Shown: positions 1 to 64,000 of the stretch, piece after piece
Position numbering within the stretch: the stretch's first letter is position 1
Layout: the number at the start of each line of letters is the position of its first letter
Assembly: GCA_027063305.1 (NCBI GenBank)
Contig: JAMORY010000028.1
Span: forward strand, 1-64,000
DNA: 64,000 nt
Direction of reading: 5' to 3'
Source of the DNA: Sulfurovum sp.
Lineage (GTDB): Bacteria; Campylobacterota; Campylobacteria; Campylobacterales; Sulfurovaceae
Program-made: the position numbers and the translations under genes
The notes under the pieces: model-generated
What the model was told of the DNA's origin: nothing
What the model saw: only the letters and a program-made list of their open reading frames with translations
Databases searched by the model: none

Positions 1-260
1 GGTGGGAATGTAGGTCGCTGCCACTTTGAGTTTTTAACTAATTCTTCTCTTAACAACTATTCACTCTTACAATTGATCCCAATACTTCTTATCACTTCAC
101 TGTTAATTTTATGCTCTTCAATGTATTGCCAGCTTTTTATCACCTTTTATTCATAGCTATATTTCTTTCTTCTCAAACTTCTATCAAAATATGTCTTTGT
201 GCTAAACGCTAAAAGAACTATTTATTCCCGCATATTTTTGTATGGTTAAAAGCAATAAGG

Positions 261-266
261 TATAAT
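261..266 (+). promoter_or_regulatory. -10 box of the GTPase/Mo-oxidoreductase operon
   Basis: A perfect TATAAT in a T/A-rich region. No clear -35 box is seen, as is usual for sigma70 promoters in Campylobacterota. A start of transcription around 273 would leave the first possible ATG (277) almost leaderless, which favours the ATG at 298. Confidence 0.5.
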
Positions 267-297
267 AAGCCAATTAATGTATAGAAGGAATAATATT

Positions 298-1692
298 ATG
301 ATGCCTAAAGAGCGATACAAAAAGTTAAAAGAGTATTTATCTGTCGAGAACCCTGTACTACTCGATGTGATCGATAAGTATCAAGAGCTTGATGAGATTG
401 CTTATGAAGTGGGTTTGTTGGAGCCTACGAAGACCTATACCGAGCATATCTCTTGGTGGCCAATGATCTCTGTATTGGGAACATTCTCAGCGGGAAAATC
501 GACATTTATCAATGAATATTTAGGTAAGAACGTGCAAGAGAGTGGGAATCAGGCGATTGATGATAAGTTTACCGTGATCTGTTATGGGAATAATGAAGAG
601 ACAATTACGCTACCGGGTCTTGCTCTTGATGCTGATCCTCGGTTTCCATTCTATAATATCAGTGAAGAGGTAAATAAGGTTGATCCTGGTGAGGGGAACA
701 GGGTTAATATGTATCTACAGCTAAAGAGCTTGAAATCCGAGCGTATTAAAGGGAAGATCTTAATAGACTCTCCGGGATTCGATGCGGATAGTCAACGTGA
801 CGGTATTTTGAAGATCACCAGCCATATTGTAGAGATGTCAGATCTCGTTCTGATCTTTTTTGATGCACGACACCCCGAGCCAGGAGCGATGAGAGATACG
901 CTGGAGCATCTGGTCTCAACAACTATTAAGCACCGTGATGCCAATAAGGTACTCTATATTCTGAATCAGATCGATACGACAGCCAAAGAGGATAACCTTG
1001 AGGATGTGATCGGTTCATGGCAAAGAGCACTCTCTAAAGAGGGGTTAGTCTCAGGTGACTTCTATGGGATATATAGTGAGAATGCCGCTTCACCGATTGA
1101 AGATGAGGCATTACGTACAAGACTAAAGGGTAAAAGGGATAGTGATCTTGCAAAGATATTGGATCGCATGGATAAGGTAGGTATTGAGAGAGCCTACCGT
1201 ATCGTTAAGGCATTGGATGATTTTGCCAGAGAGATCAAAGAGGAGCAGATCCCAATGCTCAAAGAGGCATTGGAACAGTGGCGTGGTCGTGTAGTGGTTA
1301 CCGATCTTGTTATTACGGGGCTGATCGCTGCATTGTTGATCGCTGGGGAAGTCAAAGGTGGGCTCTTTAGCGGTGTATCCGAGCATCCTATTATGCTTGG
1401 TGTGGCACTGGTTGGTGCTGTGGCGGTATGGTTCGCACTTCATATCAAGGCAAGTACTTTCTTTGCTAAACGTACATCTGCACATTATGTACCGATCAAT
1501 AGTGCCGTATCCCGTGCAGTGCTACACCATACAACAGTCATGCGTTCACTCTTTGGGTTTGGTAAGAAGTGGCAGCAGAAGACTATAGAAAAGATAGATA
1601 GACTGATCGCACGCTCTAAAGAGTCGATCCAGAAGCTGAACGATCAATATGTCAGTCCGTCAGGGGATCATGAACAAGAGAAGGGTGTGTAG
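298..1692 (+). CDS. dynamin-like GTPase, membrane anchored
   Basis: Probable dynamin-superfamily GTPase of 464 aa. Visible GTPase motifs are the P-loop GTFSAGKS at residues 61-68, G3 DSPG near 157 and G4 NQID near 223. Two hydrophobic segments (about 333-352 and 363-382) suggest anchoring in the inner membrane, followed by a short basic C-terminal helix. Known family members remodel or tether membranes; the cargo here cannot be told from sequence. An in-frame ATG lies at 277, but GAAGGA at 284-289 is spaced 8 nt from the ATG at 298, so 298 is preferred. First gene of an operon; the next gene starts on the base after its stop codon. Confidence 0.85.
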   Translation: MMPKERYKKLKEYLSVENPVLLDVIDKYQELDEIAYEVGLLEPTKTYTEHISWWPMISVLGTFSAGKSTFINEYLGKNVQESGNQAIDDKFTVICYGNNEETITLPGLALDADPRFPFYNISEEVNKVDPGEGNRVNMYLQLKSLKSERIKGKILIDSPGFDADSQRDGILKITSHIVEMSDLVLIFFDARHPEPGAMRDTLEHLVSTTIKHRDANKVLYILNQIDTTAKEDNLEDVIGSWQRALSKEGLVSGDFYGIYSENAASPIEDEALRTRLKGKRDSDLAKILDRMDKVGIERAYRIVKALDDFAREIKEEQIPMLKEALEQWRGRVVVTDLVITGLIAALLIAGEVKGGLFSGVSEHPIMLGVALVGAVAVWFALHIKASTFFAKRTSAHYVPINSAVSRAVLHHTTVMRSLFGFGKKWQQKTIEKIDRLIARSKESIQKLNDQYVSPSGDHEQEKGV

Positions 1693-2487
1693 GTGAAGCA
1701 CTATCTTCTGTGGGGGTTGCTTTCGGTAGCGGCATTTGCGAAAGTACACTATGCAAAGGTCGAGCCTTATGAGTCCGTTGTATTAAAAGCAGCTGTAAGC
1801 GGATTGGTTACAGAAGTTGAGCTTGATGCGGAAGGGCGAACGATCACACATGAACGTGTCATCGCATTGGATGACAAGCTTGACAAGATCAACCTAAGCG
1901 ATACGAAAAAAAGTGTAGTGTTACTGGAGGAGATGTTAAAGCTCAATGAAGCGATCGCACGATCACTTAAAGAGAGTATGGAGAGACAAAAGGGCTATTT
2001 TGAGCGTATCTCCAAACTATCGACTGTATCGAAGACCCAAAAAGATAATGCATTTAGTGCCTATAGTGCGGCAAAGACACAGTATCTAGGAACCAAAGAG
2101 AAGATCATCTCTTTAAAGAAGCAGATCATCGATATGCAGTATCGTGTAGCACAGTTGCAAGATAGTATCGAAAAGAAGTCGATCGTTCTGAAGGATTGCT
2201 ATTTGTATAAATTGATGGTAAGAGAGGGAGACTTTGTCGTACCCGGTACGCCGCTTGCACGCGTAGATGATGCAACACGTGCAAAACTGGTGCTCTTTTT
2301 AGAACCTGAAGAGTTAGAGAATATATCACAAAAACACATTTATATTAACGGCAAAGAGAGCCGTTTTAAGATCAATAAGGTATGGAAGGTCGCAGATGAA
2401 AAATTTATCTCTTCATATCGTACGGAGATATATATCCCCGCACCTAAAGATCACTTCTCCGAGTTGGTAAAGGTAGAGTTGAAATGA
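1693..2487 (+). CDS. HlyD-like periplasmic adaptor (membrane fusion protein)
   Basis: 264-aa secreted protein starting at GTG directly after the GTPase stop. The first ~17 residues form a signal peptide (LLWGLLSVAAFAKV). A short lipoyl-like half motif (residues about 30-60) is followed by a long alpha-helical hairpin rich in Lys/Glu/Gln (about 65-165) and a second lipoyl/beta-barrel part containing GDFVVPGTPLARVDD, as in RND/HlyD adaptors. It lacks an N-terminal transmembrane anchor beyond the signal peptide. No inner-membrane pump lies next to it; a TolC-family gene lies about 6 kb downstream. Its stop overlaps the next start (ATGA), so translation is probably coupled. The adaptor fold is likely; the partner is unknown. 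Confidence 0.75.
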   Translation: MKHYLLWGLLSVAAFAKVHYAKVEPYESVVLKAAVSGLVTEVELDAEGRTITHERVIALDDKLDKINLSDTKKSVVLLEEMLKLNEAIARSLKESMERQKGYFERISKLSTVSKTQKDNAFSAYSAAKTQYLGTKEKIISLKKQIIDMQYRVAQLQDSIEKKSIVLKDCYLYKLMVREGDFVVPGTPLARVDDATRAKLVLFLEPEELENISQKHIYINGKESRFKINKVWKVADEKFISSYRTEIYIPAPKDHFSELVKVELK

Positions 2488-4283
2488 GTGAAATGAACTA
2501 TAGTGCATGCGGACTTGATTGTTATGATGCGTGTCAGATCGTTACAAAAGGTGAAGGGCCCCCACATATCACCGGTGTGGAGAGTCATCCTGTAGGTAAT
2601 GGGGCATTATGTACATTGCTCAATAAGAGTATTCATCAAGCAGAGCGTATTGTTCACCCCCGTGTTGACGGAAAAGAGGTGAGCATGGTTGAAGCGTTGG
2701 ATGCGGTGGCTACTGCATTAAAGACAGCGCGTTCACTTCTATGGCGTGGTTCAGGAAATATGGGAGTAATGCAGGATGTGACCAATCTGCTTATGGAGAG
2801 GGTCGGTGGTTCGTTAACACACGGTTCTCTATGTGACGGGGCGGGAGATGCCGGTATCAAATTGAGCCGTGGTGTAAATCGTATCTTGCCTCCTGAGCAG
2901 ATTGCCAAAGCTGATACCGTTGTTGTCTGGGGACGTAATGTTACCGTAACCAATGCCCATATTATGCCGTTCATCGAAGGGAAAAAACTGGTTGTCATAG
3001 ACCCGGTAAAGACCGCTATTGCGAAAAAAGCGGGTCTGCATATGCAGATAGAGCCGCGTATGGACTACTATGTGGCGATCCTTCTTGCGCGTTTTGTCTT
3101 TATGGAAGATACCGAAGATACCGAGTGGCTGGAGGAGTTCGCACCGGAGTTTGATGACTTCTATGATTATACCAGAGAGCACCGTATTAAGGCAATCTTG
3201 GAGCATATCGGTACCGATCTGGGTGAGATGGGACGTATGCTGGAGTATCTTAGAGATCAGAAGGTGGTCTTTTTGGTTGGTGCCGGAGTGCAGAAGTACT
3301 CCACAGGCTCCTATACACTTCAAGCGATCGATGCTTTGGCGGCAACATTGGGGCTTTTTGGCAAAGAGGGGTGTGGGGTACACTACCTTGGCAGTTCACG
3401 ACTAGGATTCGATGATCCTTTTGCTGTGGATACTACCAGTGTTCCCAAAGCAACCACGAACTTTTCCTACTTCGATACCGTGTTGGTACAAGGAGGTAAC
3501 CCCGCCGCATCAATGCCTGATAGTAACCGTGTCATCAAGAGCTTAAAAGAGGTACAGAACCTTATCTACTTCGGGCTGTATGAGAATGAAACATCGGCGT
3601 TGGCGCGTATTGTGATCCCTGCCAAGAACTTCTTTGAAAAAGAGGATGTCAGGCTAAGCTACGGACACCACTATGTGAGCAAGATGAACAAGCTGATCGA
3701 GAGCGATATCGGTATCAGTGAGTATGATTTTACCAAACAGCTTTTTGGGAGATTAGGGCTTGAGGGGTTGAAACCGGAGGATGAGTATATTGCACATTGG
3801 CTTGGACAGTGTGAAAAGGAGGGTGAGTATCACCGCTCTCCTGCTTATGAGGCGTGTCCGTATGAAGAAGGTTTTGGAGAAGCGGGGGATGATGCGTTTG
3901 AGTTCATCGATGATTATGATGATGACTTCATCAACCCCAAACGTTTTACAAAGTATCGTAAACAGAGCAGCAAGAAGAAGTCTGACGAGCGTTTTTGGTT
4001 GCTTACACCTAAATCTGCAAAGTCTCTCAATACGCAGTTCTTCCGTGACAGCAGAGTGCAGATACATCCAAATGCCGGTTATGCGGAGGGAGAGGAGGTA
4101 CGGCTTGTCTCTGAACACGGCAGCCATACCTTTACCGTACACCTCAATGAAGATATCAAGCCAAACTGTGTAGTGGTGACCAATAATACTGTAGGGGTGA
4201 ACTACCTTACCCCAGCAATCTTGAGTGAAGAAGGATACAATGCCTGCTATCAGGAAGTGAAAGTAACTGTGGAGCAGATATGA
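2484..4283 (+). CDS. molybdopterin-dependent oxidoreductase (FdhF/NarB-like)
   Basis: 599-aa molybdopterin oxidoreductase. The N-terminus has a [4Fe-4S] site: C9-x3-C13-x3-C17 and a fourth Cys at 43. Typical family signatures follow, including GSLCDGAGDAG in the substrate-cofactor region and a C-terminal molydopterin-dinucleotide-binding beta-barrel (NTQFFRDSRVQIHPN...). No Tat signal is present, so it is probably cytoplasmic. An unusual acidic insert (about residues 460-484, DDAFEFIDDYDDDF) sits just before the C-terminal domain. It overlaps both neighbours by ATGA junctions. The substrate cannot be assigned; related proteins include formate dehydrogenases and nitrate, thiosulfate or polysulfide reductases. 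Confidence 0.85.
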   Translation: MSEMNYSACGLDCYDACQIVTKGEGPPHITGVESHPVGNGALCTLLNKSIHQAERIVHPRVDGKEVSMVEALDAVATALKTARSLLWRGSGNMGVMQDVTNLLMERVGGSLTHGSLCDGAGDAGIKLSRGVNRILPPEQIAKADTVVVWGRNVTVTNAHIMPFIEGKKLVVIDPVKTAIAKKAGLHMQIEPRMDYYVAILLARFVFMEDTEDTEWLEEFAPEFDDFYDYTREHRIKAILEHIGTDLGEMGRMLEYLRDQKVVFLVGAGVQKYSTGSYTLQAIDALAATLGLFGKEGCGVHYLGSSRLGFDDPFAVDTTSVPKATTNFSYFDTVLVQGGNPAASMPDSNRVIKSLKEVQNLIYFGLYENETSALARIVIPAKNFFEKEDVRLSYGHHYVSKMNKLIESDIGISEYDFTKQLFGRLGLEGLKPEDEYIAHWLGQCEKEGEYHRSPAYEACPYEEGFGEAGDDAFEFIDDYDDDFINPKRFTKYRKQSSKKKSDERFWLLTPKSAKSLNTQFFRDSRVQIHPNAGYAEGEEVRLVSEHGSHTFTVHLNEDIKPNCVVVTNNTVGVNYLTPAILSEEGYNACYQEVKVTVEQI

Positions 4284-5027
4284 TCAAGCTTAATTGCGAT
4301 CTGGGAGAGGGGTTTGGCATCTACCGTATAGGGGGGAAGATAACAAGATCATGCCCTATATCGATATGGCGAATCTTGCCTGTGGGTTTCATGCTTCTGA
4401 CCCAATGCATATGCTTGAGAGTGTACGTTTTGCAAAGAAACACAATGTGGAGATCGGGGCGCATCCGGGCTATCCTGACCTTCAGGGATTTGGCAGACGT
4501 GTGATGCAGTGTACACCTGGTGAGGTGGAAGCGTTCATGCTCTACCAGATCGGAGCGCTGGATGCGATGTGCCGTGCGGAGGGAACAAAGGTCTCCTATG
4601 TCAAGCCGCATGGTGCGCTCTACAATGAGATGATGAGAGATCTGAGTCTATTTGAAATGATCGTTAAAAGTTTGGCGATGTATGAACATGATCTTTTGCT
4701 GGTTGTTCTCTCTTTGCCCGATATGACACCCTATGAGAAGATCTCTGCAGGTATGGGGTTTCATTGCGTTATGAACTCTTTGCCGACCGTGCCTATACGT
4801 CGGAGGGGAAACTGGTACCTCGTACGGAAGATGGAGCGGTCATTAGTGATGAAGCCGTGGTCTTAAAGCGTGTAGAGAGACTGCTCAAAGAGAGGACAGT
4901 GGAGAGTCAAGACGGTACACCGTTGCATCTGAAAGCCGATACCCTCTGTGTCCACAGCGATACCCAAAGTGCGCGTGATCTGGTCGTAGTGTTGCGGAGT
5001 CTGATCGATGTATATCGAGCTCGTTAG
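4280..5027 (+). pseudogene. pxpA: 5-oxoprolinase subunit A (LamB/YcsF), broken by two frameshifts
   Basis: Reads as a LamB/YcsF protein only when three frames are joined. The N-terminus (MIKLNCDLGEGFGIYRIG) is in one frame. After a run of six G (4331-4336) the match continues one frame over (MANLACGFHASDP, IGAHPGYPDLQGFGR, VKPHGALYN). At about 4762 a further base is missing: GGGTTTCATTG, where TTTGCATTG would restore GFALRYELFADR. The last part carries LFADRAY and the C-terminus. The ancestral start overlaps the upstream stop (ATGA) and the end overlaps pxpB by 20 nt, as in an intact operon. The working enzyme hydrolyses 5-oxoproline with PxpB and PxpC. Read either as a decayed gene or as sequence error. 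Confidence 0.85.
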
Positions 5028-5631
5028 CTGTAACAGTGTCATGATGCGCTATGAAGCGCGTATCGATGAGACGATCCTTGACAGGGTACAGCAGGACTAT
5101 CTTCGTCTTAAAAATATAGAAGGCTTTACGGAAGTGGTGCCATCCTATGCCTCTATCTGGATCGAGTTCGATACGGCACGATTTACCCTTGAAAGCGTAC
5201 GGCAGAATATCACTACTGTTTTAAGTCCGTTGAAAAGCAAAAGAACAGTAGCACATTTTGACCTGCACGAAATTCCTGTGGACTACTCACAGGGGATCGA
5301 CCTTGAATGCATTGCCAAGTTCGCCCAGTGTTCTGTAGAGGAGGTAATACGGCGGCATACGGAGCGAACCTACCGTGTTTATGCCATCGGCTTTATGGAG
5401 GGCTTTGCCTACCTGGGAACAGTCAATAGCCGCATTGCCGTACCCAAACTGGCAATCCCGCGTACCAAAGTGCCCAAAGGTGCGGTTGCCATTGCCAATG
5501 CTCAAACGGCGATCTACCCACTTGAGAGTGCGGGAGGGTGGAATATTGTCGGTGTGACCGATTTTGATGACTTCAAATTGTTCAAGGTTGGTGACAAAAT
5601 ACGCTTTATCGCAGTGAGGAGTGAGGAGTGA
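5008..5631 (+). CDS. pxpB: 5-oxoprolinase subunit B (KipI / allophanate hydrolase subunit 1 family)
   Basis: 207-aa protein of the KipI family, full length and in one frame, with the characteristic GFMEGFAYLG segment (about residues 128-137) and PRTKVPKGAVAIA. With PxpA and PxpC it would form the ATP-dependent 5-oxoproline hydrolase. Both partners are frameshifted here, so it may be non-functional in that role. Its last five residues (VRSEE) and its stop codon are encoded by GTGAGGA heptad repeats that start at 5614, so the natural C-terminus has been replaced or extended by the repeat element. In other genomes pxpB and pxpC usually abut; here 96 bp separate them. Confidence 0.88.
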   Translation: MYIELVSCNSVMMRYEARIDETILDRVQQDYLRLKNIEGFTEVVPSYASIWIEFDTARFTLESVRQNITTVLSPLKSKRTVAHFDLHEIPVDYSQGIDLECIAKFAQCSVEEVIRRHTERTYRVYAIGFMEGFAYLGTVNSRIAVPKLAIPRTKVPKGAVAIANAQTAIYPLESAGGWNIVGVTDFDDFKLFKVGDKIRFIAVRSEE

Positions 5632-5672
5632 GGAGTGAGGAGTGTTGGTATGCATTGCTCCGCAATGCTTTT
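5614..5672 (+). repeat. heptad-hairpin element, copy at pxpB/pxpC
   Basis: Four exact GTGAGGA units (5614-5641), then GTGTTGGTATGC, then a perfect hairpin: GCATTGC (5652-5658), loop TCC, GCAATGC (5662-5668). The same order of parts is found at 39854-39916 and, inverted, at 40451-40511. The hairpin stem here differs from those copies, but both arms have changed together. Confidence 0.75.
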
Positions 5673-5727
5673 ATTTTTAAAATACTTTTGAATCGGGGTG
5701 AGGACACTCTGACAAAGAGAGTGACTT

Positions 5728-6594
5728 ATGGCATTTGAAGTGCTTTCTTCCGGTCTACTCTCAACCATACAGGATGAAGGGCGTCACGGTCTGATGCACA
5801 GGGGTATTACTCCTTCAGGTGCCATGGATAAATATGCCTACCGCTGGGCACTGCATCTGCTTGGTGAGGAATCGGGCAATGCCATAGAGGCGATGGTGGG
5901 GTTAAAGCTGAAAGTGTTGGCAGATACGACCGTTGCCATTGCCGGAGCCGATCTGGATATGCGGCTTGATGGCAAGCCTGTAGGGAACTGGTGCAGTTTT
6001 GCCGTTAAAAAGGGACAGGTGTTGCATTTTGCCAAACGCAGGGGATGGGGTGCGAGCCTATGTAGCGGTCAAGGGTGGATTTATGTTAGAGGCAATGGAC
6101 GGTAGTGTCGCATCCACACCCCGTGAAAAGAGAGGCTATATGCTGAAAAAGGGGATATACTTTCGTTTGTACCGACCTTCTCTCATACTTTTTCCCGTCT
6201 TAAAGCCGAATATATCCCTTGCTATAGCACAGAGGTGACAACGCTAAGACTACTGCCCTCCTATCAATACCGTGACTTCAGTACACAAGCCAGAGAGACA
6301 TTTTTTAATGCACATTATGAAGTGATACTGCAAAGCAGTGCGATGGGCTACAGGCTCAGCGGTGATGCCGTTGAAGGAACAGGCAGAGAGATACTCTCTG
6401 AAGCCATTGCCTACGGGGCAGTACAGATCCCTGCCGACGGTCAGCCGATCGTCCTGCTCTCTCAACGGCAGACCATTGGTGGCTACCCAAAGATGGGTGT
6501 GGTCGTAGAGGAGGATTGCTACAGACTGGCACAGCTTCCTCTTGGAGCGAAGGTTTGGTTTGTGTTTGGTTCTTTTGCTGGTTGTACCTCCTGA
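5728..6594 (+). pseudogene. pxpC: 5-oxoprolinase subunit C (KipA), broken by two frameshifts
   Basis: A KipA-family gene split over frames. Segment 1 (5728 to ~6040) gives MAFEVLSSGLLSTIQDEGR and SGAMDKYAYRWA. At GGGG 6041-6044 one extra base moves the match to a second frame (GVRAYVAVKGGF). At GGGG 6151-6154 one base is missing (five G would restore KKGDILSFVPTFSHTFSR) and the match returns to the first frame, running through LLPSYQYRDF and SQRQTIGGYPKMG to the stop. Both breaks are at short G runs. The encoded C-terminus looks slightly short. It would partner PxpA/PxpB. No convincing ribosome binding site precedes the ATG. Confidence 0.85.
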
Positions 6595-6699
6595 AATTCT
6601 CCAACTAGGCATTTTTAAAAAAAATCTTCTCCAATATGCCATTGTATCATTTCCTATAGAAGCATATACTGGTCTTATCTTATTGATCAGGAGTTCTTT

Positions 6700-7434
6700 A
6701 TGAGAGATATACGAAAAGATGTACTAACACTAATAGAACAACAGCGGTATGAGGAAGCAATATCGTTGCTTTTTAGGTTTGATAACTCGGAGATAGAAGA
6801 GTGGGTCTACTGTTATGCACTCGGACAGTGTTATCGATATGCCCATAATCTTCCTTATGCAAGCTATTTTTTGGAGAAAGCAGACCTTTTGCATCCGGCA
6901 TGTGTGGAAGTGGCATATGCACGAGGAAGTCTTTATGAGCTATCTTTTCAGTATGAAAGTGCCATATCTCAGTTTAAAAAGGTGATTGCTTTGTATCCGG
7001 ACAGGATTGCGGCGTATAATCGGATAGGAGTTCTTTATAGTAGACAGGGAAAAGTAGAGGAGGCATTGATATGGTATGCAAAAGCGTTAGAGCGTATGGG
7101 AGTACGAGGTATACCAAAGTATAATGATGAATGGATTTCCGAAGGAATGCAGCGTCTTCGTAAATTAGGTTTTGACAAAGTATTTCCGACAAAACTGGAA
7201 GATTCAACGGATATTGAAATTTTAGAAGTGATCGTTAGAAATAATATTGGTGTATGTTATTTTGAAAAAAAAGTTTACGGTACGGCAAAGCAGTGGTTTC
7301 TTGATGCAATGGAACATCTTCAGCGAAATCATCTTCTTATAGACGGATATGATGCACCTTTGGTGTATATGGAAGCCATTAAAAAAAGAGAAATGAAGTC
7401 GCATGTGTCATCTTGTAGTATTGATAATGTTTAA
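6700..7434 (+). CDS. TPR-repeat protein, function unknown
   Basis: 244-aa protein made largely of tetratricopeptide helices; the clearest units are at about 70-135 (VAYARGSLYELSFQYESAISQF, then AAYNRIGVLYSRQGKVEEAL), with another near 180-215. No signal peptide or transmembrane segment, so probably a cytoplasmic scaffold. AGGAG at 6688-6692 gives a good ribosome binding site for the ATG at 6700. It stands alone between the pxp operon and argD, and its coding DNA looks more AT-rich than its neighbours. No specific function can be assigned. Confidence 0.7.
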   Translation: MRDIRKDVLTLIEQQRYEEAISLLFRFDNSEIEEWVYCYALGQCYRYAHNLPYASYFLEKADLLHPACVEVAYARGSLYELSFQYESAISQFKKVIALYPDRIAAYNRIGVLYSRQGKVEEALIWYAKALERMGVRGIPKYNDEWISEGMQRLRKLGFDKVFPTKLEDSTDIEILEVIVRNNIGVCYFEKKVYGTAKQWFLDAMEHLQRNHLLIDGYDAPLVYMEAIKKREMKSHVSSCSIDNV

Positions 7435-7648
7435 AGGAGAAGTCTCTTAAGTATACTTCAATCTTTTATGTGGGAAACGCTTTTTTTCTTGAAAATGAAT
7501 TTGCAAAGAAGTAGGCTGAATTCTTCTATGGAAGAGTGCAAAAAATATAAGTGAAAAATTTTAGGAAAGTAGGCTAAAAAAGACCCTATGTACAGATGTT
7601 TTTAGAGAAAAAACGGACTCTTTGAGAGAAACGATAACAACACTTTGC

Positions 7649-7654
7649 TATAAT
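7649..7654 (+). promoter_or_regulatory. argD: -10 box for argD
   Basis: TATAAT preceded by GC, about 70 bp before the argD start; no clear -35 box. Confidence 0.5.
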
Positions 7655-7684
7655 ATCCCTAATAAAATTTTAGAATAAAAAGAG

Positions 7685-7705
7685 ATCCCGTATTTAGTAC
7701 GGGAT
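7685..7705. repeat. palindromic repeat ATCCCGTA/TACGGGAT in the argD leader
   Basis: Perfect 8-bp stem (7685-7692 and 7698-7705) with loop TTTAG, followed by GACG. It matches the general form of widespread bacterial palindromes of the CCCG...CGGGATGACG type. It would be transcribed in the argD leader. Confidence 0.6.
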
Positions 7706-7722
7706 GACGAAATGGATCAAAG

Positions 7723-8907
7723 ATGACATTAGAAGAGTTAGATAAGAAATATGTACTACAGACCTATGCGCGTGACTATACCAATTTTGTAAAGGGCGTT
7801 GGGGCAACGCTGTATGACGAGGATGGAAATAACTATATCGATTTTGCATCGGGTATTGCGGTTAATTCGGTAGGGCATGGGAATGAGAGACTCACCAGTG
7901 CCATTTGTGAACAGGCAAAGAAGATCATTCATGTCTCCAACCTGCAGGTGATCGAGCCGCAGGCAAAATTGGCTGAACGTATGGTGACGCTGAGTGGGTA
8001 CGATATGGGTGTATTCTTCGCCAACTCTGGTGCGGAGGCGAATGAGGGTGCTATCAAGATCGCGCGTAAGTATGGTGAGACGCAGTTTGATAAAAAACGC
8101 TACAAAGTCATTACATTAGAGCATTCGTTCCATGGGCGTACTATTACAACCGTTAAAGCAACAGGGCAGGAGAGCTTTCATACACCGCACTTCTCACCGT
8201 ACCCTGATGGATTTGGTTATGTGCCGAGCATTGCCGATGTCTATGATGCTATTGATGATGAGACCGTAGCAGTCTTGTTGGAGCTGGTACAAGGTGAGGG
8301 TGGTGTGCAGCCGTTTGAGAAAGAGGAGGTACAGAAGCTTACCGCATATCTTAAAGAGAAAGATGTACTGCTGATCGTTGATGAGGTGCAGACGGGGGTC
8401 TACCGTACGGGTGAGTTCCTCGCTTCCAATCTTTATGAGATAGAACCTGATATTATTACACTTGCCAAAGGACTTGGTGGTGGAGTGCCTATCGGTGCGG
8501 TGATGACCAAGCATAAAGATATTCTCAAAGCCGGAGATCACGGCAGTACCTTTGGTGGGAACTATCTCTCGACTGCTGCGGGGTTGGCGGTGCTGGATAT
8601 TCTTTCTGAGGAGTATGACAGCGGCAGATTGCATGAGACATTGCTTTACTTTGAAGGAAAACTGCAAGAGATGGCAGTAAAGTATGAGAACCTTTTTGAA
8701 AAAGAGGTGGGACTCGGGTTGATGCGCGGACTGCGTGCCAAGAGTGCCGAAATTCAGGGTGATGTACTGAAAAATGCACTCAAAGAGAGACTGATCATTC
8801 TGAAAGCGGGGCGTAATACGGTACGTTTCCTGCCGAGTCTGACCATCACCAAAGCAGAGATCGATGAAGGATTCAAGCGTTTTGAAGCGGCTGTTTCTTC
8901 TTTGTAG
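7723..8907 (+). CDS. argD: acetylornithine aminotransferase
   Basis: 394-aa class-III PLP aminotransferase of arginine biosynthesis, converting N-acetylglutamate semialdehyde to N-acetylornithine. The PLP lysine is K249 in TLAKGLGGGVPIGAV; LIVDEVQTGVYRTG carries the PLP-interacting Asp; FFANSGAEANEGAIK is the typical N-terminal substrate region. The start at 7723 is preceded by a weak GGA (7714-7716). A four-codon ORF (MDQR-stop, 7712-7726) overlaps the start as ATGA. The end overlaps the following TolC-family gene by 44 nt. argB lies 19 kb away. Confidence 0.93.
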   Translation: MTLEELDKKYVLQTYARDYTNFVKGVGATLYDEDGNNYIDFASGIAVNSVGHGNERLTSAICEQAKKIIHVSNLQVIEPQAKLAERMVTLSGYDMGVFFANSGAEANEGAIKIARKYGETQFDKKRYKVITLEHSFHGRTITTVKATGQESFHTPHFSPYPDGFGYVPSIADVYDAIDDETVAVLLELVQGEGGVQPFEKEEVQKLTAYLKEKDVLLIVDEVQTGVYRTGEFLASNLYEIEPDIITLAKGLGGGVPIGAVMTKHKDILKAGDHGSTFGGNYLSTAAGLAVLDILSEEYDSGRLHETLLYFEGKLQEMAVKYENLFEKEVGLGLMRGLRAKSAEIQGDVLKNALKERLIILKAGRNTVRFLPSLTITKAEIDEGFKRFEAAVSSL

Positions 8908-10075
8908 TCTACTGACACTTCCGCTGATGGCGGATGAGTTGGAGGATATTCTCTCTCACAATAAAACATTGATGTTCGAGTATGATCTGGAGCGAAATGA
9001 GCTAGAGAGCGATAAGCTCTCCAAAAGTTGGCTTAACCCTGTAATGATACGCTATAATCGAAGTTATACTACCCAGTTTCCGGGTGATCGGTTGGGTACG
9101 GGTAATTTCTCCGTCACTATAGACCAGCCTATTTTCCGTTCGGGTGGGATCTACTATGCAATCAAGTATGCTGATTCATTTAGAAAGCTCAACCGTACAC
9201 AGATCGTACTTCAAAAGCGTCAGATGATCGCAGATGCAGTCTCAATACTTTTTCAGCTTAAGCGTAATCGATTGATGCAGAAGAAGTTGAGCTATCAGAT
9301 CGCCAATGACAAGATCGATATCCGTCAAAAAAGGGATAGTTACCGTGCAGGATTGCTTGACAGTAGTTTTTTGGATCAGGCGATATTGAAAAAGAGTCAG
9401 GATGAAGCAAGCCGTTTGGAGTTGAAGCTAAGCTATCTGGAGTTACAGCAACGTTTTTCACTGCTAAGTGACAAAGAGCCTCAGAAACTAAGATTGCCCA
9501 AGTTGAAACTGGTGACAAAAGAGAAGTATCATCAGGAGAACCTTGAGCTTAAGCGGGATATACTGAATGCACAAGAGCGTGACTACGAAGCAAAGATGAC
9601 CGTTGCACAATATTTGCCTTCACTCTCACTTCAAGGGCAGTATCTTGACGGTGACCTGAACCCTCTTTGGTCGAGCAGCGGTGTCAAAGAACGTTATTAT
9701 AACTACGGATTTACGATCTCTATGCCTATCGATCTCAATAGCCTTAGTGATATAGAGTCGAGCAAAGTAGCGAAACTAAGAGCACAAACTGAGGTGCTGG
9801 ATAGGGAAGAGACGGTGGATGAGGAGTATCAATGGGTGGTGAACACATTAGGAATACTCTCTAAAAAGATCGCTTTGGCAAAAGAGGATGAAAAGATATA
9901 CCGTAATCTCTATCGAGTTACGAAGAACCTTGCAAAAGCGGGTGAAAAGACACAGTTAGATGTGGATGTGATGCACAACTCTCTACAGATACGAAAGCTC
10001 GACCAGCAGATCTATGAGATCGATAAACAGTTGGAACTCTTAAAACTCTATACACGGATGGAACATGTACTTTAG
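8864..10075 (+). CDS. TolC-family outer membrane efflux protein
   Basis: 403-aa secreted protein. A signal peptide (LFLLCSLLTLPLMADE) is followed by two long helical hairpin repeats with interspersed beta segments (TGNFSVTIDQPIFRSGG; YYNYGFTISMPIDLNS), the TolC/OprM pattern of two structural repeats. It would form the outer-membrane channel of a tripartite exporter or type I system. The start lies inside argD (44-nt overlap) and the end overlaps the next gene by 11 nt, so argD, this gene and the methyltransferase are probably one transcript. No pump gene adjoins; the HlyD-like protein at 1693-2487 is a possible partner by inference only. Confidence 0.83.
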   Translation: MKDSSVLKRLFLLCSLLTLPLMADELEDILSHNKTLMFEYDLERNELESDKLSKSWLNPVMIRYNRSYTTQFPGDRLGTGNFSVTIDQPIFRSGGIYYAIKYADSFRKLNRTQIVLQKRQMIADAVSILFQLKRNRLMQKKLSYQIANDKIDIRQKRDSYRAGLLDSSFLDQAILKKSQDEASRLELKLSYLELQQRFSLLSDKEPQKLRLPKLKLVTKEKYHQENLELKRDILNAQERDYEAKMTVAQYLPSLSLQGQYLDGDLNPLWSSSGVKERYYNYGFTISMPIDLNSLSDIESSKVAKLRAQTEVLDREETVDEEYQWVVNTLGILSKKIALAKEDEKIYRNLYRVTKNLAKAGEKTQLDVDVMHNSLQIRKLDQQIYEIDKQLELLKLYTRMEHVL

Positions 10076-11051
10076 CGAATATATGAACGAATGGCTCTAT
10101 GGTGAAGAGGGCTACTATAAGCACTTTAAGGATATTGGGAAAGAGGGAGACTTCTATACGGCAGTGAGTACCAGCGCTTTCTTTGGTGCAAGTATTGCCA
10201 ACCATTTTTTTAAAATGCTGCAAGAGGGACGGACAGAACGTAACGGTTGGCTCATTGAGATAGGTGCGCATCAGGGGTATCTGCTGTGCGATATGATACA
10301 GTGGCTCTATACGTGTGATCCGACACTTGTGCAGAGTTTGAAGTTCGGTATTGTCGAGCGTCAACCGCATGTCAAAGAGGCACAGCTCGCCTATATACGC
10401 TCACGCTTTGGTGATGATGTGCAGGTGACACACTTTGATGATATATCACAAGTGAATGTCGATTACGCCTTTTTTGTCGCCAATGAGATATTCGATGCAT
10501 TTCCGTGTGAGCTTTATAAAGATGAGCAGATCGCAACGGTTAAGGAGCATCAGATCGGATGGGAAGATGCATCTAAGGAACTGAAGTTGTGGGCGGAGAA
10601 ACACTACCTGAAAACCGGAGAGATCGCTGTAGGTTATGAAACCTTTGCCAACGCGATGGCATCGGGAGTGAAGCGGTGTGACTTCGTAACGTTCGATTAT
10701 GGAGAGAAGTATGTCAGAAACGATTTCTCCATACGTGTCTACCGTAAGCATGAGACATTCCCGCTCTTTGATGAAGCGCTGAATCTGGCAGAGTCGTTTC
10801 AAAAAGATGACATTACCTATGATGTGAATTTTGCGCATGTCTTAGAAGCCTTTGAGTCTGCCGGATTTAAGGAAGAGGGGTATGAGACGCAAGCAAGAGC
10901 ACTGATACGTTTTGGGATCATCGATATTCTAGAACAGTTCGCCAAGCAGACAACGCAGGCGAACTATCTAAGAGAAGCGGATAAGATCAAAACATTGATC
11001 GCCCCGACAATGATGGGGGATCGTTTTAAGATGATACACCTCTCAAAGTAG
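10065..11051 (+). CDS. SAM-dependent methyltransferase, MidA/NDUFAF7-like (DUF185)
   Basis: 328-aa protein with the DUF185/MidA layout: an N-terminal Tyr-rich segment (EGYYKHFKDIGKEGDFYTAVS), SAM motif I LIEIGAHQGYLL (about residues 64-75), and ANEIFDAFPCELY (about 140-152), typical of this family. The mitochondrial relative NDUFAF7 methylates an arginine of a complex I subunit; bacterial targets are not settled. It overlaps the TolC-family gene and ends at a hairpin facing the next, convergent gene. Confidence 0.82.
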   Translation: MYFSEYMNEWLYGEEGYYKHFKDIGKEGDFYTAVSTSAFFGASIANHFFKMLQEGRTERNGWLIEIGAHQGYLLCDMIQWLYTCDPTLVQSLKFGIVERQPHVKEAQLAYIRSRFGDDVQVTHFDDISQVNVDYAFFVANEIFDAFPCELYKDEQIATVKEHQIGWEDASKELKLWAEKHYLKTGEIAVGYETFANAMASGVKRCDFVTFDYGEKYVRNDFSIRVYRKHETFPLFDEALNLAESFQKDDITYDVNFAHVLEAFESAGFKEEGYETQARALIRFGIIDILEQFAKQTTQANYLREADKIKTLIAPTMMGDRFKMIHLSK

Positions 11052-11056
11052 AGAGG
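11039..11056. terminator. hairpin between convergent genes
   Basis: CCTCTC - AAAGTA - GAGAGG, a 6-bp stem including the methyltransferase stop codon and lying between two convergent genes. There is no strong T run. Confidence 0.4.
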
Positions 11057-11067
11057 ATATATGCTGT

Positions 11068-11502
11068 CTACTGCATGGACTTTAGCATGATACAGCGTTT
11101 GATCGCACCGGATTCTCCGCCTAGCATAGCGGTATATTTATCGAACTTCTCTTGACCGATCATAGCAGTACACTCCTCTTTACTCATACTCTGTACAGAA
11201 GAGTTATTGGGAGTAGCGGTGGGAACGGTTGTTGGTGCAGATGCTACTGAAGGTGTGACTTTTGGTTTTTTTACATCGGTTGGATACATATATTCAGGAG
11301 TGAAGTTGTCGTCTTGAACCTCTTTGAGTTGATGTACCTTTACGGGCTTGACCGGAGTAATGGTCTGTTCTTGTACCGGTTCTGGTGCCGGTTGCGGTGC
11401 TACCCTGGCTGCTACGGGTTCATGATAGAGCATCGGTGCTTGAGATACACAACCGTTCAATAATAGTAGGGTACCGATAGATAGTATGATATGTTTTGTC
11501 AT
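11068..11502 (-). CDS. small Pro-rich lipoprotein, function unknown
   Basis: 144-aa lipoprotein with a signal peptide and lipobox LLLNGC (lipidated Cys at residue 18). A low-complexity Pro/Val/Thr/Ala-rich stretch (about 25-105) leads to a short C-terminal domain with two Cys (KEECTAMIGQEKFDKYTAMLGGESGAIKRC, given here only as a region, 108-138) that could form a disulfide. The Pro-rich part may span the periplasm towards peptidoglycan. A good ribosome binding site (AAGGAG) precedes the start. No family is recognised. Confidence 0.7.
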   Translation of the reverse strand: MTKHIILSIGTLLLLNGCVSQAPMLYHEPVAARVAPQPAPEPVQEQTITPVKPVKVHQLKEVQDDNFTPEYMYPTDVKKPKVTPSVASAPTTVPTATPNNSSVQSMSKEECTAMIGQEKFDKYTAMLGGESGAIKRCIMLKSMQ

Positions 11503-11529
11503 AGGTTCTCCTTTATAAGTCGATTTACT

Positions 11530-11880
11530 TTACTGCACAATGATCACAACAGCGATCGCAAAACCTCCGTCATGACTGATGGAAAGTGAAGACTCTTTGA
11601 TCTGATGTACCTTTTGCGCCTCTTTTGTCAAGCGAAAATAGGGCGCACCTTTATGATCCTTGGCAATAATAATATCATGAAACGCAAGTTGCCCGCCAAT
11701 ACCACATCCAAGTGCTTTGGAAATGGCCTCTTTTGCTGCCCAGAATCCGGCAAGTGTCTCGATCTTCCTTGCAACGGCGATCTCCTTGGAAGAGAGAAAG
11801 CGTTGCTTAAACTTAATACCAAAACGTGTAACCAGTTTTTCGACCCTTTGGATCTGAATAATATCCGTACCGACTTTCAT
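11530..11880 (-). CDS. acpS: holo-[acyl-carrier-protein] synthase
   Basis: 116-aa AcpS-type 4'-phosphopantetheinyl transferase that loads CoA phosphopantetheine onto ACP. N-terminal MKVGTDIIQIQRVEKL carries the metal-binding Asp; FWAAKEAISKALGCG carries the second acidic residue and catalytic Lys; SISHDGGFAIA closes the fold. A TTG 18 nt upstream is in frame, but starting at the ATG at 11880 gives the normal AcpS N-terminus. Neighbours on the same strand are a response regulator upstream and a lipoprotein downstream. Confidence 0.92.
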   Translation of the reverse strand: MKVGTDIIQIQRVEKLVTRFGIKFKQRFLSSKEIAVARKIETLAGFWAAKEAISKALGCGIGGQLAFHDIIIAKDHKGAPYFRLTKEAQKVHQIKESSLSISHDGGFAIAVVIIVQ

Positions 11881-11942
11881 TGTTATAAGTGTAGCCAAAA
11901 ATTTTTAGTGGAGGGAGAGGAGAGGAGGTTTATCGTTGCCAT

Positions 11943-12644
11943 TTAGGTATTTTTTTCAATATGTAGAATACGGTAACCGAGCGTATAACTGTTCTTGATC
12001 AGTTTTTCATCATTATGAGTCTCTTCACTGATCTTCTTATTGAGTCTGTAGATAAGTTGTATGAGTTTATTGTCATGGGAGTTATCCGGTATCTCATCAT
12101 CCCAAATATGATAGATCAATGCATCGTTTGAGACATACTTATTGATGTTCCGTGCCAGGATACTCATGGCCTGCCGCTCTTTTTTAGTCAGTTTTATCAC
12201 ATTCGAACCATGGCTGAGGATCTGATTGTGGCTGTCCCATACAAGATCGTCACGTAAGACGATAGTATAATCGGCGGTCATCTTTTCGATCACTTTGTTA
12301 AGTGTGTTGTTCAAGGCGGTAAAGTCAATAGGTTTTACCAGGTAGGCTTCGAGCTTTAAACTGACCGCATCAAGAAGAAGCTCTCTGTCAGAGTGTCCTG
12401 TGATCATGATAATAGGTGTGTTCTCATCGTGTTGTCGTATCTCTTTTGCAACACTTAGCCCATCGATCTGAGGCATATAGATATCTAGGATGATAATGTC
12501 AGGGTTTTTCTCTTTATAGAGGTCTAATGCTTCTTGCCCGTCATGTGCTACATATATCTGGTTGAAGTAATCTTTTAGAAGAAGCAGAAAGTTCTCTTGG
12601 ATCAACGTGTCATCTTCCGCATATAACAGTGTAAGATTATGCAT
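11943..12644 (-). CDS. OmpR-type response regulator
   Basis: 233-aa two-component regulator. The receiver domain (1-120) has the acidic pair ED near 11-12, phospho-Asp in IIILDIYMPQIDG (about residue 53), Thr/Ser in IMITGHS and the Lys in VKPID. A winged-helix DNA-binding domain (about 135-230) ends in KNSYTLGYRI, close to the usual RGxGY hairpin. No histidine kinase gene is adjacent, so it is an orphan in this window. Target genes are unknown. Confidence 0.85.
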   Translation of the reverse strand: MHNLTLLYAEDDTLIQENFLLLLKDYFNQIYVAHDGQEALDLYKEKNPDIIILDIYMPQIDGLSVAKEIRQHDENTPIIMITGHSDRELLLDAVSLKLEAYLVKPIDFTALNNTLNKVIEKMTADYTIVLRDDLVWDSHNQILSHGSNVIKLTKKERQAMSILARNINKYVSNDALIYHIWDDEIPDNSHDNKLIQLIYRLNKKISEETHNDEKLIKNSYTLGYRILHIEKNT

Positions 12645-12812
12645 ACTTCATCCCTTTCTTTATTTTACAGCACATATTGTCCAAATATAAAATATATGTG
12701 TTAATCATATCACTTTTTTATTTTTCCCTAACTTAGATAGTCATGCCAATAGAGCTAATTAGGAAAATTCAGCCTATAGGATAGTATCTTTTTATCTGTA
12801 AATTATCATAAA

Positions 12813-14162
12813 TCACATCCACTCTACCACTTTTGAGACTTCATCGGCAATAAAACACTTAATGTGTGTATTTTCCAGTGGTTTATTGGGAATAACCGCT
12901 TTTTTGAACCCTTGTGTCTCCATCTCTTTAAGACGCTGGGTCAATCCACTGATCTCCCGTATCTCTCCTGTCAGTGAGACTTCGCCTAAAAAGAGGGTTT
13001 CACTGCTAAGTTCTCTGTCTCTGTAACTACTTAGTATCGCTGCGATAATGGCAAGGTCGGCAGCGGGTTCGGTGATCTTGATACCGCCTGAGATATTGAT
13101 GAACACATCGTATGTTCCCAGTGGTAGGTCAAGCTTCTTCTCCAAAAGTGCAAGTAGCATATTGAGCCTGTTATTGTCAAATCCGGTGGAGCTGCGTTTA
13201 GGGTGTCCGTAGGCTTCGGAGACAAGTGCCTGTACTTCGATAATAATGGGGCGGCTTCCTTCCATGATGATGGTCAGTGCGGAACCTGACTGAAGTTTCT
13301 CTTTATTAAAGAAACGCCCTGCCATACTCTTGGCATCGCTCAAGCCTTCTTTATTCATCTCGAAAATACCCACTTCATTGGTGGAGCCGAAACGGTTCTT
13401 AAAGCCACGAAGTAAGCGTAGCTCAGAGTTGGAGTCCCCTTCGAAGTATAGAACGGTATCGACCATATGCTCCAGTACCCTTGGCCCAGCGATAGAACCG
13501 TCTTTGGTAATATGCCCGATGATGAAAATAGGAATATGCAAGCTTTTGGCAATGCGCATCAGCTCAAAGGTGATGGTACGTACCTGTGTGACCGACCCTG
13601 GAGCCGAGGGGGTCTCGTCGGAGTAGAGGGTCTGGATGGAGTCGATAACAATAAAATCATAGTTTCGGTTGTTGATCTCGGCAATGACGGAGGTTAGGTT
13701 TATCTCTGAGAGCAGATAGAGTTTGTCATGATTCGCTCCCAGACGGTTGGCTCGCAGCTTGATCTGTCCGGCAGACTCCTCTCCCGAGACATAGAGTACC
13801 GGTTTATTCTGCTGTGTCAGGTTGCCCGCGATCTTTAAAAGCAGGGTGGATTTCCCGATACCCGGACTTCCTCCGATCAGGGTGAGTGAACCCGGAACGA
13901 TCCCTCCGCCAAGTACGAGGTCGAGTTCACGGCTTCCGGATGCAAAACGGGTGATGTTGTCTTCATTCACTTCCGTAATGGGTGTGGCTTTTGCTTTTGT
14001 GGCCGTACTGCTTGATGCGGCTGTTTCTTTGAGGAACTTGATCTGATCGGCGGTTAGCTCGACCATACTCTCCCACTCACCGCAGGAGGTACACTTTCCC
14101 ATCCATCGCGGAGATTGGAATCCGCATGCTTGACACTCGAACAGGGTTTTTTTCTTTGCCAT
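12813..14162 (-). CDS. radA: DNA repair protein RadA
   Basis: 449-aa RadA, a RecA-like helicase that promotes branch migration in recombination. Seen in order: zinc finger C10-x2-C13...C24-x2-C27; Walker A GGSPGIGKST (about 97-106); Walker B FIVIDSIQTLYS; the RadA-specific KNRFG motif (about 253-257); and a Lon-protease-like C-terminal domain with ISGGIKITEPAADLA. Length and order are normal. A TATATA/TATTAT -10-like region lies just upstream at about 14194-14205, in the gap after the upstream ftsY. Confidence 0.96.
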   Translation of the reverse strand: MAKKKTLFECQACGFQSPRWMGKCTSCGEWESMVELTADQIKFLKETAASSSTATKAKATPITEVNEDNITRFASGSRELDLVLGGGIVPGSLTLIGGSPGIGKSTLLLKIAGNLTQQNKPVLYVSGEESAGQIKLRANRLGANHDKLYLLSEINLTSVIAEINNRNYDFIVIDSIQTLYSDETPSAPGSVTQVRTITFELMRIAKSLHIPIFIIGHITKDGSIAGPRVLEHMVDTVLYFEGDSNSELRLLRGFKNRFGSTNEVGIFEMNKEGLSDAKSMAGRFFNKEKLQSGSALTIIMEGSRPIIIEVQALVSEAYGHPKRSSTGFDNNRLNMLLALLEKKLDLPLGTYDVFINISGGIKITEPAADLAIIAAILSSYRDRELSSETLFLGEVSLTGEIREISGLTQRLKEMETQGFKKAVIPNKPLENTHIKCFIADEVSKVVEWM

Positions 14163-14213
14163 GATCTACTCTCTTGTTGGGATGATGGGAAGTATATAAT
14201 ATTTTTTTAAAGG

Positions 14214-14250
14214 AGGTTCAAAAAATGTCAAATTGCCATATTTTGAACCT
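14214..14250. repeat. 10-bp perfect inverted repeat between ftsY and radA
   Basis: AGGTTCAAAA (14214-14223) and TTTTGAACCT (14241-14250) with a 17-nt spacer. It lies just after the ftsY stop and before the radA promoter region. It could be a terminator for ftsY without a strong T run, or an operator. No other copy was seen. Confidence 0.5.
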
Positions 14251-14264
14251 GTGAGAGACGGATA

Positions 14265-15131
14265 TTAGATGAATATCTCATCTAAAATGGTATTGACATA
14301 ATCGTTGGCTTTAAAGCGGATGAGATCGGCAGGCTGCTCTCCCGTACCGATATAGAAGATAGGCATTTGAAGCTCATTGGCGATACTGAGTACCGACCCT
14401 CCCTTTGCTGTACCGTCAAGTTTGGTGATGATGATACCGTCGATTCCGATCATCTCATTGAAGGCTTTTGCCTGGTTGATAGAAGAGCTTCCCTGTGTTC
14501 CGTCAAGGATAAGCATCTTTCGATGCGGTGCGCCCTCCATCGCTTTGTTCGCGACACGGATCATCTTCTTAAGCTCTTCACTCAGATTGGTCTGTGTGTG
14601 CAGACGACCGGCGGTGTCGATGATGACATGCTCTGATCCTCTTGCCTTTGCCGCTTCGATCGTATCGTAGACCACAGCGGAAGGGTCGTGCCCTTGTTGG
14701 GTCGCAACGATGGGAATATCGAGTTTGTTCGCCCAGCGTGTCAACTGTTCGATGGCTGCGGCACGGAAGGTATCGCCCGCACCCAATATCACCCCTTTGC
14801 CTTCTTGTTTGTAACGGTAGGCGAGTTTGGAAATGGTTGTGGTCTTTCCTGCACCGTTGACCCCGATGATCATTTCGACATAGGGTTTTGCATCGCTCTC
14901 TTTCCAGTCGGCTTTGTATTGAAACACGGAGATAAGGGAGTTGAACGCCTGAATACGGTTGATCTTTTCTGGCAGGGTCTCAAGCAGACGTTCCGCAAGC
15001 TCGTAATTGACATCCGCCTCAAGAAGAATATCCTCGAACTCCTCTTTGGTGATCTCTTTTTTCTTTTGCGGTGCGACCTCTTTGATCGCTTCGGAAGTCT
15101 TTCCAAAGACTTTTTTAAGCATATTGAACAT
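14265..15131 (-). CDS. ftsY: signal recognition particle receptor FtsY
   Basis: 288-aa SRP GTPase that docks the SRP-ribosome complex at the inner membrane. The helical N domain (about 1-75) is followed by the G domain with GVNGAGKTTTISKLA (G1), DTFRAAAIEQL, DTAGRLHTQ (G3) and TKLDGTAKGG (G4). The long acidic A domain of E. coli FtsY is absent, as is common in this phylum; the N-terminus MFNMLKKVFGK is a short amphipathic basic segment that may bind lipid. Its start overlaps the stop of the upstream lipoprotein gene by one base. Confidence 0.96.
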   Translation of the reverse strand: MFNMLKKVFGKTSEAIKEVAPQKKKEITKEEFEDILLEADVNYELAERLLETLPEKINRIQAFNSLISVFQYKADWKESDAKPYVEMIIGVNGAGKTTTISKLAYRYKQEGKGVILGAGDTFRAAAIEQLTRWANKLDIPIVATQQGHDPSAVVYDTIEAAKARGSEHVIIDTAGRLHTQTNLSEELKKMIRVANKAMEGAPHRKMLILDGTQGSSSINQAKAFNEMIGIDGIIITKLDGTAKGGSVLSIANELQMPIFYIGTGEQPADLIRFKANDYVNTILDEIFI

Positions 15132-15814
15132 CAGTGTTCTCCTTCTAGTAGGGTTTTTATATCGTGCTCTAACATCTCAATCGGGACAGCACCCTCATAG
15201 GTGTAAAGAGGTGCTCCTTGATAATAGAGTAGTGTCATGGGTAGAGGCAGGCTCTCTTTCTTGGGAAGGGTATCGATGATCGATCGAATAAAGTGATCGT
15301 TATGTTCTCCTTTGGCAATAAAGTAGTTTCCACCACTCTCTTCTGTCAGTGTTCTTAACTCTTCATGTTGTGCTGTTTTAGGGTGAAAGACAATGCCGAT
15401 CACAGATACCTTCTCCTTATATCTCTCTTTGACCTTTCCCAGAATGTAGGCTTGTGCTTGAGAGGGAATAGAAGTTGCCAAAAAGAGAGAAACGATGGTA
15501 ATAGGGTGAGCATCTTCTCCTTCAATGGTCAGGTTCCCTTCCTTTAACATTAAGACCTGTTGTGTGCCGTTGCCATCATCCAATATGAAGCGAGAAGGGG
15601 TTGAGATGTTAGACTCTTGTGTTGATGTAAGGTTCAATTCTTGTGGTATTGTTGTTGTGACGGTTGTATTCTGTGGTGAGGTCATTATGTTATCGGTAGT
15701 GACCTGTCTCTTGGTACGATTAGATTCATTATGGTCACTTTTACTGCATCCTTCGATCCAAAGCAGCGGCATGAGAAGCATTAGACTAAGGGGTAATAGG
15801 GGAGATAGCTTCAT
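15131..15814 (-). CDS. thioredoxin-fold lipoprotein lacking CxxC
   Basis: 227-aa lipoprotein with lipobox WIEGC (Cys about residue 23), a Thr/Asn/Ser-rich linker (about 25-75) and a TlpA/thioredoxin-like domain. Where TlpA proteins have W-C-x-x-C, this protein has LFLATSIPSQAQ (near residue 110), so both redox cysteines are absent. The rest of the fold, including the presumed cis-Pro segment (LPLPMTLLYY), is kept. It cannot be a standard disulfide reductase and may be a binding or scaffold protein. It overlaps ftsY by one base, so the two are probably co-translated. Confidence 0.65.
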   Translation of the reverse strand: MKLSPLLPLSLMLLMPLLWIEGCSKSDHNESNRTKRQVTTDNIMTSPQNTTVTTTIPQELNLTSTQESNISTPSRFILDDGNGTQQVLMLKEGNLTIEGEDAHPITIVSLFLATSIPSQAQAYILGKVKERYKEKVSVIGIVFHPKTAQHEELRTLTEESGGNYFIAKGEHNDHFIRSIIDTLPKKESLPLPMTLLYYQGAPLYTYEGAVPIEMLEHDIKTLLEGEH

Positions 15815-15833
15815 ATTTCATGTCCTTTTTGGG

Positions 15834-15839
15834 TATAAT
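15834..15839 (+). promoter_or_regulatory. -10 box upstream of the 5-formyl-THF cyclo-ligase gene
   Basis: TATAAT in GGGTATAATAG, 70 bp before the start at 15910, in the divergent gap with the lipoprotein gene. Confidence 0.45.
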
Positions 15840-15909
15840 AGATCTATTGCCGATATGGGGTGATATAGATAAAAAGTTAAAAATTATATCCAAAGAGCAC
15901 TAAAAAAGA

Positions 15910-16461
15910 ATGGAAGCATCACATAAAAGCCGTAAAACTCTTTTTAGAGAGGAGTGTCTTGCACGACTTCGTCAAGCAGTAACGCATAATCGATATCGTC
16001 ACGATATGGATGTGAGGTCACGTTTGTATACTTTGATCAAGCAGGAGAATGCCAAAGATATCATGCTCTATCTTCCTTTGGAGATGGAGGTGGATATCTA
16101 TCCTCTTATTCGAAAGCTCAGGCAAGAAAAGCGGAACCTCTACGTACCGTTTATGGAAGGTAAAAGTTTCAGATTGGTAAAATATAGATACCCGCTAAGA
16201 CGCAAACGTTTCGGCATTAAAGAACCGTTGAATTCGAGACAATTTAGAAAAAAACAGATAGATATAGCGATCGTACCGATAGTGGGAATGGACCGTACCT
16301 ATAGACGTGTGGGGTTCGGCAAAGGAATGTACGACAGATTTTTTGAAAAAGAGATTGAAAATATAAAAAAAGTTGTGTTCGTGGCACGTGAATTATGTTA
16401 TAGCAAAGAGATCGTAACGGATCATTATGATATACAAGCCGATGTCGTGATCGTGCCGTAA
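15910..16461 (+). CDS. ygfA: 5-formyltetrahydrofolate cyclo-ligase
   Basis: 183-aa enzyme that converts 5-formyl-THF to 5,10-methenyl-THF with ATP, recycling folate. The family C-terminal signature is clear: IAIVPIVGMDRTYRRVGFGKGMYDRFF (about 118-144), with the nucleotide-binding Gly/Lys region. The N-terminal basic region (SRKTLFREECLARLR) matches other members. It precedes rny by 47 bp and may be co-transcribed with it. Only a weak ribosome binding site is seen before the ATG. Confidence 0.88.
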   Translation: MEASHKSRKTLFREECLARLRQAVTHNRYRHDMDVRSRLYTLIKQENAKDIMLYLPLEMEVDIYPLIRKLRQEKRNLYVPFMEGKSFRLVKYRYPLRRKRFGIKEPLNSRQFRKKQIDIAIVPIVGMDRTYRRVGFGKGMYDRFFEKEIENIKKVVFVARELCYSKEIVTDHYDIQADVVIVP

Positions 16462-16508
16462 CTATATTTTTAAGACTTTTTCTTTTGAACAGAAGAAAAG
16501 GATAACGG

Positions 16509-18035
16509 ATGACAGTAGTGATCGCACTCACCGGTATTGCAGGGGCTGCAATCGGTGCTGGAATGAGCTATTTTTGGCTGACTAGAACGAACCAGAAAAG
16601 ATTTGACCATTATGAGCTTGAGGCCAAAGCCAAGGCCAAGGCCATTAGCAATGAAGCTGAGCTGTTATTGCAGGAGACAGAGGTTAAGCTTAAAGCAAAA
16701 GCATTGGAGCAGGAAGCAGAGTTCCAAAAAAGGGTTGCTGAGGTAGATGAACGTAATCGTGCGTTGATCCTTCAGCAAAAGGAACTGGAGAAAGAGGAGA
16801 AGCGGTTACATGCAAGTTACCGTGACTTACAGGACAAACAGGATCGATTGAGTGAACTTGAACGTAAGAAAGAGGCTCAGATCAATGAAGCGATCGAAAA
16901 GATGGAGAGTATCGCATCCTTGACAAAAGAAGAGGCGAAGCGCTATATTTTAGAGAAGGTAGAGTCGCAAAGTCGTTCAGAGGTCGCTGCGATCGTACGG
17001 AAGTATGAACAGGTGGCAAAAGAGGAGGGAGAGAAGAAAGCAAACTATATCCTTGCCCAGGCAACGACCAGATATGCCGGAGAGTTCGCAGGAGAGCGTC
17101 TGATCAACCTTGTGAATCTTCCTAGTGATGAGCATAAAGGGCGTATTATTGGGAAAGAGGGGCGGAATATCAAGGCGCTTGAGATGCTTTTGGGTGTCGA
17201 TATCGTCATTGATGAGACTCCGGGGGTGATCTTGGTCAGCTCATTCAACCTCTATCGCAGAGCTATCGCGACACGTGTGATCGAGATACTGGTGGAGGAT
17301 GGTCGTATCCATCCGGGGCGTATTGAAGAGGTGCATGAGAAGGTAGAAAAGGAGTTTGAGCAAAAGACCTATGAAGAGGGTGAGAACATTCTGATCGATC
17401 TGGGACTCTTCCCGATGCATGAAGAACTTGTCAAACTGATCGGTCGGTTAAAGTACCGTGCCAGTTACGGACAGAATGCATTGGCACATACGCTTGAGGT
17501 TGCGAAACTGGCACGTATTATGGCTGCGGAGATGGGTGGTGACGAGAAGCTTGCCCTGCGTGCGGGATTATTGCATGATATCGGTAAAGCCTTAACACAG
17601 GATCTTGGCGGTTCACATGTGGAGATCGGAGCGGAGCTTTGCCGTCGTTACGGAGAGCATCCAACGGTCATCAATGCGATCTATGCGCACCATGGACATC
17701 AAGAGCCTGATTCAGTCGAGAGTGCGGCAGTCTGTGCGGCCGATACGCTTTCGGCAGCGCGCCCGGGTGCCAGACGAGAGGTACTGGAGAGCTTCACCAA
17801 GCGTGTCCGTGAGATCGAAGAGATCGCAACTGCAAAAGAGGGAGTGGAACGTGCCTATGCGATCAATGCCGGACGTGAGATACGTGTGTTCGTCAATGCC
17901 CAGTCCCTCAGTGACAATGAAACGGTACTGCTTAGCAAAGAGATCGCCAAAGAGATACAGGAAAAGGTACAGTACCCCGGAGAGATCAAAGTCAATGTGA
18001 TCCGAGAGATCCGTGCAACAAGTATTGCAAAATAG
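16509..18035 (+). CDS. rny: ribonuclease Y
   Basis: 508-aa membrane-bound endoribonuclease that starts mRNA decay. An N-terminal transmembrane helix (about 3-22) is followed by a long Lys/Glu/Ala coiled coil (about 30-180), a KH domain (GRIIGKEGRNIKALE, about 214-228) and an HD domain with the catalytic pair H356-D357 in LLHDIGKA. Length is normal. The last 22 codons (17970-18035) have a diverged second copy 95 bp downstream. The C-terminus here (REIRATSIAK) is less like the usual RETRAV form than the ghost copy is. Confidence 0.96.
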   Translation: MTVVIALTGIAGAAIGAGMSYFWLTRTNQKRFDHYELEAKAKAKAISNEAELLLQETEVKLKAKALEQEAEFQKRVAEVDERNRALILQQKELEKEEKRLHASYRDLQDKQDRLSELERKKEAQINEAIEKMESIASLTKEEAKRYILEKVESQSRSEVAAIVRKYEQVAKEEGEKKANYILAQATTRYAGEFAGERLINLVNLPSDEHKGRIIGKEGRNIKALEMLLGVDIVIDETPGVILVSSFNLYRRAIATRVIEILVEDGRIHPGRIEEVHEKVEKEFEQKTYEEGENILIDLGLFPMHEELVKLIGRLKYRASYGQNALAHTLEVAKLARIMAAEMGGDEKLALRAGLLHDIGKALTQDLGGSHVEIGAELCRRYGEHPTVINAIYAHHGHQEPDSVESAAVCAADTLSAARPGARREVLESFTKRVREIEEIATAKEGVERAYAINAGREIRVFVNAQSLSDNETVLLSKEIAKEIQEKVQYPGEIKVNVIREIRATSIAK

Positions 18036-18129
18036 ATAGAGCGACTAGTCGCGGGAGCCCGCTGCTGAAGCGAACATAGCGTTAGCGTAGCATACGGAGC
18101 TTTGCTTTGGATGCGTTCTAATGAAATAG
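18036..18129. repeat. hairpin cluster between rny and its ghost 3' end
   Basis: A 94-bp insert-like segment, more GC-rich than neighbouring intergenic DNA. It holds the palindrome GCGACTAGTCGC, then GCGGG-AG-CCCGC, then GCATACGGAGC-TTT-GCTTTGGATGC (11-bp stem with one mismatch and G-T pairs). No coding potential is seen. It looks like a small mobile or integrated element. Confidence 0.55.
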
Positions 18130-18195
18130 CAGTTCCCCGGTGAGATCAAGGTCAATGTCATTAGAGAGACCAGAGCGGTAAGTATTGCGAAATAG
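18130..18195 (+). pseudogene. rny: ghost copy of the rny 3' end (22 codons)
   Basis: Translates in one frame as QFPGEIKVNVIRETRAVSIAK-stop, against QYPGEIKVNVIREIRATSIAK-stop at 17970-18035. By eye 53 of 66 bases match and most differences are synonymous. It is preceded directly by a TAG and has no start codon, so it is not a gene by itself. Confidence 0.85.
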
Positions 18196-18225
18196 GCTTG
18201 TTATACTTTATAAATGATAAAAGAG

Positions 18226-18231
18226 TATAAT
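18226..18231 (+). promoter_or_regulatory. -10 box for the small gene at 18268
   Basis: TATAAT in GAGTATAATATAG, 37 bp before the GTG start. Confidence 0.5.
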
Positions 18232-18267
18232 ATAGTATTGTGAATTTTATAGAAAAAGGTTAAAAAC

Positions 18268-18567
18268 GTGAGTAGATGTGATGAAATCGTAGCGAATGTA
18301 AGAATGGAAGAGTGTTATGAAGGATTGAGCCTTGTATTTGACGGTAGCAGAGACGATCTTAGAGAAGAGATCAATGCCGCTATCGAAAAAGCGTGTAAAG
18401 AGACAGGGCTAAAACCGTTGATCTTTGATAATGCAAAAACGGATAAAGCCAAACATGAGGCATTCTATATTGAGTTTACGGATGAGACACAGCGCCAAAG
18501 CGGTGCTTTCTTTGAAATGGTGCTAAAAGAGCTCAAGATCGATAAATGTGCCAATGATGTCATTTAA
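18268..18567 (+). CDS. small conserved-looking protein, function unknown
   Basis: 99-aa acidic cytoplasmic protein starting at GTG, with AAGG eight bases upstream. It contains two widely spaced Cys near the ends (C4 and C17, plus C43 and C95), an alpha-helical middle (REEINAAIEKACKETG) and a C-terminal alpha segment (AFFEMVLKELKID). No signal peptide, membrane segment or recognised family. It has its own promoter and is followed at once by the cyclophilin gene, whose ribosome binding site overlaps its stop codon; co-expression is likely. Confidence 0.65.
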   Translation: MSRCDEIVANVRMEECYEGLSLVFDGSRDDLREEINAAIEKACKETGLKPLIFDNAKTDKAKHEAFYIEFTDETQRQSGAFFEMVLKELKIDKCANDVI

Positions 18568-18577
18568 GGAGTTTGGT

Positions 18578-19123
18578 ATGAGAAGAAGATTTCTAAAAGG
18601 ACTATTGGCATGGGGTTTGGGAATGGGGCTTTTGATCGCTGCGGAGAGCAAAGCACCGGTCGTGGTACTTGAAACAAACGTAGGGAAGATTGAACTTAAG
18701 ATGTTCCCCAAAGCTGCGCCTTTGGCGGTGGAGAACTTTGTAACGCATGTAAAGAACGGGTACTATAACGGGTTGATCTTTCATCGTGTCATTAAAGGGT
18801 TCATGATCCAAGGGGGTGATCCGACAGGTACAGGACGCGGGGGTGAGTCGATCTGGCATAAAGAGTTCAAGAATGAGTATGCGCCTAACCTTACCTTCGA
18901 TAAGCCATTTTTACTTGCAATGGCGAACCATGGTCCCAATACTAACGGAAGCCAGTTCTTCATTACAGTTGCTCCGACCCCGTGGCTTAACGGTGGCTAC
19001 ACCATCTTTGGTGAAGTGATCAAAGGTAAAGATGTGGTAAAAAAGATCGAGAATGTCACAACTGGACCTGGCGACAGACCGGTATTTGACATGAAGATCA
19101 AAAAAGCTTATATTAAACAGTAG
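18578..19123 (+). CDS. peptidyl-prolyl cis-trans isomerase, cyclophilin type, exported
   Basis: 181-aa cyclophilin. An upstream ATG at 18548 is in frame, but AAGGAG at about 18566-18571 and the signal peptide MRRRFLKGLLAWGLGMGLLIAA point to the ATG at 18578. The domain shows FHRVIKGFMIQGGDPTGTGRGG (catalytic Arg and Phe) and NGSQFFITVAPTPWLNGGYTIFGEV, the usual active-site signatures, giving a periplasmic PPIase of the PpiA type. A terminator hairpin follows. Confidence 0.92.
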   Translation: MRRRFLKGLLAWGLGMGLLIAAESKAPVVVLETNVGKIELKMFPKAAPLAVENFVTHVKNGYYNGLIFHRVIKGFMIQGGDPTGTGRGGESIWHKEFKNEYAPNLTFDKPFLLAMANHGPNTNGSQFFITVAPTPWLNGGYTIFGEVIKGKDVVKKIENVTTGPGDRPVFDMKIKKAYIKQ

Positions 19124-19132
19124 CAGATAGTC

Positions 19133-19164
19133 GTAGAAAGCTTACGGCTTTCTGCTTCTTTTCT
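19133..19164 (+). terminator. terminator after the cyclophilin gene
   Basis: GTAGAAAGC - TTACG - GCTTTCTGC (9-bp stem with one G-T pair) followed by TTCTTTTCTTC. Confidence 0.65.
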
Positions 19165-19226
19165 TCACGGAAATACTTTGGATTTCCTCTCCTCCCATCA
19201 ATTTTAAACATAAAAAAAGGAATGTT

Positions 19227-20129
19227 TTGGATCTTAACGTACTAAGAGAAGAGCGTAAAAAGTGGCTGACATGGAAAAATATCAGACCCTATCAGGAGGC
19301 GATCGCCGAATTACCTGACTTTAAAGATGTAGCAGTGTCACTAAAAGACCGTGTAACGGTGATGATACCAAATCTTACGGAAGAAGGTGCCAAACAGATC
19401 GAAGAGACGGCACGCTTGATGCTTCCGTGGCGTAAAGGACCCTTCCAGATCAATGATCTCTTTATCGACTCGGAGTGGCAAAGTCAGATCAAATATAACC
19501 TGCTTGAACCCCATTTTGATCTTAAAGACAAGATCGTCGGTGATATCGGATGCAACAATGGTTACTATCTTTTTCGTATGTTGTCACAAGAGCCGAAGAA
19601 GCTGATAGGCTTTGACCCGTCCGCTATCTACTATTCGCAGTTTCAGTTCATCGACCATTTCATTAAGTCCGATATTGTCTATGAGCTTCTGGGGGTTGAG
19701 CATGTCGAGTTCTATGAGCATAAGTTCGATGTACTCTTCTGTTTAGGTGTACTTTATCACCGTGCCGATCCTGTTGGGATGCTCAAATCGCTCTTTAAAG
19801 GGCTGAACAAGGGTGGAGAGCTGATACTTGATACCTTTATGATAGATGGAGAGGCAGAGGTGTGTCTGACACCGAGAGAACGCTACTCAAAGATACCGAA
19901 TATCTATTTTGTCCCGACAGTCAATGCATTGAAGAACTGGTGTTATCGTGCCGGATTTGAAAAAGTAGAAGTATTGGAGATACGAAAAACAGACTTGAAC
20001 GAGCAGCGCAAGACCGAATGGATCAATACCCAAAGCCTTGAAGACTTCCTCGATCCCAACGACCCGAATAAAACGGTAGAAGGTTATCCTGCACCAAAGC
20101 GAGTCTATATTAAAGCGTATAAGGCATAA
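19227..20129 (+). CDS. cmoB: tRNA U34 carboxymethyltransferase
   Basis: 300-aa CmoB, which uses carboxy-SAM to make 5-carboxymethoxyuridine at the wobble base of several tRNAs. Seen: N-terminal RKKWLTWKNI, the PWRKGPFQI segment, SAM motif VGDIGCNNGYYLFRML (about 105-120), LIGFDPSAIYYSQF and CLGVLYHRADP. Start is TTG at 19227: AAGGA lies six to seven bases upstream, and the nearby ATG (19222) is out of frame. No cmoA is in the window. Confidence 0.92.
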   Translation: MDLNVLREERKKWLTWKNIRPYQEAIAELPDFKDVAVSLKDRVTVMIPNLTEEGAKQIEETARLMLPWRKGPFQINDLFIDSEWQSQIKYNLLEPHFDLKDKIVGDIGCNNGYYLFRMLSQEPKKLIGFDPSAIYYSQFQFIDHFIKSDIVYELLGVEHVEFYEHKFDVLFCLGVLYHRADPVGMLKSLFKGLNKGGELILDTFMIDGEAEVCLTPRERYSKIPNIYFVPTVNALKNWCYRAGFEKVEVLEIRKTDLNEQRKTEWINTQSLEDFLDPNDPNKTVEGYPAPKRVYIKAYKA

Positions 20130-20195
20130 AAACAATAAAATATCCAAATAACCTGAAAGAAAGCCGATTTTATTTTTAAATAAGGAAGATTTGGC

Positions 20196-20201
20196 TATAA
20201 A
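20196..20201 (+). promoter_or_regulatory. hsrA: possible -10 box for hsrA
   Basis: TATAAA within GGCTATAAATACG, about 65 bp before the start; weaker than the TATAAT boxes elsewhere. Confidence 0.3.
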
Positions 20202-20263
20202 TACGCAACTAAAAGAGAGAAACAGGGAAACCTTAAGTTTTTCGCGAACTGGGACACAGAGAC

Positions 20264-20923
20264 ATGAGAATACTAACAGTTGGTTTTGAAGACGACTATG
20301 TTAAAGAGCTTGAAAAAGAGCTTGAAAAGTATTTTATCTGCATTGTTGATAATGCCAAAGATATGTACGATGCAACGAACTTCACAGACTTTCGGCACTA
20401 TGAGCTTGTCATTATTGTAGATGAAGGGGTGAAGTTCTCCCTTGAGCGTTACGTTAATGAGGTTAAAAAGAAAAAGAGCGAGACTAAGATTATTATTCTG
20501 ACCTCTTCAAAAAGTGATCAGAAAGAGTTTTTCGACCTTGGTGTGGATGACGTGGTCACACACCATACGGAGCACCCTGATCTGATCGCAGCACGTGTTC
20601 TTTCAAATATGCGTCATCTCTTCGGTACGCAGGTGAATATCGATAAACTTGTGATCGATATTGCTAATAAGAAGATCGAGTTTGATGAGAAGATTGTCTC
20701 TCTTAACGGGAAGACCTTTGATATCCTTGCCTATCTGGCACTACGAAAACAGCGTGTATTTTCTAAAGATGAGATCATCAATGCACTTTGGGAAGAGCCG
20801 GAGTATGTCAGTGACAACACGGTTGAGGTGGCGATCAACCAGATCAGAAAGAGATTGAAGAGTATTCTTGGTTTCCAAGTGATCCATACCGTAAGACGAC
20901 GCGGATATAAATTCTCCTACTAA
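20264..20923 (+). CDS. hsrA: atypical orphan response regulator HsrA/CosR type
   Basis: 219-aa OmpR-fold regulator resembling the essential Campylobacterota regulators HP1043 (HsrA) and CosR. The receiver-like domain has YELVIIVDEG where a normal receiver has DLxLLD, so the phospho-acceptor Asp is replaced, and the usual acidic pair is altered. The DNA-binding domain is very well kept: LNGKTFDILAYLALRKQRVFSKDEIINALWEEPEYVSDNTVEVAINQIRKRLK (as a region, 144-197), ending HTVRRRGYKFSY. It is expected to act without phosphorylation, as a dimer, on oxidative-stress and housekeeping genes. No partner kinase is adjacent. Confidence 0.9.
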   Translation: MRILTVGFEDDYVKELEKELEKYFICIVDNAKDMYDATNFTDFRHYELVIIVDEGVKFSLERYVNEVKKKKSETKIIILTSSKSDQKEFFDLGVDDVVTHHTEHPDLIAARVLSNMRHLFGTQVNIDKLVIDIANKKIEFDEKIVSLNGKTFDILAYLALRKQRVFSKDEIINALWEEPEYVSDNTVEVAINQIRKRLKSILGFQVIHTVRRRGYKFSY

Positions 20924-20932
20924 CTAACATAA

Positions 20933-20958
20933 TATCGGTACTTTTCACTGTACCGATA
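20933..20958. terminator. bidirectional terminator between hsrA and the diguanylate cyclase gene
   Basis: TATCGGTAC - TTTTCACT - GTACCGATA, a perfect 9-bp stem between convergent genes. Confidence 0.65.
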
Positions 20959-20979
20959 CTTTCCAAACCCCTTAATGCC

Positions 20980-22245
20980 CTAATAAAATTTAGTACAGTT
21001 CCTTCCGGAAGCTTTTGCTCTATAGAGTGCCGTATCGGCATGTTCGAGTGTCTCTTCAAAGCGTTGTTTGGGTGTATGGTAGCTACATCCAAAGCTGGCG
21101 GTTACATGTCTGACCCGTTTAAATGAACGGGATGCGATCGCGACCCGTGCAGATTCAGCCATGGCTTGTACTTGATAGGGGGTATGGGCTTCTGGGAGAA
21201 GAATAAGAAACTCTTCACCGCCCCATCGACTGATGATCGCATTGTGGGGAAGGGTTTGGCTTAAGGTTTTGGCAAAGGTTTTAAGTACGCTGTCCCCTAT
21301 GGCATGTCCATAGGTATCATTAATATTTTTGAAATGGTCGATATCTGCAAGGATCACACCAAATGAACGTCCCTGTGCTACAAGAGATTCTATTTTTGCA
21401 TCCATATAGACACGGTTATAGAGTTGGGTCAGTTTATCTTTGTTTGCGATATTCTCAAGGTTCTGATACGCTTCATTAAACTCGGAGAATACTGCACTCA
21501 ACTCTTTTGCAAGCAGTCCGAACTCGTTTTTGGAGAATTGTACGATCCTCTCTTTGATCATACCGCTTTGCCGGAGTGTTGAGATATCGGAAATAAGTTG
21601 GAAGAAGCTCTTTTGTAGCCCTTTATAGATCAAGAAGGTGATTAGGGTAACAATAATGTAGAGGATAAGTCCGAATAGAAGTACATCGGTATGAAAAGAC
21701 TGTAGTGAGTGAGAGACGGCATTGGTCTGTTTGTCGATCAGTATTTTGACCTTGCTGTTGAGATCGATGAAGTCTTGATGTGTCCTTTGGTAGAGTGAGA
21801 GTACCTGATCCATCTCTTCACTGTATTGTACCTGTTGTTTGATCATTCTTTGCGTTAATGCATAGGTGTATTGAAAGTAGTTTTGGTAATCTGCTAGAGC
21901 ATTTTGTGTATCGATATGGGTAAGGTCAGAGATGGTTTGAAGGTTTTGAACGATCTTACGGTTATAGTCTTTAGGGGATTCTAAAAAGTCCTCTTCTGAA
22001 GAGAGTGTAGCAAAGGTAAAGTCGTTGGCGATCTGTTTAAGTAGTAGAAGATCACTTCCTGATCTCTCTAGTGCAGGGATCATTCTCTCTTTGACCGTCC
22101 CGTAACTTTGTGATATGGCTGTGATATTACTGGATGTATAGAACATATAGCCAATACCGACGATCAAAGCAATGATCTGAGGGATCATCAGTTTTGAAAA
22201 GACGGAAAGATGTCTATAGTGTTGGATGACACTGTTAATGAACAT
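20980..22245 (-). CDS. membrane-bound diguanylate cyclase
   Basis: 421-aa sensor cyclase. Transmembrane helix 1 (about 18-38) and helix 2 (about 190-212) enclose an all-helical periplasmic sensor (MCP four-helix-bundle-like). After a short linker the GGDEF domain has GGEEF (about 340-344) in SRWGGEEFLILLP, with LTQLYNRVYMD and ILADIDHFKNINDTYGH intact, so it should make c-di-GMP. No RxxD inhibitory site is seen at the usual distance. It is the third gene of a porin / small periplasmic protein / cyclase operon and overlaps the middle gene by 11 nt. The periplasmic sensor probably reads that protein or its ligand (inference). Confidence 0.88.
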   Translation of the reverse strand: MFINSVIQHYRHLSVFSKLMIPQIIALIVGIGYMFYTSSNITAISQSYGTVKERMIPALERSGSDLLLLKQIANDFTFATLSSEEDFLESPKDYNRKIVQNLQTISDLTHIDTQNALADYQNYFQYTYALTQRMIKQQVQYSEEMDQVLSLYQRTHQDFIDLNSKVKILIDKQTNAVSHSLQSFHTDVLLFGLILYIIVTLITFLIYKGLQKSFFQLISDISTLRQSGMIKERIVQFSKNEFGLLAKELSAVFSEFNEAYQNLENIANKDKLTQLYNRVYMDAKIESLVAQGRSFGVILADIDHFKNINDTYGHAIGDSVLKTFAKTLSQTLPHNAIISRWGGEEFLILLPEAHTPYQVQAMAESARVAIASRSFKRVRHVTASFGCSYHTPKQRFEETLEHADTALYRAKASGRNCTKFY

Positions 22246-22621
22246 GGATCTCTTTCCACCCTTGAATAGGTTGTGTCGTATAGGAGAGGTGACAGATATC
22301 GCTCTCTTTGGAAAGTGATAGAAGATCGTTCCCCGTAACTTTTTTAGGAGGTTTTTTCGTACCGGTAAAGATCATACGTGTCCAGTAGATGTTCATTTTT
22401 GTCGGTGTCTTTTTAATAAAGGTCTGAATAAAGTCATTATAGAGTTCACGGTTGTCATAGACTTTTACTGCTTCTCCCTGATATTGTGTGGTCTTTTTCA
22501 TAAAGAGCCGTTTGACCATTTTGGAATCAAGCGTATCGAAACGGCATGAAGGGGTTGCCACCAGTAAGATATCGGCATTACTGACAACGGTAAAGATACA
22601 AATCAGTAGATATTTCATCAA
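22235..22621 (-). CDS. small periplasmic substrate-binding-like protein (PstS-like half domain)
   Basis: 128-aa secreted protein. A signal peptide (KYLLICIFTVVSNA) is followed by a segment like phosphate-ABC-type binding proteins (LFMKKTTQYQGEAVKVYDNREL...FIQTFIKKTPTKMNIYWTRMIFTGTKKPPK as a region, 39-96). That is about half of a normal binding protein, and no ABC transporter is nearby. It overlaps the porin gene (ATGA) and the cyclase gene. A periplasmic sensory partner of the cyclase is the likely role; direct evidence is only the gene order. Confidence 0.7.
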   Translation of the reverse strand: MMKYLLICIFTVVSNADILLVATPSCRFDTLDSKMVKRLFMKKTTQYQGEAVKVYDNRELYNDFIQTFIKKTPTKMNIYWTRMIFTGTKKPPKKVTGNDLLSLSKESDICHLSYTTQPIQGWKEIHVH

Positions 22622-23799
22622 AATATAAAATCCATTGAAAGTGAAATTAAATGAATATTCTCAGGATCATAGGGTTGTTCTTTATGGATGCTGATACCTC
22701 GACCCTCGTTACCCTCTATAATATGATCGTATTGCATTTTAAGTGCGATATTGCTCTTCCAGTCATAACGAACTCCTAAGGTGATATGTTCTTGGTTCGT
22801 TTGTGTCCGTGTAGCCATCTCTTCAAGTGCCGCATCAACAAGCGGATCCTCGACATTATGTGAATAGTTGGATTTTCCTTTGACCTTGGAGTAGGTTATG
22901 TGCGGTGTCCATACACCATAGTGATAACCTGTTGAGATATATCCTGCATAGTTGTCAGAGATAATATTGTCCATATCGATCCATACATATTCACCAAGAA
23001 GATAGAGTGCCTGATAGTCATATTTAAACCCAAAGGAGAGATATTGTGTATCTTTGGCTCTTGGATCATAGGAGTGTAAGATGGATTTGGTTGCAGAGGA
23101 GAGGTTTGGATCCTGGTATGCTTGTTCAAAATAGTTATTGACCCGCTCATTATCGATCGTGATATCTGTACGGGTATAGCCTACTCTGATACTAAGGTCC
23201 TCCCAGTTTAAAGAGATATTCGCCCCGTAGATATGCTCTAGGATGATCGTATAGTCTCCTACATCCTGACTACCTACCATCGTATCTTCGGAGCGTCCGG
23301 TATAGAGTTTGAAGCGATACTCCATGCCTTTGTAGTTGTTCTGGTAGTTGTATTCTGCACCGATATAGCTTGTTAAGGGAAGGATACCATAGATGTCTTC
23401 AGGAAGCCGTACCCAGTTATAGGAGTAGGATACTTTCAGAATATCCGAATACATCGCGGTAGGAAAACGCATCTGACCGATCTTGATATTATGGTTATCG
23501 TTCAGTGTATATTTGATATTGGCCCATTCGAGATTCGCTCCTTCTGAATCCACCGTACCTTGTAGGGTAAAATCAAGCTTATCCGTTGCCTGCCAATCAA
23601 GTTGCAGTCCGAACTTTGTATCATTTAAGAGGGAGATCTCTCCATCCGTACCGTGATCCGAACGCCATGTATCGGTATAGATGATCTCATTATTCCCTTG
23701 ATAAGTGAGTCCTAACGTACCAAAGCCGTTGATATGTAGATTCTCCATACCCGCAATTGTAAAGGTGGAGAGAAGTGTTGCAAATGTGATGTGTTTCAT
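22618..23799 (-). CDS. outer-membrane porin-like beta-barrel
   Basis: 393-aa predicted outer-membrane protein. After a signal peptide (HITFATLLSTFTIAG) come alternating beta strands with the pattern of trimeric or phosphate-selective porins: HINGFGTLGLTYQGN, GLQLDWQATDKLDFTLQGTVDSEGA..., ending LISLSMDFIF with the terminal Phe expected for BAM recognition. The conserved IKIGQMRFPTAMYSD segment resembles OprP-type barrels. First gene of the three-gene module with the small periplasmic protein and the diguanylate cyclase. Ligand unknown. Confidence 0.78.
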   Translation of the reverse strand: MKHITFATLLSTFTIAGMENLHINGFGTLGLTYQGNNEIIYTDTWRSDHGTDGEISLLNDTKFGLQLDWQATDKLDFTLQGTVDSEGANLEWANIKYTLNDNHNIKIGQMRFPTAMYSDILKVSYSYNWVRLPEDIYGILPLTSYIGAEYNYQNNYKGMEYRFKLYTGRSEDTMVGSQDVGDYTIILEHIYGANISLNWEDLSIRVGYTRTDITIDNERVNNYFEQAYQDPNLSSATKSILHSYDPRAKDTQYLSFGFKYDYQALYLLGEYVWIDMDNIISDNYAGYISTGYHYGVWTPHITYSKVKGKSNYSHNVEDPLVDAALEEMATRTQTNQEHITLGVRYDWKSNIALKMQYDHIIEGNEGRGISIHKEQPYDPENIHLISLSMDFIF

Positions 23800-23891
23800 T
23801 TCTTCCTAAATAGATGTAAAGTTCCTCGATCTAACTTTATTCTATCTATTATTTATCATTGATTTATCTAAATTTATGAAATTCTTTTGGA

Positions 23892-23897
23892 TATAAT
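23892..23897 (+). promoter_or_regulatory. -10 box for the hotdog thioesterase gene
   Basis: TATAAT in GGATATAATCG, 27 bp before the start; AAAGGAG follows as ribosome binding site. Confidence 0.55.
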
Positions 23898-23924
23898 CGA
23901 AAAAAAATAGATAAAGGAGATGTA

Positions 23925-24311
23925 ATGTCACTACAGACACACCTTCAGATAGACACAACACTTTGTGGAAGATTGACACATTCAAAAGAGGGCTATGCCG
24001 AGGTCGTGTTACATACGACCAGACAGATGACAGCTGATGAAAAAGGGCTTGTACACGGTGGATTTGTTTTTGGCGCAGCCGATTATGCCGCTATGTGTGC
24101 GGTCAATGACCCCAACGTAGTACTTGGTGCAGCAAGTTTGAAGTTCATTGCTCCTGTGAAAGTGGGGGATGTCGTGGTGTGTCGTGCAAAGATCGTTGCA
24201 GAGAAAGGGAAGAAAAAAGAGGTGCTTGTGGAAGCATTCGTTGATAGTAAGATGGTTTTTGAAGGGAATTTTACGACATTTGTGCTTCAGAAGCACGTAT
24301 TGGATGTGTAG
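23925..24311 (+). CDS. hotdog-fold acyl-CoA thioesterase (PaaI-like)
   Basis: 128-aa single hotdog domain. The central helix motif HGGFVFGAADYAAM (about 45-58) is that of PaaI/4HBT thioesterases, although the usual catalytic Asp/Glu position in the helix is the D in AADYA. It ends with the strand-rich half (LKFIAPVKVGDVVVCRAKIVAE). A strong ribosome binding site is present. The stop codon is part of a REP-like hairpin (24308-24334). Substrate unknown; no thioester pathway genes are adjacent. Confidence 0.82.
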   Translation: MSLQTHLQIDTTLCGRLTHSKEGYAEVVLHTTRQMTADEKGLVHGGFVFGAADYAAMCAVNDPNVVLGAASLKFIAPVKVGDVVVCRAKIVAEKGKKKEVLVEAFVDSKMVFEGNFTTFVLQKHVLDV

Positions 24312-24334
24312 GTCGTATTCTCCTGAATACGACA
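24308..24334 (+). repeat. REP-like element, left copy
   Basis: GTAG followed by the hairpin GTCGTATTC - TCCT - GAATACGAC. A GTAG foot and a hairpin are the hallmark of REP sequences. Inverted partner at 24385-24411. Confidence 0.7.
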
Positions 24335-24384
24335 ATAATCATAATATTTAACGAAAAATACTTCCGTGTTTTCTTCAAAAGTAA

Positions 24385-24411
24385 TGTCGTATTGAGGACA
24401 ATACGACCTAC
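24385..24411 (-). repeat. REP-like element, right copy (inverted)
   Basis: Read on the minus strand: GTAG, then GTCGTATTG - TCCT - CAATACGAC. The loop-closing pair is G-C where the left copy has C-G, a compensatory change. With the left copy it forms a BIME-like pair between convergent genes and may also serve as terminator. Confidence 0.7.
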
Positions 24412-25013
24412 AGTGTACGCTTAACTTGCTCGATCCAAAATGGTATTACTCTCTGTTCGGCTTTGAGCGTGGTACTGAGCCCGTGTCCGGGGTAGATGGT
24501 GTAGTCTTCTGCTATTTTCATCGCTTTCTCCAGACTCTTGATCATATCTTCTGCGCTGGAAGCAGGGAAGTCCCAGCGTCCGATGCTTTGCTGGAAAAGG
24601 AAGTCTCCGCTGAACCATACATCGCCTATCTCGATGACCGAGCATCCGGGGGTGTGTCCTGGGAAGTGGCGGTATTGGACCTTGATACCTTGAATATCGA
24701 GTGCTTCGTCTCCAACGACTTCATAGTCGGGGTTGCTTGGCGGTGTTCCCTGTCCAAGCGGGTCGTCTGTAAGCATGAACACATCTCCTTTGGGGCAGTA
24801 GATGGGGATGTTAAGCGCTTTTTGAACCTCTGCATTGCTCCAGACATGGTCGAAGTGTCCGTGGGTGTTGAGAATGGCGACAGGGTTGGTGACATTGTCC
24901 AGCACCCATGGTGTAGCATCGACCCCCGGATCGATGATGAGGTCTTTTCCCTCAACAGTAACGATGTAGCAGTTGGTCTGGTAGACTCCCATAGGTTGGA
25001 TTTTGATTTGCAT
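24408..25013 (-). CDS. MBL-fold metallo-hydrolase (GloB/YcbL-like)
   Basis: 201-aa metallo-beta-lactamase-fold hydrolase with the metal motif H51-x-H53-x-D55-H56 (THGHFDH), the later H in FPGHTPGCSV, D in FSGDFLFQQSIGRWDFP and the final H in YPGHG. These small proteins act on S-D-lactoylglutathione-like thioesters or related substrates; the exact substrate here is unknown. AAGGAA upstream of the ATG is a good ribosome binding site. Convergent with the hotdog gene across the REP pair. Confidence 0.87.
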   Translation of the reverse strand: MQIKIQPMGVYQTNCYIVTVEGKDLIIDPGVDATPWVLDNVTNPVAILNTHGHFDHVWSNAEVQKALNIPIYCPKGDVFMLTDDPLGQGTPPSNPDYEVVGDEALDIQGIKVQYRHFPGHTPGCSVIEIGDVWFSGDFLFQQSIGRWDFPASSAEDMIKSLEKAMKIAEDYTIYPGHGLSTTLKAEQRVIPFWIEQVKRTL

Positions 25014-25015
25014 GA

Positions 25016-25021
25016 TATAAT
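25016..25021 (+). promoter_or_regulatory. -10 box very close to the ferritin-like gene start
   Basis: TATAAT ends 5 nt before the ATG at 25027, which would make the transcript leaderless or nearly so; no ribosome binding site is visible for that ATG. Confidence 0.35.
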
Positions 25022-25026
25022 TCCTT

Positions 25027-25842
25027 ATGGATTTTTACAGTGTATTAGAAGAAGCGATCATCAGTGACGATATCGGTGTCAAAGAGCGGTTGACGCTTCA
25101 GGCTTTGGCGTATTGTAACGAAAATGAGGTTAGAGCAGAGGATGGCTTTGTGCCAAAATGGTTCGAGCGCCCCTCCTATGCTTCCAAGTGTCACATCGTA
25201 GATCCCAGAGAGCTGCCCGCACGGAAAGATTTTGATTCTCCCGAGGGACTGGCAACACTCATTCATGCCATTACCCACATTGAGTATTCAGCCATCGATC
25301 TGGCGCTTGATGCGGTCTACCGTTTCCCGCAGATGCCGACAGACTATAAAAAGGATTGGCTGGTCGTGGCTGAAGATGAGATACGCCACTACAAGATGCT
25401 TAACCGTCTGCTTGAAGGATTGGGGTACGCTTATGGGGATTTCCCTGTTCACTGCGGACTGTTCGATGCGGCGGAGCATACTGCACACAGCGCCTTGGAG
25501 CGTATGGCGGTCGTACCGCGCTACTACGAAGCGAGTGGACTCGATGTCAATCCGCAGATCATGAAAAAGCTTGACAATAAACGAAAGAACCCCCATGTCA
25601 AAGCCCTGATCGATGCATTGAAAGTGATACTCGATGAGGAGATCGACCATGTGCACAAAGGGGATCGGTGGTTTAAGTACCTGTGTGCGAAAGAGGGGCT
25701 TGAAGAGTCGGTCTATTTTGAGATACTCGAACGCTATAATCTTTTGAGCAAACACCGTCCGCACATCAATGTGCAAGCGCGTAAAGAGGCGGGATTTGCG
25801 TGTGAGGAGATACTTAAACTCGGAGCCAAAGCGTGCGACTAG
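25027..25842 (+). CDS. ferritin-like protein, DUF455
   Basis: 271-aa DUF455 protein related in fold to the di-iron tRNA hydroxylase MiaE. Diiron-type ligands are visible: E in THIEYSAIDLALDA (about residue 83), ExxH in EDEIRHYKML (about 117-121), E in AAEHTAHSALERM, and ExxH in DEEIDHVHKGDRWF (about 204-210). The substrate is not known. No ribosome binding site is seen before the ATG, and a TATAAT lies just 5 nt upstream. Its end overlaps lpxK by 10 nt. Confidence 0.85.
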   Translation: MDFYSVLEEAIISDDIGVKERLTLQALAYCNENEVRAEDGFVPKWFERPSYASKCHIVDPRELPARKDFDSPEGLATLIHAITHIEYSAIDLALDAVYRFPQMPTDYKKDWLVVAEDEIRHYKMLNRLLEGLGYAYGDFPVHCGLFDAAEHTAHSALERMAVVPRYYEASGLDVNPQIMKKLDNKRKNPHVKALIDALKVILDEEIDHVHKGDRWFKYLCAKEGLEESVYFEILERYNLLSKHRPHINVQARKEAGFACEEILKLGAKACD

Positions 25843-26756
25843 ACCATGCATACGAGCAGATGCTCTTTCATCCGCGTTGGTACCATCTGCCTTTTATCCT
25901 CCTTCTGCTCCCTCTCTCCCTTGTCTATGGTACGATCATGCTCATTCGGCGTAAAGTAACGGTACGAAAGTCGTTTGGCATACCGATCGTCAGTATCGGG
26001 AACCTGATCGTCGGAGGAAGCGGGAAGACCCCCTTTGTGATCGAGGTGGCATCGCGGTACCGTGATGTTGCGGTTATCTCCCGTGGATATGGCAGAAAGA
26101 GCAGCGGTTTGGTGGAAGTAAGTCGCAAAGGAGCGGTGCTTGTCGATGTGGAAACAAGCGGTGACGAGCCGATGCTAATGGCACAGTCATTGCCTCATGC
26201 TTCGGTGATCGTAAGTGAAGATAGACACAAAGCCATTGCGCTTGCTAAAGCGCAGGGAGCGAAGCTGATCATCTTGGATGACGGATTTAACCGTGTGGAG
26301 ATAGAGAAGTTCGAAGTGCTTTTGGAGCCTCAGAGGGTTGCCAATCCTTTTCCTTTTCCCGCAGGACCTTTTAGAGAGTTTGCGTTTTGTAAGCGTGCTG
26401 CCGATATCGTAGCAAAAGAGGGGCGTGATTTTAAGCGGAAGGTCAGTGTGGAGAGCCCCGCTTCAAATATGCTTCTGGTTACGGCGATCTCCCACCCCGA
26501 ACGGTTGGAGCCTTTTTTACCCACAGGCGTGATCGAACGACTCTATTTGCCCGATCATGCCTATTTCGATGAAGCACAATTACGGCAAAAGATGGAAGCA
26601 TGCGGTGGGCAAACACTGCTTGTGACACAGAAGGATGCAGTGAAAATGGAAGGGTTTAAGTTGCCGTTGTCGAAAATGAAGTTAAAATTAGAGATACAAT
26701 CAAAAATCATGCATACCATCGATGCGTATGTAAAGGATCAGATAGATGAAGAGTAA
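25833..26756 (+). CDS. lpxK: tetraacyldisaccharide 4'-kinase
   Basis: 307-aa inner-membrane kinase that phosphorylates the lipid A precursor DSMP to lipid IVA. An N-terminal hydrophobic helix (about 18-37) is followed by the Walker A region VGGSGKTPFV (60-69) and LIILDDGFNRVEIEK, here with N in place of the more common Q/H of the DDGxQ motif. Start GTG overlaps the DUF455 gene; the end overlaps argB by 11 nt. Slightly short for the family but complete. Confidence 0.93.
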   Translation: MRLDHAYEQMLFHPRWYHLPFILLLLPLSLVYGTIMLIRRKVTVRKSFGIPIVSIGNLIVGGSGKTPFVIEVASRYRDVAVISRGYGRKSSGLVEVSRKGAVLVDVETSGDEPMLMAQSLPHASVIVSEDRHKAIALAKAQGAKLIILDDGFNRVEIEKFEVLLEPQRVANPFPFPAGPFREFAFCKRAADIVAKEGRDFKRKVSVESPASNMLLVTAISHPERLEPFLPTGVIERLYLPDHAYFDEAQLRQKMEACGGQTLLVTQKDAVKMEGFKLPLSKMKLKLEIQSKIMHTIDAYVKDQIDEE

Positions 26757-27597
26757 AATCGAAGTTGTTACCACACTTCTGGATGCACTTCCTTTTATTA
26801 AGAAGTTCGCCAATGAAAAGATCGTTATTAAGTACGGTGGGTCCGCGCAGACCTCACCGGAGCTCAAGGAGTCTTTTGCACAAGATATCGTACTGCTGCA
26901 TCTTGTCGGGATGAAGCCGATCATTGTACACGGTGGAGGAAAGAGCATTACGACACTGCTTGCGGATCTTGGTGTGGAGACGAAATTCGTAGACGGGCAG
27001 CGTGTAACGACCAAAGAGGTCATGCGTATTGCAGAGATGGTACTTAGCGGAGAGATCAATAAAGAGATCGTCTCACTATTGAACAATCACGGTACCAAAG
27101 CGATCGGGATCTCCGGTAAGGACGGGAAGTTCTTGGAAGCACGCCCTAAAGATTTTGAGAACTTTGGTTATACGGGTATTATTGAGAATGTCAACCCTGA
27201 GATCGTTGACAATATCATTGATGACGGTTTTGTTCCTGTGATCGCACCGATCGCATCGAGCAGTACCATCGGACATCCGGGCTTCAATATAAACGCCGAT
27301 CTTGCCGCCAGTCAGATCGCTGTGGCACTGCAAGCGCGTAAAGTACTTTTCTTAACAGATACTGCTGGTGTGCTTGATAAGGAGATGAACCTTATTACCA
27401 ACCTCGATATCGCCAAGACCGAAGCGTTGAAAAAAGACGGTACGATCAGCGGTGGGATGGTTCCCAAAGTCGATGCCTGTATCGAGGCATTGCGTGGTGG
27501 CGTAAAAAAAGCGCATATCATCGACGGTAGGGTAGAACACTCGCTTTTGCTTGAGATATTGACAAGCTCAGGTGTAGGAACCTGTATCGAGCTTTAA
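26746..27597 (+). CDS. argB: acetylglutamate kinase
   Basis: 283-aa amino-acid kinase, second step of arginine synthesis. Motifs: VIKYGGSAQTSPEL (phosphate-binding Lys), PIIVHGGGKSI, FVDGQRVTTKEVM, FNINADLAASQIAVAL and FLTDTAGVLD, with KKDGTISGGMVPKV for substrate closure. Length is normal. It follows lpxK with an 11-nt overlap. argD is 18 kb upstream, so the arginine genes are dispersed. An N-terminal arginine-sensing helix is short or absent. Confidence 0.95.
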   Translation: MKSKIEVVTTLLDALPFIKKFANEKIVIKYGGSAQTSPELKESFAQDIVLLHLVGMKPIIVHGGGKSITTLLADLGVETKFVDGQRVTTKEVMRIAEMVLSGEINKEIVSLLNNHGTKAIGISGKDGKFLEARPKDFENFGYTGIIENVNPEIVDNIIDDGFVPVIAPIASSSTIGHPGFNINADLAASQIAVALQARKVLFLTDTAGVLDKEMNLITNLDIAKTEALKKDGTISGGMVPKVDACIEALRGGVKKAHIIDGRVEHSLLLEILTSSGVGTCIEL

Positions 27598-27616
27598 CCC
27601 CCCTAGGAGGGAACAG

Positions 27617-28537
27617 ATGAGACGGAGAGGAATAGGGAAGAGGATCGGATGGGTACTTTTTACGCTTGTGATATGCTTGGAAGCTGAGGTGATCAAACCG
27701 CTTCCCGATACAGTAGAAGTGGATGCGCAAAAAGCTGCATTGGGGAAAGCGCTTTTCCATGATACGATCCTTTCGAAAGATAATACCGTCTCGTGTATGA
27801 CATGTCATGATCTTGCTAAAGGGGGTGATGATGGGATGAAGTACTCCTTTGGTATTCATGGTCAGCAAGGCGGTATCAACGCTCCGACGGTCTACAATGC
27901 CGTTTTTAACTTTAGGCAGTTCTGGGACGGTAGAGCCACTGACCTGAAAGAACAGGCACTTGACCCGATCACCAACCCTGTTGAAATGGGAGAGACCCTC
28001 CCCCATGTCATACAAAAACTTAAAGCTTCCCCCAAATATAACGAACGTTTTAATCGACTCTATACAGATGGTGTGACAGCAGATAATCTGGCTGATGCCA
28101 TTGCAACGTATGAAAAGACATTGATTACACCTAACAGTCCTTTTGATCGCTATCTAAAAGGTGATAAAAATGCGATCTTCCCCGAAGCGAAAGAGGGCTA
28201 TCGCCTCTTCAAACTAAAAGGGTGTATTATTTGTCATAACGGTATGAATGTCGGAGGTAATCTCTATAACCGTTTTGGCATCTATACGGATGCGAACAGT
28301 ACACAGTTGGGGCGTTACAATCTGACAGGTAGAGAGTCGGACAAGTTTGTTTTCAAGGTTCCTTCGTTAAGGAATGTTGCACTGACAGCACCCTATATGC
28401 ATGATGGAAGGTTCGATACGCTTTATGATGCAGTCAAGTGGATGAGCCAATATCAGTTAGGACGCTATATTACTGATAGAGAGATCCGTCAAATTGAAGC
28501 GTTTTTACGTAGTTTGACCGGAAAGATGGTGAAGTAG
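27617..28537 (+). CDS. dihaem cytochrome c peroxidase (MauG/CCP family)
   Basis: 306-aa periplasmic peroxidase with a signal peptide (about 1-23) and two haem c sites, C60-M-T-C63-H64 and C203-I-I-C206-H207. The axial Met region (APYMHDGRFDTL) and the conserved FNFRQFWDGRA segment are present. It reduces H2O2 with electrons from c-type cytochromes. A strong ribosome binding site (AGGAGGG) precedes the ATG. Only one base separates its stop from the start of the following c-di-GMP enzyme. Confidence 0.92.
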   Translation: MRRRGIGKRIGWVLFTLVICLEAEVIKPLPDTVEVDAQKAALGKALFHDTILSKDNTVSCMTCHDLAKGGDDGMKYSFGIHGQQGGINAPTVYNAVFNFRQFWDGRATDLKEQALDPITNPVEMGETLPHVIQKLKASPKYNERFNRLYTDGVTADNLADAIATYEKTLITPNSPFDRYLKGDKNAIFPEAKEGYRLFKLKGCIICHNGMNVGGNLYNRFGIYTDANSTQLGRYNLTGRESDKFVFKVPSLRNVALTAPYMHDGRFDTLYDAVKWMSQYQLGRYITDREIRQIEAFLRSLTGKMVK

Positions 28538-28538
28538 T

Positions 28539-31406
28539 ATGCAACGTAGTAAGTTTGAACAGCTAAAAAAGCGAGTCGATCCGTTCAGCCTGTTACTGGT
28601 CTTCTTTTTTGTGTTGCTTGTAATACTTTTTAGCTACTTAATGAAGATCGATAGAGATCTAAAGTACTATACTGCTTACCATCATCAGCTGGAGAAAATG
28701 CGGGTGATAGATTATCAGTTGGATAGTTTTTTCTTTCGAACGTTCCGATATATAAATTATGATGAGATGAACCGACTCGAAAAAGAGTTCAAGTTGCGGA
28801 TTGCACAGTTGAAAGCGGAGGATACACAAGAGGGGTTTAGGACGGATGTCCATTATGGGATTGAAAAGATCGCTCAGGCTTATCAGAAAAAAGAGATCTA
28901 CTTTGAAGATTTTAAATCACTCAATGCCAGAGTGACCAATACGATCCATTTTCTTTTTGATCTACGTAAAACGTTGGAACAGGATCTTTTTAAAACACTA
29001 CAAAAAAAGGTACTTGTTGATAATATCTTCTTTTCTATCAGTCAAACACTGATGGACATTCCCTATGATGAGATACGTATTAAAGAGGAGTTGAAAAGAC
29101 TGTTACTTCATGAGAAAGATGAACGGTTGATCTACTTTGCAAAGCACACCAAACAGTTTCTTCGTGATATTGAAATGATGAAGCGGATCAAAGAGCGTAT
29201 TAAGCAGAGTCGCTTAAGAAGTGAGATCAATCAATTACTTATAATTTTGGAAAAACATTACCAAAAGCAGATGTTACAGCAGAAGATGATCGCACTTACA
29301 CTGTTTATCTTTGCATTTGGTATTTTGGTTGTTCTAATGATCGGTTATCGTCGTATTCGTAAGAATACACGTGAACTTCAAGCCTTCCGCTATGCGATCG
29401 AGATGAGTGATAATGCGATCGTCCTGACCAATACCGATCGAGAGATCGAATATGTCAATGAAGCATTCGAACAAAAATCGGGCTATACCAAAGAGGAAGT
29501 AATGGGGCATAACCCCAATATCTTGAAATCAAATCTTATGAGTGATACCTTCTATCAGCATATGAACGAAACGCTGGAGCGAGGAGAGATCTGGCAAGGG
29601 GAGATCATTAATCGACATAAAAATGGTGAGCTGGTCTATGAAAAATCCTCTATCATTCCGATCATTGTTGACGGAGAGCTCATACAGTATCTTGCGATCA
29701 AGCTTGATATTACCGAGTATAAGCGTCAGCAGCAGCACTTAAAGCTCGCAGGTAAAGTGTATGAGATGATCGGTGACGGGATCATCGTAACCGATAAACA
29801 AAAGAAGATCATCTCTGTCAACCCTGCCTTTATCGAGATGTTTGGTTATACAGAGGATGAGTTGATCGGGAAAGAGCCAATGGTCATCAAAACGTTACAG
29901 GAGGATCGCTATTTCTATCGGCAAATGTGGAATCAGCTATTAACACATGACAGATGGTCGGGGAAAGTCTATAATGAGACGAAATCAGGAGAACCGTTAC
30001 CTATATGGTTGACACTTGCCGTAGTACGGGATGATAAAGGGGATGTGGAAAACTTTATCGCGATCTATACTAATTTGAAAGATATTATGGATATTCAAGA
30101 GCGTGCGGAGTATCTTGCTTACCATGATAGTTTGACCGGACTGCCTAATCGTGCTTATTTTGATCTTCGCATTACCGATATGATGACGTCGATACAGGGT
30201 GTGGATGAGACAATGGCCGTATTCTTTATCGACCTTGATCGATTTAAAGTGATCAACGACACGTTAGGGCATGCCATAGGTGATGAGATGCTTGTGACCC
30301 TTGCTGAGCGAATGAAGCATATCTTTAGTGAAGGGACGCTCTTCGCACGTATCGGTGGGGATGAATTTGTTGTGATGAGTATGTTGGAGAGAGGTCGGAA
30401 AGAGGCGGAAGAGATCGCAAAAAAGATATTAACGACCGTACGAGAGCCGATCAAAGTACATGACTACTTACTCAATACGACAGCGAGTATCGGTATTGCG
30501 ATCTTTCCTGAGGATGCCAAAGAGAAAGATGAGATCGTCAAATATGCCGACTCTGCAATGTATGCGGCAAAGGAGAAGGGAAAAGATAACTACCAGTTCT
30601 ATAGTAAACAGCTTTCATTGGATGTACAGCAGCGTATGAATTTGGAACAGGAGCTCACCCATGCGCTTGAACGTGATGAGTTTATGCTCTATTATCAACC
30701 GCAATACCGTTTGGATACACGTAAGATCATCGGTGTAGAGGCGTTGATACGTTGGAACAATCAAAAACTCGGTTTTGTCTCTCCGAACGATTTTATTACC
30801 ATTGCGGAGGAGACAGGACTTATTTTGGAGATCGGCTACTATGTCATAGAGGAGGCGTGTCGTGCCTATTTACATTGGAAAAGAGAAGGGTATGCACTTG
30901 AACATATTGCGATCAATGTATCATCGGTGCAATTTAGAGATGAAGCCTTCTTGCCGACGCTAAAAGAGATACTGCAACGTACGGGTGTTTCGCCTTCCGT
31001 GATCGAAATAGAGATCACAGAGCGTTTCATCATGGAGTATACCACGACGAATCTGACCGTTCTAGATGACTTGCGTCAGCTTGGCTGTCAAATATCCATT
31101 GATGATTTCGGTACGGGGTACTCGTCGATGAGCTATATGAAGAAACTGCCTTTGGATACGATCAAGATCGATAAATCCTTTATTGATGAACTGCCGGAGA
31201 ATATGCATGATGCCGAGGTTTCCAAAGCGATCATCGCCCTTTCGAAGAGTTTGGGGTATCAGGTGATCGCCGAGGGGATAGAGAATGAGGAGCAAGAGGT
31301 GTTCCTTCGTGTACAAGGGTGTGATATGGGACAAGGGTACTACTTCTCCAGACCGATGGATGAGGAGAAGATGGTCGCTTTCTTAAAAGCGCATCTGTCT
31401 AAGTAA
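28539..31406 (+). CDS. sensor protein with PAS-PAS-GGDEF-EAL domains
   Basis: 955-aa membrane protein. Transmembrane helices at about 20-36 and 248-268 bound an all-helical sensory region (possibly a DAHL-type domain: LDSFFFRTFRYINYDEMNRL). Then two PAS/PAC units (about 285-400 and 405-520), GGDEF (RIGGDEFVVM, about 603-612) and EAL (GVEALIRW, about 732-739, with IDDFGTGYSS, AINVSSVQF, IKIDKSFID and VIAEGIE). Both catalytic motifs are intact, so it may be bifunctional. It starts one base after the peroxidase gene, so peroxide or redox state may be the cue (inference). Confidence 0.92.
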   Translation: MQRSKFEQLKKRVDPFSLLLVFFFVLLVILFSYLMKIDRDLKYYTAYHHQLEKMRVIDYQLDSFFFRTFRYINYDEMNRLEKEFKLRIAQLKAEDTQEGFRTDVHYGIEKIAQAYQKKEIYFEDFKSLNARVTNTIHFLFDLRKTLEQDLFKTLQKKVLVDNIFFSISQTLMDIPYDEIRIKEELKRLLLHEKDERLIYFAKHTKQFLRDIEMMKRIKERIKQSRLRSEINQLLIILEKHYQKQMLQQKMIALTLFIFAFGILVVLMIGYRRIRKNTRELQAFRYAIEMSDNAIVLTNTDREIEYVNEAFEQKSGYTKEEVMGHNPNILKSNLMSDTFYQHMNETLERGEIWQGEIINRHKNGELVYEKSSIIPIIVDGELIQYLAIKLDITEYKRQQQHLKLAGKVYEMIGDGIIVTDKQKKIISVNPAFIEMFGYTEDELIGKEPMVIKTLQEDRYFYRQMWNQLLTHDRWSGKVYNETKSGEPLPIWLTLAVVRDDKGDVENFIAIYTNLKDIMDIQERAEYLAYHDSLTGLPNRAYFDLRITDMMTSIQGVDETMAVFFIDLDRFKVINDTLGHAIGDEMLVTLAERMKHIFSEGTLFARIGGDEFVVMSMLERGRKEAEEIAKKILTTVREPIKVHDYLLNTTASIGIAIFPEDAKEKDEIVKYADSAMYAAKEKGKDNYQFYSKQLSLDVQQRMNLEQELTHALERDEFMLYYQPQYRLDTRKIIGVEALIRWNNQKLGFVSPNDFITIAEETGLILEIGYYVIEEACRAYLHWKREGYALEHIAINVSSVQFRDEAFLPTLKEILQRTGVSPSVIEIEITERFIMEYTTTNLTVLDDLRQLGCQISIDDFGTGYSSMSYMKKLPLDTIKIDKSFIDELPENMHDAEVSKAIIALSKSLGYQVIAEGIENEEQEVFLRVQGCDMGQGYYFSRPMDEEKMVAFLKAHLSK

Positions 31407-31441
31407 GAAGCGTAAGAGAAGCAGTCCTTAGCTTTTTTAGT

Positions 31442-31447
31442 TATAAT
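31442..31447 (+). promoter_or_regulatory. thrC: -10 box for thrC
   Basis: TATAAT in GTTATAATTATACG, 35 bp before the ATG; AGGAT serves as ribosome binding site. Confidence 0.5.
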
Positions 31448-31481
31448 TATACGACTATTACACCAAACAGGATATTATACG

Positions 31482-32948
31482 ATGCAATTTATCGAAACAC
31501 GCGGTAATGACGGTGTTAAGCCTTCATCCGTCTCATTTTCAGAAGCGATACTCAGCCCGAGCGCAAGTTTCGGCGGACTTTATGTGCCAGAAGCACTTCC
31601 AACGATCGATACGGCGTTCTTGGAAAAACACCTCCAAAGCCACTATAAGACCTTGGCACTGGATTTCCTTACCTCGTTCGGTATCGATATCGAGCCTTCG
31701 GTACTTCAAGCAGCACTTGATCGTTATGATCGTTTTGATGACCCAAGCGATCCGGTACCTCTCTCACAGATCGAAGAGGACTGTTTCGTCTCCGAACTCT
31801 ATCACGGACCGACACGTGCCTTTAAAGATATGGCTCTGCAACCGTTTGGCTACATTCTTTCGCAATTGGCGCAAAAGCGTGGAGAGAATTACCTTATTAT
31901 GGCGGCAACAAGCGGTGATACCGGTCCTGCAACACTTGAGACCTTCAAAGCGCAAGTGAACGTCAAGGTTGCATGCCTCTACCCTGACGGCGGTACATCG
32001 GATGTTCAGCGTTTGCAAATGGTGACAGAAGATGCGGAGAATTTAAAGGTGATCGGGGTAAAGGGTAACTTTGACGATACGCAAAATACCCTTAAAGCAC
32101 TTCTTGCATCGGAAGACTTCAAATCGGAACTTGCTTCCCGTAACATTAAACTCTCTGCTGCCAACTCCGTGAACTTCGGACGTATCATCTTCCAAATCAT
32201 CTATCATATCCATAGCTATTTGGAGATGGTAAGGAATGGAAGCATTGCAATGGGTGAGAAGATCTACCTAGTCGTACCAAGTGGGAATTTTGGGAATGCC
32301 TTGGGTGGTTATTATGCGAAAAAAGCGGGATTGCCGGTCGAGAAGATCCTGATCAGTTCCAATATCAACAATATCCTGACCGACTGGATCAACAAGGGAG
32401 AATATGACCTGACAACTCGTGAGCTTATCATGACCGAATCTCCGGCGATGGATATCTTGAAGAGTTCGAATATCGAGCGTATCATGTACGATATGTTCGG
32501 TGCGGAGCGTACGAAAGAGCTAATGGAAGCATTGGCAAGTGAAGGCAAGTTCGCCTTAACAGCGGAAGAGACGGAATGTTTGCAAGAGGACTTTTCCGCA
32601 AGCTTCTCCGATGATGAGACTTGTGAGATGGAGATCGCGAAGTATGCGAAGAAAGGATACATTATGGACCCGCATACTGCAACATGTATCAAAGCCTATG
32701 AAACGCTTAGAGAGAAGCCGCTTCCTACCGTTATCTATTCAACTGCGGAGTGGACGAAGTTCTCTCCTACGGTAGCCAAAGCTCTAGGACACCCTGTAGA
32801 GGGAGATATTGAAGCATTGCAGTGGGTCAAAGAACATGCTGATGTGACCGTACCGAAAATGATCGATGAACTCTTTGAAAAGCCGATCGTTCATACGGTC
32901 GTGGTTGAAAAAGATGCGATCAAAGAGGAGATGTTGAACTTCTTGTAG
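31482..32948 (+). CDS. thrC: threonine synthase
   Basis: 488-aa PLP enzyme that makes threonine from O-phosphohomoserine. The PLP lysine is K115 in HGPTRAFKDMALQPFG; MAATSGDTGPATLE and VPSGNFGNALGGYYAKK form the phosphate and PLP loops; ANSVNFGRIIFQIIYH is typical of the long (E. coli-like) class. The next gene starts 13 bp after the stop. Confidence 0.95.
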   Translation: MQFIETRGNDGVKPSSVSFSEAILSPSASFGGLYVPEALPTIDTAFLEKHLQSHYKTLALDFLTSFGIDIEPSVLQAALDRYDRFDDPSDPVPLSQIEEDCFVSELYHGPTRAFKDMALQPFGYILSQLAQKRGENYLIMAATSGDTGPATLETFKAQVNVKVACLYPDGGTSDVQRLQMVTEDAENLKVIGVKGNFDDTQNTLKALLASEDFKSELASRNIKLSAANSVNFGRIIFQIIYHIHSYLEMVRNGSIAMGEKIYLVVPSGNFGNALGGYYAKKAGLPVEKILISSNINNILTDWINKGEYDLTTRELIMTESPAMDILKSSNIERIMYDMFGAERTKELMEALASEGKFALTAEETECLQEDFSASFSDDETCEMEIAKYAKKGYIMDPHTATCIKAYETLREKPLPTVIYSTAEWTKFSPTVAKALGHPVEGDIEALQWVKEHADVTVPKMIDELFEKPIVHTVVVEKDAIKEEMLNFL

Positions 32949-32961
32949 GTTTAACAAGGTC

Positions 32962-34200
32962 ATGATGAAGCGGTTCGTAGGATATGCCCTCCCGATATTG
33001 ATGTTAGGGACACTCAGCCATGCCAAGGTGCTTGAGTGCCGGGTGATCATCGGTTCAACGGAGAACTGTAATCCTTACAGTCAGCGTTTTTTACGGGCAA
33101 AAGAGATACAGTATGAACCCAACCGTAAGAAACTGATCGTAGAAAAGACTCTTCCCGTACCGTTGAAACCACGGATGCATGTTATTTCCGTAGATGACCT
33201 GATCGAAGATTATGTCAAGGTGGAGGAGCCTAAACGTTTTAAAGGGACGGGCGATGAGAGCTACTTCAAATCGTTAAAGCCTAAAACATCTGAACCCCAG
33301 CCTACACCCTCTTCAGTAGCAACAACAAAGCCTCCGACACAAGAGATCAACGTAACACAGCCGCCGAAGAGCTCTGAAGTAGCGGTCACTCCTATCAAGC
33401 CTAAGCAGCCTGTCAAAGAGAGTGTCGCCAAAATCCCCAAAACCAAAACGAAGACACAAATACCGGTGAAGCCTCCTGTTCCACAAGAGGGATTCTATGT
33501 CGTAAAAAAAGGGGATACGCTTAGTAAGATCGCATTGATGTACGGGATACGTACAAAAAAATTGATGCAGATAAACAAGATCAAAAAGAAAGATCACTTA
33601 AAGATCGGACAGAAGATCAAGATCCCTGTGCCTCAAAAGAAGATCGATGCGATCGCACGTGCAGAGTATAAGATAGAAGAGGGTGATTATCTGATCGGTA
33701 TAGCGAAGATGTTCGGTCTAACCCCTAAAGCATTGGCAGATGCGAACAATATCAAGCGTTCGGCCGATGTCCGTATCGGTCGGGTATTGAAGTTGCCTCT
33801 TCCTTATAAATTGGCGGAAGAGAAAGCCAAACGAAAACGTGAGCTTGAGAAGAAGAGACGCAACCGCGCACACTATGTCAGCCGCTTTGGAAAACACCGC
33901 CTACGCGTTACGGCAACGGCATACACCTCTCACCGCGGACAGACGGATAAAACCCCGTTCCTTGCGGCATGGAATAACAGACTGAGACCGGGAATGAAGG
34001 TGATCGCCGTCTCACGCGATTTGCTCTATAAATACGGTATGAAGAACGGAACAAAAGTGAAGATCGCCGGACTTCCGGGCTATTACCGAGTACGTGACAA
34101 GATGAACAAGCGCTACAAGAAGCGTATCGATATCTATATGGGAACAAACCGCCGTAAAGCTCTACGCTGGGGAAGAAGAAGTGTGGTTATCTACTGGTAA
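32962..34200 (+). CDS. LysM and 3D-domain cell-wall protein
   Basis: 412-aa exported protein. A signal peptide (ALPILMLGTLSHA) is followed by a Pro/Lys/Thr-rich linker (about 105-172), LysM 1 (YVVKKGDTLSKIALMYG, about 175-220), LysM 2 (YKIEEGDYLIGIAKMFG, about 233-280), a basic coiled segment and a C-terminal 3D/double-psi beta-barrel domain (about 312-412) with VTATAYTSHRGQTD and DKMNKRYKKRIDIYMG, carrying the Asp residues that name the domain. Probably a peptidoglycan-binding lytic enzyme; similar 3D domains occur in MltA and in Gram-positive resuscitation factors. A terminator follows. Confidence 0.85.
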   Translation: MMKRFVGYALPILMLGTLSHAKVLECRVIIGSTENCNPYSQRFLRAKEIQYEPNRKKLIVEKTLPVPLKPRMHVISVDDLIEDYVKVEEPKRFKGTGDESYFKSLKPKTSEPQPTPSSVATTKPPTQEINVTQPPKSSEVAVTPIKPKQPVKESVAKIPKTKTKTQIPVKPPVPQEGFYVVKKGDTLSKIALMYGIRTKKLMQINKIKKKDHLKIGQKIKIPVPQKKIDAIARAEYKIEEGDYLIGIAKMFGLTPKALADANNIKRSADVRIGRVLKLPLPYKLAEEKAKRKRELEKKRRNRAHYVSRFGKHRLRVTATAYTSHRGQTDKTPFLAAWNNRLRPGMKVIAVSRDLLYKYGMKNGTKVKIAGLPGYYRVRDKMNKRYKKRIDIYMGTNRRKALRWGRRSVVIYW

Positions 34201-34212
34201 GAACCGTTAAGA

Positions 34213-34236
34213 AATCGACATCTGCGTGTCGATTTT
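34213..34236 (+). terminator. terminator after the LysM/3D gene
   Basis: AATCGACA - TCTGCG - TGTCGATT followed by TT, an 8-bp perfect stem. Confidence 0.6.
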
Positions 34237-34335
34237 AGGTTCGGAACCGGAGGTGATGTATCGAACGAAGTGAGAGACCACCGAAGGCTGGATTTATTAA
34301 TATTAGTAGAAGCATTCAGTGATTAGAGGAAGAGG

Positions 34336-36288
34336 TTATTTGGAGAGTTCCTCTTCCATCTCCAAAAGCTCAAGATACCGTTCGCTTTTTTCTTCATATA
34401 GCTTTTCTACTTCTGCCAGTTCTTCACTTAATTTGGCAAGCCCTTTCTCCTGATAACATGATGGATCACCCAGACAGGCGTTAAGTTCGTCAATTTTCGC
34501 TTCCAACGTTTCTATCTCTTTAGGTAGGCTATCAAGGTCTCGTTGGTCTTTGTAGCTGAGCTTGGTAGGTTTCTTTTTTTCTTTACTACTTCCTATTTCT
34601 TGCTTCTTATTGCTAAAAGAGACGATCTCCTTTTCCATTCTCTGTATCTCTTTAATCTCTTTTTCGATCTCAAGGTACTCGGTGTAGCTCTGGTAGGACT
34701 CTTCGACCACGCCGTTGCCTTTGAAGATGATGAGCTTGGAGGCGATCTTGTCGATGAAGTAGCGGTCGTGCGAGACAAAGAGTACCGCACCGGGGAAGGC
34801 GATGAGCTTCTCCTCCAAGATGGTAATGGTCTGAATGTCAAGGTCGTTGGTCGGCTCATCAAGGATGAGACACTCCACCTCTTTGGTAAAGAGCAGGGCG
34901 AGTGCGACACGGTTCTTCTCTCCGCCACTGAGCTGTCCGACCTTTTTGGTCAGGTACTCTTCGGGGAAGAGGAAGCTTTTGAGGTAGGCAAAGACGTGCA
35001 TATGTTTGCCCTGTACATTCACATGGTCTCCGCCATTGGGGCAGAAGGTCTCGATGAGGGTATGTTCATCGTTGAGCATCTCACGGTGCTGGTCGAAGTA
35101 ACCGATGGAAAAGTCCCCTTTTTTGATGATGCCGCTATCGGGTTTGAGCCGTCCAAGCAGGAGTTTGAGCAGGGTCGATTTTCCCGCTCCGTTGATGCCT
35201 ACGATCGCGATCTTGTCACGCTGCAAGATACGGGTGGAGAAGTCCTCTATGAGCAGTTTGTCAGCAATGGTGTAGCGCAGATGTTCGACCTCAAAGAGCA
35301 TTTTTCGTTTGCTTAGTCCCTTTTCGCCTTTCCAGCTGCGTTTTTCACGCTCTAGCTCTACTTGCATCTTGCGAATGAGTGTGGGGTTCTTCTTGGCTTC
35401 TTCGCGCAGTTTGAACACACGTGCTTTACGTCCTTGATTACGCTTTTCACGCGCACGGACACTCTTGCCCAGCCACTCCTCTTCCTGTTTGAGTAGTCTC
35501 AGCAGGTTCTCATGCGCTTTTGCCAGCGCATGCATACGAGCCTCTTTTTGCTCAAGGTAGTCACGGTAGCCACCCTTATAGGAGACAAGCTGCTGGTTGT
35601 CCACTTCGACAACACGGGTAGCGATGGTATCGATGAAGTGACGGTCGTGAGAGATGAAAAGGAGGGTGAACTTCTCTTTGAGCAATATCTCTTCCAAAAA
35701 CTCGACCATATAGACATCAAGGTGGTTGGTCGGCTCATCAAGCAGAAGTACATCGGGCTTTTTCAAAATAAGCGATGCCAGCGCTACACGCCGCTGCTCT
35801 CCTCCTGAGAGAGAGATGACCAGACGATCCTCATAGGGTTTGAGTTTGAACTCCTGTAAAACCCGTTCGATCTTGTCATCGAGGTTCCATGCGTTGTGGT
35901 GGTCAAGAAAGGCGGTGATCTTCTCGAATTCCGCCAGAAGCTTGGCATTTTCGAAATCCTCCGCCACCTTGGCACTGAGCCTTGCATGCTCTTCTTGCGC
36001 CTCTCTTAGTTCCGTCAGCTCATTGAGTATGGCATTGCGTACAGTGAGCGAGGCATCGAACTTTGGCTGTTGTGCGAGCATCTCTATCTGTACCGAAGCA
36101 TTGACGACCCTTTTGCCTTCAGTCGGCTCTTCCGTACCGAGTGCTATCTTCATCAGTGTTGACTTACCACACCCGTTAGGGCCGACAATGGCAACACGCT
36201 CACCTTCATTAAGGTGGAAATCGATGTTGTCAAGAAGCAGTTTGACATCGTATTGTTTTTTGATATCGAAGAGGTCGATGAGTGCCAT
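34336..36288 (-). CDS. ABC-F family ATPase (Uup-like)
   Basis: 650-aa protein with two fused ABC domains and no membrane segments. Domain 1: GPNGCGKSTLMK, LSGGEQRRVALA, LLLDEPTNHLD. Domain 2: GINGAGKSTLLK, LSGGEKNRVALALL, LILDEPTNDLD. A linker of charged helices joins them and a C-terminal coiled coil (about 540-650, ending SERYLELLEMEEEL) is like that of Uup. ABC-F proteins act on ribosomes, clearing stalled complexes. A structured leader with a 17-bp inverted repeat lies between its promoter and its start. Confidence 0.92.
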   Translation of the reverse strand: MALIDLFDIKKQYDVKLLLDNIDFHLNEGERVAIVGPNGCGKSTLMKIALGTEEPTEGKRVVNASVQIEMLAQQPKFDASLTVRNAILNELTELREAQEEHARLSAKVAEDFENAKLLAEFEKITAFLDHHNAWNLDDKIERVLQEFKLKPYEDRLVISLSGGEQRRVALASLILKKPDVLLLDEPTNHLDVYMVEFLEEILLKEKFTLLFISHDRHFIDTIATRVVEVDNQQLVSYKGGYRDYLEQKEARMHALAKAHENLLRLLKQEEEWLGKSVRAREKRNQGRKARVFKLREEAKKNPTLIRKMQVELEREKRSWKGEKGLSKRKMLFEVEHLRYTIADKLLIEDFSTRILQRDKIAIVGINGAGKSTLLKLLLGRLKPDSGIIKKGDFSIGYFDQHREMLNDEHTLIETFCPNGGDHVNVQGKHMHVFAYLKSFLFPEEYLTKKVGQLSGGEKNRVALALLFTKEVECLILDEPTNDLDIQTITILEEKLIAFPGAVLFVSHDRYFIDKIASKLIIFKGNGVVEESYQSYTEYLEIEKEIKEIQRMEKEIVSFSNKKQEIGSSKEKKKPTKLSYKDQRDLDSLPKEIETLEAKIDELNACLGDPSCYQEKGLAKLSEELAEVEKLYEEKSERYLELLEMEEELSK

Positions 36289-36314
36289 AGTTTATTGCCT
36301 TTGATTAATGGTTA

Positions 36315-36386
36315 CTCCTCTTTCTCGTCTCCTAGAGGCTCAGACCGAAGGGAGGATTTGTCCTCGTAGAGATGAGGAAGAGGAGT
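36315..36386 (-). promoter_or_regulatory. structured leader of the ABC-F gene
   Basis: Arms CTCCTCTTTCTCGTCTC (from about 36315) and GAGATGAGGAAGAGGAG (to about 36386) match at 15 of 17 positions; both mismatches are G-T wobbles in RNA of one sense. A small hairpin GAGGA-TTTG-TCCTC lies inside. The whole lies in the predicted 5' leader of the minus-strand gene. Confidence 0.5.
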
Positions 36387-36407
36387 AGATCACATTTTAT
36401 GGCTGTA

Positions 36408-36413
36408 ATTATA
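36408..36413 (-). promoter_or_regulatory. -10 box for the ABC-F gene
   Basis: TATAAT on the minus strand (GCTATAATTAC), about 120 bp before the start. Confidence 0.5.
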
Positions 36414-36463
36414 GCTTTTTAAGGCTTGAGAAAGTATATCGTGATATATTTGCCTTTATTCTT

Positions 36464-36469
36464 TATAAT
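36464..36469 (+). promoter_or_regulatory. -10 box, possibly for the M48 protease gene
   Basis: TATAAT in CTTTATAATGTG; it would give a leader of about 160 nt that includes the 36487-36519 palindrome. Confidence 0.35.
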
Positions 36470-36486
36470 GTGTTTTAATGTTCCTT

Positions 36487-36519
36487 TCTTTTTCTTTGTT
36501 CGCGCAACAAAGAAAAGAG
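36487..36519. repeat. palindrome TTTCTTTGTT/AACAAAGAAA
   Basis: A 10-bp perfect stem (36491-36500, 36506-36515) with loop CGCGC and partly paired flanks. Similar in form to the palindrome at 62531-62559. Confidence 0.55.
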
Positions 36520-36633
36520 AAACGAACCCAAAGAAAAAGAAAATGCGAAGAACTGACGTGTTGTCATTGACCTGCCTTTTGCTGTAGTGTCCCTCTGACT
36601 CCGTTATATTGTTCTTGCCAATGAAAGGGTTAT

Positions 36634-37926
36634 ATGTTAGAAATTATTATAGTGTTGTATTCGCTTTATACGTTTATGCGTATCTATATTTCAGTGATGC
36701 AGATCGGGTATATCAACGAGCAGAAGCGTAAAGATCCGGTGTTGATGCCGGCTGGGAAGTATATGGTATCGGCAAACTATGCCGTAGCCAAAGAGAAGCT
36801 TTCGCTCATTGAGCATTTTGTGGATTACCTGATATTTTTGTGGTGGGTCTTTGCAGGGTTTGCGTGGCTCTCATCACTGGTGCAGGTCGATGGGGAGATC
36901 ATGCAGGCGGTCTTGTTCCTTATGGGCTTTGTAGCGGTCAACTACGTGGTTGGATTGCCTTTTGAGATCTATCAAAAATTCAAGATCGACAAGGATTTTC
37001 ACTTTAACCAGATGGAGCCGAAGATGTTCATTGTCGATCAGCTGAAATCGGCAGCGCTCTTTGTGGTGATCGGCGGTGTATTGTTCGCTCTTTTGGCGTG
37101 GATCATTACCCGCTTTGAGATGTGGTGGCTCTGGGGTTTTACAGCCATGTTCACTGTCGCAGTACTAGCCAATGTACTTATGCCGTGGTTCATGGGGCTC
37201 TTTAACAAGTTCACACCCATTGAAGAGGGGGAGCTTAAGCGAGAGATAACGAAAATGATGGATGAAGCGGGGCTTCAGAGTGACGGTATTTTTGTGATGG
37301 ATGCAAGCAAACGCGACAGCCGTCTCAATGCCTTTTTTGGAGGGCTTGGCAAGAGCAAACGTGTGGTGCTGTTTGATACGCTTATTGAGAAGCTGACAAC
37401 TAAAGAGCTTTTAGCCGTGCTTGGACATGAGCTTGGGCACTTCAAGCATGGAGATATCTGGAAGAACATCGCACTCATGGGACTGCTGCTTTTCATCGCA
37501 TTCTATCTCTTTGGGCACCTGCCTGATGCACTCTTTACGCAGATGCATGTCATTCCGCATGCGGGGGTGAAGATTGCCATGCTGATGCTGCTTTTGCCGC
37601 TGGTTAGCTTCGTATTCAACCCGTTCATGAGCTATGTCTCTCAGCATAACGAATATGCCGCCGATGCATACGGCTCGGATGTGGGAGGTCAGGAGCATCT
37701 TATTTCGGCACTCTTGAAGCTGGTTACGGAGAATAAGTCCTTTCCAAAATCCCACCCGCTGGTGATCTTCTTCTATCACACCCATCCGCCTATCATTGAA
37801 AGACTCAATGCGATGGGGTATGATGCCTCCAATACTGTTATAGGTGAAGAGGAGAAGGTCGAAGAGCCTGCTTTGCCAAATGACGGGATATTTGCGTTTA
37901 TAGATAAAAAGAATAATGATAGTTAG
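36634..37926 (+). CDS. M48-family membrane metalloprotease (Ste24/CAAX protease-like)
   Basis: 430-aa polytopic membrane protease. Zinc motif H265-E266-x-x-H269 (HELGHFKHGD), with a downstream E in EYAADAYGSDVGG as third ligand. About six to seven hydrophobic helices are spread through the chain, as in Ste24 rather than the shorter HtpX. Known members cleave membrane or prenylated proteins; bacterial substrates are mostly unknown. It overlaps prmC by 11 nt. Confidence 0.9.
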   Translation: MLEIIIVLYSLYTFMRIYISVMQIGYINEQKRKDPVLMPAGKYMVSANYAVAKEKLSLIEHFVDYLIFLWWVFAGFAWLSSLVQVDGEIMQAVLFLMGFVAVNYVVGLPFEIYQKFKIDKDFHFNQMEPKMFIVDQLKSAALFVVIGGVLFALLAWIITRFEMWWLWGFTAMFTVAVLANVLMPWFMGLFNKFTPIEEGELKREITKMMDEAGLQSDGIFVMDASKRDSRLNAFFGGLGKSKRVVLFDTLIEKLTTKELLAVLGHELGHFKHGDIWKNIALMGLLLFIAFYLFGHLPDALFTQMHVIPHAGVKIAMLMLLLPLVSFVFNPFMSYVSQHNEYAADAYGSDVGGQEHLISALLKLVTENKSFPKSHPLVIFFYHTHPPIIERLNAMGYDASNTVIGEEEKVEEPALPNDGIFAFIDKKNNDS

Positions 37927-38749
37927 AGATGTTTTGAGCAAGGCTGCACTGCAGTTGAAAGAGAGTTGTGAACGCCCCCAATTCGAAGCGGAGCTTCTGT
38001 TGGCTTATCATCTTGGCAAAGAGCGGACATGGTTGATGATCCATGACCGTGATGAGGTAGTAGATATTAAGGGCTTTGAAGAACTGATTGCAAGACGCGC
38101 GGCGCATGAGCCTTATGAGTATATTGTAGGTGAGGTGAGTTTTTATGACATCCATTTGGCTGTGGAGCTGGGGGTGCTCATTCCCCGTCCTGAGACGGAG
38201 ATACTCATCGATCTGGTTGCTGACATTATTGAAAAAGAGAGAATCACCCGTATTGCCGAGATAGGGGTGGGAAGTGGTGCTATTTCAGTGGTATTGGCAC
38301 GGAAGTTCCCGCAGTTGAAGATCGTTGCGACCGATATTTGTGATACACCGCTTAAAGTGGCAGCGCAGAATATTGCCAAATACGGATTGCAAGAGCAGAT
38401 AGCGTTACGCAAAAGTAATCTCATTGATGTGGTCAGAGAGCCTGTTGAACTGGTGGTTTCCAACCCGCCCTATATTGCCGAAGATTTTCTGCTGGAGAGC
38501 AATGTGATAGACTATGAGCCAAAAGAGGCGCTTTTTGGGGGCAGGGTAGGCGATGAGCTGCTTAAGCAGATCATTGTCGATGTCAAGAAGCGTGGCATCA
38601 GGTGGCTTGCATGTGAGATGGGATATGACCAGAAAGCGCCCATTGCAGACTTTGTTAAAGAAGTTGGGGTACAATCCATTAACTTTTACAAAGACCTTGC
38701 CGGACATGACAGGGGTTTTGTGATCGATTTTGGTAAAGGTGTGAAATGA
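37916..38749 (+). CDS. prmC: release factor glutamine methyltransferase
   Basis: 277-aa HemK/PrmC, which methylates the GGQ glutamine of peptide release factors. The N-terminal helical domain (about 1-75, with PQFEAELLLAYHLG) is followed by the SAM domain with IAEIGVGSGAISVVLA, ATDICDTPLKVAAQNI and the catalytic N183-P-P-Y186. RPETEILID precedes the SAM motif as usual. It overlaps dtd by 4 nt (ATGA). Confidence 0.94.
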   Translation: MIVRDVLSKAALQLKESCERPQFEAELLLAYHLGKERTWLMIHDRDEVVDIKGFEELIARRAAHEPYEYIVGEVSFYDIHLAVELGVLIPRPETEILIDLVADIIEKERITRIAEIGVGSGAISVVLARKFPQLKIVATDICDTPLKVAAQNIAKYGLQEQIALRKSNLIDVVREPVELVVSNPPYIAEDFLLESNVIDYEPKEALFGGRVGDELLKQIIVDVKKRGIRWLACEMGYDQKAPIADFVKEVGVQSINFYKDLAGHDRGFVIDFGKGVK

Positions 38750-39189
38750 CAGCACTCATACAGCGTGTAACAAGCTCTTATGTCAATGTAGATGACAAAG
38801 AGATCGCTTCTATTGGCAAAGGCTACAATATCCTTCTTGGCGTAATGAAAGAGGATACGGAAGCTGATGTTGAAAAACTTGTCAACAAGATCGTCAAGCT
38901 GCGCATCTTTCCCAATGAAGCGGGAAAGATGGATAAAAGTATTGTCGATGTAGGCGGTGAAGTGCTGGTGGTGTCACAGTTTACTTTGGCAGCGAACCTG
39001 AAGCGTGGCACACGACCTGATTTTAACGGGGCGATGAAACCCGATGAAGCCAAGAGGCTGTATAAGGTTTTTAAAGAGAGGCTTTCTGCGTTTGTGCCGG
39101 TAGAGAGCGGGGTATTTGGTGCGATGATGGAAGTGGGGATTGTCAATGATGGACCGGTGACTATCATTGTGGATAGTCGGACACTATAG
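38746..39189 (+). CDS. dtd: D-aminoacyl-tRNA deacylase
   Basis: 147-aa DTD, which removes D-amino acids (and glycine mischarged on tRNA-Ala) from tRNA. Signature SQFTLAANLKRGTRPDF and the C-terminal cis-Gly-Pro motif in NDGPVTIIVDS are present. Length normal. Last gene of the M48-prmC-dtd run; a palindrome and a structured element follow. Confidence 0.95.
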   Translation: MTALIQRVTSSYVNVDDKEIASIGKGYNILLGVMKEDTEADVEKLVNKIVKLRIFPNEAGKMDKSIVDVGGEVLVVSQFTLAANLKRGTRPDFNGAMKPDEAKRLYKVFKERLSAFVPVESGVFGAMMEVGIVNDGPVTIIVDSRTL

Positions 39190-39205
39190 AGATATTGAAG
39201 TTTAT

Positions 39206-39232
39206 TTCTACTTTTTTTTAGAAAAAAAGTAG
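39206..39232. repeat. A/T palindrome CTACTTTTTTT/AAAAAAAGTAG
   Basis: An 11-bp stem with a short TAG loop, followed by GCAAAAAAAG. It may act as a terminator for dtd and joins directly to the structured element at 39244. A related GAAAGTAGGCT motif occurs at 7516 and 7565. Confidence 0.55.
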
Positions 39233-39243
39233 GCAAAAAAAGC

Positions 39244-39334
39244 GTCTCTTCTGCAATTGTGCGGATGCTGACTTCGGCACCTTGCTTCGTAAATGTGGGT
39301 GCCTGCGCAGCTGTACAAAAAGTGCAGGAGAGAC
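39244..39334 (+). other. 91-nt multi-stem structured element
   Basis: Outer stem GTCTCTTCTGCA (39244-39255) pairs with TGCAGGAGAGAC (39323-39334), 12 bp with one G-U pair. Inside, GGCACC (39276-39281) pairs with GGTGCC (39298-39303), and GTGC at 39259 could pair with the same GCAC instead. It lies 22 nt before the DUF4149 start. It could be a cis-regulatory RNA, a small RNA or a repeat element. Confidence 0.5.
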
Positions 39335-39355
39335 AAAATAAAAAGGAATAATAAA

Positions 39356-39835
39356 ATGAAAAAGAATTTTCGTATTGCAACGATGGTCTATTTGATACTG
39401 TTGACAGCAACTTTGGGAGCCGGGCTCTATGCAGGTATTGTAATCGCACCGGTAACTTTCCATACGGAGCAGTGGCTTGGAAGTGAAGTATTGAGTCATT
39501 TTCAGGAGGGGCTGATCATGACGCAGAACTTTGTCAAGCTCTCTTACCTTGTTGATGTAACGGTAATCGCCGTAGCGCTCTATGAAGGCTATAAATATAA
39601 GATGTTCGAGAGAGATACCGTAACACAGGTAGCGACCTTCTTTGTCATTGCGACAGGATTGATGTTCGGACATTACTATCTGCCCGATATCCTGACCATG
39701 CAGATGGCAGGAGAGAAGATGACTCAGACAACGGCGTTTATCAATACACATAAGGGGAGTGAGATCAACTTCAAGATCTTCTCTTTGGCGTTGTTGGTAT
39801 TGATCGTTAGAAATATGCAAAAAGCGTGCAAGTGA
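39356..39835 (+). CDS. DUF4149-type four-helix membrane protein
   Basis: 159-aa membrane protein with four hydrophobic helices (about 7-29, 60-80, 97-115, 138-155) and loops resembling DUF4149 (AGIVIAPVTFHTEQWLGSE). The start at 39356 is chosen because AAGGA lies 8 nt upstream and the protein then begins with the basic MKKNFR; a longer reading from 39293 runs through the structured element. Function unknown. Confidence 0.75.
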   Translation: MKKNFRIATMVYLILLTATLGAGLYAGIVIAPVTFHTEQWLGSEVLSHFQEGLIMTQNFVKLSYLVDVTVIAVALYEGYKYKMFERDTVTQVATFFVIATGLMFGHYYLPDILTMQMAGEKMTQTTAFINTHKGSEINFKIFSLALLVLIVRNMQKACK

Positions 39836-39853
39836 TGCATATCGTACATCACA

Positions 39854-39916
39854 GTGAATAGTGAGGAGTGAATAGTGAATAGTGTCGGTATGCTTTTCTT
39901 TCGAAAAGCTTTGATT
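39854..39916 (+). repeat. heptad-hairpin element, copy before the glycosylase gene
   Basis: Four heptads (GTGAATA, GTGAGGA, GTGAATA, GTGAATA; 39854-39881), then GTGTCGGTATGC, then hairpin GCTTTTC (39892-39898), loop TTTC, GAAAAGC (39903-39909), then TTTGATT. A weaker hairpin (GTGATG...CATCAC, from about 39832) precedes the heptads. Confidence 0.75.
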
Positions 39917-39933
39917 GATGGTAGGAATAGATA

Positions 39934-40431
39934 ATGGAAAAGAAGCTGGAACATCCATTTGACCCTATCGTATTTAATGATACCCAAACCCTTATTTTGG
40001 GTTCCTTTCCAAGTATCAAATCATTTGAGAACTGTTTTTACTATGCCCACCCGCGTAACCAGTTCTGGAAGATATTGGAGAAGACCACAGGGTATCCGGT
40101 CAATAACCGTGATCAGAAGATATGGCTTTTAAAAGAGACTAAGCTGGGTGTGTGGGATATGATCGCTTCGTGTCAACGAGACAACTCTCTGGACAGTTCG
40201 CTTGAAGATGAGGTTGTCAATGATATTCCTGCACTCTTGGAGAAGTATCCGTCTATTACAAAACTGGCATTTACCGGTAAAAAATCACAGGCACTGTTTG
40301 AAAAACACTTCGGTGATCTTGACATAGAACGTGTTTATCTGCCTTCACCGTCACCTGCATTTGCCGCTATGACATTTGAAGAAAAAGTAGTACAATACGC
40401 TAAAAAATTAGGAATGAGTAACGAGCAATGA
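39934..40431 (+). CDS. DNA-deoxyinosine (hypoxanthine) glycosylase, MUG-like
   Basis: 165-aa uracil-DNA-glycosylase-superfamily protein of the deoxyinosine glycosylase group. The N-terminal motif LILGSFPSIKS (about 19-29) with YYAHPRNQFWKIL (about 36-48) is characteristic, and LPSPSPAFA (about 140-148) corresponds to the second active-site motif. It would remove hypoxanthine from deaminated adenine. The last five residues (MSNEQ) and stop are encoded by 7-bp repeats, and the gene is bracketed by inverted copies of the heptad-hairpin element. It may be an acquired cassette. Confidence 0.85.
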   Translation: MEKKLEHPFDPIVFNDTQTLILGSFPSIKSFENCFYYAHPRNQFWKILEKTTGYPVNNRDQKIWLLKETKLGVWDMIASCQRDNSLDSSLEDEVVNDIPALLEKYPSITKLAFTGKKSQALFEKHFGDLDIERVYLPSPSPAFAAMTFEEKVVQYAKKLGMSNEQ

Positions 40432-40511
40432 GTAACCGAATAAAAAATAATCAAAGCTTTTCGATAGAAAAGCATACCAATATTATTCATTATTTATTAT
40501 TCATTCCTCAT
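40413..40511 (-). repeat. heptad-hairpin element, inverted copy after the glycosylase gene
   Basis: Read on the minus strand: four heptads (ATGAGGA, ATGAATA, ATAAATA, ATGAATA; 40484-40511), then ATATTGGTATGC, then hairpin GCTTTTC-TATC-GAAAAGC (40456-40473), then TTTGATT. On the far side are three to four more heptads of another type (AATGAGT/AACGAGC, 40413-40433). Confidence 0.75.
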
Positions 40512-40513
40512 TT

Positions 40514-40534
40514 GATTGCAACGGAGTTGCAATC
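40514..40534 (+). promoter_or_regulatory. apaH: hairpin presenting the apaH ribosome binding site
   Basis: GATTGCAAC - GGA - GTTGCAATC, a perfect 9-bp stem ending directly before the ATG. The GGAG that serves as Shine-Dalgarno lies at the loop, 8 nt from the start codon. Confidence 0.6.
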
Positions 40535-41371
40535 ATGACATGGGCGATCGGTGATATTCAGGGGTGTTTTAGCGCATTTCAGAAACTTCTGCAAAAGATA
40601 CAGTTCGATCCCCGTTACGATACGTTGTGGCTGGCGGGTGATGTGGTCAACCGAGGGGATGGATCGCTTGAAACATTGGAGTACCTCTATAGTATTAGAG
40701 AATCAGTCAAGATGGTATTGGGAAACCATGATATTGCACTTATTGCCGCCTACTACGGCATTAAAAAATCCAATCCGACTATCGATCCTATCTTGAATTC
40801 TCCACGTGTGGATGAGCTTATCGGGTGGCTTAGAAAGCAGAAGTTCCTGCATACGGATTTCAAACTCAGCTACTGTATGGCACATGCGGGTATTTCGCCG
40901 GAATTTGACTTGGGGATGGCGATGGCGTATGCCAAGCGTATAGAGGAGAAGTTGCAAAGTGACAATGCCAAAATATGGCTGAAGAAGATGTTCAAAGAAG
41001 GTGTTGACCGTTTCGACAGAAAAGCCAAAGCAGAAGATATCGACCGCTATATCGTCAGTGCATTTACCCGTATGCGCTACTGTTCGGAAGACGGTCGCCT
41101 TGACTTCAAACAAAAAGGTGCGCCTACACCTAAGGTAAGGTCAAAAGGCATGAAGCCGTGGTTTGAGTGTGAGAACCGCAAAGAGATCGAGCTGAAGATC
41201 ATATTCGGACACTGGTCGACATTGGGGTTTTATGAAAATGAAGATGTATTAGCTCTTGATACGGGCTGTTTGTGGGGTGGTGCTTTGACCGCCGTACGTA
41301 TCGATATACCCGAGACAAAGATCGTACAGTACGACTGTAAAGGGTGTATGGAGCCGGGGAAGGGAGACTAG
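40535..41371 (+). CDS. apaH: bis(5'-nucleosyl)-tetraphosphatase, symmetrical
   Basis: 278-aa ApaH, which hydrolyses Ap4A to ADP (and removes Np4 caps from RNA in other bacteria). Calcineurin-fold metal motifs: WAIGDIQGC (D-x-Q instead of D-x-H, as in ApaH), LWLAGDVVNRG, MVLGNHD, MAHAGISPE and IIFGHWSTLG. The C-terminus carries the typical LDTGCLWGG segment. Translation starts right at the foot of a perfect hairpin whose loop holds the ribosome binding site. Its end overlaps the convergent gene by 4 nt. Confidence 0.94.
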   Translation: MTWAIGDIQGCFSAFQKLLQKIQFDPRYDTLWLAGDVVNRGDGSLETLEYLYSIRESVKMVLGNHDIALIAAYYGIKKSNPTIDPILNSPRVDELIGWLRKQKFLHTDFKLSYCMAHAGISPEFDLGMAMAYAKRIEEKLQSDNAKIWLKKMFKEGVDRFDRKAKAEDIDRYIVSAFTRMRYCSEDGRLDFKQKGAPTPKVRSKGMKPWFECENRKEIELKIIFGHWSTLGFYENEDVLALDTGCLWGGALTAVRIDIPETKIVQYDCKGCMEPGKGD

Positions 41372-42546
41372 TCTACAACGTGTCCCACGAACTTGGACAT
41401 ATTATCCAAGATCTTTCCGCCTTTTCTGAACCCGACACCGCATGACTCATAAGCAAAGAAGAGACCGGCTTGGTAGTGTGCACCTTCCTCATCGGTCGGA
41501 AGCTTGGTATAGGCTTGGTAGATCATTTTATGGTTATCGTAGTCGCCTTCGCCGCCTTCGATGGTGTTGCCGTTCTCATCAAGAATACGTACACTCTCTC
41601 CCTCTCTGCCAAATACTGGTTTTGCGACGCACATTTGCCCCTCAAGTGGTCTGTCCGAGGTTTCAAGCAGCAGAGGATGGTTAGGGTAGAGATTCCATAA
41701 TATCTTCAATATCCCTTTACTCTGGAAGAGCAGGGTGTAGGCAGGGTTGAAGATGATCGCTTTTTGGTTCTTGATGATCTGTGTCAAGAGCATAGCAAGA
41801 TCGGACTCTTCAAGGGCGATATCTTCCCATGGAATGAGTTTGAACCAAAGCTCATACTGTTCATCATGATAGAAAATGCCTTCCTCTCCCGAGAATTCTA
41901 CTTCATCAATATAGGCGAATTCCGTTTCATATCCTACCTCGGAAGCGATGTGTTGTAAAAGACGTACGGTGTTCTCCTCTTCGGAGTTACCGCGAATGGA
42001 GGTAAAGAGGAACTTCCACCCCTCATAACGTTCTTCGAATGTGGAGACATCCTCTTGTAGTGTCACAAGACGTTTGAAGTTCTCAAGTAATGCCTCATAG
42101 ACACCATTGAATTGTGCGGACTCTTCCATATGGTTGCGTTTAAGCATGGCCCACTGAACAATGGCAGTTTCAAAGAGCGCGGTAGGTGTATCGGCATTGA
42201 ACTCTAAAAGCTTAATGGGCTTGCCATCAATACCCCCTGCAAGGTCGAAACGTCCATAAAGGTGCCAATGGACATCATTCTCCCAGCTCTCTTTAATTAC
42301 TTCGACAAGATTGAACGGAATGCCGATCTCATGGAAGAGGTTATTCTCGATGACATACTCTCCCGCCTCTATGAACATATCATAAAGTTCGTTTCCCGCT
42401 TCATAGTAAGCTTCCGCCTCTGCTTCTGTGATGGATACAAGTGAATCGGCGATATAGGGGGTTTCATCACGGTCGGTATGCCACTCAAAGCCCAGTGACT
42501 CCAAGTAGTCGGTGGTTAAAGGGGTTATAGGTCTTAATGTTACCAT
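41368..42546 (-). CDS. glutathionylspermidine synthase-family ATP-grasp protein
   Basis: 392-aa protein of the C-terminal synthetase domain family of glutathionylspermidine synthase. Seen: YGRFDLAGG (about 133-141), LLEFNADTPTALFETAIVQW (about 150-169), GREGESVRILDENG and a C-terminal AGLFFAYESCGVGFRKGG. It lacks the amidase domain, so it is a ligase-only member. In this phylum such genes sit beside a UPF0323 lipoprotein gene, as here (2 bp apart, same strand). Substrate unknown. Confidence 0.87.
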   Translation of the reverse strand: MVTLRPITPLTTDYLESLGFEWHTDRDETPYIADSLVSITEAEAEAYYEAGNELYDMFIEAGEYVIENNLFHEIGIPFNLVEVIKESWENDVHWHLYGRFDLAGGIDGKPIKLLEFNADTPTALFETAIVQWAMLKRNHMEESAQFNGVYEALLENFKRLVTLQEDVSTFEERYEGWKFLFTSIRGNSEEENTVRLLQHIASEVGYETEFAYIDEVEFSGEEGIFYHDEQYELWFKLIPWEDIALEESDLAMLLTQIIKNQKAIIFNPAYTLLFQSKGILKILWNLYPNHPLLLETSDRPLEGQMCVAKPVFGREGESVRILDENGNTIEGGEGDYDNHKMIYQAYTKLPTDEEGAHYQAGLFFAYESCGVGFRKGGKILDNMSKFVGHVVD

Positions 42547-42548
42547 TA

Positions 42549-43136
42549 TTAACCACCGAAGAAGCCGCCGCTGCGACTGGAAGTGCTTTTTTTGTTACCG
42601 AAGAAACCACTTCTTTTAGTGGTTGCACTCTTACGAGGCTTATTGAAGCTCTTCATACTTCGTTGATATGTTGAAGGTGATTTATAGTTGGCTTTACGGT
42701 TGTTCTGATAGTTCTGGTTTCCAAAGAGTTTGTTCCCGATCCATGAACCGATCATTGCACCGGCGATACTGGAGAGTAGTACCGACCCTAGTCCCATTCC
42801 CTCAGATGCCTGTGGTGGATTCTCCTGAACGAGAGGGGAGGTACCGTCATCGATCTTTGCCGCTTCTTCCTTGACAAGTTTATCCATCTCCTCTTTTGTC
42901 AGAACACGCTCTGTACCGTTGAGCTCTTTAAGTACGATACGTGTTTCATCCGCTGGGAATTCATCTTTGATCTTATATTTTCCCGGAGCTGTCTCTTCAA
43001 TGATGACAAAAGCTCCTTTTGCCTGTGGTTGTGTCGTCTCTTCTGCGGGTTTTTGTCCACAACCTGTTAAGCCGGTAGCTAGTAGTGTAGCCAGCCCTGT
43101 TGTTGCTGCCATTGAGAGTGTTTTCATATATTTCAT
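42549..43136 (-). CDS. UPF0323-family lipoprotein
   Basis: 195-aa lipoprotein. Signal peptide and lipobox TGLTGC (Cys about 26); a mid domain with KYKIKDEFPADETRIVLKELNGTERVLTKEEMDKLV (as a region, 54-89) typical of the family; a Gly-rich hydrophobic stretch (GLGSVLLSSIAGAMIGSWIGNKLFG, 115-139); and a Ser/Lys/Gly-rich tail ending in FFGG repeats. Co-transcribed with the ATP-grasp gene downstream. GAAGGA lies about 14 nt before the first ATG. Function unknown. Confidence 0.85.
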   Translation of the reverse strand: MKYMKTLSMAATTGLATLLATGLTGCGQKPAEETTQPQAKGAFVIIEETAPGKYKIKDEFPADETRIVLKELNGTERVLTKEEMDKLVKEEAAKIDDGTSPLVQENPPQASEGMGLGSVLLSSIAGAMIGSWIGNKLFGNQNYQNNRKANYKSPSTYQRSMKSFNKPRKSATTKRSGFFGNKKSTSSRSGGFFGG

Positions 43137-43185
43137 GATCTGGATTTTTCCTTCATAAAGAGTTGTATGTTGTGTGAGAATAATA

Positions 43186-43234
43186 GCAAAAAAAAGAAAA
43201 TCTATAAAGCAAGATGGTATGCTTTATAGATTTT
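43186..43234 (-). terminator. ftsZ: strong terminator after ftsZ
   Basis: A perfect 15-bp stem (AAAATCTATAAAGCA / TGCTTTATAGATTTT) with loop AGATGGTA; on the minus strand it is followed by TTTTCTTTTTTTT. Confidence 0.9.
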
Positions 43235-43256
43235 TATAAGTGAGTGTGTATATTGG

Positions 43257-44417
43257 TTAGTCCATCTGTTTTCTAAGGAAAGTAGGGACATCAAGGATAT
43301 CCTCATGCTCTCCATAGTCACCACCTACAGCCATACGTCTTGTCCCACTGATGGTATTAATGGTATTGGTTGCCGGTGTCATCAATGTTTTCTGTGTTTT
43401 TTTTGGTGCAGGTTCTGCAATAGCATTCTTATCTTCGAAACCTGTTGCGATAATGGTGATCTTCACTTCATCGATCGCCATGTTAGGATTGGTTGTTGTT
43501 CCGAAGATAACAGATGCATCCTCATCCGCACTCTCTTCAACGATGCTCATTGCTTCACCGATCTCCATGATCGGATAGTCAGGGTGGATGTCAAAGTGAA
43601 CGAGAACACCCATCGCACCGTCGATACTGATATTATCAAGCAGTGGTGATTCGATCGCTGCTTTTGCCGCATCGTATGCTGCATTGGTACCGGTGCTGTA
43701 ACCTGTACCCATCAGTGCCAATCCTCTATGGCTCATAACGGTCTTCACGTCGGCAAAGTCAAGGTTAATGTCATTCTCTCCGTGAGAGAGGATCACTTTG
43801 GAAATACCGCCGACAGCTTGCGCCAAGATATCGTCAACCATACGGAAGCTCTCTTTGATACCCAAGTTCTTCTCAACGATTGAGAGAAGTTTTTCGTTAG
43901 GAACGACAATAATGGAGTCGCTCTCACGCTTAAGTTCCTCAAGACCCTCTTTTGCAAGCTTGGTTCTTTTTCTTCCTTCGAACTTGAACGGGCTGGTAAC
44001 GATAGAAACGGTAAGCGCACCCACCTCTTTTGCCGCTTGGGCAATGATCGGTGCTGCACCTGTACCTGTACCACCGCCAAGACCGGCAGAGATAAAGACG
44101 ATGTCTGCTCCCTCAAGCATCGCCTTAATATCCTCAAAACTCTCCAGTGCTGCTTCACGACCCTTTTCAGGAACCATTCCTGCACCCAGTCCTCTGGTCG
44201 CATTGATACCCAACTGCATCTTGTATGGTGCAAGTGAGCTCTCAAGTGCTTGTGCGTCGGTATTGGCAACGATCAGGTCGATACTGGTGATCCCCTCCTG
44301 GATCATGTGGTTGATCATATTACCACCACCTCCACCAACACCGATCGCTTTGATCTTTGCGCCGGTCGTGTGGCACTTCGTTTCTACGATATCTATTTCA
44401 AATTCATCCATTTTCAT
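43257..44417 (-). CDS. ftsZ: cell division protein FtsZ
   Basis: 386-aa tubulin-like GTPase that forms the division ring. Motifs: GVGGGGGNMINHMI (N-terminal G loop), GGGTGTGAAPIIAQ (tubulin signature), SPLLDNISIDGAMGVLVHFD (T7-like region) and the C-terminal conserved peptide DILDVPTFLRKQ, which binds FtsA. The first ATG (44417) is only three bases from a GGGGG Shine-Dalgarno; the second (44411, giving MDEFEI) is better spaced and may be the true start. Third gene of ppiD-like-ftsA-ftsZ. Confidence 0.97.
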   Translation of the reverse strand: MKMDEFEIDIVETKCHTTGAKIKAIGVGGGGGNMINHMIQEGITSIDLIVANTDAQALESSLAPYKMQLGINATRGLGAGMVPEKGREAALESFEDIKAMLEGADIVFISAGLGGGTGTGAAPIIAQAAKEVGALTVSIVTSPFKFEGRKRTKLAKEGLEELKRESDSIIVVPNEKLLSIVEKNLGIKESFRMVDDILAQAVGGISKVILSHGENDINLDFADVKTVMSHRGLALMGTGYSTGTNAAYDAAKAAIESPLLDNISIDGAMGVLVHFDIHPDYPIMEIGEAMSIVEESADEDASVIFGTTTNPNMAIDEVKITIIATGFEDKNAIAEPAPKKTQKTLMTPATNTINTISGTRRMAVGGDYGEHEDILDVPTFLRKQMD

Positions 44418-44472
44418 CTTCCCCCTTTTCTGTGATTTATATTAAAGTCTATCTATTTTTCAATACTCTTAC

Positions 44473-45864
44473 TTAAAAGAGTTGTTTCATCCAGTTGCCC
44501 AATTTTTTAATAGGACCGCTCTTCTCGTTCCCGATATCCGGTAATTCATCGAATGTGATCGTTGAAGCTTCATGCTCTTCTCTCTGCTCATCCATTTGTG
44601 TTTCCATAGACGGTTTTTCTGCCGGTACAGAAGTTTGTGGTTCGCTATGGTTTAATTTTAAGTCCCCCAGATCGTCGGTATGTCCCATTTTTGAGTGGAG
44701 CATCTCTTGATTGAAGTTGATCTCATACTGTGTATGTTGACCGGACTTATAAAGTAAGAGACCGACGACGGTTGCAAATGCAGAATCCTTGAGTTCATCA
44801 AAGAGTCCGTTCACCTCTTTAGGCTTGGCGATCCTGACGGGTGTTGCATGGAAGATAGACTGGGCAAGTTCTCTGATGCCTTTAAGCTTCGTCATGCCTC
44901 CGGTAAGGATCAATCCTGCACCGATCTGCTCTTTCAGTGCAGATTTATCAAGTGATTTTGCAAGGATCATGAGAGCCTCTTCCACTCGTGCAAAGATCAC
45001 GGAATGTACGATCTCTAATGAGACACCGTTCTTGTTCTCTTCGTCACCGATAATAGGAAGCTCAATGATCTCATTACTGGTCTCTATCAGATTACCATGA
45101 CGGATCTTGACCTTTTCTGCTACATGAAGTGGCGTATGAAGTGCCATAGACAGGTCATTGGTGATATGGTTGGAGCCAACACCGAGGAAGTCGTTATATC
45201 GGATGGAGTTCCCGACATGGATGACAAGGTTACTTGTCTGTCCGCCAAGGTCGATCACTGCAACACCTAACTCTTTCTCATCCTCATCCATTACGGAGAT
45301 TGCCGAAGCGTAACCGCTAAGAACGATACCTTCGATCTCGACACCTGCTGAGCGCACCGCTTTTTTAAGGTTGGAAAGGTTCGACTTCTGTGTCATGATG
45401 ATATTGACATCTACCTCCATACGGCTGGCATTCATACCATACGGATCTTCGATAAAGTCTTGATCGTCTACTCTGAAATTATAGGGAAGGACATGGATTA
45501 CTTCGTACTCGTTTGGAACATTGGCATTATAGAGCGCTGTCTGCATCACACGGTTGATCTCTTTGATCGAGATGTCTTTATGCGGGATATTGACGATCCC
45601 CGTGGAGTTAAGGCTCTTTGCATATGCGTTTGAGATGGAAACGGTTGCCGATGTCAGGTTGCTTCCTGCGATACGTTTTGCATCGTTCAATGCTTTTTTG
45701 ATCGACTTGGAAGCAAGTTCAATATTGGTGATGGCACCTTTTTTGATCCCTTGGGACTTTGCAATCCCATGTCCTAGAACCTGTACATGATCCCCCTCAA
45801 TTTCAGCTATGATTGCACATATTTTGGTAGAACCGATATCGATAGCTAAAATTGTATTGCTCAC
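44473..45864 (-). CDS. ftsA: cell division protein FtsA
   Basis: 463-aa actin-fold protein tethering FtsZ to the membrane. ILAIDIGSTKICAI (phosphate 1), the 1C domain (ISNAYAKSLNSTGIVNIPHKDISIKEINRVMQ as a region), VAVIDLGGQTSNLVIHV (phosphate 2) and LILTGGMTKLKGI (adenosine site) are seen. A long acidic/Gln/Ser linker (about 395-445) leads to the amphipathic membrane helix LGNWMKQLF at the very end. It starts at GTG overlapping the upstream stop (GTGA). Confidence 0.96.
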   Translation of the reverse strand: MSNTILAIDIGSTKICAIIAEIEGDHVQVLGHGIAKSQGIKKGAITNIELASKSIKKALNDAKRIAGSNLTSATVSISNAYAKSLNSTGIVNIPHKDISIKEINRVMQTALYNANVPNEYEVIHVLPYNFRVDDQDFIEDPYGMNASRMEVDVNIIMTQKSNLSNLKKAVRSAGVEIEGIVLSGYASAISVMDEDEKELGVAVIDLGGQTSNLVIHVGNSIRYNDFLGVGSNHITNDLSMALHTPLHVAEKVKIRHGNLIETSNEIIELPIIGDEENKNGVSLEIVHSVIFARVEEALMILAKSLDKSALKEQIGAGLILTGGMTKLKGIRELAQSIFHATPVRIAKPKEVNGLFDELKDSAFATVVGLLLYKSGQHTQYEINFNQEMLHSKMGHTDDLGDLKLNHSEPQTSVPAEKPSMETQMDEQREEHEASTITFDELPDIGNEKSGPIKKLGNWMKQLF

Positions 45865-47339
45865 TTTGTGAGTCCTCCCATATAGACTTCAGTAGGGTAC
45901 TTTGTATCTAATACTTTAATGAAATTAGACTCAAAGATACGTGTCTTTGTTGTATTGACTGTTTGTTTTACCAATTGTGTTTGATTTTCATCCGTTGGTA
46001 GTATGCTTTGTTGGGTAATCGTATAAACGATAACTTTATTCGCCACAGTAATCATACCTTTTTCTTCTAAAGATGTAAAGAGTTTTTGAATAAATTGTAA
46101 ACTTTCTTGTTGATTTAGCCCTTCAAGGTTGTCAAAATGATCAAGACTAAGTGGGCCTGCAGTCGGTGCATCGCTCTTTTCGATCTTCTTGAGTGTTGAC
46201 TCGGCAAGTGCATTGAGTGCATCCTTTTTAGCCTGAGCGAGGTAAGCGACCGTTACAAGTGGTTTTGCCTCTTCGAACGACATGATCTGCGGCTGGATGA
46301 TCGCTTCGATCTTTACGGTTGCATATCGGTCATTGACTGCTTTTGGTTTGAGGATAGCACCGGTATCCTTTGTTTGGATCTCTTGCCAAAGTTCCGGAGA
46401 GAGCTTAGGATCATGAAGTGCAATGGTAACGACCTCGTTACTTTCACGTTTCCCTTTTTTGTAGGCGATATAGGCTTTTTGTGCACGTTTCTTTGCTTTT
46501 TTAAGTTTAAGATCCTTGATCACTTCCGGTTTTGCCTCTTCAAATGAAAGCTGTTTCCCGTCATCCGCCGTATAATTAAAGCTGTTTGTCTCATAGTATG
46601 CCTGAACGTCTGCATCGGAAACATTGATGTCGTCGCTTTGTGTCCATACGATCGCGATCTTGTATTTTAACGGTGTCTTGAACATTTCTTTATGTACTTC
46701 CCAGTATGCTTTGAGCTTTGTATCGTCCAGAGTGACATTGACATCTTCGGGTGTAAGAACGCGGTATTTTACCGTATCGGCGATATTGAGTGCGGATGCG
46801 ATACTCTCTTCTTCCAACGGTAGGCTCTCCACACGTAGAAGAGCCAGTAGCTTGGTGATCCTTAGCTCCTCTCTGAGTGTCTCTTCGAAGGCTTTGGCCG
46901 TAAGACGTTGGGACTGTAGATACATCTTGTAGATGTTCTTGTCAAATACGCCCTCTTTGTTTTGGAAACCTTTGATGGATTCAAGGGTCTGTGCCAACTC
47001 TTCATCGGAGACGATAATTCCTATATCATCGGCATAGTTCAGAATCTTTGCCTGTGTCTCAAGCGTCGCGAACGCCTGCTGGATCAGTCCAAGCTCTTTT
47101 GCCTTTTGCTCATCGAAGTTCCCTTTGAACATTTGATTGTAGCGGTTATAGAGGTTACTGTATGCCATATTGAGCTTGGATTGTTTGATCTCGATATGTC
47201 CGACCTTCGCAACACTTCCCGCTTTTGCACCGAAGTCGTAGCTTCCCCAGCCGACGAATCCTGCACCGATGAACGCGATGGTTGCGACCCAGATGGTCCA
47301 TACGAGGTATTTATTGTGTTTTTGCATCCAACTTATCAT
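45861..47339 (-). CDS. PpiD/SurA-like membrane-anchored chaperone
   Basis: 492-aa protein with one N-terminal transmembrane helix (about 13-32, YLVWTIWVATIAFIGAGFVG) and a long periplasmic part. A SurA-N-like chaperone region (about 40-210: QSKLNMAYSNLYNRY, ALNIADTVKYRVL) and PPIC-like segments follow. A typical parvulin active site is not evident, so it may be a chaperone only. The ATG at 47339 is chosen because it places the basic end (MISWMQKHNK) before the helix; an upstream extension would enter the divergent promoter. It heads the ftsA-ftsZ operon. Confidence 0.82.
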   Translation of the reverse strand: MISWMQKHNKYLVWTIWVATIAFIGAGFVGWGSYDFGAKAGSVAKVGHIEIKQSKLNMAYSNLYNRYNQMFKGNFDEQKAKELGLIQQAFATLETQAKILNYADDIGIIVSDEELAQTLESIKGFQNKEGVFDKNIYKMYLQSQRLTAKAFEETLREELRITKLLALLRVESLPLEEESIASALNIADTVKYRVLTPEDVNVTLDDTKLKAYWEVHKEMFKTPLKYKIAIVWTQSDDINVSDADVQAYYETNSFNYTADDGKQLSFEEAKPEVIKDLKLKKAKKRAQKAYIAYKKGKRESNEVVTIALHDPKLSPELWQEIQTKDTGAILKPKAVNDRYATVKIEAIIQPQIMSFEEAKPLVTVAYLAQAKKDALNALAESTLKKIEKSDAPTAGPLSLDHFDNLEGLNQQESLQFIQKLFTSLEEKGMITVANKVIVYTITQQSILPTDENQTQLVKQTVNTTKTRIFESNFIKVLDTKYPTEVYMGGLTK

Positions 47340-47370
47340 AACTTTTATCTGCCTTCTATGGTAAAATTTG

Positions 47371-47376
47371 TATAAT
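47371..47376 (+). promoter_or_regulatory. bioA: -10 box for bioA
   Basis: TATAAT in TTTGTATAATATTT, about 48 bp before the bioA start, inside the 84-bp divergent gap with the ppiD-like gene. Confidence 0.5.
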
Positions 47377-47423
47377 ATTTTAGTCAACTTGTGGTTAATA
47401 CCAATTGAATAAAGGAAGAATGT

Positions 47424-48737
47424 TTGAGAGAGAATCAGAACAGTGTGATGATGCAACGGGATCTCGATGTGATCTGGCACCCCTGTACACAGATGAAAGA
47501 CCATGAAACGCTTCCTCTGATACCGATCAAATCGGGTAAGGGTATTTACCTATATGATTTTGAAGGTAAAAGTTATATTGATGCGATCAGCTCATGGTGG
47601 GTTAACCTTTTTGGACATGCAAACCCCCACATTAATGTCCGTATCAAGACCCAGCTTGATACATTGGAACATGTACTTCTTGCAGGATTTACCCATGAGC
47701 CGGCTGTTACACTGGCGCATGCATTGGTAGATATTACTCCTGATGCATTAAAGAAGGTATTCTATGTAGACAACGGTTCAAGTGCTGTGGAAGCGGCTTT
47801 AAAGATGAGCTATCACTATCATCGTAATCTCGGAAGAGAGAAATCACTTTTTCTATCATTGACGAACTCTTATCATGGTGAGACGATCGGTGCACTTTCG
47901 GTAGGGGATGTATCGCTCTATAAAGAGACGTATGCGCCATTGCTTATTGCGAACAAGCAAGTTCCCGTGCCTGTAGACCAGAGCATGAAAGCAGCGGAAG
48001 AGGCGATCGTACACCTTGAATCAATGTTGAGATCCAAAGGCGAGAAGATCGCTGCTTTGATCGTAGAGCCATTGGTGCAGGGTGCAGGGGGCATGCATAT
48101 GTATCACCCTTACTATCTTAAAGAAGCAAGACGTTTAACCCGTCAATATGATGTTCACCTGATCGCTGATGAGATCATGACCGGGTTTGGACGGACCGGA
48201 GAGATGTTCGCGTGTGACCATGCCGATATTTCACCGGATTTCATGACACTCTCTAAAGGGTTGACGGGTGGCTATCTCTCTTTATCTGTCGTAATGACGA
48301 CCGACAAGGTCTATGAAGCGTTCTATTGTGATTATAATGACTATAAAGCGTTCTTGCACTCACACAGTTATACGGGAAATCCGCTTGCTTGTACGGCGGC
48401 ACTGGCTACGCTTGAGATATTCAAAGAGAATGATGTAATAGAGAAAAATAGACAAAAATCCGCCTATATCGCAAAAAAGCTAAAGCGTTTTATGTCACTT
48501 GAAAATGTCAAAGAGGTACGTCAGCAAGGGATGATCGCAGCAGTCGAACTCAAAGGGTATACACCGCAAGAGCGTATAGGTTTGGCAGTATATCAATATG
48601 GGCTTGCAAACGGTGTGTTATTGCGTCCGCTAGGACATATAATCTACTTTATGCCTCCGTATGTGATAACGGAGGAGGAGATCGATACGATGATGGATGT
48701 CGCTTATGACGGTATTGCATCCCTTCTTAAGCATTAG
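47424..48737 (+). CDS. bioA: adenosylmethionine-8-amino-7-oxononanoate aminotransferase
   Basis: 437-aa class-III PLP aminotransferase of biotin synthesis (KAPA to DAPA with SAM as amino donor). Motifs: IWHPCTQMKDH, SSWWVNLFGHANP, VFYVDNGSSAVEAALKM, LIADEIMTGFGRTG and the PLP lysine in LSKGLTGGYL. The preferred start is TTG at 47424 (AAGGA about 8 nt upstream); ATG ATG at 47448 is an alternative. The ATG at 47420 is out of frame. It ends in a hairpin shared with the convergent gene. Confidence 0.94.
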   Translation: MRENQNSVMMQRDLDVIWHPCTQMKDHETLPLIPIKSGKGIYLYDFEGKSYIDAISSWWVNLFGHANPHINVRIKTQLDTLEHVLLAGFTHEPAVTLAHALVDITPDALKKVFYVDNGSSAVEAALKMSYHYHRNLGREKSLFLSLTNSYHGETIGALSVGDVSLYKETYAPLLIANKQVPVPVDQSMKAAEEAIVHLESMLRSKGEKIAALIVEPLVQGAGGMHMYHPYYLKEARRLTRQYDVHLIADEIMTGFGRTGEMFACDHADISPDFMTLSKGLTGGYLSLSVVMTTDKVYEAFYCDYNDYKAFLHSHSYTGNPLACTAALATLEIFKENDVIEKNRQKSAYIAKKLKRFMSLENVKEVRQQGMIAAVELKGYTPQERIGLAVYQYGLANGVLLRPLGHIIYFMPPYVITEEEIDTMMDVAYDGIASLLKH

Positions 48738-48756
48738 AAAAGCAGTTACTTTCTAA
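48734..48756. terminator. hairpin between bioA and the Sel1 gene
   Basis: TTAGAAA - 9-nt loop - TTTCTAA; both stop codons lie inside the stem. Confidence 0.5.
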
Positions 48757-49969
48757 AGAGTCTACCAAGCAATCCCCGGTTCTTCCGGTGAAGTCGTTCA
48801 TAGTGCGGGATCGCTCTTTGAATTCCCAAGGACATCGCTTCTTTATAAAGTCTTTCTGCCTCTTTCAGGTCTTTTTCCGTACTGATACCGTACTCATAGA
48901 GCTGGGCAAGGTCACAGATCGCCTCAGGATAGGATGACTCTACCGCCAGTGAATAGAAATGTTTAAAGGCAGCGTCGGTATTTTTTTGTAGGATATCCCC
49001 TTTAAAAAGAGCACGCGCAAGCATGAACTGGGCAAAAAGAGAGTGTGTTGCACCACTAATAAGAAGAAGCTGTACCGCTTCGGCGATCTTTCCTTCTTTG
49101 GTACGTTTTTGAATATATACCATCATCTCTTCGATCTCAGACTCACTGTAGCCGAGTTTTCTGATCTTTAAAAGCCATGCTTTTGCGGAAGGATAGAGCT
49201 TAGAAGTAGGCTCTATTGGAGGATATTGCTCCTTAAGATCCTCATATTTTTGGTCAATATAGGTGATCGCTTCATATTCCGAGGCACTCTCCGGTCTTTC
49301 GTTTCTATTTTGCTTAGGAGCAGTATCGGTAGGGTCAACTTCCGGCACGACCTGTTTTACGGGAGGAAGATCATTGTGCGTATCATTCTCTTTGACGGTA
49401 GAGAGATCCTGAACTGGAGGCAACTCCTGAAAGAACGAATCGTCCTTATCAATGACTTCTGTATAATCATACCGTGTAGGTTCCTGTTGTTCAAAGAAAT
49501 CATCTTTCTCTAGCTGTGTGTGGCTGATATTGATATTCTCTTTTAGAATATCGTCCCCCTTGAGATTAAGGAGAGTATCGAAGTCGATCTCCTCTTTTTG
49601 CGGGAAGGATTCACTTTTTTGCTCTTTGAAGGTGTTCAGATCGAGGATCTCCTCGACCTTTTCCTCTTTTTCCTCTTCCGGAACGATAAAAAGGTCGAAC
49701 TCTTCAATGATCGCTTCTTCCTCTTCTTGGGTTAGAATATCATCTTGAACGGTTCGCTGGATCACCTCCTCGGGTGCATTCTCAATATAGTCACTGATAA
49801 GTGCTTGTGTTTGTGCATAGTTCTCTTGACGAAGCCCCTTGAGTATCTCTTGGATATTCTCATCACTTTTAAGAGGTGCGAGTTTCAGTGTTTGAAGCTG
49901 AATGGTCTCCATATCACCGATAGAGATGGCCAAATTGATGATCTGTAAACGTTTTTTGGTCTGATTCAT
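48746..49969 (-). CDS. Sel1-repeat protein with long acidic region
   Basis: 407-aa protein without signal peptide. The N-terminal helical part (1-75) is followed by a very acidic, low-complexity stretch (about 80-220, rich in Glu/Asp/Gln) and a C-terminal run of Sel1/TPR-like repeats (about 300-390: LFAQFMLARALFKGD, YPEAICDLAQLYEYG, LKEAERLYKEAMSLG). It probably acts as a scaffold. The C-terminus is basic (RKNRGLLGRLFRK). Function unknown. Confidence 0.75.
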   Translation of the reverse strand: MNQTKKRLQIINLAISIGDMETIQLQTLKLAPLKSDENIQEILKGLRQENYAQTQALISDYIENAPEEVIQRTVQDDILTQEEEEAIIEEFDLFIVPEEEKEEKVEEILDLNTFKEQKSESFPQKEEIDFDTLLNLKGDDILKENINISHTQLEKDDFFEQQEPTRYDYTEVIDKDDSFFQELPPVQDLSTVKENDTHNDLPPVKQVVPEVDPTDTAPKQNRNERPESASEYEAITYIDQKYEDLKEQYPPIEPTSKLYPSAKAWLLKIRKLGYSESEIEEMMVYIQKRTKEGKIAEAVQLLLISGATHSLFAQFMLARALFKGDILQKNTDAAFKHFYSLAVESSYPEAICDLAQLYEYGISTEKDLKEAERLYKEAMSLGIQRAIPHYERLHRKNRGLLGRLFRK

Positions 49970-50021
49970 ATCTTCTTCCTGCGTTCTTATAGCCTATTAG
50001 TATAGCAAAACTATGCTTGTG

Positions 50022-50594
50022 TTAGAGGTTTGCGCTTAAAGCAAGAAGACGGCATGAGTTCTCCAATACGGCGATCTTTTTTGCCATTTCGGTAATGTCC
50101 CTGTCGTAGGCGATCAGACCAAAGCCCTTGATAAGTAGAAGGTGGCTTTCATGTTGCTGGAAAAAGCGTGATATCTCATAAGGTGCACGTTCGATCCAGT
50201 CATCGAAATGATGAGGATCATAGATGACTACCTCTCCTAGAACACGCATACCGTAGTAGTCTTGTGGTGAAACCTTTCCATGTTTCAACGAGTATGCCGT
50301 CGCATAAGGGGGCATGGTGTAACAGACATATTTGGCATTGGGAATATTTTCATAGATATGCTCATGGATATGGACATCCCCTGTGGCCAGACTCCACCGG
50401 TAGTCACGCTTTTGACAATCCAGCCGTACCAGTGAACTTTCGGTCACTTCGTTAAGGATCGTATCTTTGGAGTTGATGATAAATCCGTTATTACTGATAC
50501 GTGCGGAGATAGAACCGTGATAGACACCGAAAAAGTTCTTTTCGAAGAGAGAGTGTGAGATGTGTTGAATATCTTCTATTAGATGTTTATCCAT
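50022..50594 (-). CDS. class II aldolase/adducin-fold protein, metal site altered
   Basis: 190-aa protein with the class II aldolase/adducin layout: GNxS-like HGSISARISNNGFIINSKD (about 26-44), LVRLDCQ, GDVHIHEHIYENIPNAKYV and PPYATAYS. In active members the strand before PPYATA carries the zinc pair HxH (VHTHPPYATA); here it is CYTMPPYATA (about 91-100), so both His are replaced. A later LIKGFGLIAYDRDITEM region is kept. It may be a non-catalytic relative or use other ligands (HIHEH at about 76-80). No sugar pathway genes adjoin. Confidence 0.72.
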   Translation of the reverse strand: MDKHLIEDIQHISHSLFEKNFFGVYHGSISARISNNGFIINSKDTILNEVTESSLVRLDCQKRDYRWSLATGDVHIHEHIYENIPNAKYVCYTMPPYATAYSLKHGKVSPQDYYGMRVLGEVVIYDPHHFDDWIERAPYEISRFFQQHESHLLLIKGFGLIAYDRDITEMAKKIAVLENSCRLLALSANL

Positions 50595-50640
50595 AGTGTA
50601 CGAAACCTTTGTTAGGATTATTTGGGTATTATAACGGGTA

Positions 50641-50668
50641 AATTAAGAATTAAGAATTAAAAATTAAA
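50641..50668. repeat. four-unit heptad repeat before rsmH
   Basis: AATTAAG twice then AATTAAA twice, ending 19 bp before the rsmH GTG. As in the heptad-hairpin elements there are four units, but the sequence differs and no hairpin follows. Confidence 0.55.
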
Positions 50669-50686
50669 AACAAAAGAGGGAAAATC

Positions 50687-51604
50687 GTGGAGAGTCCGCA
50701 TATACCGGTATTGCTCGAAGAGGTACTGGAGAGTTTCAAAGATGTCCCCGAGGGATATTTTGTCGACTGTACGCTCGGCTATGCCGGTCACAGCAGTGAA
50801 GTGCTCGCCCGGTATGGCCATTTGAAACATATCGGTATTGACAGAGATGAAGAGGCATTGGCCTTTTCCAAGAAGAGGCTTGAACCTTTTGCCGATAGAA
50901 GTACCCTTTACAAAGGAACTTTCGCAACGGTACTCCCTACGCTTCAAGAAGCTCCTGTTACAGCACTTTTGGCAGACTTCGGAGTTTCCTCTTTACAGCT
51001 TGACAAAAAAGAGCGTGGTTTCTCTTTTGAGTCCGAGACACTCGATATGCGTATGGATGCTACAGCTCCGCTGAGTGCCTATGAAGTTGTCAATACCTAC
51101 CCCAAAGAGAAGCTGGAGTATATCTTCGATGTTTACGGAGAGGTACGCTCTTATAGAAAACTGGCTTCAGCGATCGTTAATGCCCGTGCCAAAGAACCTA
51201 TAAAAAGTGCCAAAGCGCTTAGTGAGATCATTAAGCAGGTCATCCCCTCCGGAGGCAAGATCCATCCGGCGACCCTCCCTTTTCAGGCGATCCGTATCGA
51301 GGTGAACAATGAACTCGGAGAGATCGAGGGGTTGCTTGATGCGTTGGAGGCGAAACACTATCCCGGAGAGGTCGTCTCCCTTATTACCTTTCACTCCCTT
51401 GAGGATAGGCTGGTCAAGAACCGCTTTAAGAAGTGGGCGACCGAATGTATCTGTGATCCGCAAGCGATACGTTGTACATGCGGAAAGAACCATGCTATGG
51501 GTAAACCGCTTGTACGAAAGCCCATCACCGCTTCAAAGGAGGAGTTAAAGCTCAACCCGAGAAGCCGCTCGGCAAAACTTAGAAGTTTCCGCTTTAAAGG
51601 GTAG
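50687..51604 (+). CDS. rsmH: 16S rRNA (cytosine1402-N4)-methyltransferase
   Basis: 305-aa RsmH (MraW). Starts at GTG with GAGGGA upstream. Motifs: HIPVLLEEVLESF, YFVDCTLGYAGHSSEVL (SAM site), IGIDRDEEAL, LLADFGVSSLQLD, and PFQAIRIEVNNELGEI with LITFHSLEDRLVKNRFK near the end. As in many division clusters it is followed directly by a small ftsL-like gene (2 bp gap). Heptad repeats lie in its leader. Confidence 0.95.
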   Translation: MESPHIPVLLEEVLESFKDVPEGYFVDCTLGYAGHSSEVLARYGHLKHIGIDRDEEALAFSKKRLEPFADRSTLYKGTFATVLPTLQEAPVTALLADFGVSSLQLDKKERGFSFESETLDMRMDATAPLSAYEVVNTYPKEKLEYIFDVYGEVRSYRKLASAIVNARAKEPIKSAKALSEIIKQVIPSGGKIHPATLPFQAIRIEVNNELGEIEGLLDALEAKHYPGEVVSLITFHSLEDRLVKNRFKKWATECICDPQAIRCTCGKNHAMGKPLVRKPITASKEELKLNPRSRSAKLRSFRFKG

Positions 51605-51606
51605 CG

Positions 51607-51876
51607 ATGAGGGGAAATACCAAAAAGAAGAAAGCACCTAACGGTATTACGTTCGGCATGGTCAGTGTGATCGTTATGGCAATGGGGATCGTACTTATCC
51701 TGACCATGATCAAGATCTATTTGAGCAATCAGATATACTATGAGAGCAAAAAGGTCAACAAGATACAGCGTCAGGTCGAAGCGCTAAAAGCTGAGAGACA
51801 GATACTTCAGCAAAATGTCGAAGCACTCAAATTCCGAAGTAATGTAACCGATACGATCTTTATGATCGAGGAGTAG
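51607..51876 (+). CDS. FtsL-like small division protein
   Basis: 89-aa bitopic protein: a basic cytoplasmic N-terminus (RGNTKKKKAP), one transmembrane helix (about 15-37) and a periplasmic coiled coil (about 45-80, KVNKIQRQVEALKAERQILQQNVEALK as a region). Size, topology and position after rsmH are those of FtsL; a sequence match is weak, as usual for FtsL. The usual next gene, ftsI, is missing here: the following gene is on the other strand. Confidence 0.72.
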   Translation: MRGNTKKKKAPNGITFGMVSVIVMAMGIVLILTMIKIYLSNQIYYESKKVNKIQRQVEALKAERQILQQNVEALKFRSNVTDTIFMIEE

Positions 51877-51883
51877 CGATAGG

Positions 51884-52663
51884 CTATTGGTCAACAGAGT
51901 GATCGCATTGATAGTTATCTCTTTGTTGTGGCATATACCGGTTAAGTTGTAGTTGTGCTACTGAAAGATAGGGGCTAGAAGAGAGATATCTGTTTATCGT
52001 ATTGGTCTCATATATGAATTTTTGAAGGTAGTACCTACTTAACACCTCTGTTGCTTGTGTATCTTTTAAAAGTTTTTCCGGTTCGATAGCAAAAGGAGTA
52101 CACTCTCCGTAGTAGTTGACACTCTCCCCTATCTGTTCGAAATACGCATGTTGTCTGCGAAGCAGGCGTGCAAGGGTCTGTTCCATAATAGCATAGATCA
52201 TCTTTAACGGGTAGATTTGTGCAGTGATCCGTGTGCCTATCATCAGAAGTAGTGAGAGGTGAGTTCTGACCCAAAGTGCAGATCTTTTCGAGTGCAAAGG
52301 AAGGCCTCTACTAAGTGCAAAGCGAGATATCTCACATACGGGTAGCAGTGACGGGTCTCTTTGAATATGGGTATAGTGTTCCATCGGTAAGGTTTGTATG
52401 GGGGTTTTGCAATTAATATAAAAAACCCTAATAGTACCTACATACCGTTGGGTTTGCTGATGTTGAATAAGAAAAATAAATGATTGTTCATCGCTTTTAT
52501 CCCATGCGAACTGCTCTTCATCTTCAATTGTTGCAAAGTTACGGTATTTGCTAAGAAGTACCTCTTTACGTAAGCTTTTAACCGCATCGAACTCTTCAGG
52601 CTCTGTAGCCAATATGAGCCGATATTCTTTTGTTAGCAGATCAAAAGCGGTAGAGTCGAGCAA
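51884..52663 (-). CDS. LuxI/FeeM-like N-acyltransferase (acyl-signal synthase fold)
   Basis: 259-aa GNAT-type acyltransferase resembling the PEP-CTERM/exosortase-associated acyltransferase and N-acyl amino acid synthase (FeeM) group, which shares its core with LuxI. LuxI-type invariant positions are visible: R32, W54, D58, R79 (in GTIRVFY) and E111-I-S-R114-F115. An extra helical C-terminal part (about 130-259) makes it longer than LuxI. No exosortase or LuxR gene is present. Divergent to the receptor/c-di-GMP operon at 52771. It would acylate an amine from acyl-ACP; product unknown. Confidence 0.75.
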   Translation of the reverse strand: MLDSTAFDLLTKEYRLILATEPEEFDAVKSLRKEVLLSKYRNFATIEDEEQFAWDKSDEQSFIFLIQHQQTQRYVGTIRVFYINCKTPIQTLPMEHYTHIQRDPSLLPVCEISRFALSRGLPLHSKRSALWVRTHLSLLLMIGTRITAQIYPLKMIYAIMEQTLARLLRRQHAYFEQIGESVNYYGECTPFAIEPEKLLKDTQATEVLSRYYLQKFIYETNTINRYLSSSPYLSVAQLQLNRYMPQQRDNYQCDHSVDQ

Positions 52664-52716
52664 AATAAATCCTTTTTTAGTCGGAAAGAAGATGAATTTA
52701 AAATAAATTGTGTAGA

Positions 52717-52722
52717 ATTATA
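52717..52722 (-). promoter_or_regulatory. -10 box for the acyltransferase gene
   Basis: TATAAT on the minus strand (CTATAATTC) in the 107-bp divergent gap; a weaker TATTAT at about 52730 may serve the plus-strand receptor operon. Confidence 0.4.
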
Positions 52723-52770
52723 GTTGAAATATTATAAAAACTTATTGATGTGGAAAAAGAGAGGTGCAGT

Positions 52771-54651
52771 GTGTTAAGTTGGAGAGGGGTACTGTTATCA
52801 TTATTATTGTTTACATCAATTCTCAATGCAGAAAATATTGACCAGCTTTTAAGTGAATATAACCAAAATAATGATCTAAGTCGTCAGACGATCGATGAGA
52901 ATAAAGGACACTTGGTACTCTTTACCCGAGAAAAGCTTGAGCGGATGCATGCTAAAACGCTAAAAGATGTGATGAAGTACACGCCGATCATCTACTATCA
53001 TGAAAGTAGATATGCACTGCCTGACCCATTGACTTCCGGTATTTTCGAACCTTATCGCAGTAATTTCATCAGAATTTTTATCGATGGAGTGGAAATAACG
53101 CAAGGATGGTTAGGAAGCGGTGTTGTGCTGTATGGTGATATGAATATCAATTTTGCCGACCATATTGAGTTTTACTATATGACCCCCTCTTTTGATACAT
53201 CGGTAGAGCCGGCATATTTGACGATATTTATCTACTCTAAAACTCCGGAACGGGACAGTGGTGTCTCCTTAGACCTGATGGCGGGGAGCAGGGGCTATAA
53301 TGTAGAGAGTTTCAATTATGGAAAAGAGCATAACAATGTTTCATATATGCTCAATGTCTCCCATACTTTGGAGGAGCGGGAACGTGTCGATAATGGTACG
53401 GATGATCCACTCAAACGTGATTTTGAAAGAGTTCAGGTCTTTGGGTATATAAAGAATGAAAAACACTCTTTTCATCTTCAAATCATGCAAAAAAACACGG
53501 ATGCACTTGCCGGTTTGAGTTTTGATGCCACACCTCTAACATCAGAGATCGATTATCAGAACATACATATGGACTATCAGACTAAATTGAATGCATACTG
53601 GAAAGCACAGTTTTCCTATGATCAACTAACAACAGATACGCTTATGGTAGATGATGAGTCGCTACTGTATGTCGGTAGTCTATTTGGTAACAGCTATTCG
53701 GGAAGCAGTAAGAACAGTACCTATAGTGCCGAGTTGACCTATATTAATCAATTTGGAAAGCATCGTGTAACAGGAGGCGTAAAAGAGCGGATAAAAGTTT
53801 TGGATTCGTTTAAAGAGGATGGTGTCGGTGAAATTCCCAAAGTATTCGACAAAGAGGCGATATTCTCACTTTTTCTACAGGACCAATATGCACTTTCCCA
53901 ACGTGAACTGTTAAGTCTGGGCATAGAGTATAGCTATATTGACCGTAACAAAGGAGTCTCCTCTGATGATCTACTGCAGTTACGGATTGGCTACCTGTAC
54001 CATGGCGACAAATGGCGTTATAAAGCCTACCTGTATCAGTCAATGTTTGCACTTGATCCTTTCTCTTATAGTCTCGATCTCTCGTGTACAAAAAATGTGG
54101 ATACTGATTATAATCGTGTACAGACAACCTATGGTATTACCCAAGAGTTACGTTATAAAGAGAAAAAACATGATCTTGCACTGATGTTTTATCTGCTAAA
54201 GGATCAAGATGGGCTCTTGGTCAACAGTAAGGATGAAGATACCAAGTATCTCTCAACAGTATTGCAGTACGGATATATGTTCGATCTAAAAAATAGAATG
54301 GATATACAGTTGTATTATGCACACTATTCAGATATATTCGAACTAAGTTCACTTGATGATTATAGCGGTTATATATCATTGATGAACGCCTATGGCACGT
54401 TTGAGTTCTATAATGCGGTCGTATGGCATCAAAACAGTGTAGATAATAAAAACTACTTCGATCTGACATCCTCTGTCTCTTGGAATATCAGTGAAGATCT
54501 TACCTTTACTATCAGAGGTGAAAATATACTGGATAAAGCGAAAGAAACGAATCTGTACCGTATGGATCCTGAAACCGGAGAGATGATGGTACCGCTTAAG
54601 GTATCTCCTGTAGATAGACGTATCGTTTTTGAGCTGGAGTATCAACTATGA
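52771..54651 (+). CDS. TonB-receptor-like outer-membrane protein (plug plus barrel)
   Basis: 626-aa outer-membrane receptor. A signal peptide (GVLLSLLLFTSILNA) leads into a short N-terminal segment (IDQLLSEYNQNNDLS), a plug domain (about 45-140: LFTREKLERMHAKTLKDVMKY, IRIFIDGVEI) and a large barrel of alternating strands. A clear TonB box is not seen. The GTG at 52771 has AGAGG six bases upstream and is preferred over the in-frame GTG at 52750. First gene of a three-gene operon with overlapping junctions; it is probably a signal or nutrient receptor feeding the sensor enzyme downstream (inference). Confidence 0.8.
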   Translation: MLSWRGVLLSLLLFTSILNAENIDQLLSEYNQNNDLSRQTIDENKGHLVLFTREKLERMHAKTLKDVMKYTPIIYYHESRYALPDPLTSGIFEPYRSNFIRIFIDGVEITQGWLGSGVVLYGDMNINFADHIEFYYMTPSFDTSVEPAYLTIFIYSKTPERDSGVSLDLMAGSRGYNVESFNYGKEHNNVSYMLNVSHTLEERERVDNGTDDPLKRDFERVQVFGYIKNEKHSFHLQIMQKNTDALAGLSFDATPLTSEIDYQNIHMDYQTKLNAYWKAQFSYDQLTTDTLMVDDESLLYVGSLFGNSYSGSSKNSTYSAELTYINQFGKHRVTGGVKERIKVLDSFKEDGVGEIPKVFDKEAIFSLFLQDQYALSQRELLSLGIEYSYIDRNKGVSSDDLLQLRIGYLYHGDKWRYKAYLYQSMFALDPFSYSLDLSCTKNVDTDYNRVQTTYGITQELRYKEKKHDLALMFYLLKDQDGLLVNSKDEDTKYLSTVLQYGYMFDLKNRMDIQLYYAHYSDIFELSSLDDYSGYISLMNAYGTFEFYNAVVWHQNSVDNKNYFDLTSSVSWNISEDLTFTIRGENILDKAKETNLYRMDPETGEMMVPLKVSPVDRRIVFELEYQL

Positions 54652-55097
54652 AAAAGATACTAGTACTTCTTGTCTTGCTTTACGGACATCTTTTTGCTTT
54701 GGAGAAAGGAAGTACACTCAAAATCTATCATGAGATATTCATGTCTGCTCTGCATAAAGAGAAGATAAAGGTCTACACAAGTGCGAAAGAGTTAAAAGAA
54801 GTATTTAGAACCTCTCATAAGATCATATTGGTAAATACCCCCGACCTGGCGGATATTGTGGTGGTAGATACGGATAGAAGTTATCAGGATATATTAAAAC
54901 AGATGGATATACGGCAACAGAAGAAAATCCCTTTTTTTGCAACGCACTATCAGGTTCTTGCCGCATATGATAATGTGATAGGTGCTCTTTACTGGAAGAA
55001 GGGGCGTTCTCAGCTTCTTTTTGTAAAGCCTAGGCTTGAACGCTTCGGTATCACACTCTCTTCTGAGTATAAACCTTTTATTGTGGATGAATTATGA
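54648..55097 (+). CDS. small periplasmic protein, function unknown
   Basis: 149-aa secreted protein. Signal peptide KKILVLLVLLYGHLFA, then a mixed alpha/beta sequence (KVYTSAKELKEVF, KIILVNTPDLADIVVVDTD, FFATHYQVLAAYDNVIGALYWKKGRSQLLFV as regions) resembling half of a type 2 periplasmic binding domain. No Cys. It overlaps both the receptor and the GGDEF/EAL gene by ATGA junctions. It occupies the same slot as the small periplasmic protein at 22235-22621. Confidence 0.7.
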   Translation: MKKILVLLVLLYGHLFALEKGSTLKIYHEIFMSALHKEKIKVYTSAKELKEVFRTSHKIILVNTPDLADIVVVDTDRSYQDILKQMDIRQQKKIPFFATHYQVLAAYDNVIGALYWKKGRSQLLFVKPRLERFGITLSSEYKPFIVDEL

Positions 55098-56989
55098 AGT
55101 TGAGATACATAAACAAGTATATTCTTCTTATTTTGTTATTACTGCTTAGTTTTGGCGTCTATATGCAGTGGAGTGTCTCGGAGAGTACCCGTCAGTTAAA
55201 GAACGATGAGATAGAAAAGTCCAAACAGTATGCGGCTAACATTGCAGCGTGGATCATGAAAAAGAGTAAAGGAGAGATCGAGTCTACGCTTAGATCCGAC
55301 CCAACGCTTCAAAAAGAGCTTAGTGAGATGCTTGAGACTTTTGTTATTCCCAAGTATGCATATATTTTTCTACTCAAACAAACCCCTAAAGGACATTACC
55401 GTTTTTTACTCGATGGTTCCAAAGCCGAAGAGAAAGAGCGTTTTGGAACACTTTTTTTCCCTCAAAACAAGCAGTTTGACGAGGTCTATAAGCGTGGTCA
55501 AGTAAAGATCATCAAGCAAGAGGATGATGTAAAGGGGGTATGGCTTTCGCTCTTATATCCTTTACGCAAAGAGAATAGAACACAAGCCCTTTTGGTACTG
55601 GATCTTTCAAAGTGGTACGGAAAGAGTCTTGAGTCATATAATTCACCGCTACAGAGCCTACTGTGGTTAATGCAGATATTTTTACTCTTTAGTTTTATAT
55701 TCCTCTCCGTTATTTTTTATCGATATTATCAGTTTAGAAAAAGTATATTGACCGATCGATTGACCGGTGCACAAACGAAGCGATATCTTGAAGAGTTTTT
55801 CTTAAGTCGTAAAATGCATGATTATCATGCTTTGATCGTTGATATAGACGAATTTAAAGAGGTAAATCGGAATTTTGGATATGAAAGTGGAGATGAAGTA
55901 TTAAAAGAGTTCGTCAGAACTTTGGCGCAACAACTTCCCAAAGAGAGTGTGATCATCCGTACGGGGGGTGCGGAGTTCAGTCTGTTCTTCCCTAAACAAT
56001 ACACTTTGGAAGAGATTGCTCAAAAGCTTTTTATCCATATGCGTCAAAAACGTTATCTTGTTAAGAACCATGTGATCCAAATGAATATTTCTATTACCGG
56101 AATGGAGATCCCTCCTGAGACAAAAGATATTCAGCATGTATTACGGATATTGGATGAGGAGATGCTCAAGGTCAAAAGTCAAGGGAAGAACAGTATCGCT
56201 TTAGTGGATCTACAGAGTGATCAAGAGATAAAGTACAGACAGATCGACTATATTAAAAGGGCTCTGGAAGAGGAGCGTTTGGTCTGTTTGTATCAGCCGA
56301 TCTTCAAAACAAAGACAGGAGAGATCAAAAAGTATGAAGTTTTGGTACGCCTTGTTGACGAAGAGGACACTTCTGTTCTGATCCCTCCGGGACGTTTCCT
56401 GTCTGCGATCAAAGGAACAAGTTATTATATCAAGATGAGCAAACTGGTGCTAAGTCAGGTATTTAGGGTACTTGAAGCTTATCCTGATATCGAACTTTCC
56501 GTTAATTTGGATCTTGATGATCTGCACAATATGGATATGATGCAGATGATCATGGATTACCTCTCTAAAAACCGTGCTTATGCCGGACGTTTGACATTTG
56601 AGATCCTTGAAGAGAATGAGATCAGAGATTATAGTAGAGCGAACTTTATCTTTACGCAGCTTAAAGCATATGGATCCAAGATCGCTATTGATGACTTTGG
56701 TAGCGGATACTCTAACTACAATTATTTGATACAGCTTGATATTGATATTTTAAAAATTGATGGAAGCTTGATCAAAGAGTTGCGTACAACACCCAAAAGA
56801 GCAGAGGTTGTGATCTCTTCGATCAAACTATTGGCAGAAACTTTCGGCTATGAACTGGTTGCGGAGTTTGTTGCCAATGAAACGGTCTACGAAGCGGTCA
56901 AAGCACTGGAAATAGATTACGTACAAGGGCATTACCTTGGTGAACCCAAGCCTATTGAGGCGTATTTGGAACAAACCAATTTGTATTAA
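55094..56989 (+). CDS. membrane c-di-GMP phosphodiesterase (degenerate GGDEF plus EAL)
   Basis: 631-aa sensor. Transmembrane helix 1 (about 7-26) and helix 2 (about 191-212) flank a periplasmic sensor domain of about 160 aa. The GGDEF domain has GGAEF (about 290), so cyclase activity is doubtful. The EAL domain has EVL in KYEVLVRL (about 413-420) and keeps the other catalytic residues: N in SVNLDLDDL, E in FEILEENEI, DD in IDDFGSGYSN, K in LKIDGSLI, E in LVAEFV and Q in VQGHYLGEP. It probably degrades c-di-GMP in response to the two upstream proteins. Confidence 0.87.
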   Translation: MKLRYINKYILLILLLLLSFGVYMQWSVSESTRQLKNDEIEKSKQYAANIAAWIMKKSKGEIESTLRSDPTLQKELSEMLETFVIPKYAYIFLLKQTPKGHYRFLLDGSKAEEKERFGTLFFPQNKQFDEVYKRGQVKIIKQEDDVKGVWLSLLYPLRKENRTQALLVLDLSKWYGKSLESYNSPLQSLLWLMQIFLLFSFIFLSVIFYRYYQFRKSILTDRLTGAQTKRYLEEFFLSRKMHDYHALIVDIDEFKEVNRNFGYESGDEVLKEFVRTLAQQLPKESVIIRTGGAEFSLFFPKQYTLEEIAQKLFIHMRQKRYLVKNHVIQMNISITGMEIPPETKDIQHVLRILDEEMLKVKSQGKNSIALVDLQSDQEIKYRQIDYIKRALEEERLVCLYQPIFKTKTGEIKKYEVLVRLVDEEDTSVLIPPGRFLSAIKGTSYYIKMSKLVLSQVFRVLEAYPDIELSVNLDLDDLHNMDMMQMIMDYLSKNRAYAGRLTFEILEENEIRDYSRANFIFTQLKAYGSKIAIDDFGSGYSNYNYLIQLDIDILKIDGSLIKELRTTPKRAEVVISSIKLLAETFGYELVAEFVANETVYEAVKALEIDYVQGHYLGEPKPIEAYLEQTNLY

Positions 56990-57000
56990 ACCAATTTGGT

Positions 57001-57006
57001 TATAAT
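57001..57006 (+). promoter_or_regulatory. -10 box for the DUF2018-ispB-hemA-proS operon
   Basis: TATAAT in GGTTATAATTATTCG, 36 bp before the first start; AGAAGGA follows. Confidence 0.55.
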
Positions 57007-57041
57007 TATTCGCTTTTAAACAATAAGAAGGATATAGACCG

Positions 57042-57314
57042 ATGAACCTATTTGATGATGATGATTTTATGAGCAGTTCTCCGAAAGAGAGCTACTTCTC
57101 AATTGCGCGTACAGCGAACCAGAACATTGTAGAGATGGAGCTTGAGAAGATGCTTAGACGTTTGGCGGTTGCCGAGAAGATGCTAGAAGAGAAAGGGCTT
57201 GAGGAAGAGTATGAAGCCAATATCAAAGGGTGGGTGATCGATAAGGATGTCGATGCACGCGTTGATTCTCTCTTTATTGAGCTGATGGGAAGTATCGTAA
57301 CACAGTGTGAATAG
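57042..57314 (+). CDS. DUF2018 protein (HP0242-like)
   Basis: 90-aa all-helical protein matching DUF2018, known from Helicobacter HP0242, a knotted homodimer. Recognisable parts: acidic N-terminus (NLFDDDDFM), EMELEKMLRRLAVAEKMLEE and a final helix (DSLFIELMGS). It sits upstream of the polyprenyl synthase and hemA genes, as I recall for H. pylori (HP0242 to HP0237). Function unknown. Good promoter and ribosome binding site. Confidence 0.8.
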   Translation: MNLFDDDDFMSSSPKESYFSIARTANQNIVEMELEKMLRRLAVAEKMLEEKGLEEEYEANIKGWVIDKDVDARVDSLFIELMGSIVTQCE

Positions 57315-57325
57315 GTGGTAGAGAG

Positions 57326-58222
57326 ATGTTGAGTGCAGTTGAGAGAAAGATAGAACAGTTCGTCATTGAGTTGGATGATAAAGAGGTACGTTCACTTTAT
57401 GCAAAGCTTCCTGTAGGGAAACGCTTAAGGGCGAAACTGATCCTTCGTATTGCAGGGAGTTCTCTTCCTGTAGTCAAAACGGCTGCGATCGTAGAGATGA
57501 TCCATGCGGCAAGTCTGTTGCATGATGACGTGATCGATGATGCCTATATGCGTCGCAACAAACCTTCACTAAATGCACTCTACGGAAATAAAACAGCGAT
57601 CATGCTGGGAGACATTCTCTATTCTAAAGGCTTCTTCGAGCTGAACAACATCTCACTTGATGTTGCAAAACTGATCTCCAATGCCGTTACCCAGCTAAGC
57701 CTTGGAGAGTTGAAAGATGTTTCTTTGTCAAAAGCGTTCAACCCTGACAAAGATGCCTATATGAAGATGATCTACCAAAAGACGGCATCACTGATCGAAG
57801 CGAGTGCCGGTGCCGCTGCGCTGTTGGCAGGTAAACCCAAAGTAGTGTTCATGACCTATGGGCGTAATCTCGGGCTTGCATTTCAAATGATCGATGATCT
57901 TTTGGATATCACGCAAGATAGCGCTACCCTTGGAAAACCGGCAATGCATGACTTTGTCGAAGGGAAAACGACCCTTCCGTACATCTATCTGTATGAAGTG
58001 TTGGACGCATCTGGCAAAGAGAAGCTTCGCAGTATGCATGGGAGAGTGTTGCGTGATGAAGAGCTCAACTGGCTTAAAGCTTCGTTCGAGACCCATCAGA
58101 TCCTTGTCAAGTGCTATGCACAGGCAACAGAGCTTATCGATGAAGCGGTTGAGTTGATGAACGCACAAGGTGAGGAAGCTCTTAGTGAGATCGCGATGGA
58201 AATGATCGACAGGGAGTTTTAA
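57326..58222 (+). CDS. ispB: polyprenyl diphosphate synthase
   Basis: 298-aa trans-isoprenyl synthase for the quinone side chain. First Asp-rich motif DDVIDDAYMRR (about 70-80), second DDLLDITQD (about 190-198), Lys/Arg in GKRLRAKLIL and a KTTLPY(I) segment. Chain length cannot be read with certainty. Its stop overlaps the hemA start (TAATG). Confidence 0.92.
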   Translation: MLSAVERKIEQFVIELDDKEVRSLYAKLPVGKRLRAKLILRIAGSSLPVVKTAAIVEMIHAASLLHDDVIDDAYMRRNKPSLNALYGNKTAIMLGDILYSKGFFELNNISLDVAKLISNAVTQLSLGELKDVSLSKAFNPDKDAYMKMIYQKTASLIEASAGAAALLAGKPKVVFMTYGRNLGLAFQMIDDLLDITQDSATLGKPAMHDFVEGKTTLPYIYLYEVLDASGKEKLRSMHGRVLRDEELNWLKASFETHQILVKCYAQATELIDEAVELMNAQGEEALSEIAMEMIDREF

Positions 58223-59529
58223 TGTACTATCAGGTCGTAAGCTTTTCGCATAAAAATTGTGAGTTGGCGACACGGGAGAAGCTGGCATTCTCCAATGATG
58301 ACGAGAAGAAGCTCTTCCTTGACCAATTGATCCATTTTGAGTTTATACACGAAGCCTTTGTCATCTCTACATGTAACCGTGTAGAAGTGGTATTGGCTAC
58401 ACGTGATAATTTCGCCAGTTTTCATGCCGTCTTGGGTTTGATGAGCCAGAAGAGCAACTTGAACTTCTATGAGCTCAAGAGCGTAGCGAAACGCTATGAT
58501 GATGAAGAGGCGATCGAGCATATCTTCTCGGTCGTCTCCTCGTTGGACTCACTGGTGATCGGAGAATCTCAGATCACAGGACAGGTTAAAGATGCATTCA
58601 AGTTCTCGTTCCAGAACGGTACGGCAGGACGCAAGCTCAACCGTGTGATCTCCTATGCGGTCAAGTGTGCGGCCGAGGTACGCAATGCGACCAATATCTC
58701 CCAAAACCCTATCTCTATCGCATCCGTAGCGGTTGCGCAAGCACATAAGATACTGGGTGATGATATCCAGGGAATGAAGGGGATTGTTGTAGGTGCGGGA
58801 GAGATGGGTGTGTTAGCGGCCAAACATCTGCTAAGAGTAGGGTGTGATGTGGTATTGATCGGTCGTGATATGGAAAAGGTAGAGAAGGTTGCATTGGAAC
58901 TGGGAGAGAATGTCTCAGCGGATAGTGTAAAGAACCTATCTAAATATCTCAACCGTTACAGGCTGCTCTTTTCGGCAACCTCCTCACCCGAGCCTGTTAT
59001 TACCCAATCGATGATCGAGAATGAGACCCTGCCTCGCTATTGGTTCGATATGGCGATCCCCAGGGATATCGCCGATATGGATCTTCCAAAGTTGCAACTC
59101 TTCCGTATCGATGATCTGCGTTCGATCTCCAATGAGAACCATGCGATGCGACAGGAACAGGCGATCCGTGCACAAGAGATCGTCAAGCGTTATACGGAGG
59201 AGTTCTACGCATGGCTTAGAGCGCTCTCGATCGAACCTGTGATCAAGCAGATGCGTCTGAATGTTGAAGAGGCGATCGAAGCGGAGTTGACACGTGCGAT
59301 CAAGAAAGGTTTCGTCCCACACGATCATGAAGCCAATATGCGTAAAATGGCTAAACAGATGTTCAACCGTTTCTTGCATGATCCGACACGGAACCTAAGA
59401 CGCTCCTCTACCGAAAAGGAGAGTGCGAACTGCATAGAAGCAGTCAAAAAGATGTTCGATATCGATACGGAACATATCGATGCCAAGCAGTATAAGAATG
59501 ACCACCATACCAAAGGATATAACGCGTGA
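58222..59529 (+). CDS. hemA: glutamyl-tRNA reductase
   Basis: 435-aa enzyme making glutamate-1-semialdehyde, first committed step of tetrapyrrole synthesis by the C5 path. Catalytic Cys in [12 protein letters not shown] (about 47-58), [22 protein letters not shown]-site [15 protein letters not shown] and a C-terminal dimerisation helix region. It ends with a 4-nt overlap into proS. Confidence 0.96.
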
Positions 59530-61247
59530 GATTTTCAAGACTATTAGTACCGACAACCAAAGAGACACCCAACGATGCGACATTGGCAAGTCATATCTTT
59601 CTCATTAGAGGCGGATTCATTCAGTCCGTAAGCGGAAGTGGACTCTATAACTTCCTGCCATTGGGTAAAAGGGTGCTTGATAAGGTCAAGCATGTCGTCA
59701 AAGACGAGCTCGATAAAGCCGGATGCCAAGAGGTAAGTCTTTCGTTCGTAACCCCTGCATCACTGTGGGAAGAGAGCGGACGTTATGAAAAGTACGGTAA
59801 AGAGCTGCTTCGATTTAAAGACAGAAAAGATAACGAGTTCGTTCTAGGGCCTACGCATGAAGAGATGATGGTCAACCTCGTAAGACAAAGCGTCAAGAGC
59901 TATAAGCAACTACCGCTCAATCTCTACCAGATCAATCTTAAGTTTCGTGATGAGATCAGACCGCGTTTCGGTTTGATGAGAGGACGCGAGTTCTTGATGA
60001 AGGATGGCTACAGTTTCCATACTACCGAAGAGGATATGAAACGTGAATTTGCACTGATGGAGGAGACATATAAGAAGATCTTTACCCGTCTAGGGCTGGA
60101 GTTCAGGGTCGTAGAGGCTGATTCGGGAGCGATCGGAGGAAGTGGGAGTAAGGAGTTCATGGTATTGGCAGATAGTGGGGAAGATACCATTGTCGTATGT
60201 GATGCGTGTGAGTACGGTGCCAATATCGAAGCGGCGGTTCGTCAAGAGAAGCCGTGCGAGGCGTCGGTACCAACATTGGCACAAGAGAAGGTTCATACGC
60301 CCGATATAACCACAATGGAAGCACTGAGCGCATTTTTTAATGTCGACCCTTACTATTTTGTTAAAACGGTTGCAATGAAAGCACTTTATGATGAAGGGAA
60401 AACACAGATCGTTCTCTTCGCACTTAGAGGTTCGGATGAACTGCAAGAGGTTAAAGCGTGTAATGCCGTCGATGCGAACGACCTTGTAGAGGCAACGGAA
60501 GAGGAGTTGGCTGAGGTTGGATTGGTTGCCGGGTACATGAGCCCGTTGAACGCGCCCGAAGGGGTTCGTGTCGTATTGGATGAGAATCTTAAAGGGGCTG
60601 TGGAGATGATCTGCGGTGCCAATGAAGAGGGGTATCATCTTACGGGTCAGAAGCTAGAGGATACCGATATGGACCATGCGGACCTTGTAGCGGTACAAGA
60701 GGGGGATCTCTGTGCATGCTGTGGTGCGCCTTTGCGTTATACCAAAGGAATTGAGGCGGGGCACATCTTCCAGCTTGGCACACAATATTCCGAGCCGCTT
60801 GGCGCAACTTTTCTCGATGAGAACGGTAAGTCCCAGCCGATGGTCATGGGAACGTACGGTATCGGGGTGAGTCGTCTGCTTGCGGCGATCATCGAGCAGA
60901 ACCATGATGAAAAAGGGTGTATCTGGACCAAGGAGTCCGCACCGTTCGCACTCTATATCATGGTATCGAACATTAAAGATGACACACAGCTTGATTTTGG
61001 AGAAAAACTTTATACTCAGGCACAAGAAGCGGGGATCGATGTGGTCTTTGACGATAGAAAAGACCGCTTTGGAGCGAAGATGAAAGATTACGAGCTTATC
61101 GGTATTCCACATGCAGTGATCATCGGGAAGAAGCTTGCTGAGGGTAAGGTCGAGTTCGTAACCCGTAAAGGGATGGAGAAAGAGGAGGTGGATGCCGATG
61201 CCATCTTCGATATTGTGAAAGAGCGACTATGTTCATCATCATCCTGA
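59526..61247 (+). CDS. proS: prolyl-tRNA synthetase, bacterial type
   Basis: 573-aa class II synthetase with the INS editing domain. Motif 1 ([21 protein letters not shown] as a region), motif 2 ([26 protein letters not shown] as a region, about 135-160), an inserted YbaK-like editing domain (about 230-385), motif 3 ([18 protein letters not shown]) and the anticodon-binding domain (about 475-573) are all seen. It overlaps both neighbours (hemA by 4 nt, fxsA by 19 nt). Confidence 0.96.
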
Positions 61248-61666
61248 TCCCTTATCTCTTCCTTGAGACCTACATCTCGCTTCATATGCTTGAGAGTATC
61301 GGTGCCTTTTGGGCAACGATATGGACATTTGCTACGATGATCCTCGGATCGGCACTTTTAAAGAACTCCCCCTATACGATCTTTGGTAATATGAATGCTT
61401 TGCAACGAGGAAAATTGGATATCCGTAAATTTCAGGATGCAACCACTTCCTACCTATTGGGCGCACTTCTTCTGATCGTTCCGGGCGTACTTAGTGATTT
61501 TATGGGGGTTGCGGCACTGTTTTACACGGTTTATTTACAATTTGTCGCTAAAATAACACCTGAGAAACCGAATCAATATACAACTACCAAAGGAGACGAA
61601 GATGTCATTGATGTCGAGATTATTGACGAGCACATTGATCGCAACGATCGCATTGAGCGCCGCTAA
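61229..61666 (+). CDS. fxsA: FxsA-family membrane protein
   Basis: 145-aa FxsA/YtzA-like protein with hydrophobic segments near 3-22, 28-45 and 75-105, and the family [18 protein letters not shown] segment. The C-terminal tail is charged ([12 protein letters not shown]). FxsA counters exclusion of phage T7 by F plasmid PifA in E. coli when overproduced; its normal role is unknown. The 3' end overlaps the next gene by 65 nt in another frame. Confidence 0.87.
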
Positions 61667-62435
61667 TGTGCTGGAGAATAAACAGCTTGTAAAGTATGTA
61701 AAAAGAAATATCATTAAAAACCCTCAAGTAAAGGTCAATGGTGTAACACTGGTTGAATCAAAGACCCATAAAGACCTTCCAGGATGGACTGTGCTTTTAA
61801 CAACAATGGACGTTACGTATAAAAAAAGAGATGTGCATATTCCTGAGATCATGTTCGTCAAAGATGGTCTGGTCACCGGGCACTTGGTGAACTTGAAGAA
61901 CGGGCATGACTACAGAGATGATATCAAGCCTACAGTACCTCAAAGCATGTATGATGATGCCCATCTCTTATACGGGAATAAGGATGCCAAGCATAAGATC
62001 ATCGTATTCTCCGATCCGATGTGTCCATTCTGCCAAGAGGTCGTTCCCGATATCATGAAAGCGGCAAAAGAGCATCCTGACAAGATAGCACTCTATTACT
62101 ATCATGTTCCGTTGAAAAGGATCCACCCTGTTTCCAACACACTGACAAAAGTCATGTACCTTGCCCAAAAAGAGGGGAAGAAGGATGTTCTTGAAAAGAT
62201 GTACACATTAAAGATCAATCCAAGAGAAACGGATGTCAAAAAGATCCTTCCTGCAGTAAAACGCCATACAGGATTCAGTGTAACAGAGAAACAGCTGAAT
62301 GCACAAGAGGTCAAAGATGCAATGAAAGCGGATGAAGATACTGCCGGACGTATGATGGTGAGCGGTACACCGACTGTCTATATTGACGGTGAGTGGGATA
62401 AAATGAGAGATGGTTACAAGAAACTCATAAAGTAA
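61602..62435 (+). CDS. DsbC/DsbG-like periplasmic thiol-disulfide protein
   Basis: 277-aa secreted thioredoxin-fold protein. A signal peptide (about 1-21) is followed by an N-terminal domain (about 25-115) and a Trx domain with C141-P-F-C144 in VFSDPMCPFCQEV and the cis-Pro in VSGTPTVYIDG. CPFC and the two-domain layout suggest an isomerase or reductase of the DsbC/G type. AAGGAG just upstream of 61602 sets the start within fxsA. It is followed by an excellent terminator. Confidence 0.88.
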   Translation: MSLMSRLLTSTLIATIALSAANVLENKQLVKYVKRNIIKNPQVKVNGVTLVESKTHKDLPGWTVLLTTMDVTYKKRDVHIPEIMFVKDGLVTGHLVNLKNGHDYRDDIKPTVPQSMYDDAHLLYGNKDAKHKIIVFSDPMCPFCQEVVPDIMKAAKEHPDKIALYYYHVPLKRIHPVSNTLTKVMYLAQKEGKKDVLEKMYTLKINPRETDVKKILPAVKRHTGFSVTEKQLNAQEVKDAMKADEDTAGRMMVSGTPTVYIDGEWDKMRDGYKKLIK

Positions 62436-62461
62436 GTTTCTTGGATAACTAATGTTCGTAT

Positions 62462-62486
62462 GCGGTGCTATTGCACCGCTTTTTTA
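62462..62486 (+). terminator. intrinsic terminator of the hemA-proS operon
   Basis: GCGGTGC - TATT - GCACCGC followed directly by TTTTTTA, a textbook rho-independent terminator. Confidence 0.93.
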
Positions 62487-62530
62487 CTATTCTTGTTTTC
62501 TTGAAAGCGGGAATTATAGAGCGTTCTTTT

Positions 62531-62559
62531 CTTTTTGGTTTGAACAACAAGCCAAAGAG
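62531..62559. repeat. palindrome CTTTTTGGTTTG/CAAGCCAAAGAG before hemC
   Basis: A 12-bp stem with two G-T pairs and loop AACAA. Similar in style to the palindrome at 36487-36519; these A/T-rich CTTT...AAAG palindromes appear to be a family. Confidence 0.55.
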
Positions 62560-62582
62560 AAGTGAATTTTAAAGGGGATCTT

Positions 62583-63548
62583 TTGGAAACATTGGTCATA
62601 GCAACACGTGCGAGTAATCTTGCCTTATGGCAGGCATATCATATTAAAGAGCGGATAGAGACGACCTTTCCCGATGTCAAGGTAGAGCTTAATGAGATCA
62701 CATCAAAGGGTGACAAGATATTGGACAGGCCGTTGGCACTTGTCGGTGGGAAAGGGCACTTTACCAAAGAGCTTGAAGATGAAATGCTTGCAGGTAATGC
62801 CGATATGGCGGTACATTCGCTCAAAGATGTTCCGACCTATATTCCAGAAGGCTTGGAACTGTGCGCTATTACTGAGCGTCAAGACCAGAGCGACGTCTTT
62901 CTTTCGCATACATATAAGAGCCTGAACGATCTTCCGGAGGGTGCGGTCGTAGGAACCACCTCTCTGCGCCGCCGTATGCAACTGCTTGAAAAACGTCCGG
63001 ACCTGAAGGTCAAAGACCTTCGTGGAAATGTCAATACCCGTTTGCGTAAGCTTAAAGAGGGACAGTACGATGCGATCATCCTTGCCTATATCGGTCTGTA
63101 TAGACTCGATCTGCTTAAGGATATTCCCTATGTAGAGAAACTCGATTTCTTTATCCCTCCGATGGGACAGGCGGCACTGGGTATCGAGATCGTCTCTAGC
63201 AATGCGCGCATCAGAGAGATCGCAATGAGTTTGAACCATGAAGAGACATTCATCTGTACGCGTGTCGAGCGTGACTTCATCTCGGTCATCGGAGCAGGGT
63301 GTTCCGCACCCGTAGCGGTCAATGCCGTTATGGTCGAGGAGGATGGCAAGAAGAAGATCTCCGTACGTGCGATGATCGGATATCCTGATGGAACGCATAT
63401 CTTGCATGAATCTTTAACCTCGCCTTTGGATGAAGCGGATATCGTTGGGAATCTCTTGGCGCAGAAGATGATCGAAAAAGGGGCGCTCGATCTACTGGAA
63501 GAGGCGGAGAAGATCGCCTTTAAAGATGAGATGCCCGAACGTCTTTAA
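62583..63548 (+). CDS. hemC: porphobilinogen deaminase (hydroxymethylbilane synthase)
   Basis: 321-aa HemC, which polymerises four porphobilinogens. Start TTG at 62583 has AAAGGGG five bases upstream and gives METLVIATRASNLALWQA, the normal N-terminus; a GTG at 62562 would extend it into the palindrome. GGKGHFTKELEDEML and AVHSLKDVPT (catalytic Asp region) are present, as is the dipyrromethane cofactor Cys in VIGAGCSAPVAV. Separated from the hemA operon by a strong terminator. Confidence 0.95.
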   Translation: METLVIATRASNLALWQAYHIKERIETTFPDVKVELNEITSKGDKILDRPLALVGGKGHFTKELEDEMLAGNADMAVHSLKDVPTYIPEGLELCAITERQDQSDVFLSHTYKSLNDLPEGAVVGTTSLRRRMQLLEKRPDLKVKDLRGNVNTRLRKLKEGQYDAIILAYIGLYRLDLLKDIPYVEKLDFFIPPMGQAALGIEIVSSNARIREIAMSLNHEETFICTRVERDFISVIGAGCSAPVAVNAVMVEEDGKKKISVRAMIGYPDGTHILHESLTSPLDEADIVGNLLAQKMIEKGALDLLEEAEKIAFKDEMPERL

Positions 63549-63558
63549 CTATACTTTC

Positions 63559-63591
63559 GAAGAGGCTTTAGTGACCTCTTCTGCTTTTCTA
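63559..63591 (+). terminator. hemC: terminator after hemC
   Basis: GAAGAGG - CTTTAGTGA - CCTCTTC followed by a T-rich stretch (TGCTTTTCTAT). Confidence 0.7.
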
Positions 63592-63646
63592 TACAAAAAA
63601 ACAAAAAATGTAACTAAGGTTGCATAGACTTCTCTCGTGACTCCGA

Positions 63647-63652
63647 TATAAT
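63647..63652 (+). promoter_or_regulatory. -10 box for the HdeD-like gene
   Basis: TATAAT in CCGATATAATTCCC, 39 bp before the start at 63691. Confidence 0.55.
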
Positions 63653-63690
63653 TCCCATGGTTATACATATTTTATTTAAAGGAGTCAGCA

Positions 63691-64000
63691 ATGACACTTG
63701 TCAGTCGTCTTTTTGATCAAGAGACATTAAAAAAATTCAGTACACATACGATCGTAGCAGGTTTTCTTATGCTGATCGTCGGCGTGTTGGGCATGACAGC
63801 TCCCTCATTGATGTCGATCGTGGTAGTGACGTTACTGGGATGGATGTTCATCTCCAGTGCGGTCATTCAAGGGTATATTACCTATAAGAGCTATAAAGGC
63901 TCATTCAGCGCATGGTTAAAACCGGTACTCTCCTTAATTACGGGAATGCTCTTTTTTATCTTCCCTGTAGAGGGTGTTGCCGTTGCAGCGGTAATGCTTG
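63691..64000 (+). CDS. HdeD-like (DUF308) membrane protein, truncated by the window end
   Basis: The first 103 residues are seen; the gene runs off the window. AAAGGAG lies 8 nt before the ATG. Three hydrophobic helices are visible (about 20-40, 43-62, 83-100), with the GFLMLIVGVLGMTAPSLM pattern of HdeD/DUF308 proteins. In E. coli HdeD is tied to acid stress; its role here is unknown. Confidence 0.75.
   Translation, partial: MTLVSRLFDQETLKKFSTHTIVAGFLMLIVGVLGMTAPSLMSIVVVTLLGWMFISSAVIQGYITYKSYKGSFSAWLKPVLSLITGMLFFIFPVEGVAVAAVML

Follow-up and report, generated by a model that had tools for sequence, protein, structure and literature searches.

A ghost of the rny 3' end in Sulfurovum as a probable long target duplication beside a small structured repeat

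RESULTS AND DISCUSSION

The window analyzed here (the whole stretch of 64,000 nucleotides from contig JAMORY010000028.1 of Sulfurovum sp., assembly GCA_027063305.1; genome G000) contains an intact rny gene and, downstream of it, a second copy of the gene's 3' end. This ghost is probably, with a likelihood of roughly 55%, a long target duplication (66 bp) that arose from the insertion of a small structured repeat of about 85 to 95 nt, termed E here. Because the arrangement of repeat, insert, and repeat recurs at 13 other loci, gene starts included, the layout belongs to E and not to rny. Duplication upon insertion is supported by this layout at 14 loci, by the genus-wide presence of E, and by intact junctions in genomes that lack E there; a mismatch between live tail and ghost at cmoB in two genomes counts against it. 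Insertions find little room in compact bacterial genomes, and a short repeat that duplicates the junction at its point of entry can lie between overlapping genes without damage to either, leaving ghost ends and ghost starts behind. Long target duplications of variable length, an oddity still lacking an explanation, are made by a few insertion sequences; a repeat family spread across the genus, with numerous natural insertions and corresponding sites without E, would open the process to study. The features of the rny locus are listed in Table 1.

Table 1. Features of the rny locus, in window positions
Feature	Position	Strand	Basis
rny, intact, RNase Y	16509..18035	+	ORF; TIGR03319 profile match, 587.6 bits
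Left copy of duplicated target (live rny 3' end)	17970..18035	+	Repeat search
E, structured repeat, 94 nt	18036..18129	+	Covariance model match 18035-18129, 102.4 bits; aligned copies; structure
E core, TAGAGCG...GCGTTCTA	18037-18120	+	Aligned copies
First hairpin of E, GCGACTAGTCGC palindrome, covarying	18041..18052	+	Structure analysis
GTAG tag beside last E hairpin	18087..18090	+	Aligned copies
Right copy of duplicated target (ghost of rny 3' end)	18130..18195	+	Repeat search, alignment
Downstream flank of ghost, resembling the flank directly behind rny in G037 and G030, which lack E	18196..18267	+	Alignment

The duplicated rny 3' end

The earlier note had described a recurrence of the last 22 codons of rny with 53 of 66 bases identical, and both figures stand, with a start-to-start distance of 160 and a spacer of 94 bp in place of the 95 bp given there. 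The differences are indeed mostly synonymous (8 of the 11 changed codons among 22); the residue changes are Y/F, I/T, and T/V, and the tail peptides are those reported, QYPGEIKVNVIREIRATSIAK in the live gene and QFPGEIKVNVIRETRAVSIAK in the ghost. Although 21 codons and the stop are preserved, the ghost is not translatable alone, with an in-frame TAG directly 5' of it and no ATG, GTG, or TTG codon inside. The flank score of this E copy, 37.4, exceeds the 99.9th percentile of permuted flank pairs (24.6), and the repeat is therefore not a chance resemblance.

A survey of 70 rny loci yielded 69 usable ends, the locus of G033 being cut before the stop codon. Ghosts were present only in G000 and G001. 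The latter shares the tail-E-tail layout, with a flanking repeat of 78 bp; its ghost has lost one base and the stop and resembles its own live end more than the G000 ghost resembles that of G000. A search of 30 further loci from named records, 27 of them testable, gave a best window of 24 of 36 positions, versus 30 in G000 and 35 in G001. Directly behind rny in G070, G010, and G034 (L044, L048, and L060), a partial E is followed by a near-identical full E in a tandem array.

The spacer is a structured repeat

The spacer between the two rny tails is one complete copy of E, and the insert consists wholly of it. When the region was searched against its own genome, two further places matched the spacer only, at 84% and 86%, one behind a secA-like gene and the other near a glyA-like gene (both named by eye). 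Many more matches to the spacer were found across 78 genomes of the genus. An alignment of 46 copies, picked for likeness to the G000 spacer, spans 99 columns and defines the conserved unit; the other copies used in this study were top covariance model matches and are likewise a nonrandom sample.

The common structure of the 46 copies comprises five helix segments, namely, the palindrome, a hairpin with a GCTGA loop, a 3-pair hairpin of the form (A/G)AC...GT(T/C), and, next to GTAG, a last hairpin in two parts. Pairing holds in 94.9% of 917 alignment cells, and both sides have changed in 18 of 20 pairs; one pair is A-U in 29 copies and G-C in 17 without exception. On each of the five measures, all 500 shuffles fell short of the observed value, and pairing dropped to 30 to 43% when the partners were slid; as the copies are related, these controls cannot be read as probabilities. 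Since G.U cells outnumber A.C cells (73 versus 11), the pattern of substitution points to the E strand as the one that folds, either as RNA or as single-stranded DNA. The spacer folded alone is unremarkable (z of -0.80), the structure being visible in the alignment only, and a closing stem TAGA/TCTA is poorly kept. E is thus a covarying structured motif found at many gene ends and has no Rfam entry; the Rfam 15 covariance models gave no match on E in the window and four E loci.

Direct repeats flank E at many loci

The 160 model matches comprised 150 unique copies with a length of 88 nt or more; flanks were available for 148, and 145 remained usable after removal of short or N-rich flanks. Repeats were counted as abutting when they lay at most 25 nt from E on the left and at most 10 nt on the right, a rule under which high scores from tRNA neighbors and tandem E copies drop out. 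Abutting direct repeats with a score of at least 13 flank 21 of the 145 copies, versus 0.36 expected from permuted flanks; at a score of at least 20, 15 were observed and 0.14 expected. These repeats are 14 to 69 bp long and 74 to 100% identical, and grouping by neighboring genes places the 21 copies at 14 loci. The rny copy of G001 is not among them, as its degraded 5' part of E fails the abutting rule. The other 124 usable copies have no such repeats, which may have decayed or may never have existed.

Eight of the first 47 copies are repeat flanked, situated at rny (G000 and G001), the end of cmoB (G063, G041, and G050), and the start of tcdA (G032, G016, and G018). More generally, the duplicated targets are gene ends or starts, for example, of rny, cmoB, tcdA, nusB, gpsA, hisF, and prmA. 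NCBIfam names at E loci include glycerol-3-phosphate dehydrogenase, a ThiF-family protein nearest TcdA, SurE, NusB, HisF, PrmA, HisZ, PurA, and an amidohydrolase-like protein, most of them assigned below the curated cutoffs, in some cases as the locus holds a partial gene. The neighbor gene at L314 had no NCBIfam match; cmoB was named via the window's own copy, and the RibH, Xer, and FtsH neighbors were named by eye.

Matching junctions without E

In G037 and G030, the rny tail and its flank are uninterrupted, and it is with this continuous sequence that the G000 ghost and its flank align.

At tcdA, 28 of 30 loci have no E within 230 bp upstream, and in most of these 28, surE extends as far as the tcdA start or overlaps it. 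In G018, G016, and G032, the tcdA start is present on both sides of E, and the side toward tcdA carries a new ribosome-binding stretch.

Among the repeat-flanked loci as a whole, the case that looks youngest is that of G012. Its repeat copies are identical at 33 of 34 positions, whereas the highest match among 19 relatives is 31 of 34, and behind the ghost stands the type of flank seen in G033, G061, and G027, which lack E. As the two copies in G012 are each other's closest match, their alignment favors a local duplication.

At cmoB, G023 lacks E and ends in KAHKASKS*; the flank that follows is present in G041 and G050 only behind the ghost. The live tail of these two genomes (KAR* or KAG*, CCT, and then E) is of the G063/G022 type.

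Which copy is native

Compared with G003 and G042, the G000 ghost is identical at 58 of 66 bases; compared with its own live end, it is identical at 53, and the live end shares at most 54 with any other genome. The ghost is thus closer to the rny of other species than to that of its host, the opposite of the result that the earlier note had named as a refutation and in line with the separate histories that it assigned to the two ends. The claim that the ghost is nearer the usual family form holds among near relatives, where 13 VQFPGEIKVNVIRE genomes, a partly circular set in that it was chosen for sharing the ghost's F, have the ghost state more commonly at 10 of 13 differing sites and the live state at 2, with 1 tie; it does not hold against all 68 other ends (6 sites for the ghost and 7 for the live gene). 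In the rny tree, the nearest rows to G000 include G001, G003, G037, and G004, and the fork of G000 and G001 has a support of only 88.

At cmoB, the gene body of G041 and G050 is about 90% like that of G023, but the last 100 bp of G041 are 92% identical to G053 versus 86% to G023. Between G063 and its sister G053, identity drops from about 93% to 82% in the 700-800 window of cmoB. At nusB, E is 97 to 100% identical in G063 and G022 while the flanks are at about 80%. On the strength of these identity shifts at cmoB and nusB, E and its neighborhood seem to pass from one lineage to another as well. For G000 and for cmoB, it looks as though the live tail was replaced and the ghost is the native copy. 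In G016, G047, and G049 (L297, L331, and L317), E and several hundred flanking bases are about 97 to 100% identical in genomes otherwise distant, a stretch shared either by exchange from species to species or as a conserved neighborhood.

Proposed origin and alternatives

In the sequence of events that we favor, E would have inserted at the rny 3' end with duplication of a long target stretch, giving tail-E-tail. The left copy would still have served rny as its 3' end, and the right copy, which kept its connection to the original downstream flank, would have become the ghost. We infer that the target duplication was made at the insertion itself; with less confidence, we propose that the live tail of G000 was later swapped by homologous recombination for the homologous tail of another lineage, an occasional second step as a result of which the ghost would now be the more native copy. 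Where gene junctions are tight or overlap, long duplications may be the ones that survive, since no others leave both genes whole.

A tentative and distinctly less probable alternative, corresponding to the allelic replacement of the earlier note, is the import of a donor rny tail with E behind it. Homologous recombination on the side of the gene, together with illegitimate joining at E's 3' end, would have placed the two before the recipient tail, which became the ghost. Import would account for the G000 ghost being nearer close relatives than the live end, a finding that also counts against plain duplication with neutral decay of the ghost. It would likewise accommodate the cmoB tails of G041 and G050, with a live end of the G063/G022 type and a ghost of the G023 type, which speak against target duplication upon insertion, and it fits both the drop in identity between G063 and G053 and the nusB E copies that are more alike than their flanks. 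However, import leaves the arrival of E at new loci unexplained, and the joint lies at the end of E in all 14 loci, whereas a random joint would fall anywhere. The copies in G012, moreover, are nearer each other than any relative.

That the rny end was simply duplicated in tandem and then diverged, with E arriving by chance, is highly improbable. Such units can multiply, as seen in a T-E-T-E-T array at L306 470-689 (G046), in which one gene end occurs three times and E twice, but none of the 69 rny ends has a tail copy without E, and the flanking repeats abut E far above chance. This origin is disfavored on both counts.

The earlier note had taken the layout to fit an element that integrated at the rny 3' end, bringing its own end, or an allelic replacement that left the old end behind. 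An integrase element since deleted to 94 bp formally resembles phages that replace the end of their target gene, as phage 21 and e14 do at icd; the proposal is nevertheless largely refuted and hardly credible at all, since the spacer is a full E copy without an integrase gene or remnant, the layout is repeated at unrelated genes and at gene starts, and no phage record matches. No larger integrase element was seen behind rny among the 69 ends, which were searched for tail copies (some being short downstream) and nine of which were read by eye. What survives is the old end: the ghost and its flank match those of G037, and an old native end behind a newer live end is plausible in G000 from the alignments, with the E repeat as the cause.

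Relation to known repeats and candidate mobilizers

GTAG and CGTC palindromic repeats have been reported in Sulfurovum sp. NBC37-1 (Di Nocera et al. 2013, PMC3733652), in a text in which the word "duplication" is absent. Such REPs are described there as dispersed hairpins of 20 to 40 bp with a GTAG or CGTC tag and covarying stems. E resembles the GTAG REPs in having GTAG next to a stem-loop with a stem within 5 to 13 bp; in the 46 copies, the GTAG positions are invariant or at least 90% conserved, and behind them lie helices 4 and 5 (3 and 6 pairs). At 85 to 95 nt and with several hairpins, E falls outside the REP size range. Judged by the published description, E may include the NBC37-1 GTAG family. 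In the literature searched, mostly without subscription journals, nothing beyond these GTAG- and CGTC-type repeats described E or duplicated gene junctions in Sulfurovum.

Insertions of IS1634 and IS1549 come with long direct repeats that vary in length from 8 to 514 bp, for which the account in PMC2266710 gave no mechanistic model at the time. The repeats at E are similarly long and variable; in contrast to E, IS1634 and IS1549 are insertion sequences of 1.5 to 2 kb with a transposase (PMC2266710). Unusually long target duplications are also made in the IS1202 group (16 to 28 bp in part of the family [PMC10132070]), although its members are full insertion sequences with a narrower length range.

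MITEs are short noncoding repeats that typically make short duplications. E is likewise short and noncoding, and a long form in G031 (L378 to L407; 127 to 132 nt) has extra inverted arms, TAGACTTCTTGC...GCAAGAACTCTA, and TA ends; unlike typical MITEs, E has covarying inner stems. Long flanking repeats were present in 0 of 7 usable copies of the G031 form, and more than one route of E movement may therefore exist.

A bacterial counterpart of SINEs, RNA derived and inserting through an RNA-dependent, loosely staggered process that duplicates 14 to 78 bp, is a long shot; if it were true, E could colonize overlapping gene junctions and break neither gene. RVT_1 reverse transcriptases occur in 21 of 78 genomes, with no relation to the number of E copies (Mann-Whitney P of 0.75), and are absent from the six E-richest genomes. 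An RVT_1 gene (125.9 bits) is present in G000 at C28:96941-97552, on the same contig as the window and outside it. The IS1634 transposase scored above the cutoff in 3 of the 78 genomes, none of them G000 or the E-richest genomes. Y1_Tnp (RAYT, Y1 transposase) was found in 58 of 78 and has a weak rank correlation of 0.24 with the number of E copies (P of 0.03); G071 has 31 Y1_Tnp and no E. None of these three is a convincing mobilizer across the 78 genomes. Phage records gave no match to E, and plasmid records gave one partial match, from Sulfurovum mangrovi.

Distribution of E and its position at gene ends

The covariance model detected E in 71 of 78 Sulfurovum genomes, with 0 to 52 copies per genome, a median of 8, and a sum of 802. 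G031, when searched by itself, gave 62 covariance model matches. At the family level, under a stricter limit and with fewer candidates scored, E was found in 111 of 175 genomes and 7 of 11 genera.

The ends of E provide stop codons for neighboring genes. In rough gene calls (open frames of 100 codons or more), the stop lies 5 to 24 nt inside the E model match for 35 of 67 convergent genes on the right; on the left, 20 of 57 genes terminate between -14 and +10 relative to the start of the match. There are thus two ways in which E spares its neighbors, a duplicated junction or a stop supplied by its own end. The idea that stops lie nearer E on the left was rejected, as the one-sided test came out reversed (left median of 29, n = 57; right median of -7, n = 67; P of 0.99999). 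A rule that the live gene always lies 5' of E was also dropped; at tight junctions, both copies serve a gene. In G000, the last codons of the secA-like gene lie inside E (L002 1489-1585; C13 near 114673), and G066 and G011 (L163 and L168) have E at apparently the same secA-like place.

Follow-up and report, generated by a model that had tools for sequence, protein, structure and literature searches.

Organization of the Locus

The window analyzed here is a stretch of 64,000 nucleotides of Sulfurovum sp. DNA. Within it an acyltransferase gene lies divergent to three others, which encode an outer-membrane barrel, a small secreted protein, and a membrane-bound enzyme of c-di-GMP turnover, and the question is whether the acyltransferase makes a signal that its neighbors read. 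The locus has the following features.

51884-52663, minus strand: LuxI/FeeM-fold acyltransferase (NAS-like, 259 amino acids), putative N-acyl signal synthase; TIGR03694 match below cut-off, fold matches, Glu-111 invariant
52664-52770, no strand: divergent intergenic region of 107 bp between the synthase and receptor genes; from the sequence and an alignment of relatives
52771-54651, plus strand: TonB-type plug-barrel outer-membrane protein, putative receptor, 626 amino acids from GTG 52771; Plug and TonB barrel profiles match in relatives
54648-55097, plus strand: small secreted protein of 149 amino acids, predicted to fold like YfiR, which may be a relay or repressor in the periplasm; from the predicted model, Foldseek, and VIA
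55094-56989, plus strand: membrane enzyme with an N-terminal membrane-flanked sensor region, a degenerate GGDEF domain (GGAEF), and an intact EAL domain; from profile matches

Re-reading of the sequence reproduced the four genes, strands, and ends given in a preliminary description of the locus, and both of the ATGA overlaps reported there are real (54648-54651 and 55094-55097). A start of the barrel gene at GTG 52771, where the Shine-Dalgarno sequence is better (AGAGAGG), gives the stated gap of 107 bp; the longest open reading frame starts mechanically at 52750 and would leave a gap of 86 bp. The promoters of the synthase and receptor genes presumably both lie within the divergent gap. There, the alignment of relatives revealed -10-like boxes in both directions in many sequences, poorly kept in the window, and TTTGACATTTTT repeats in some relatives. 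No regulator palindrome was seen in the gap in the alignment of the window with its relatives.

The Acyltransferase

TIGR03694 is the best named family of the acyltransferase, with a score of 87.6 bits (E = 8e-25). The curated cut-off of 111.95 bits was reached by no acyltransferase among the 175 genomes of the family searched. Acetyltransf_5 and Autoind_synth were weak profile matches, the latter (PF00765) at 16.4 bits, below its cut-off of 24 bits. The PF21926 profile gave no match to the window enzyme at E = 1, a search of its own genome with PF13444 returned nothing at E = 0.001, and a PDB sequence search with the synthase (NAS) profile gave nothing convincing.

The predicted model of the enzyme (pLDDT 88) had FeeM as its nearest structure, with a Z-score of 16.6 over 176 aligned residues at 3.0 Å, and Foldseek was concordant. 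Next came AHL synthases with Z-scores of 15.0-15.8 (RpaI at 15.8 and LasI at 15.4, together with BjaI and TofI). One ordinary GNAT was among the top matches (5jph, Z-score 15.2); other GNATs scored 13.7 or less. Several residues had been listed in the preliminary description as LuxI/FeeM-type positions. Arg-32, Asp-58, Arg-79, Glu-111, Ser-113, and Arg-114 proved invariant in 25 relatives, and Trp-54 and Phe-115 were found only in the window's own subclade. In its predicted model and across the 25 relatives, the enzyme shows the FeeM fold together with an invariant acidic residue within the E-x-S-R motif. Glu-111 is the putative catalytic glutamate and, judged from this motif context rather than from an alignment, probably the same residue as in FeeM-type enzymes.

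Three close relatives carry mosaic synthases (L042:10654-11481, L054:8704-9528, and L055:9872-10708) in which blocks along the length range from 45 to 100% identity, suggesting recombination in the catalytic region. The idea of synthase allele types matched by receptor changes was rejected: the synthases of these three loci are 70-77% identical and their barrels 83-87% identical, and the barrels ignore the synthase type.

The Putative Receptor and Relay Proteins and the EAL Enzyme

Profiles and alignments confirmed the operon, which we refer to as the triad; its products are a plug-barrel protein of the outer membrane, a small secreted protein, and a degenerate GGDEF-EAL enzyme. The TonB Plug profile matched all 22 barrel relatives (best E = 2.5e-6) and the TonB barrel model matched 7 of the 22 (best E = 6.3e-10); the window's own copy scored below the curated cut-off, and its plug and β-barrel are assigned through these relatives. 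No clear TonB box was seen by eye in the barrel, and PDB sequence searches with the PERI and OMP profiles gave nothing convincing.

The predicted model of the 149-residue protein (pLDDT 90) matched YfiR structures with a Foldseek probability of 1.00, and comparison with YfiR (PDB 4xjy and 4zhu) gave a VIA Z-score of 9.7 over 128 aligned residues at 3.4 Å. Periplasmic-binding-protein domains scored similarly, so the YfiR assignment holds at the level of the fold only. At the sequence level, none of the 24 small proteins of this Sulfurovum set, which we call class A, matched PF13689 (YfiR/HmsC-like), nor did the 149-residue protein have a convincing match to any Pfam family.

The membrane enzyme matched the EAL profile with E = 1.5e-54 and the GGDEF profile with E = 3.3e-21. 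All EAL catalytic positions (E415xL, Arg-419, Asn-471, Glu-503, Asp-533-Asp-534, Lys-554, Glu-591, and Gln-611) are invariant in 20 of 20 sequences. The GGDEF motif is degenerate, reading GGAEF in the window and having Ala, Thr, Ser, or Gly at the third position in 19 of the 20.

Linkage within Sulfurovum

The 175 genomes of the family were searched, and co-occurrence was counted in the 78 that belong to Sulfurovum. Synthase and receptor were both present in 27, the receptor only in 3, and neither in 48. The synthase was never found without the receptor (Fisher p = 6e-18). Four genomes with barrels merely 24-31% identical were scored as lacking the class A receptor in these counts. The linkage of acyltransferase and triad, which the preliminary description had singled out for checking, is thus kept beyond this genome, and the divergent arrangement is the same in essentially every Sulfurovum genome in which the enzyme is present and the contig is continuous at this place.

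Two of the receptor-only genomes (G085 and G132) have the locus interrupted by contig ends. In the third (G081, L072:8027-10302) the synthase is lost, and an inversion of about 950 bp breaks the barrel and relay genes. Either the whole circuit is decaying in G081 or the contig is misassembled; the inverted repeats at the inversion, of 8 bp only, are uninformative. The class A site is fixed (mraW-ftsL-[RND]-synthase<>triad-DUF2018-ispA-hemA), and because the linkage occurs at this single chromosomal position, plain inheritance could explain it.

A Second Set of the Same Design

Distant GNAT matches led to a second, sequence-distinct set, class B, which is a co-directional operon of a GNAT, a TonB receptor, a secreted protein of ~180 amino acids, and a HAMP-GGDEF-EAL enzyme, in that order. 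In a survey of 397 genomes of the phylum, after which the loci were read, 29 linked loci were found in 5 families of the order and in 9 chromosomal contexts (L058, L102, L103, L106, L138-L151, L153, L155, L157-L159, L161-L165, and L167). Six more GNATs of the class B profile are not next to a receptor. The number of barrel-profile matches was one to nine per genome in the genomes tested, from which we estimate that a given gene would adjoin a barrel by chance in ~1% of cases. In genus g66 the EAL gene is divergent from the GNAT-receptor-relay genes, showing that gene order has changed while the linkage was kept. In family f4 (L150 and L158) the class B operon adjoins mraW-ftsL-RND, which is the site of class A in Sulfurovum.

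The synthases of classes A and B are distant relatives by profile (hhalign 95%), and likewise the barrels. Of the class B secreted proteins, 7 of 25 matched PF13689 (best E = 9.8e-6). Homology between the periplasmic proteins of the two classes was considered and rejected, as the PERI_A and PERI_B profiles aligned over the signal peptide alone and had no detectable sequence similarity.

Two class B loci have a degraded synthase directly before an intact triad (L166:6874-9172 in G393 and L176:7066-9351 in G291), and genome G650 has a triad without a synthase. The strains with degraded synthases are possibly signal-blind or eavesdropping.

FeeM-type Synthases beside Histidine Kinases

A third set, class C, consists of GNATs that do match the FeeM profile (PF21926). 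They adjoin a 7TMR-DISM histidine kinase and a response regulator in 18 of 18 loci (L059-L064, L066, L067, L104, L107, L168-L171, L173-L175, and L177). The acyl synthases of the phylum are thus repeatedly paired with membrane receptors of unrelated design. The pairing in class C recalls LuxM-LuxN.

Two Units and a Possible Order of Assembly

Covariation was computed from pairwise distances at 16 loci, with each gene pair corrected for all other genes. Synthase-receptor distances covaried with a partial r of 0.48 (p = 0.0005) and relay-EAL distances with a partial r of 0.74 (p = 0.0002); the value for synthase and relay was -0.08. By these values the locus falls into two units, synthase-receptor and relay-EAL. 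We grade the covariation in the first as suggestive; without the window's subclade it was 0.22 (p = 0.049).

The same units are seen in evolution, where parts of the set occur by themselves. Genus g11 has two-gene units of a YfiR-fold-family protein and a GGDEF-EAL enzyme with neither barrel nor synthase in all 6 loci read (L193-L198). Genus g5 has barrel, relay, and EAL genes and no synthase. A combination of barrel, relay, and histidine kinase occurs in other genus members, and Sulfurovum has the full set. The synthase looks like a later addition to an older sensor, and the triad like a general sensor that gained synthases. Since the triad exists without a synthase in g5, and with a degraded or absent one in G081, G291, G393, and G650, it is not exclusively a receiver of a self-made signal.

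LuxR and Exosortase Genes

The absence of LuxR from the window, recorded in the preliminary description, holds for the entire genome, in which no LuxR-type autoinducer-binding domain was found. For exosortases the recorded absence is true of the window only; elsewhere in the genome, on another contig, there is one exosortase-like gene. An association of the acyltransferase with a distant exosortase locus was tested across the 78 Sulfurovum genomes, and none was found: 15 of the 27 genomes with the synthase carry an exosortase-like gene, as do 25 of the 51 others (p = 0.64).

The exosortase-like protein of this genome (168 amino acids; contig C29, L179:6543-13228) adjoins a 2023-residue secreted Sdr-like open reading frame, and the two are probably a dedicated sorting pair.

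Proposed Mechanism and Alternatives

We favor, with moderate confidence, a circuit in which an N-acyl signal is sensed by the barrel and relayed via the YfiR-like protein to the c-di-GMP phosphodiesterase. The acyltransferase would take a fatty acyl group from its carrier, either ACP or CoA, and attach it to an amine. An amino acid is the probable acceptor and homoserine lactone a less likely one. The N-acyl product would leave the cell and be recognized by the divergently encoded barrel. Ligand binding would alter the engagement of the YfiR-like periplasmic protein by the barrel, and this protein would in turn control the GGDEF-EAL enzyme through its periplasmic domain and hence set its phosphodiesterase activity. 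By analogy with YfiR and YfiN, repression would be the role of the small protein, and the signal would free the phosphodiesterase so that c-di-GMP falls; this direction is the weakest step of the mechanism. Gene anatomy, conserved linkage, intact EAL residues, and fold predictions are the observed parts of the scheme; we infer the product, its export, ligand binding, the relay, and the sign of the c-di-GMP change.

The preliminary description had proposed a quorum-type circuit of this kind. Its proposal is supported in part: it agrees with the conserved linkage and with the lack of a tie to exosortases, and it gains support that lay beyond its sight from the YfiR fold of the small protein and from the independent classes B and C. 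Against a signal stand the triads, or relay-EAL cores, without any synthase, which may respond to another ligand. Likewise, the mosaic synthase changes have no counterpart in the barrel, and PERI_A and PERI_B are dissimilar.

The main alternative, which we consider unlikely, is that the product is a structural or surface-active N-acyl lipid (a biosurfactant or aminolipid of the matrix or membrane) and not a ligand. The triad would then read the state of the envelope or surface and tune c-di-GMP alongside lipid output, the genes being inherited together through a biofilm life. NAS enzymes characterized so far yield N-acyltyrosine surfactants (PMC4897644), stieleriacines have been connected with clusters for biofilm and exopolysaccharide (PMC7293339), and the occurrence of the triad without a synthase is also in keeping with such a lipid. 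Nevertheless, the repeated pairing with three unrelated receptor designs, including plain two-component kinases, fits a signal better, and there is linkage to neither exopolysaccharide nor exosortase genes.

Distinctly less probable is that the genes are neighbors only, sharing a site and a divergent promoter region, with the barrel being a receptor for a nutrient or metal that controls c-di-GMP according to whether it is occupied. Siderophore and vitamin receptors are among the TonB-type barrels, and the single fixed site in the genus, between mraW-ftsL and ispA-hemA, would suit this explanation. However, the presence and absence of synthase and receptor are coupled across the genus, and the class B association recurs in 9 contexts with gene order differing in one genus. 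It is very improbable that the acyltransferase belongs to a PEP-CTERM/exosortase pathway and stands beside the triad incidentally. TIGR03694 is its best named family and the genome does have one exosortase-like gene, but the TIGR03694 score is below the cut-off in each of the 175 genomes searched, the absent co-occurrence weakens the connection, and the exosortase-like gene lies on its other contig next to a large secreted open reading frame of its own.

Comparison with Known Systems

The locus shares with YfiBNR (TpbB/YfiR/YfiB) and HmsCDE the plan of an outer-membrane partner, a small YfiR-fold regulator, and an inner-membrane c-di-GMP enzyme in one operon. Here, however, a TonB-type plug-barrel protein replaces the YfiB/HmsE lipoprotein, a phosphodiesterase with a degenerate GGDEF domain replaces the cyclase, and an acyl synthase is attached. 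FeeM, Nas354, and the exosortase-linked TIGR03694 group have in common with our enzyme the GNAT fold, the glutamate of E-x-S-R, and likely acyl transfer to an amine; they differ in that an envelope receptor set, rather than exosortase/PEP-CTERM genes, adjoins the Sulfurovum enzyme, which scores below the TIGR03694 cut-off. The synthase fold is also that of LuxI/LuxR systems (LasI, TofI, RpaI, and BjaI were among the top matches), whereas the genome has no LuxR-type receptor and the Autoind_synth score is below cut-off. In LuxM-LuxN and AinS-AinR, as proposed here, an acyl-type signal is read by a membrane receptor, and in the DSF system (RpfF-RpfC/RpfG) a fatty-acid-derived signal lowers c-di-GMP through a phosphodiesterase. 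Those synthases, RpfF included, are of other families, and their signals are received by inner-membrane or cytoplasmic proteins, in contrast to the outer-membrane reception proposed here.

In the literature consulted, luxS/AI-2 is the sole form of quorum sensing described for vent Epsilonproteobacteria (PMC2628731, PMC8056087) and for Campylobacterota generally. A literature search of limited coverage found no such system described, whether the topic was acyl-type signaling in Campylobacterota, YfiR in combination with TonB receptors, or the sensing of acyl signals at outer-membrane receptors. The parts are of known kinds, and we could not find their combination, or outer-membrane reception, described in the literature searched. 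Our results suggest that Sulfurovum and many other Campylobacterota have a form of communication, probably by a fatty-acid-based signal, whose reception lies at the cell envelope and does not involve a LuxR-type protein. We give even chances to the broader proposal that Campylobacterota employ acyl-signal systems with envelope receptors that were assembled separately at least three times. Two of these would combine a barrel, a YfiR-like relay, and a phosphodiesterase, their parts being strongly diverged or unrelated, and one would rely on 7TMR-DISM kinases.

If the favored mechanism is true, a TonB-type barrel acts as a signal receptor and feeds c-di-GMP turnover directly from the outer membrane, a form of quorum reception that the literature searched does not describe. 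It would provide an acyl-signal receptor for bacteria with acyl synthases and without LuxR, and a testable biofilm or dispersal switch in the Campylobacterota that live at hydrothermal vents and in sulfidic water. It would also offer a role for NAS-type enzymes, the physiological function of which has been termed unclear (PMC4897644).

A leucine-carboxyl-methyltransferase-like gene (PF04072) is the immediate neighbor of some unlinked GNATs (L154:7755-9283, L156:6957-8424, and L172:5920-7750). Such pairs could be a route to an N-acyl amino acid methyl ester. The FeeM-type enzyme of L172 carries a fused cyclic-nucleotide-binding domain.
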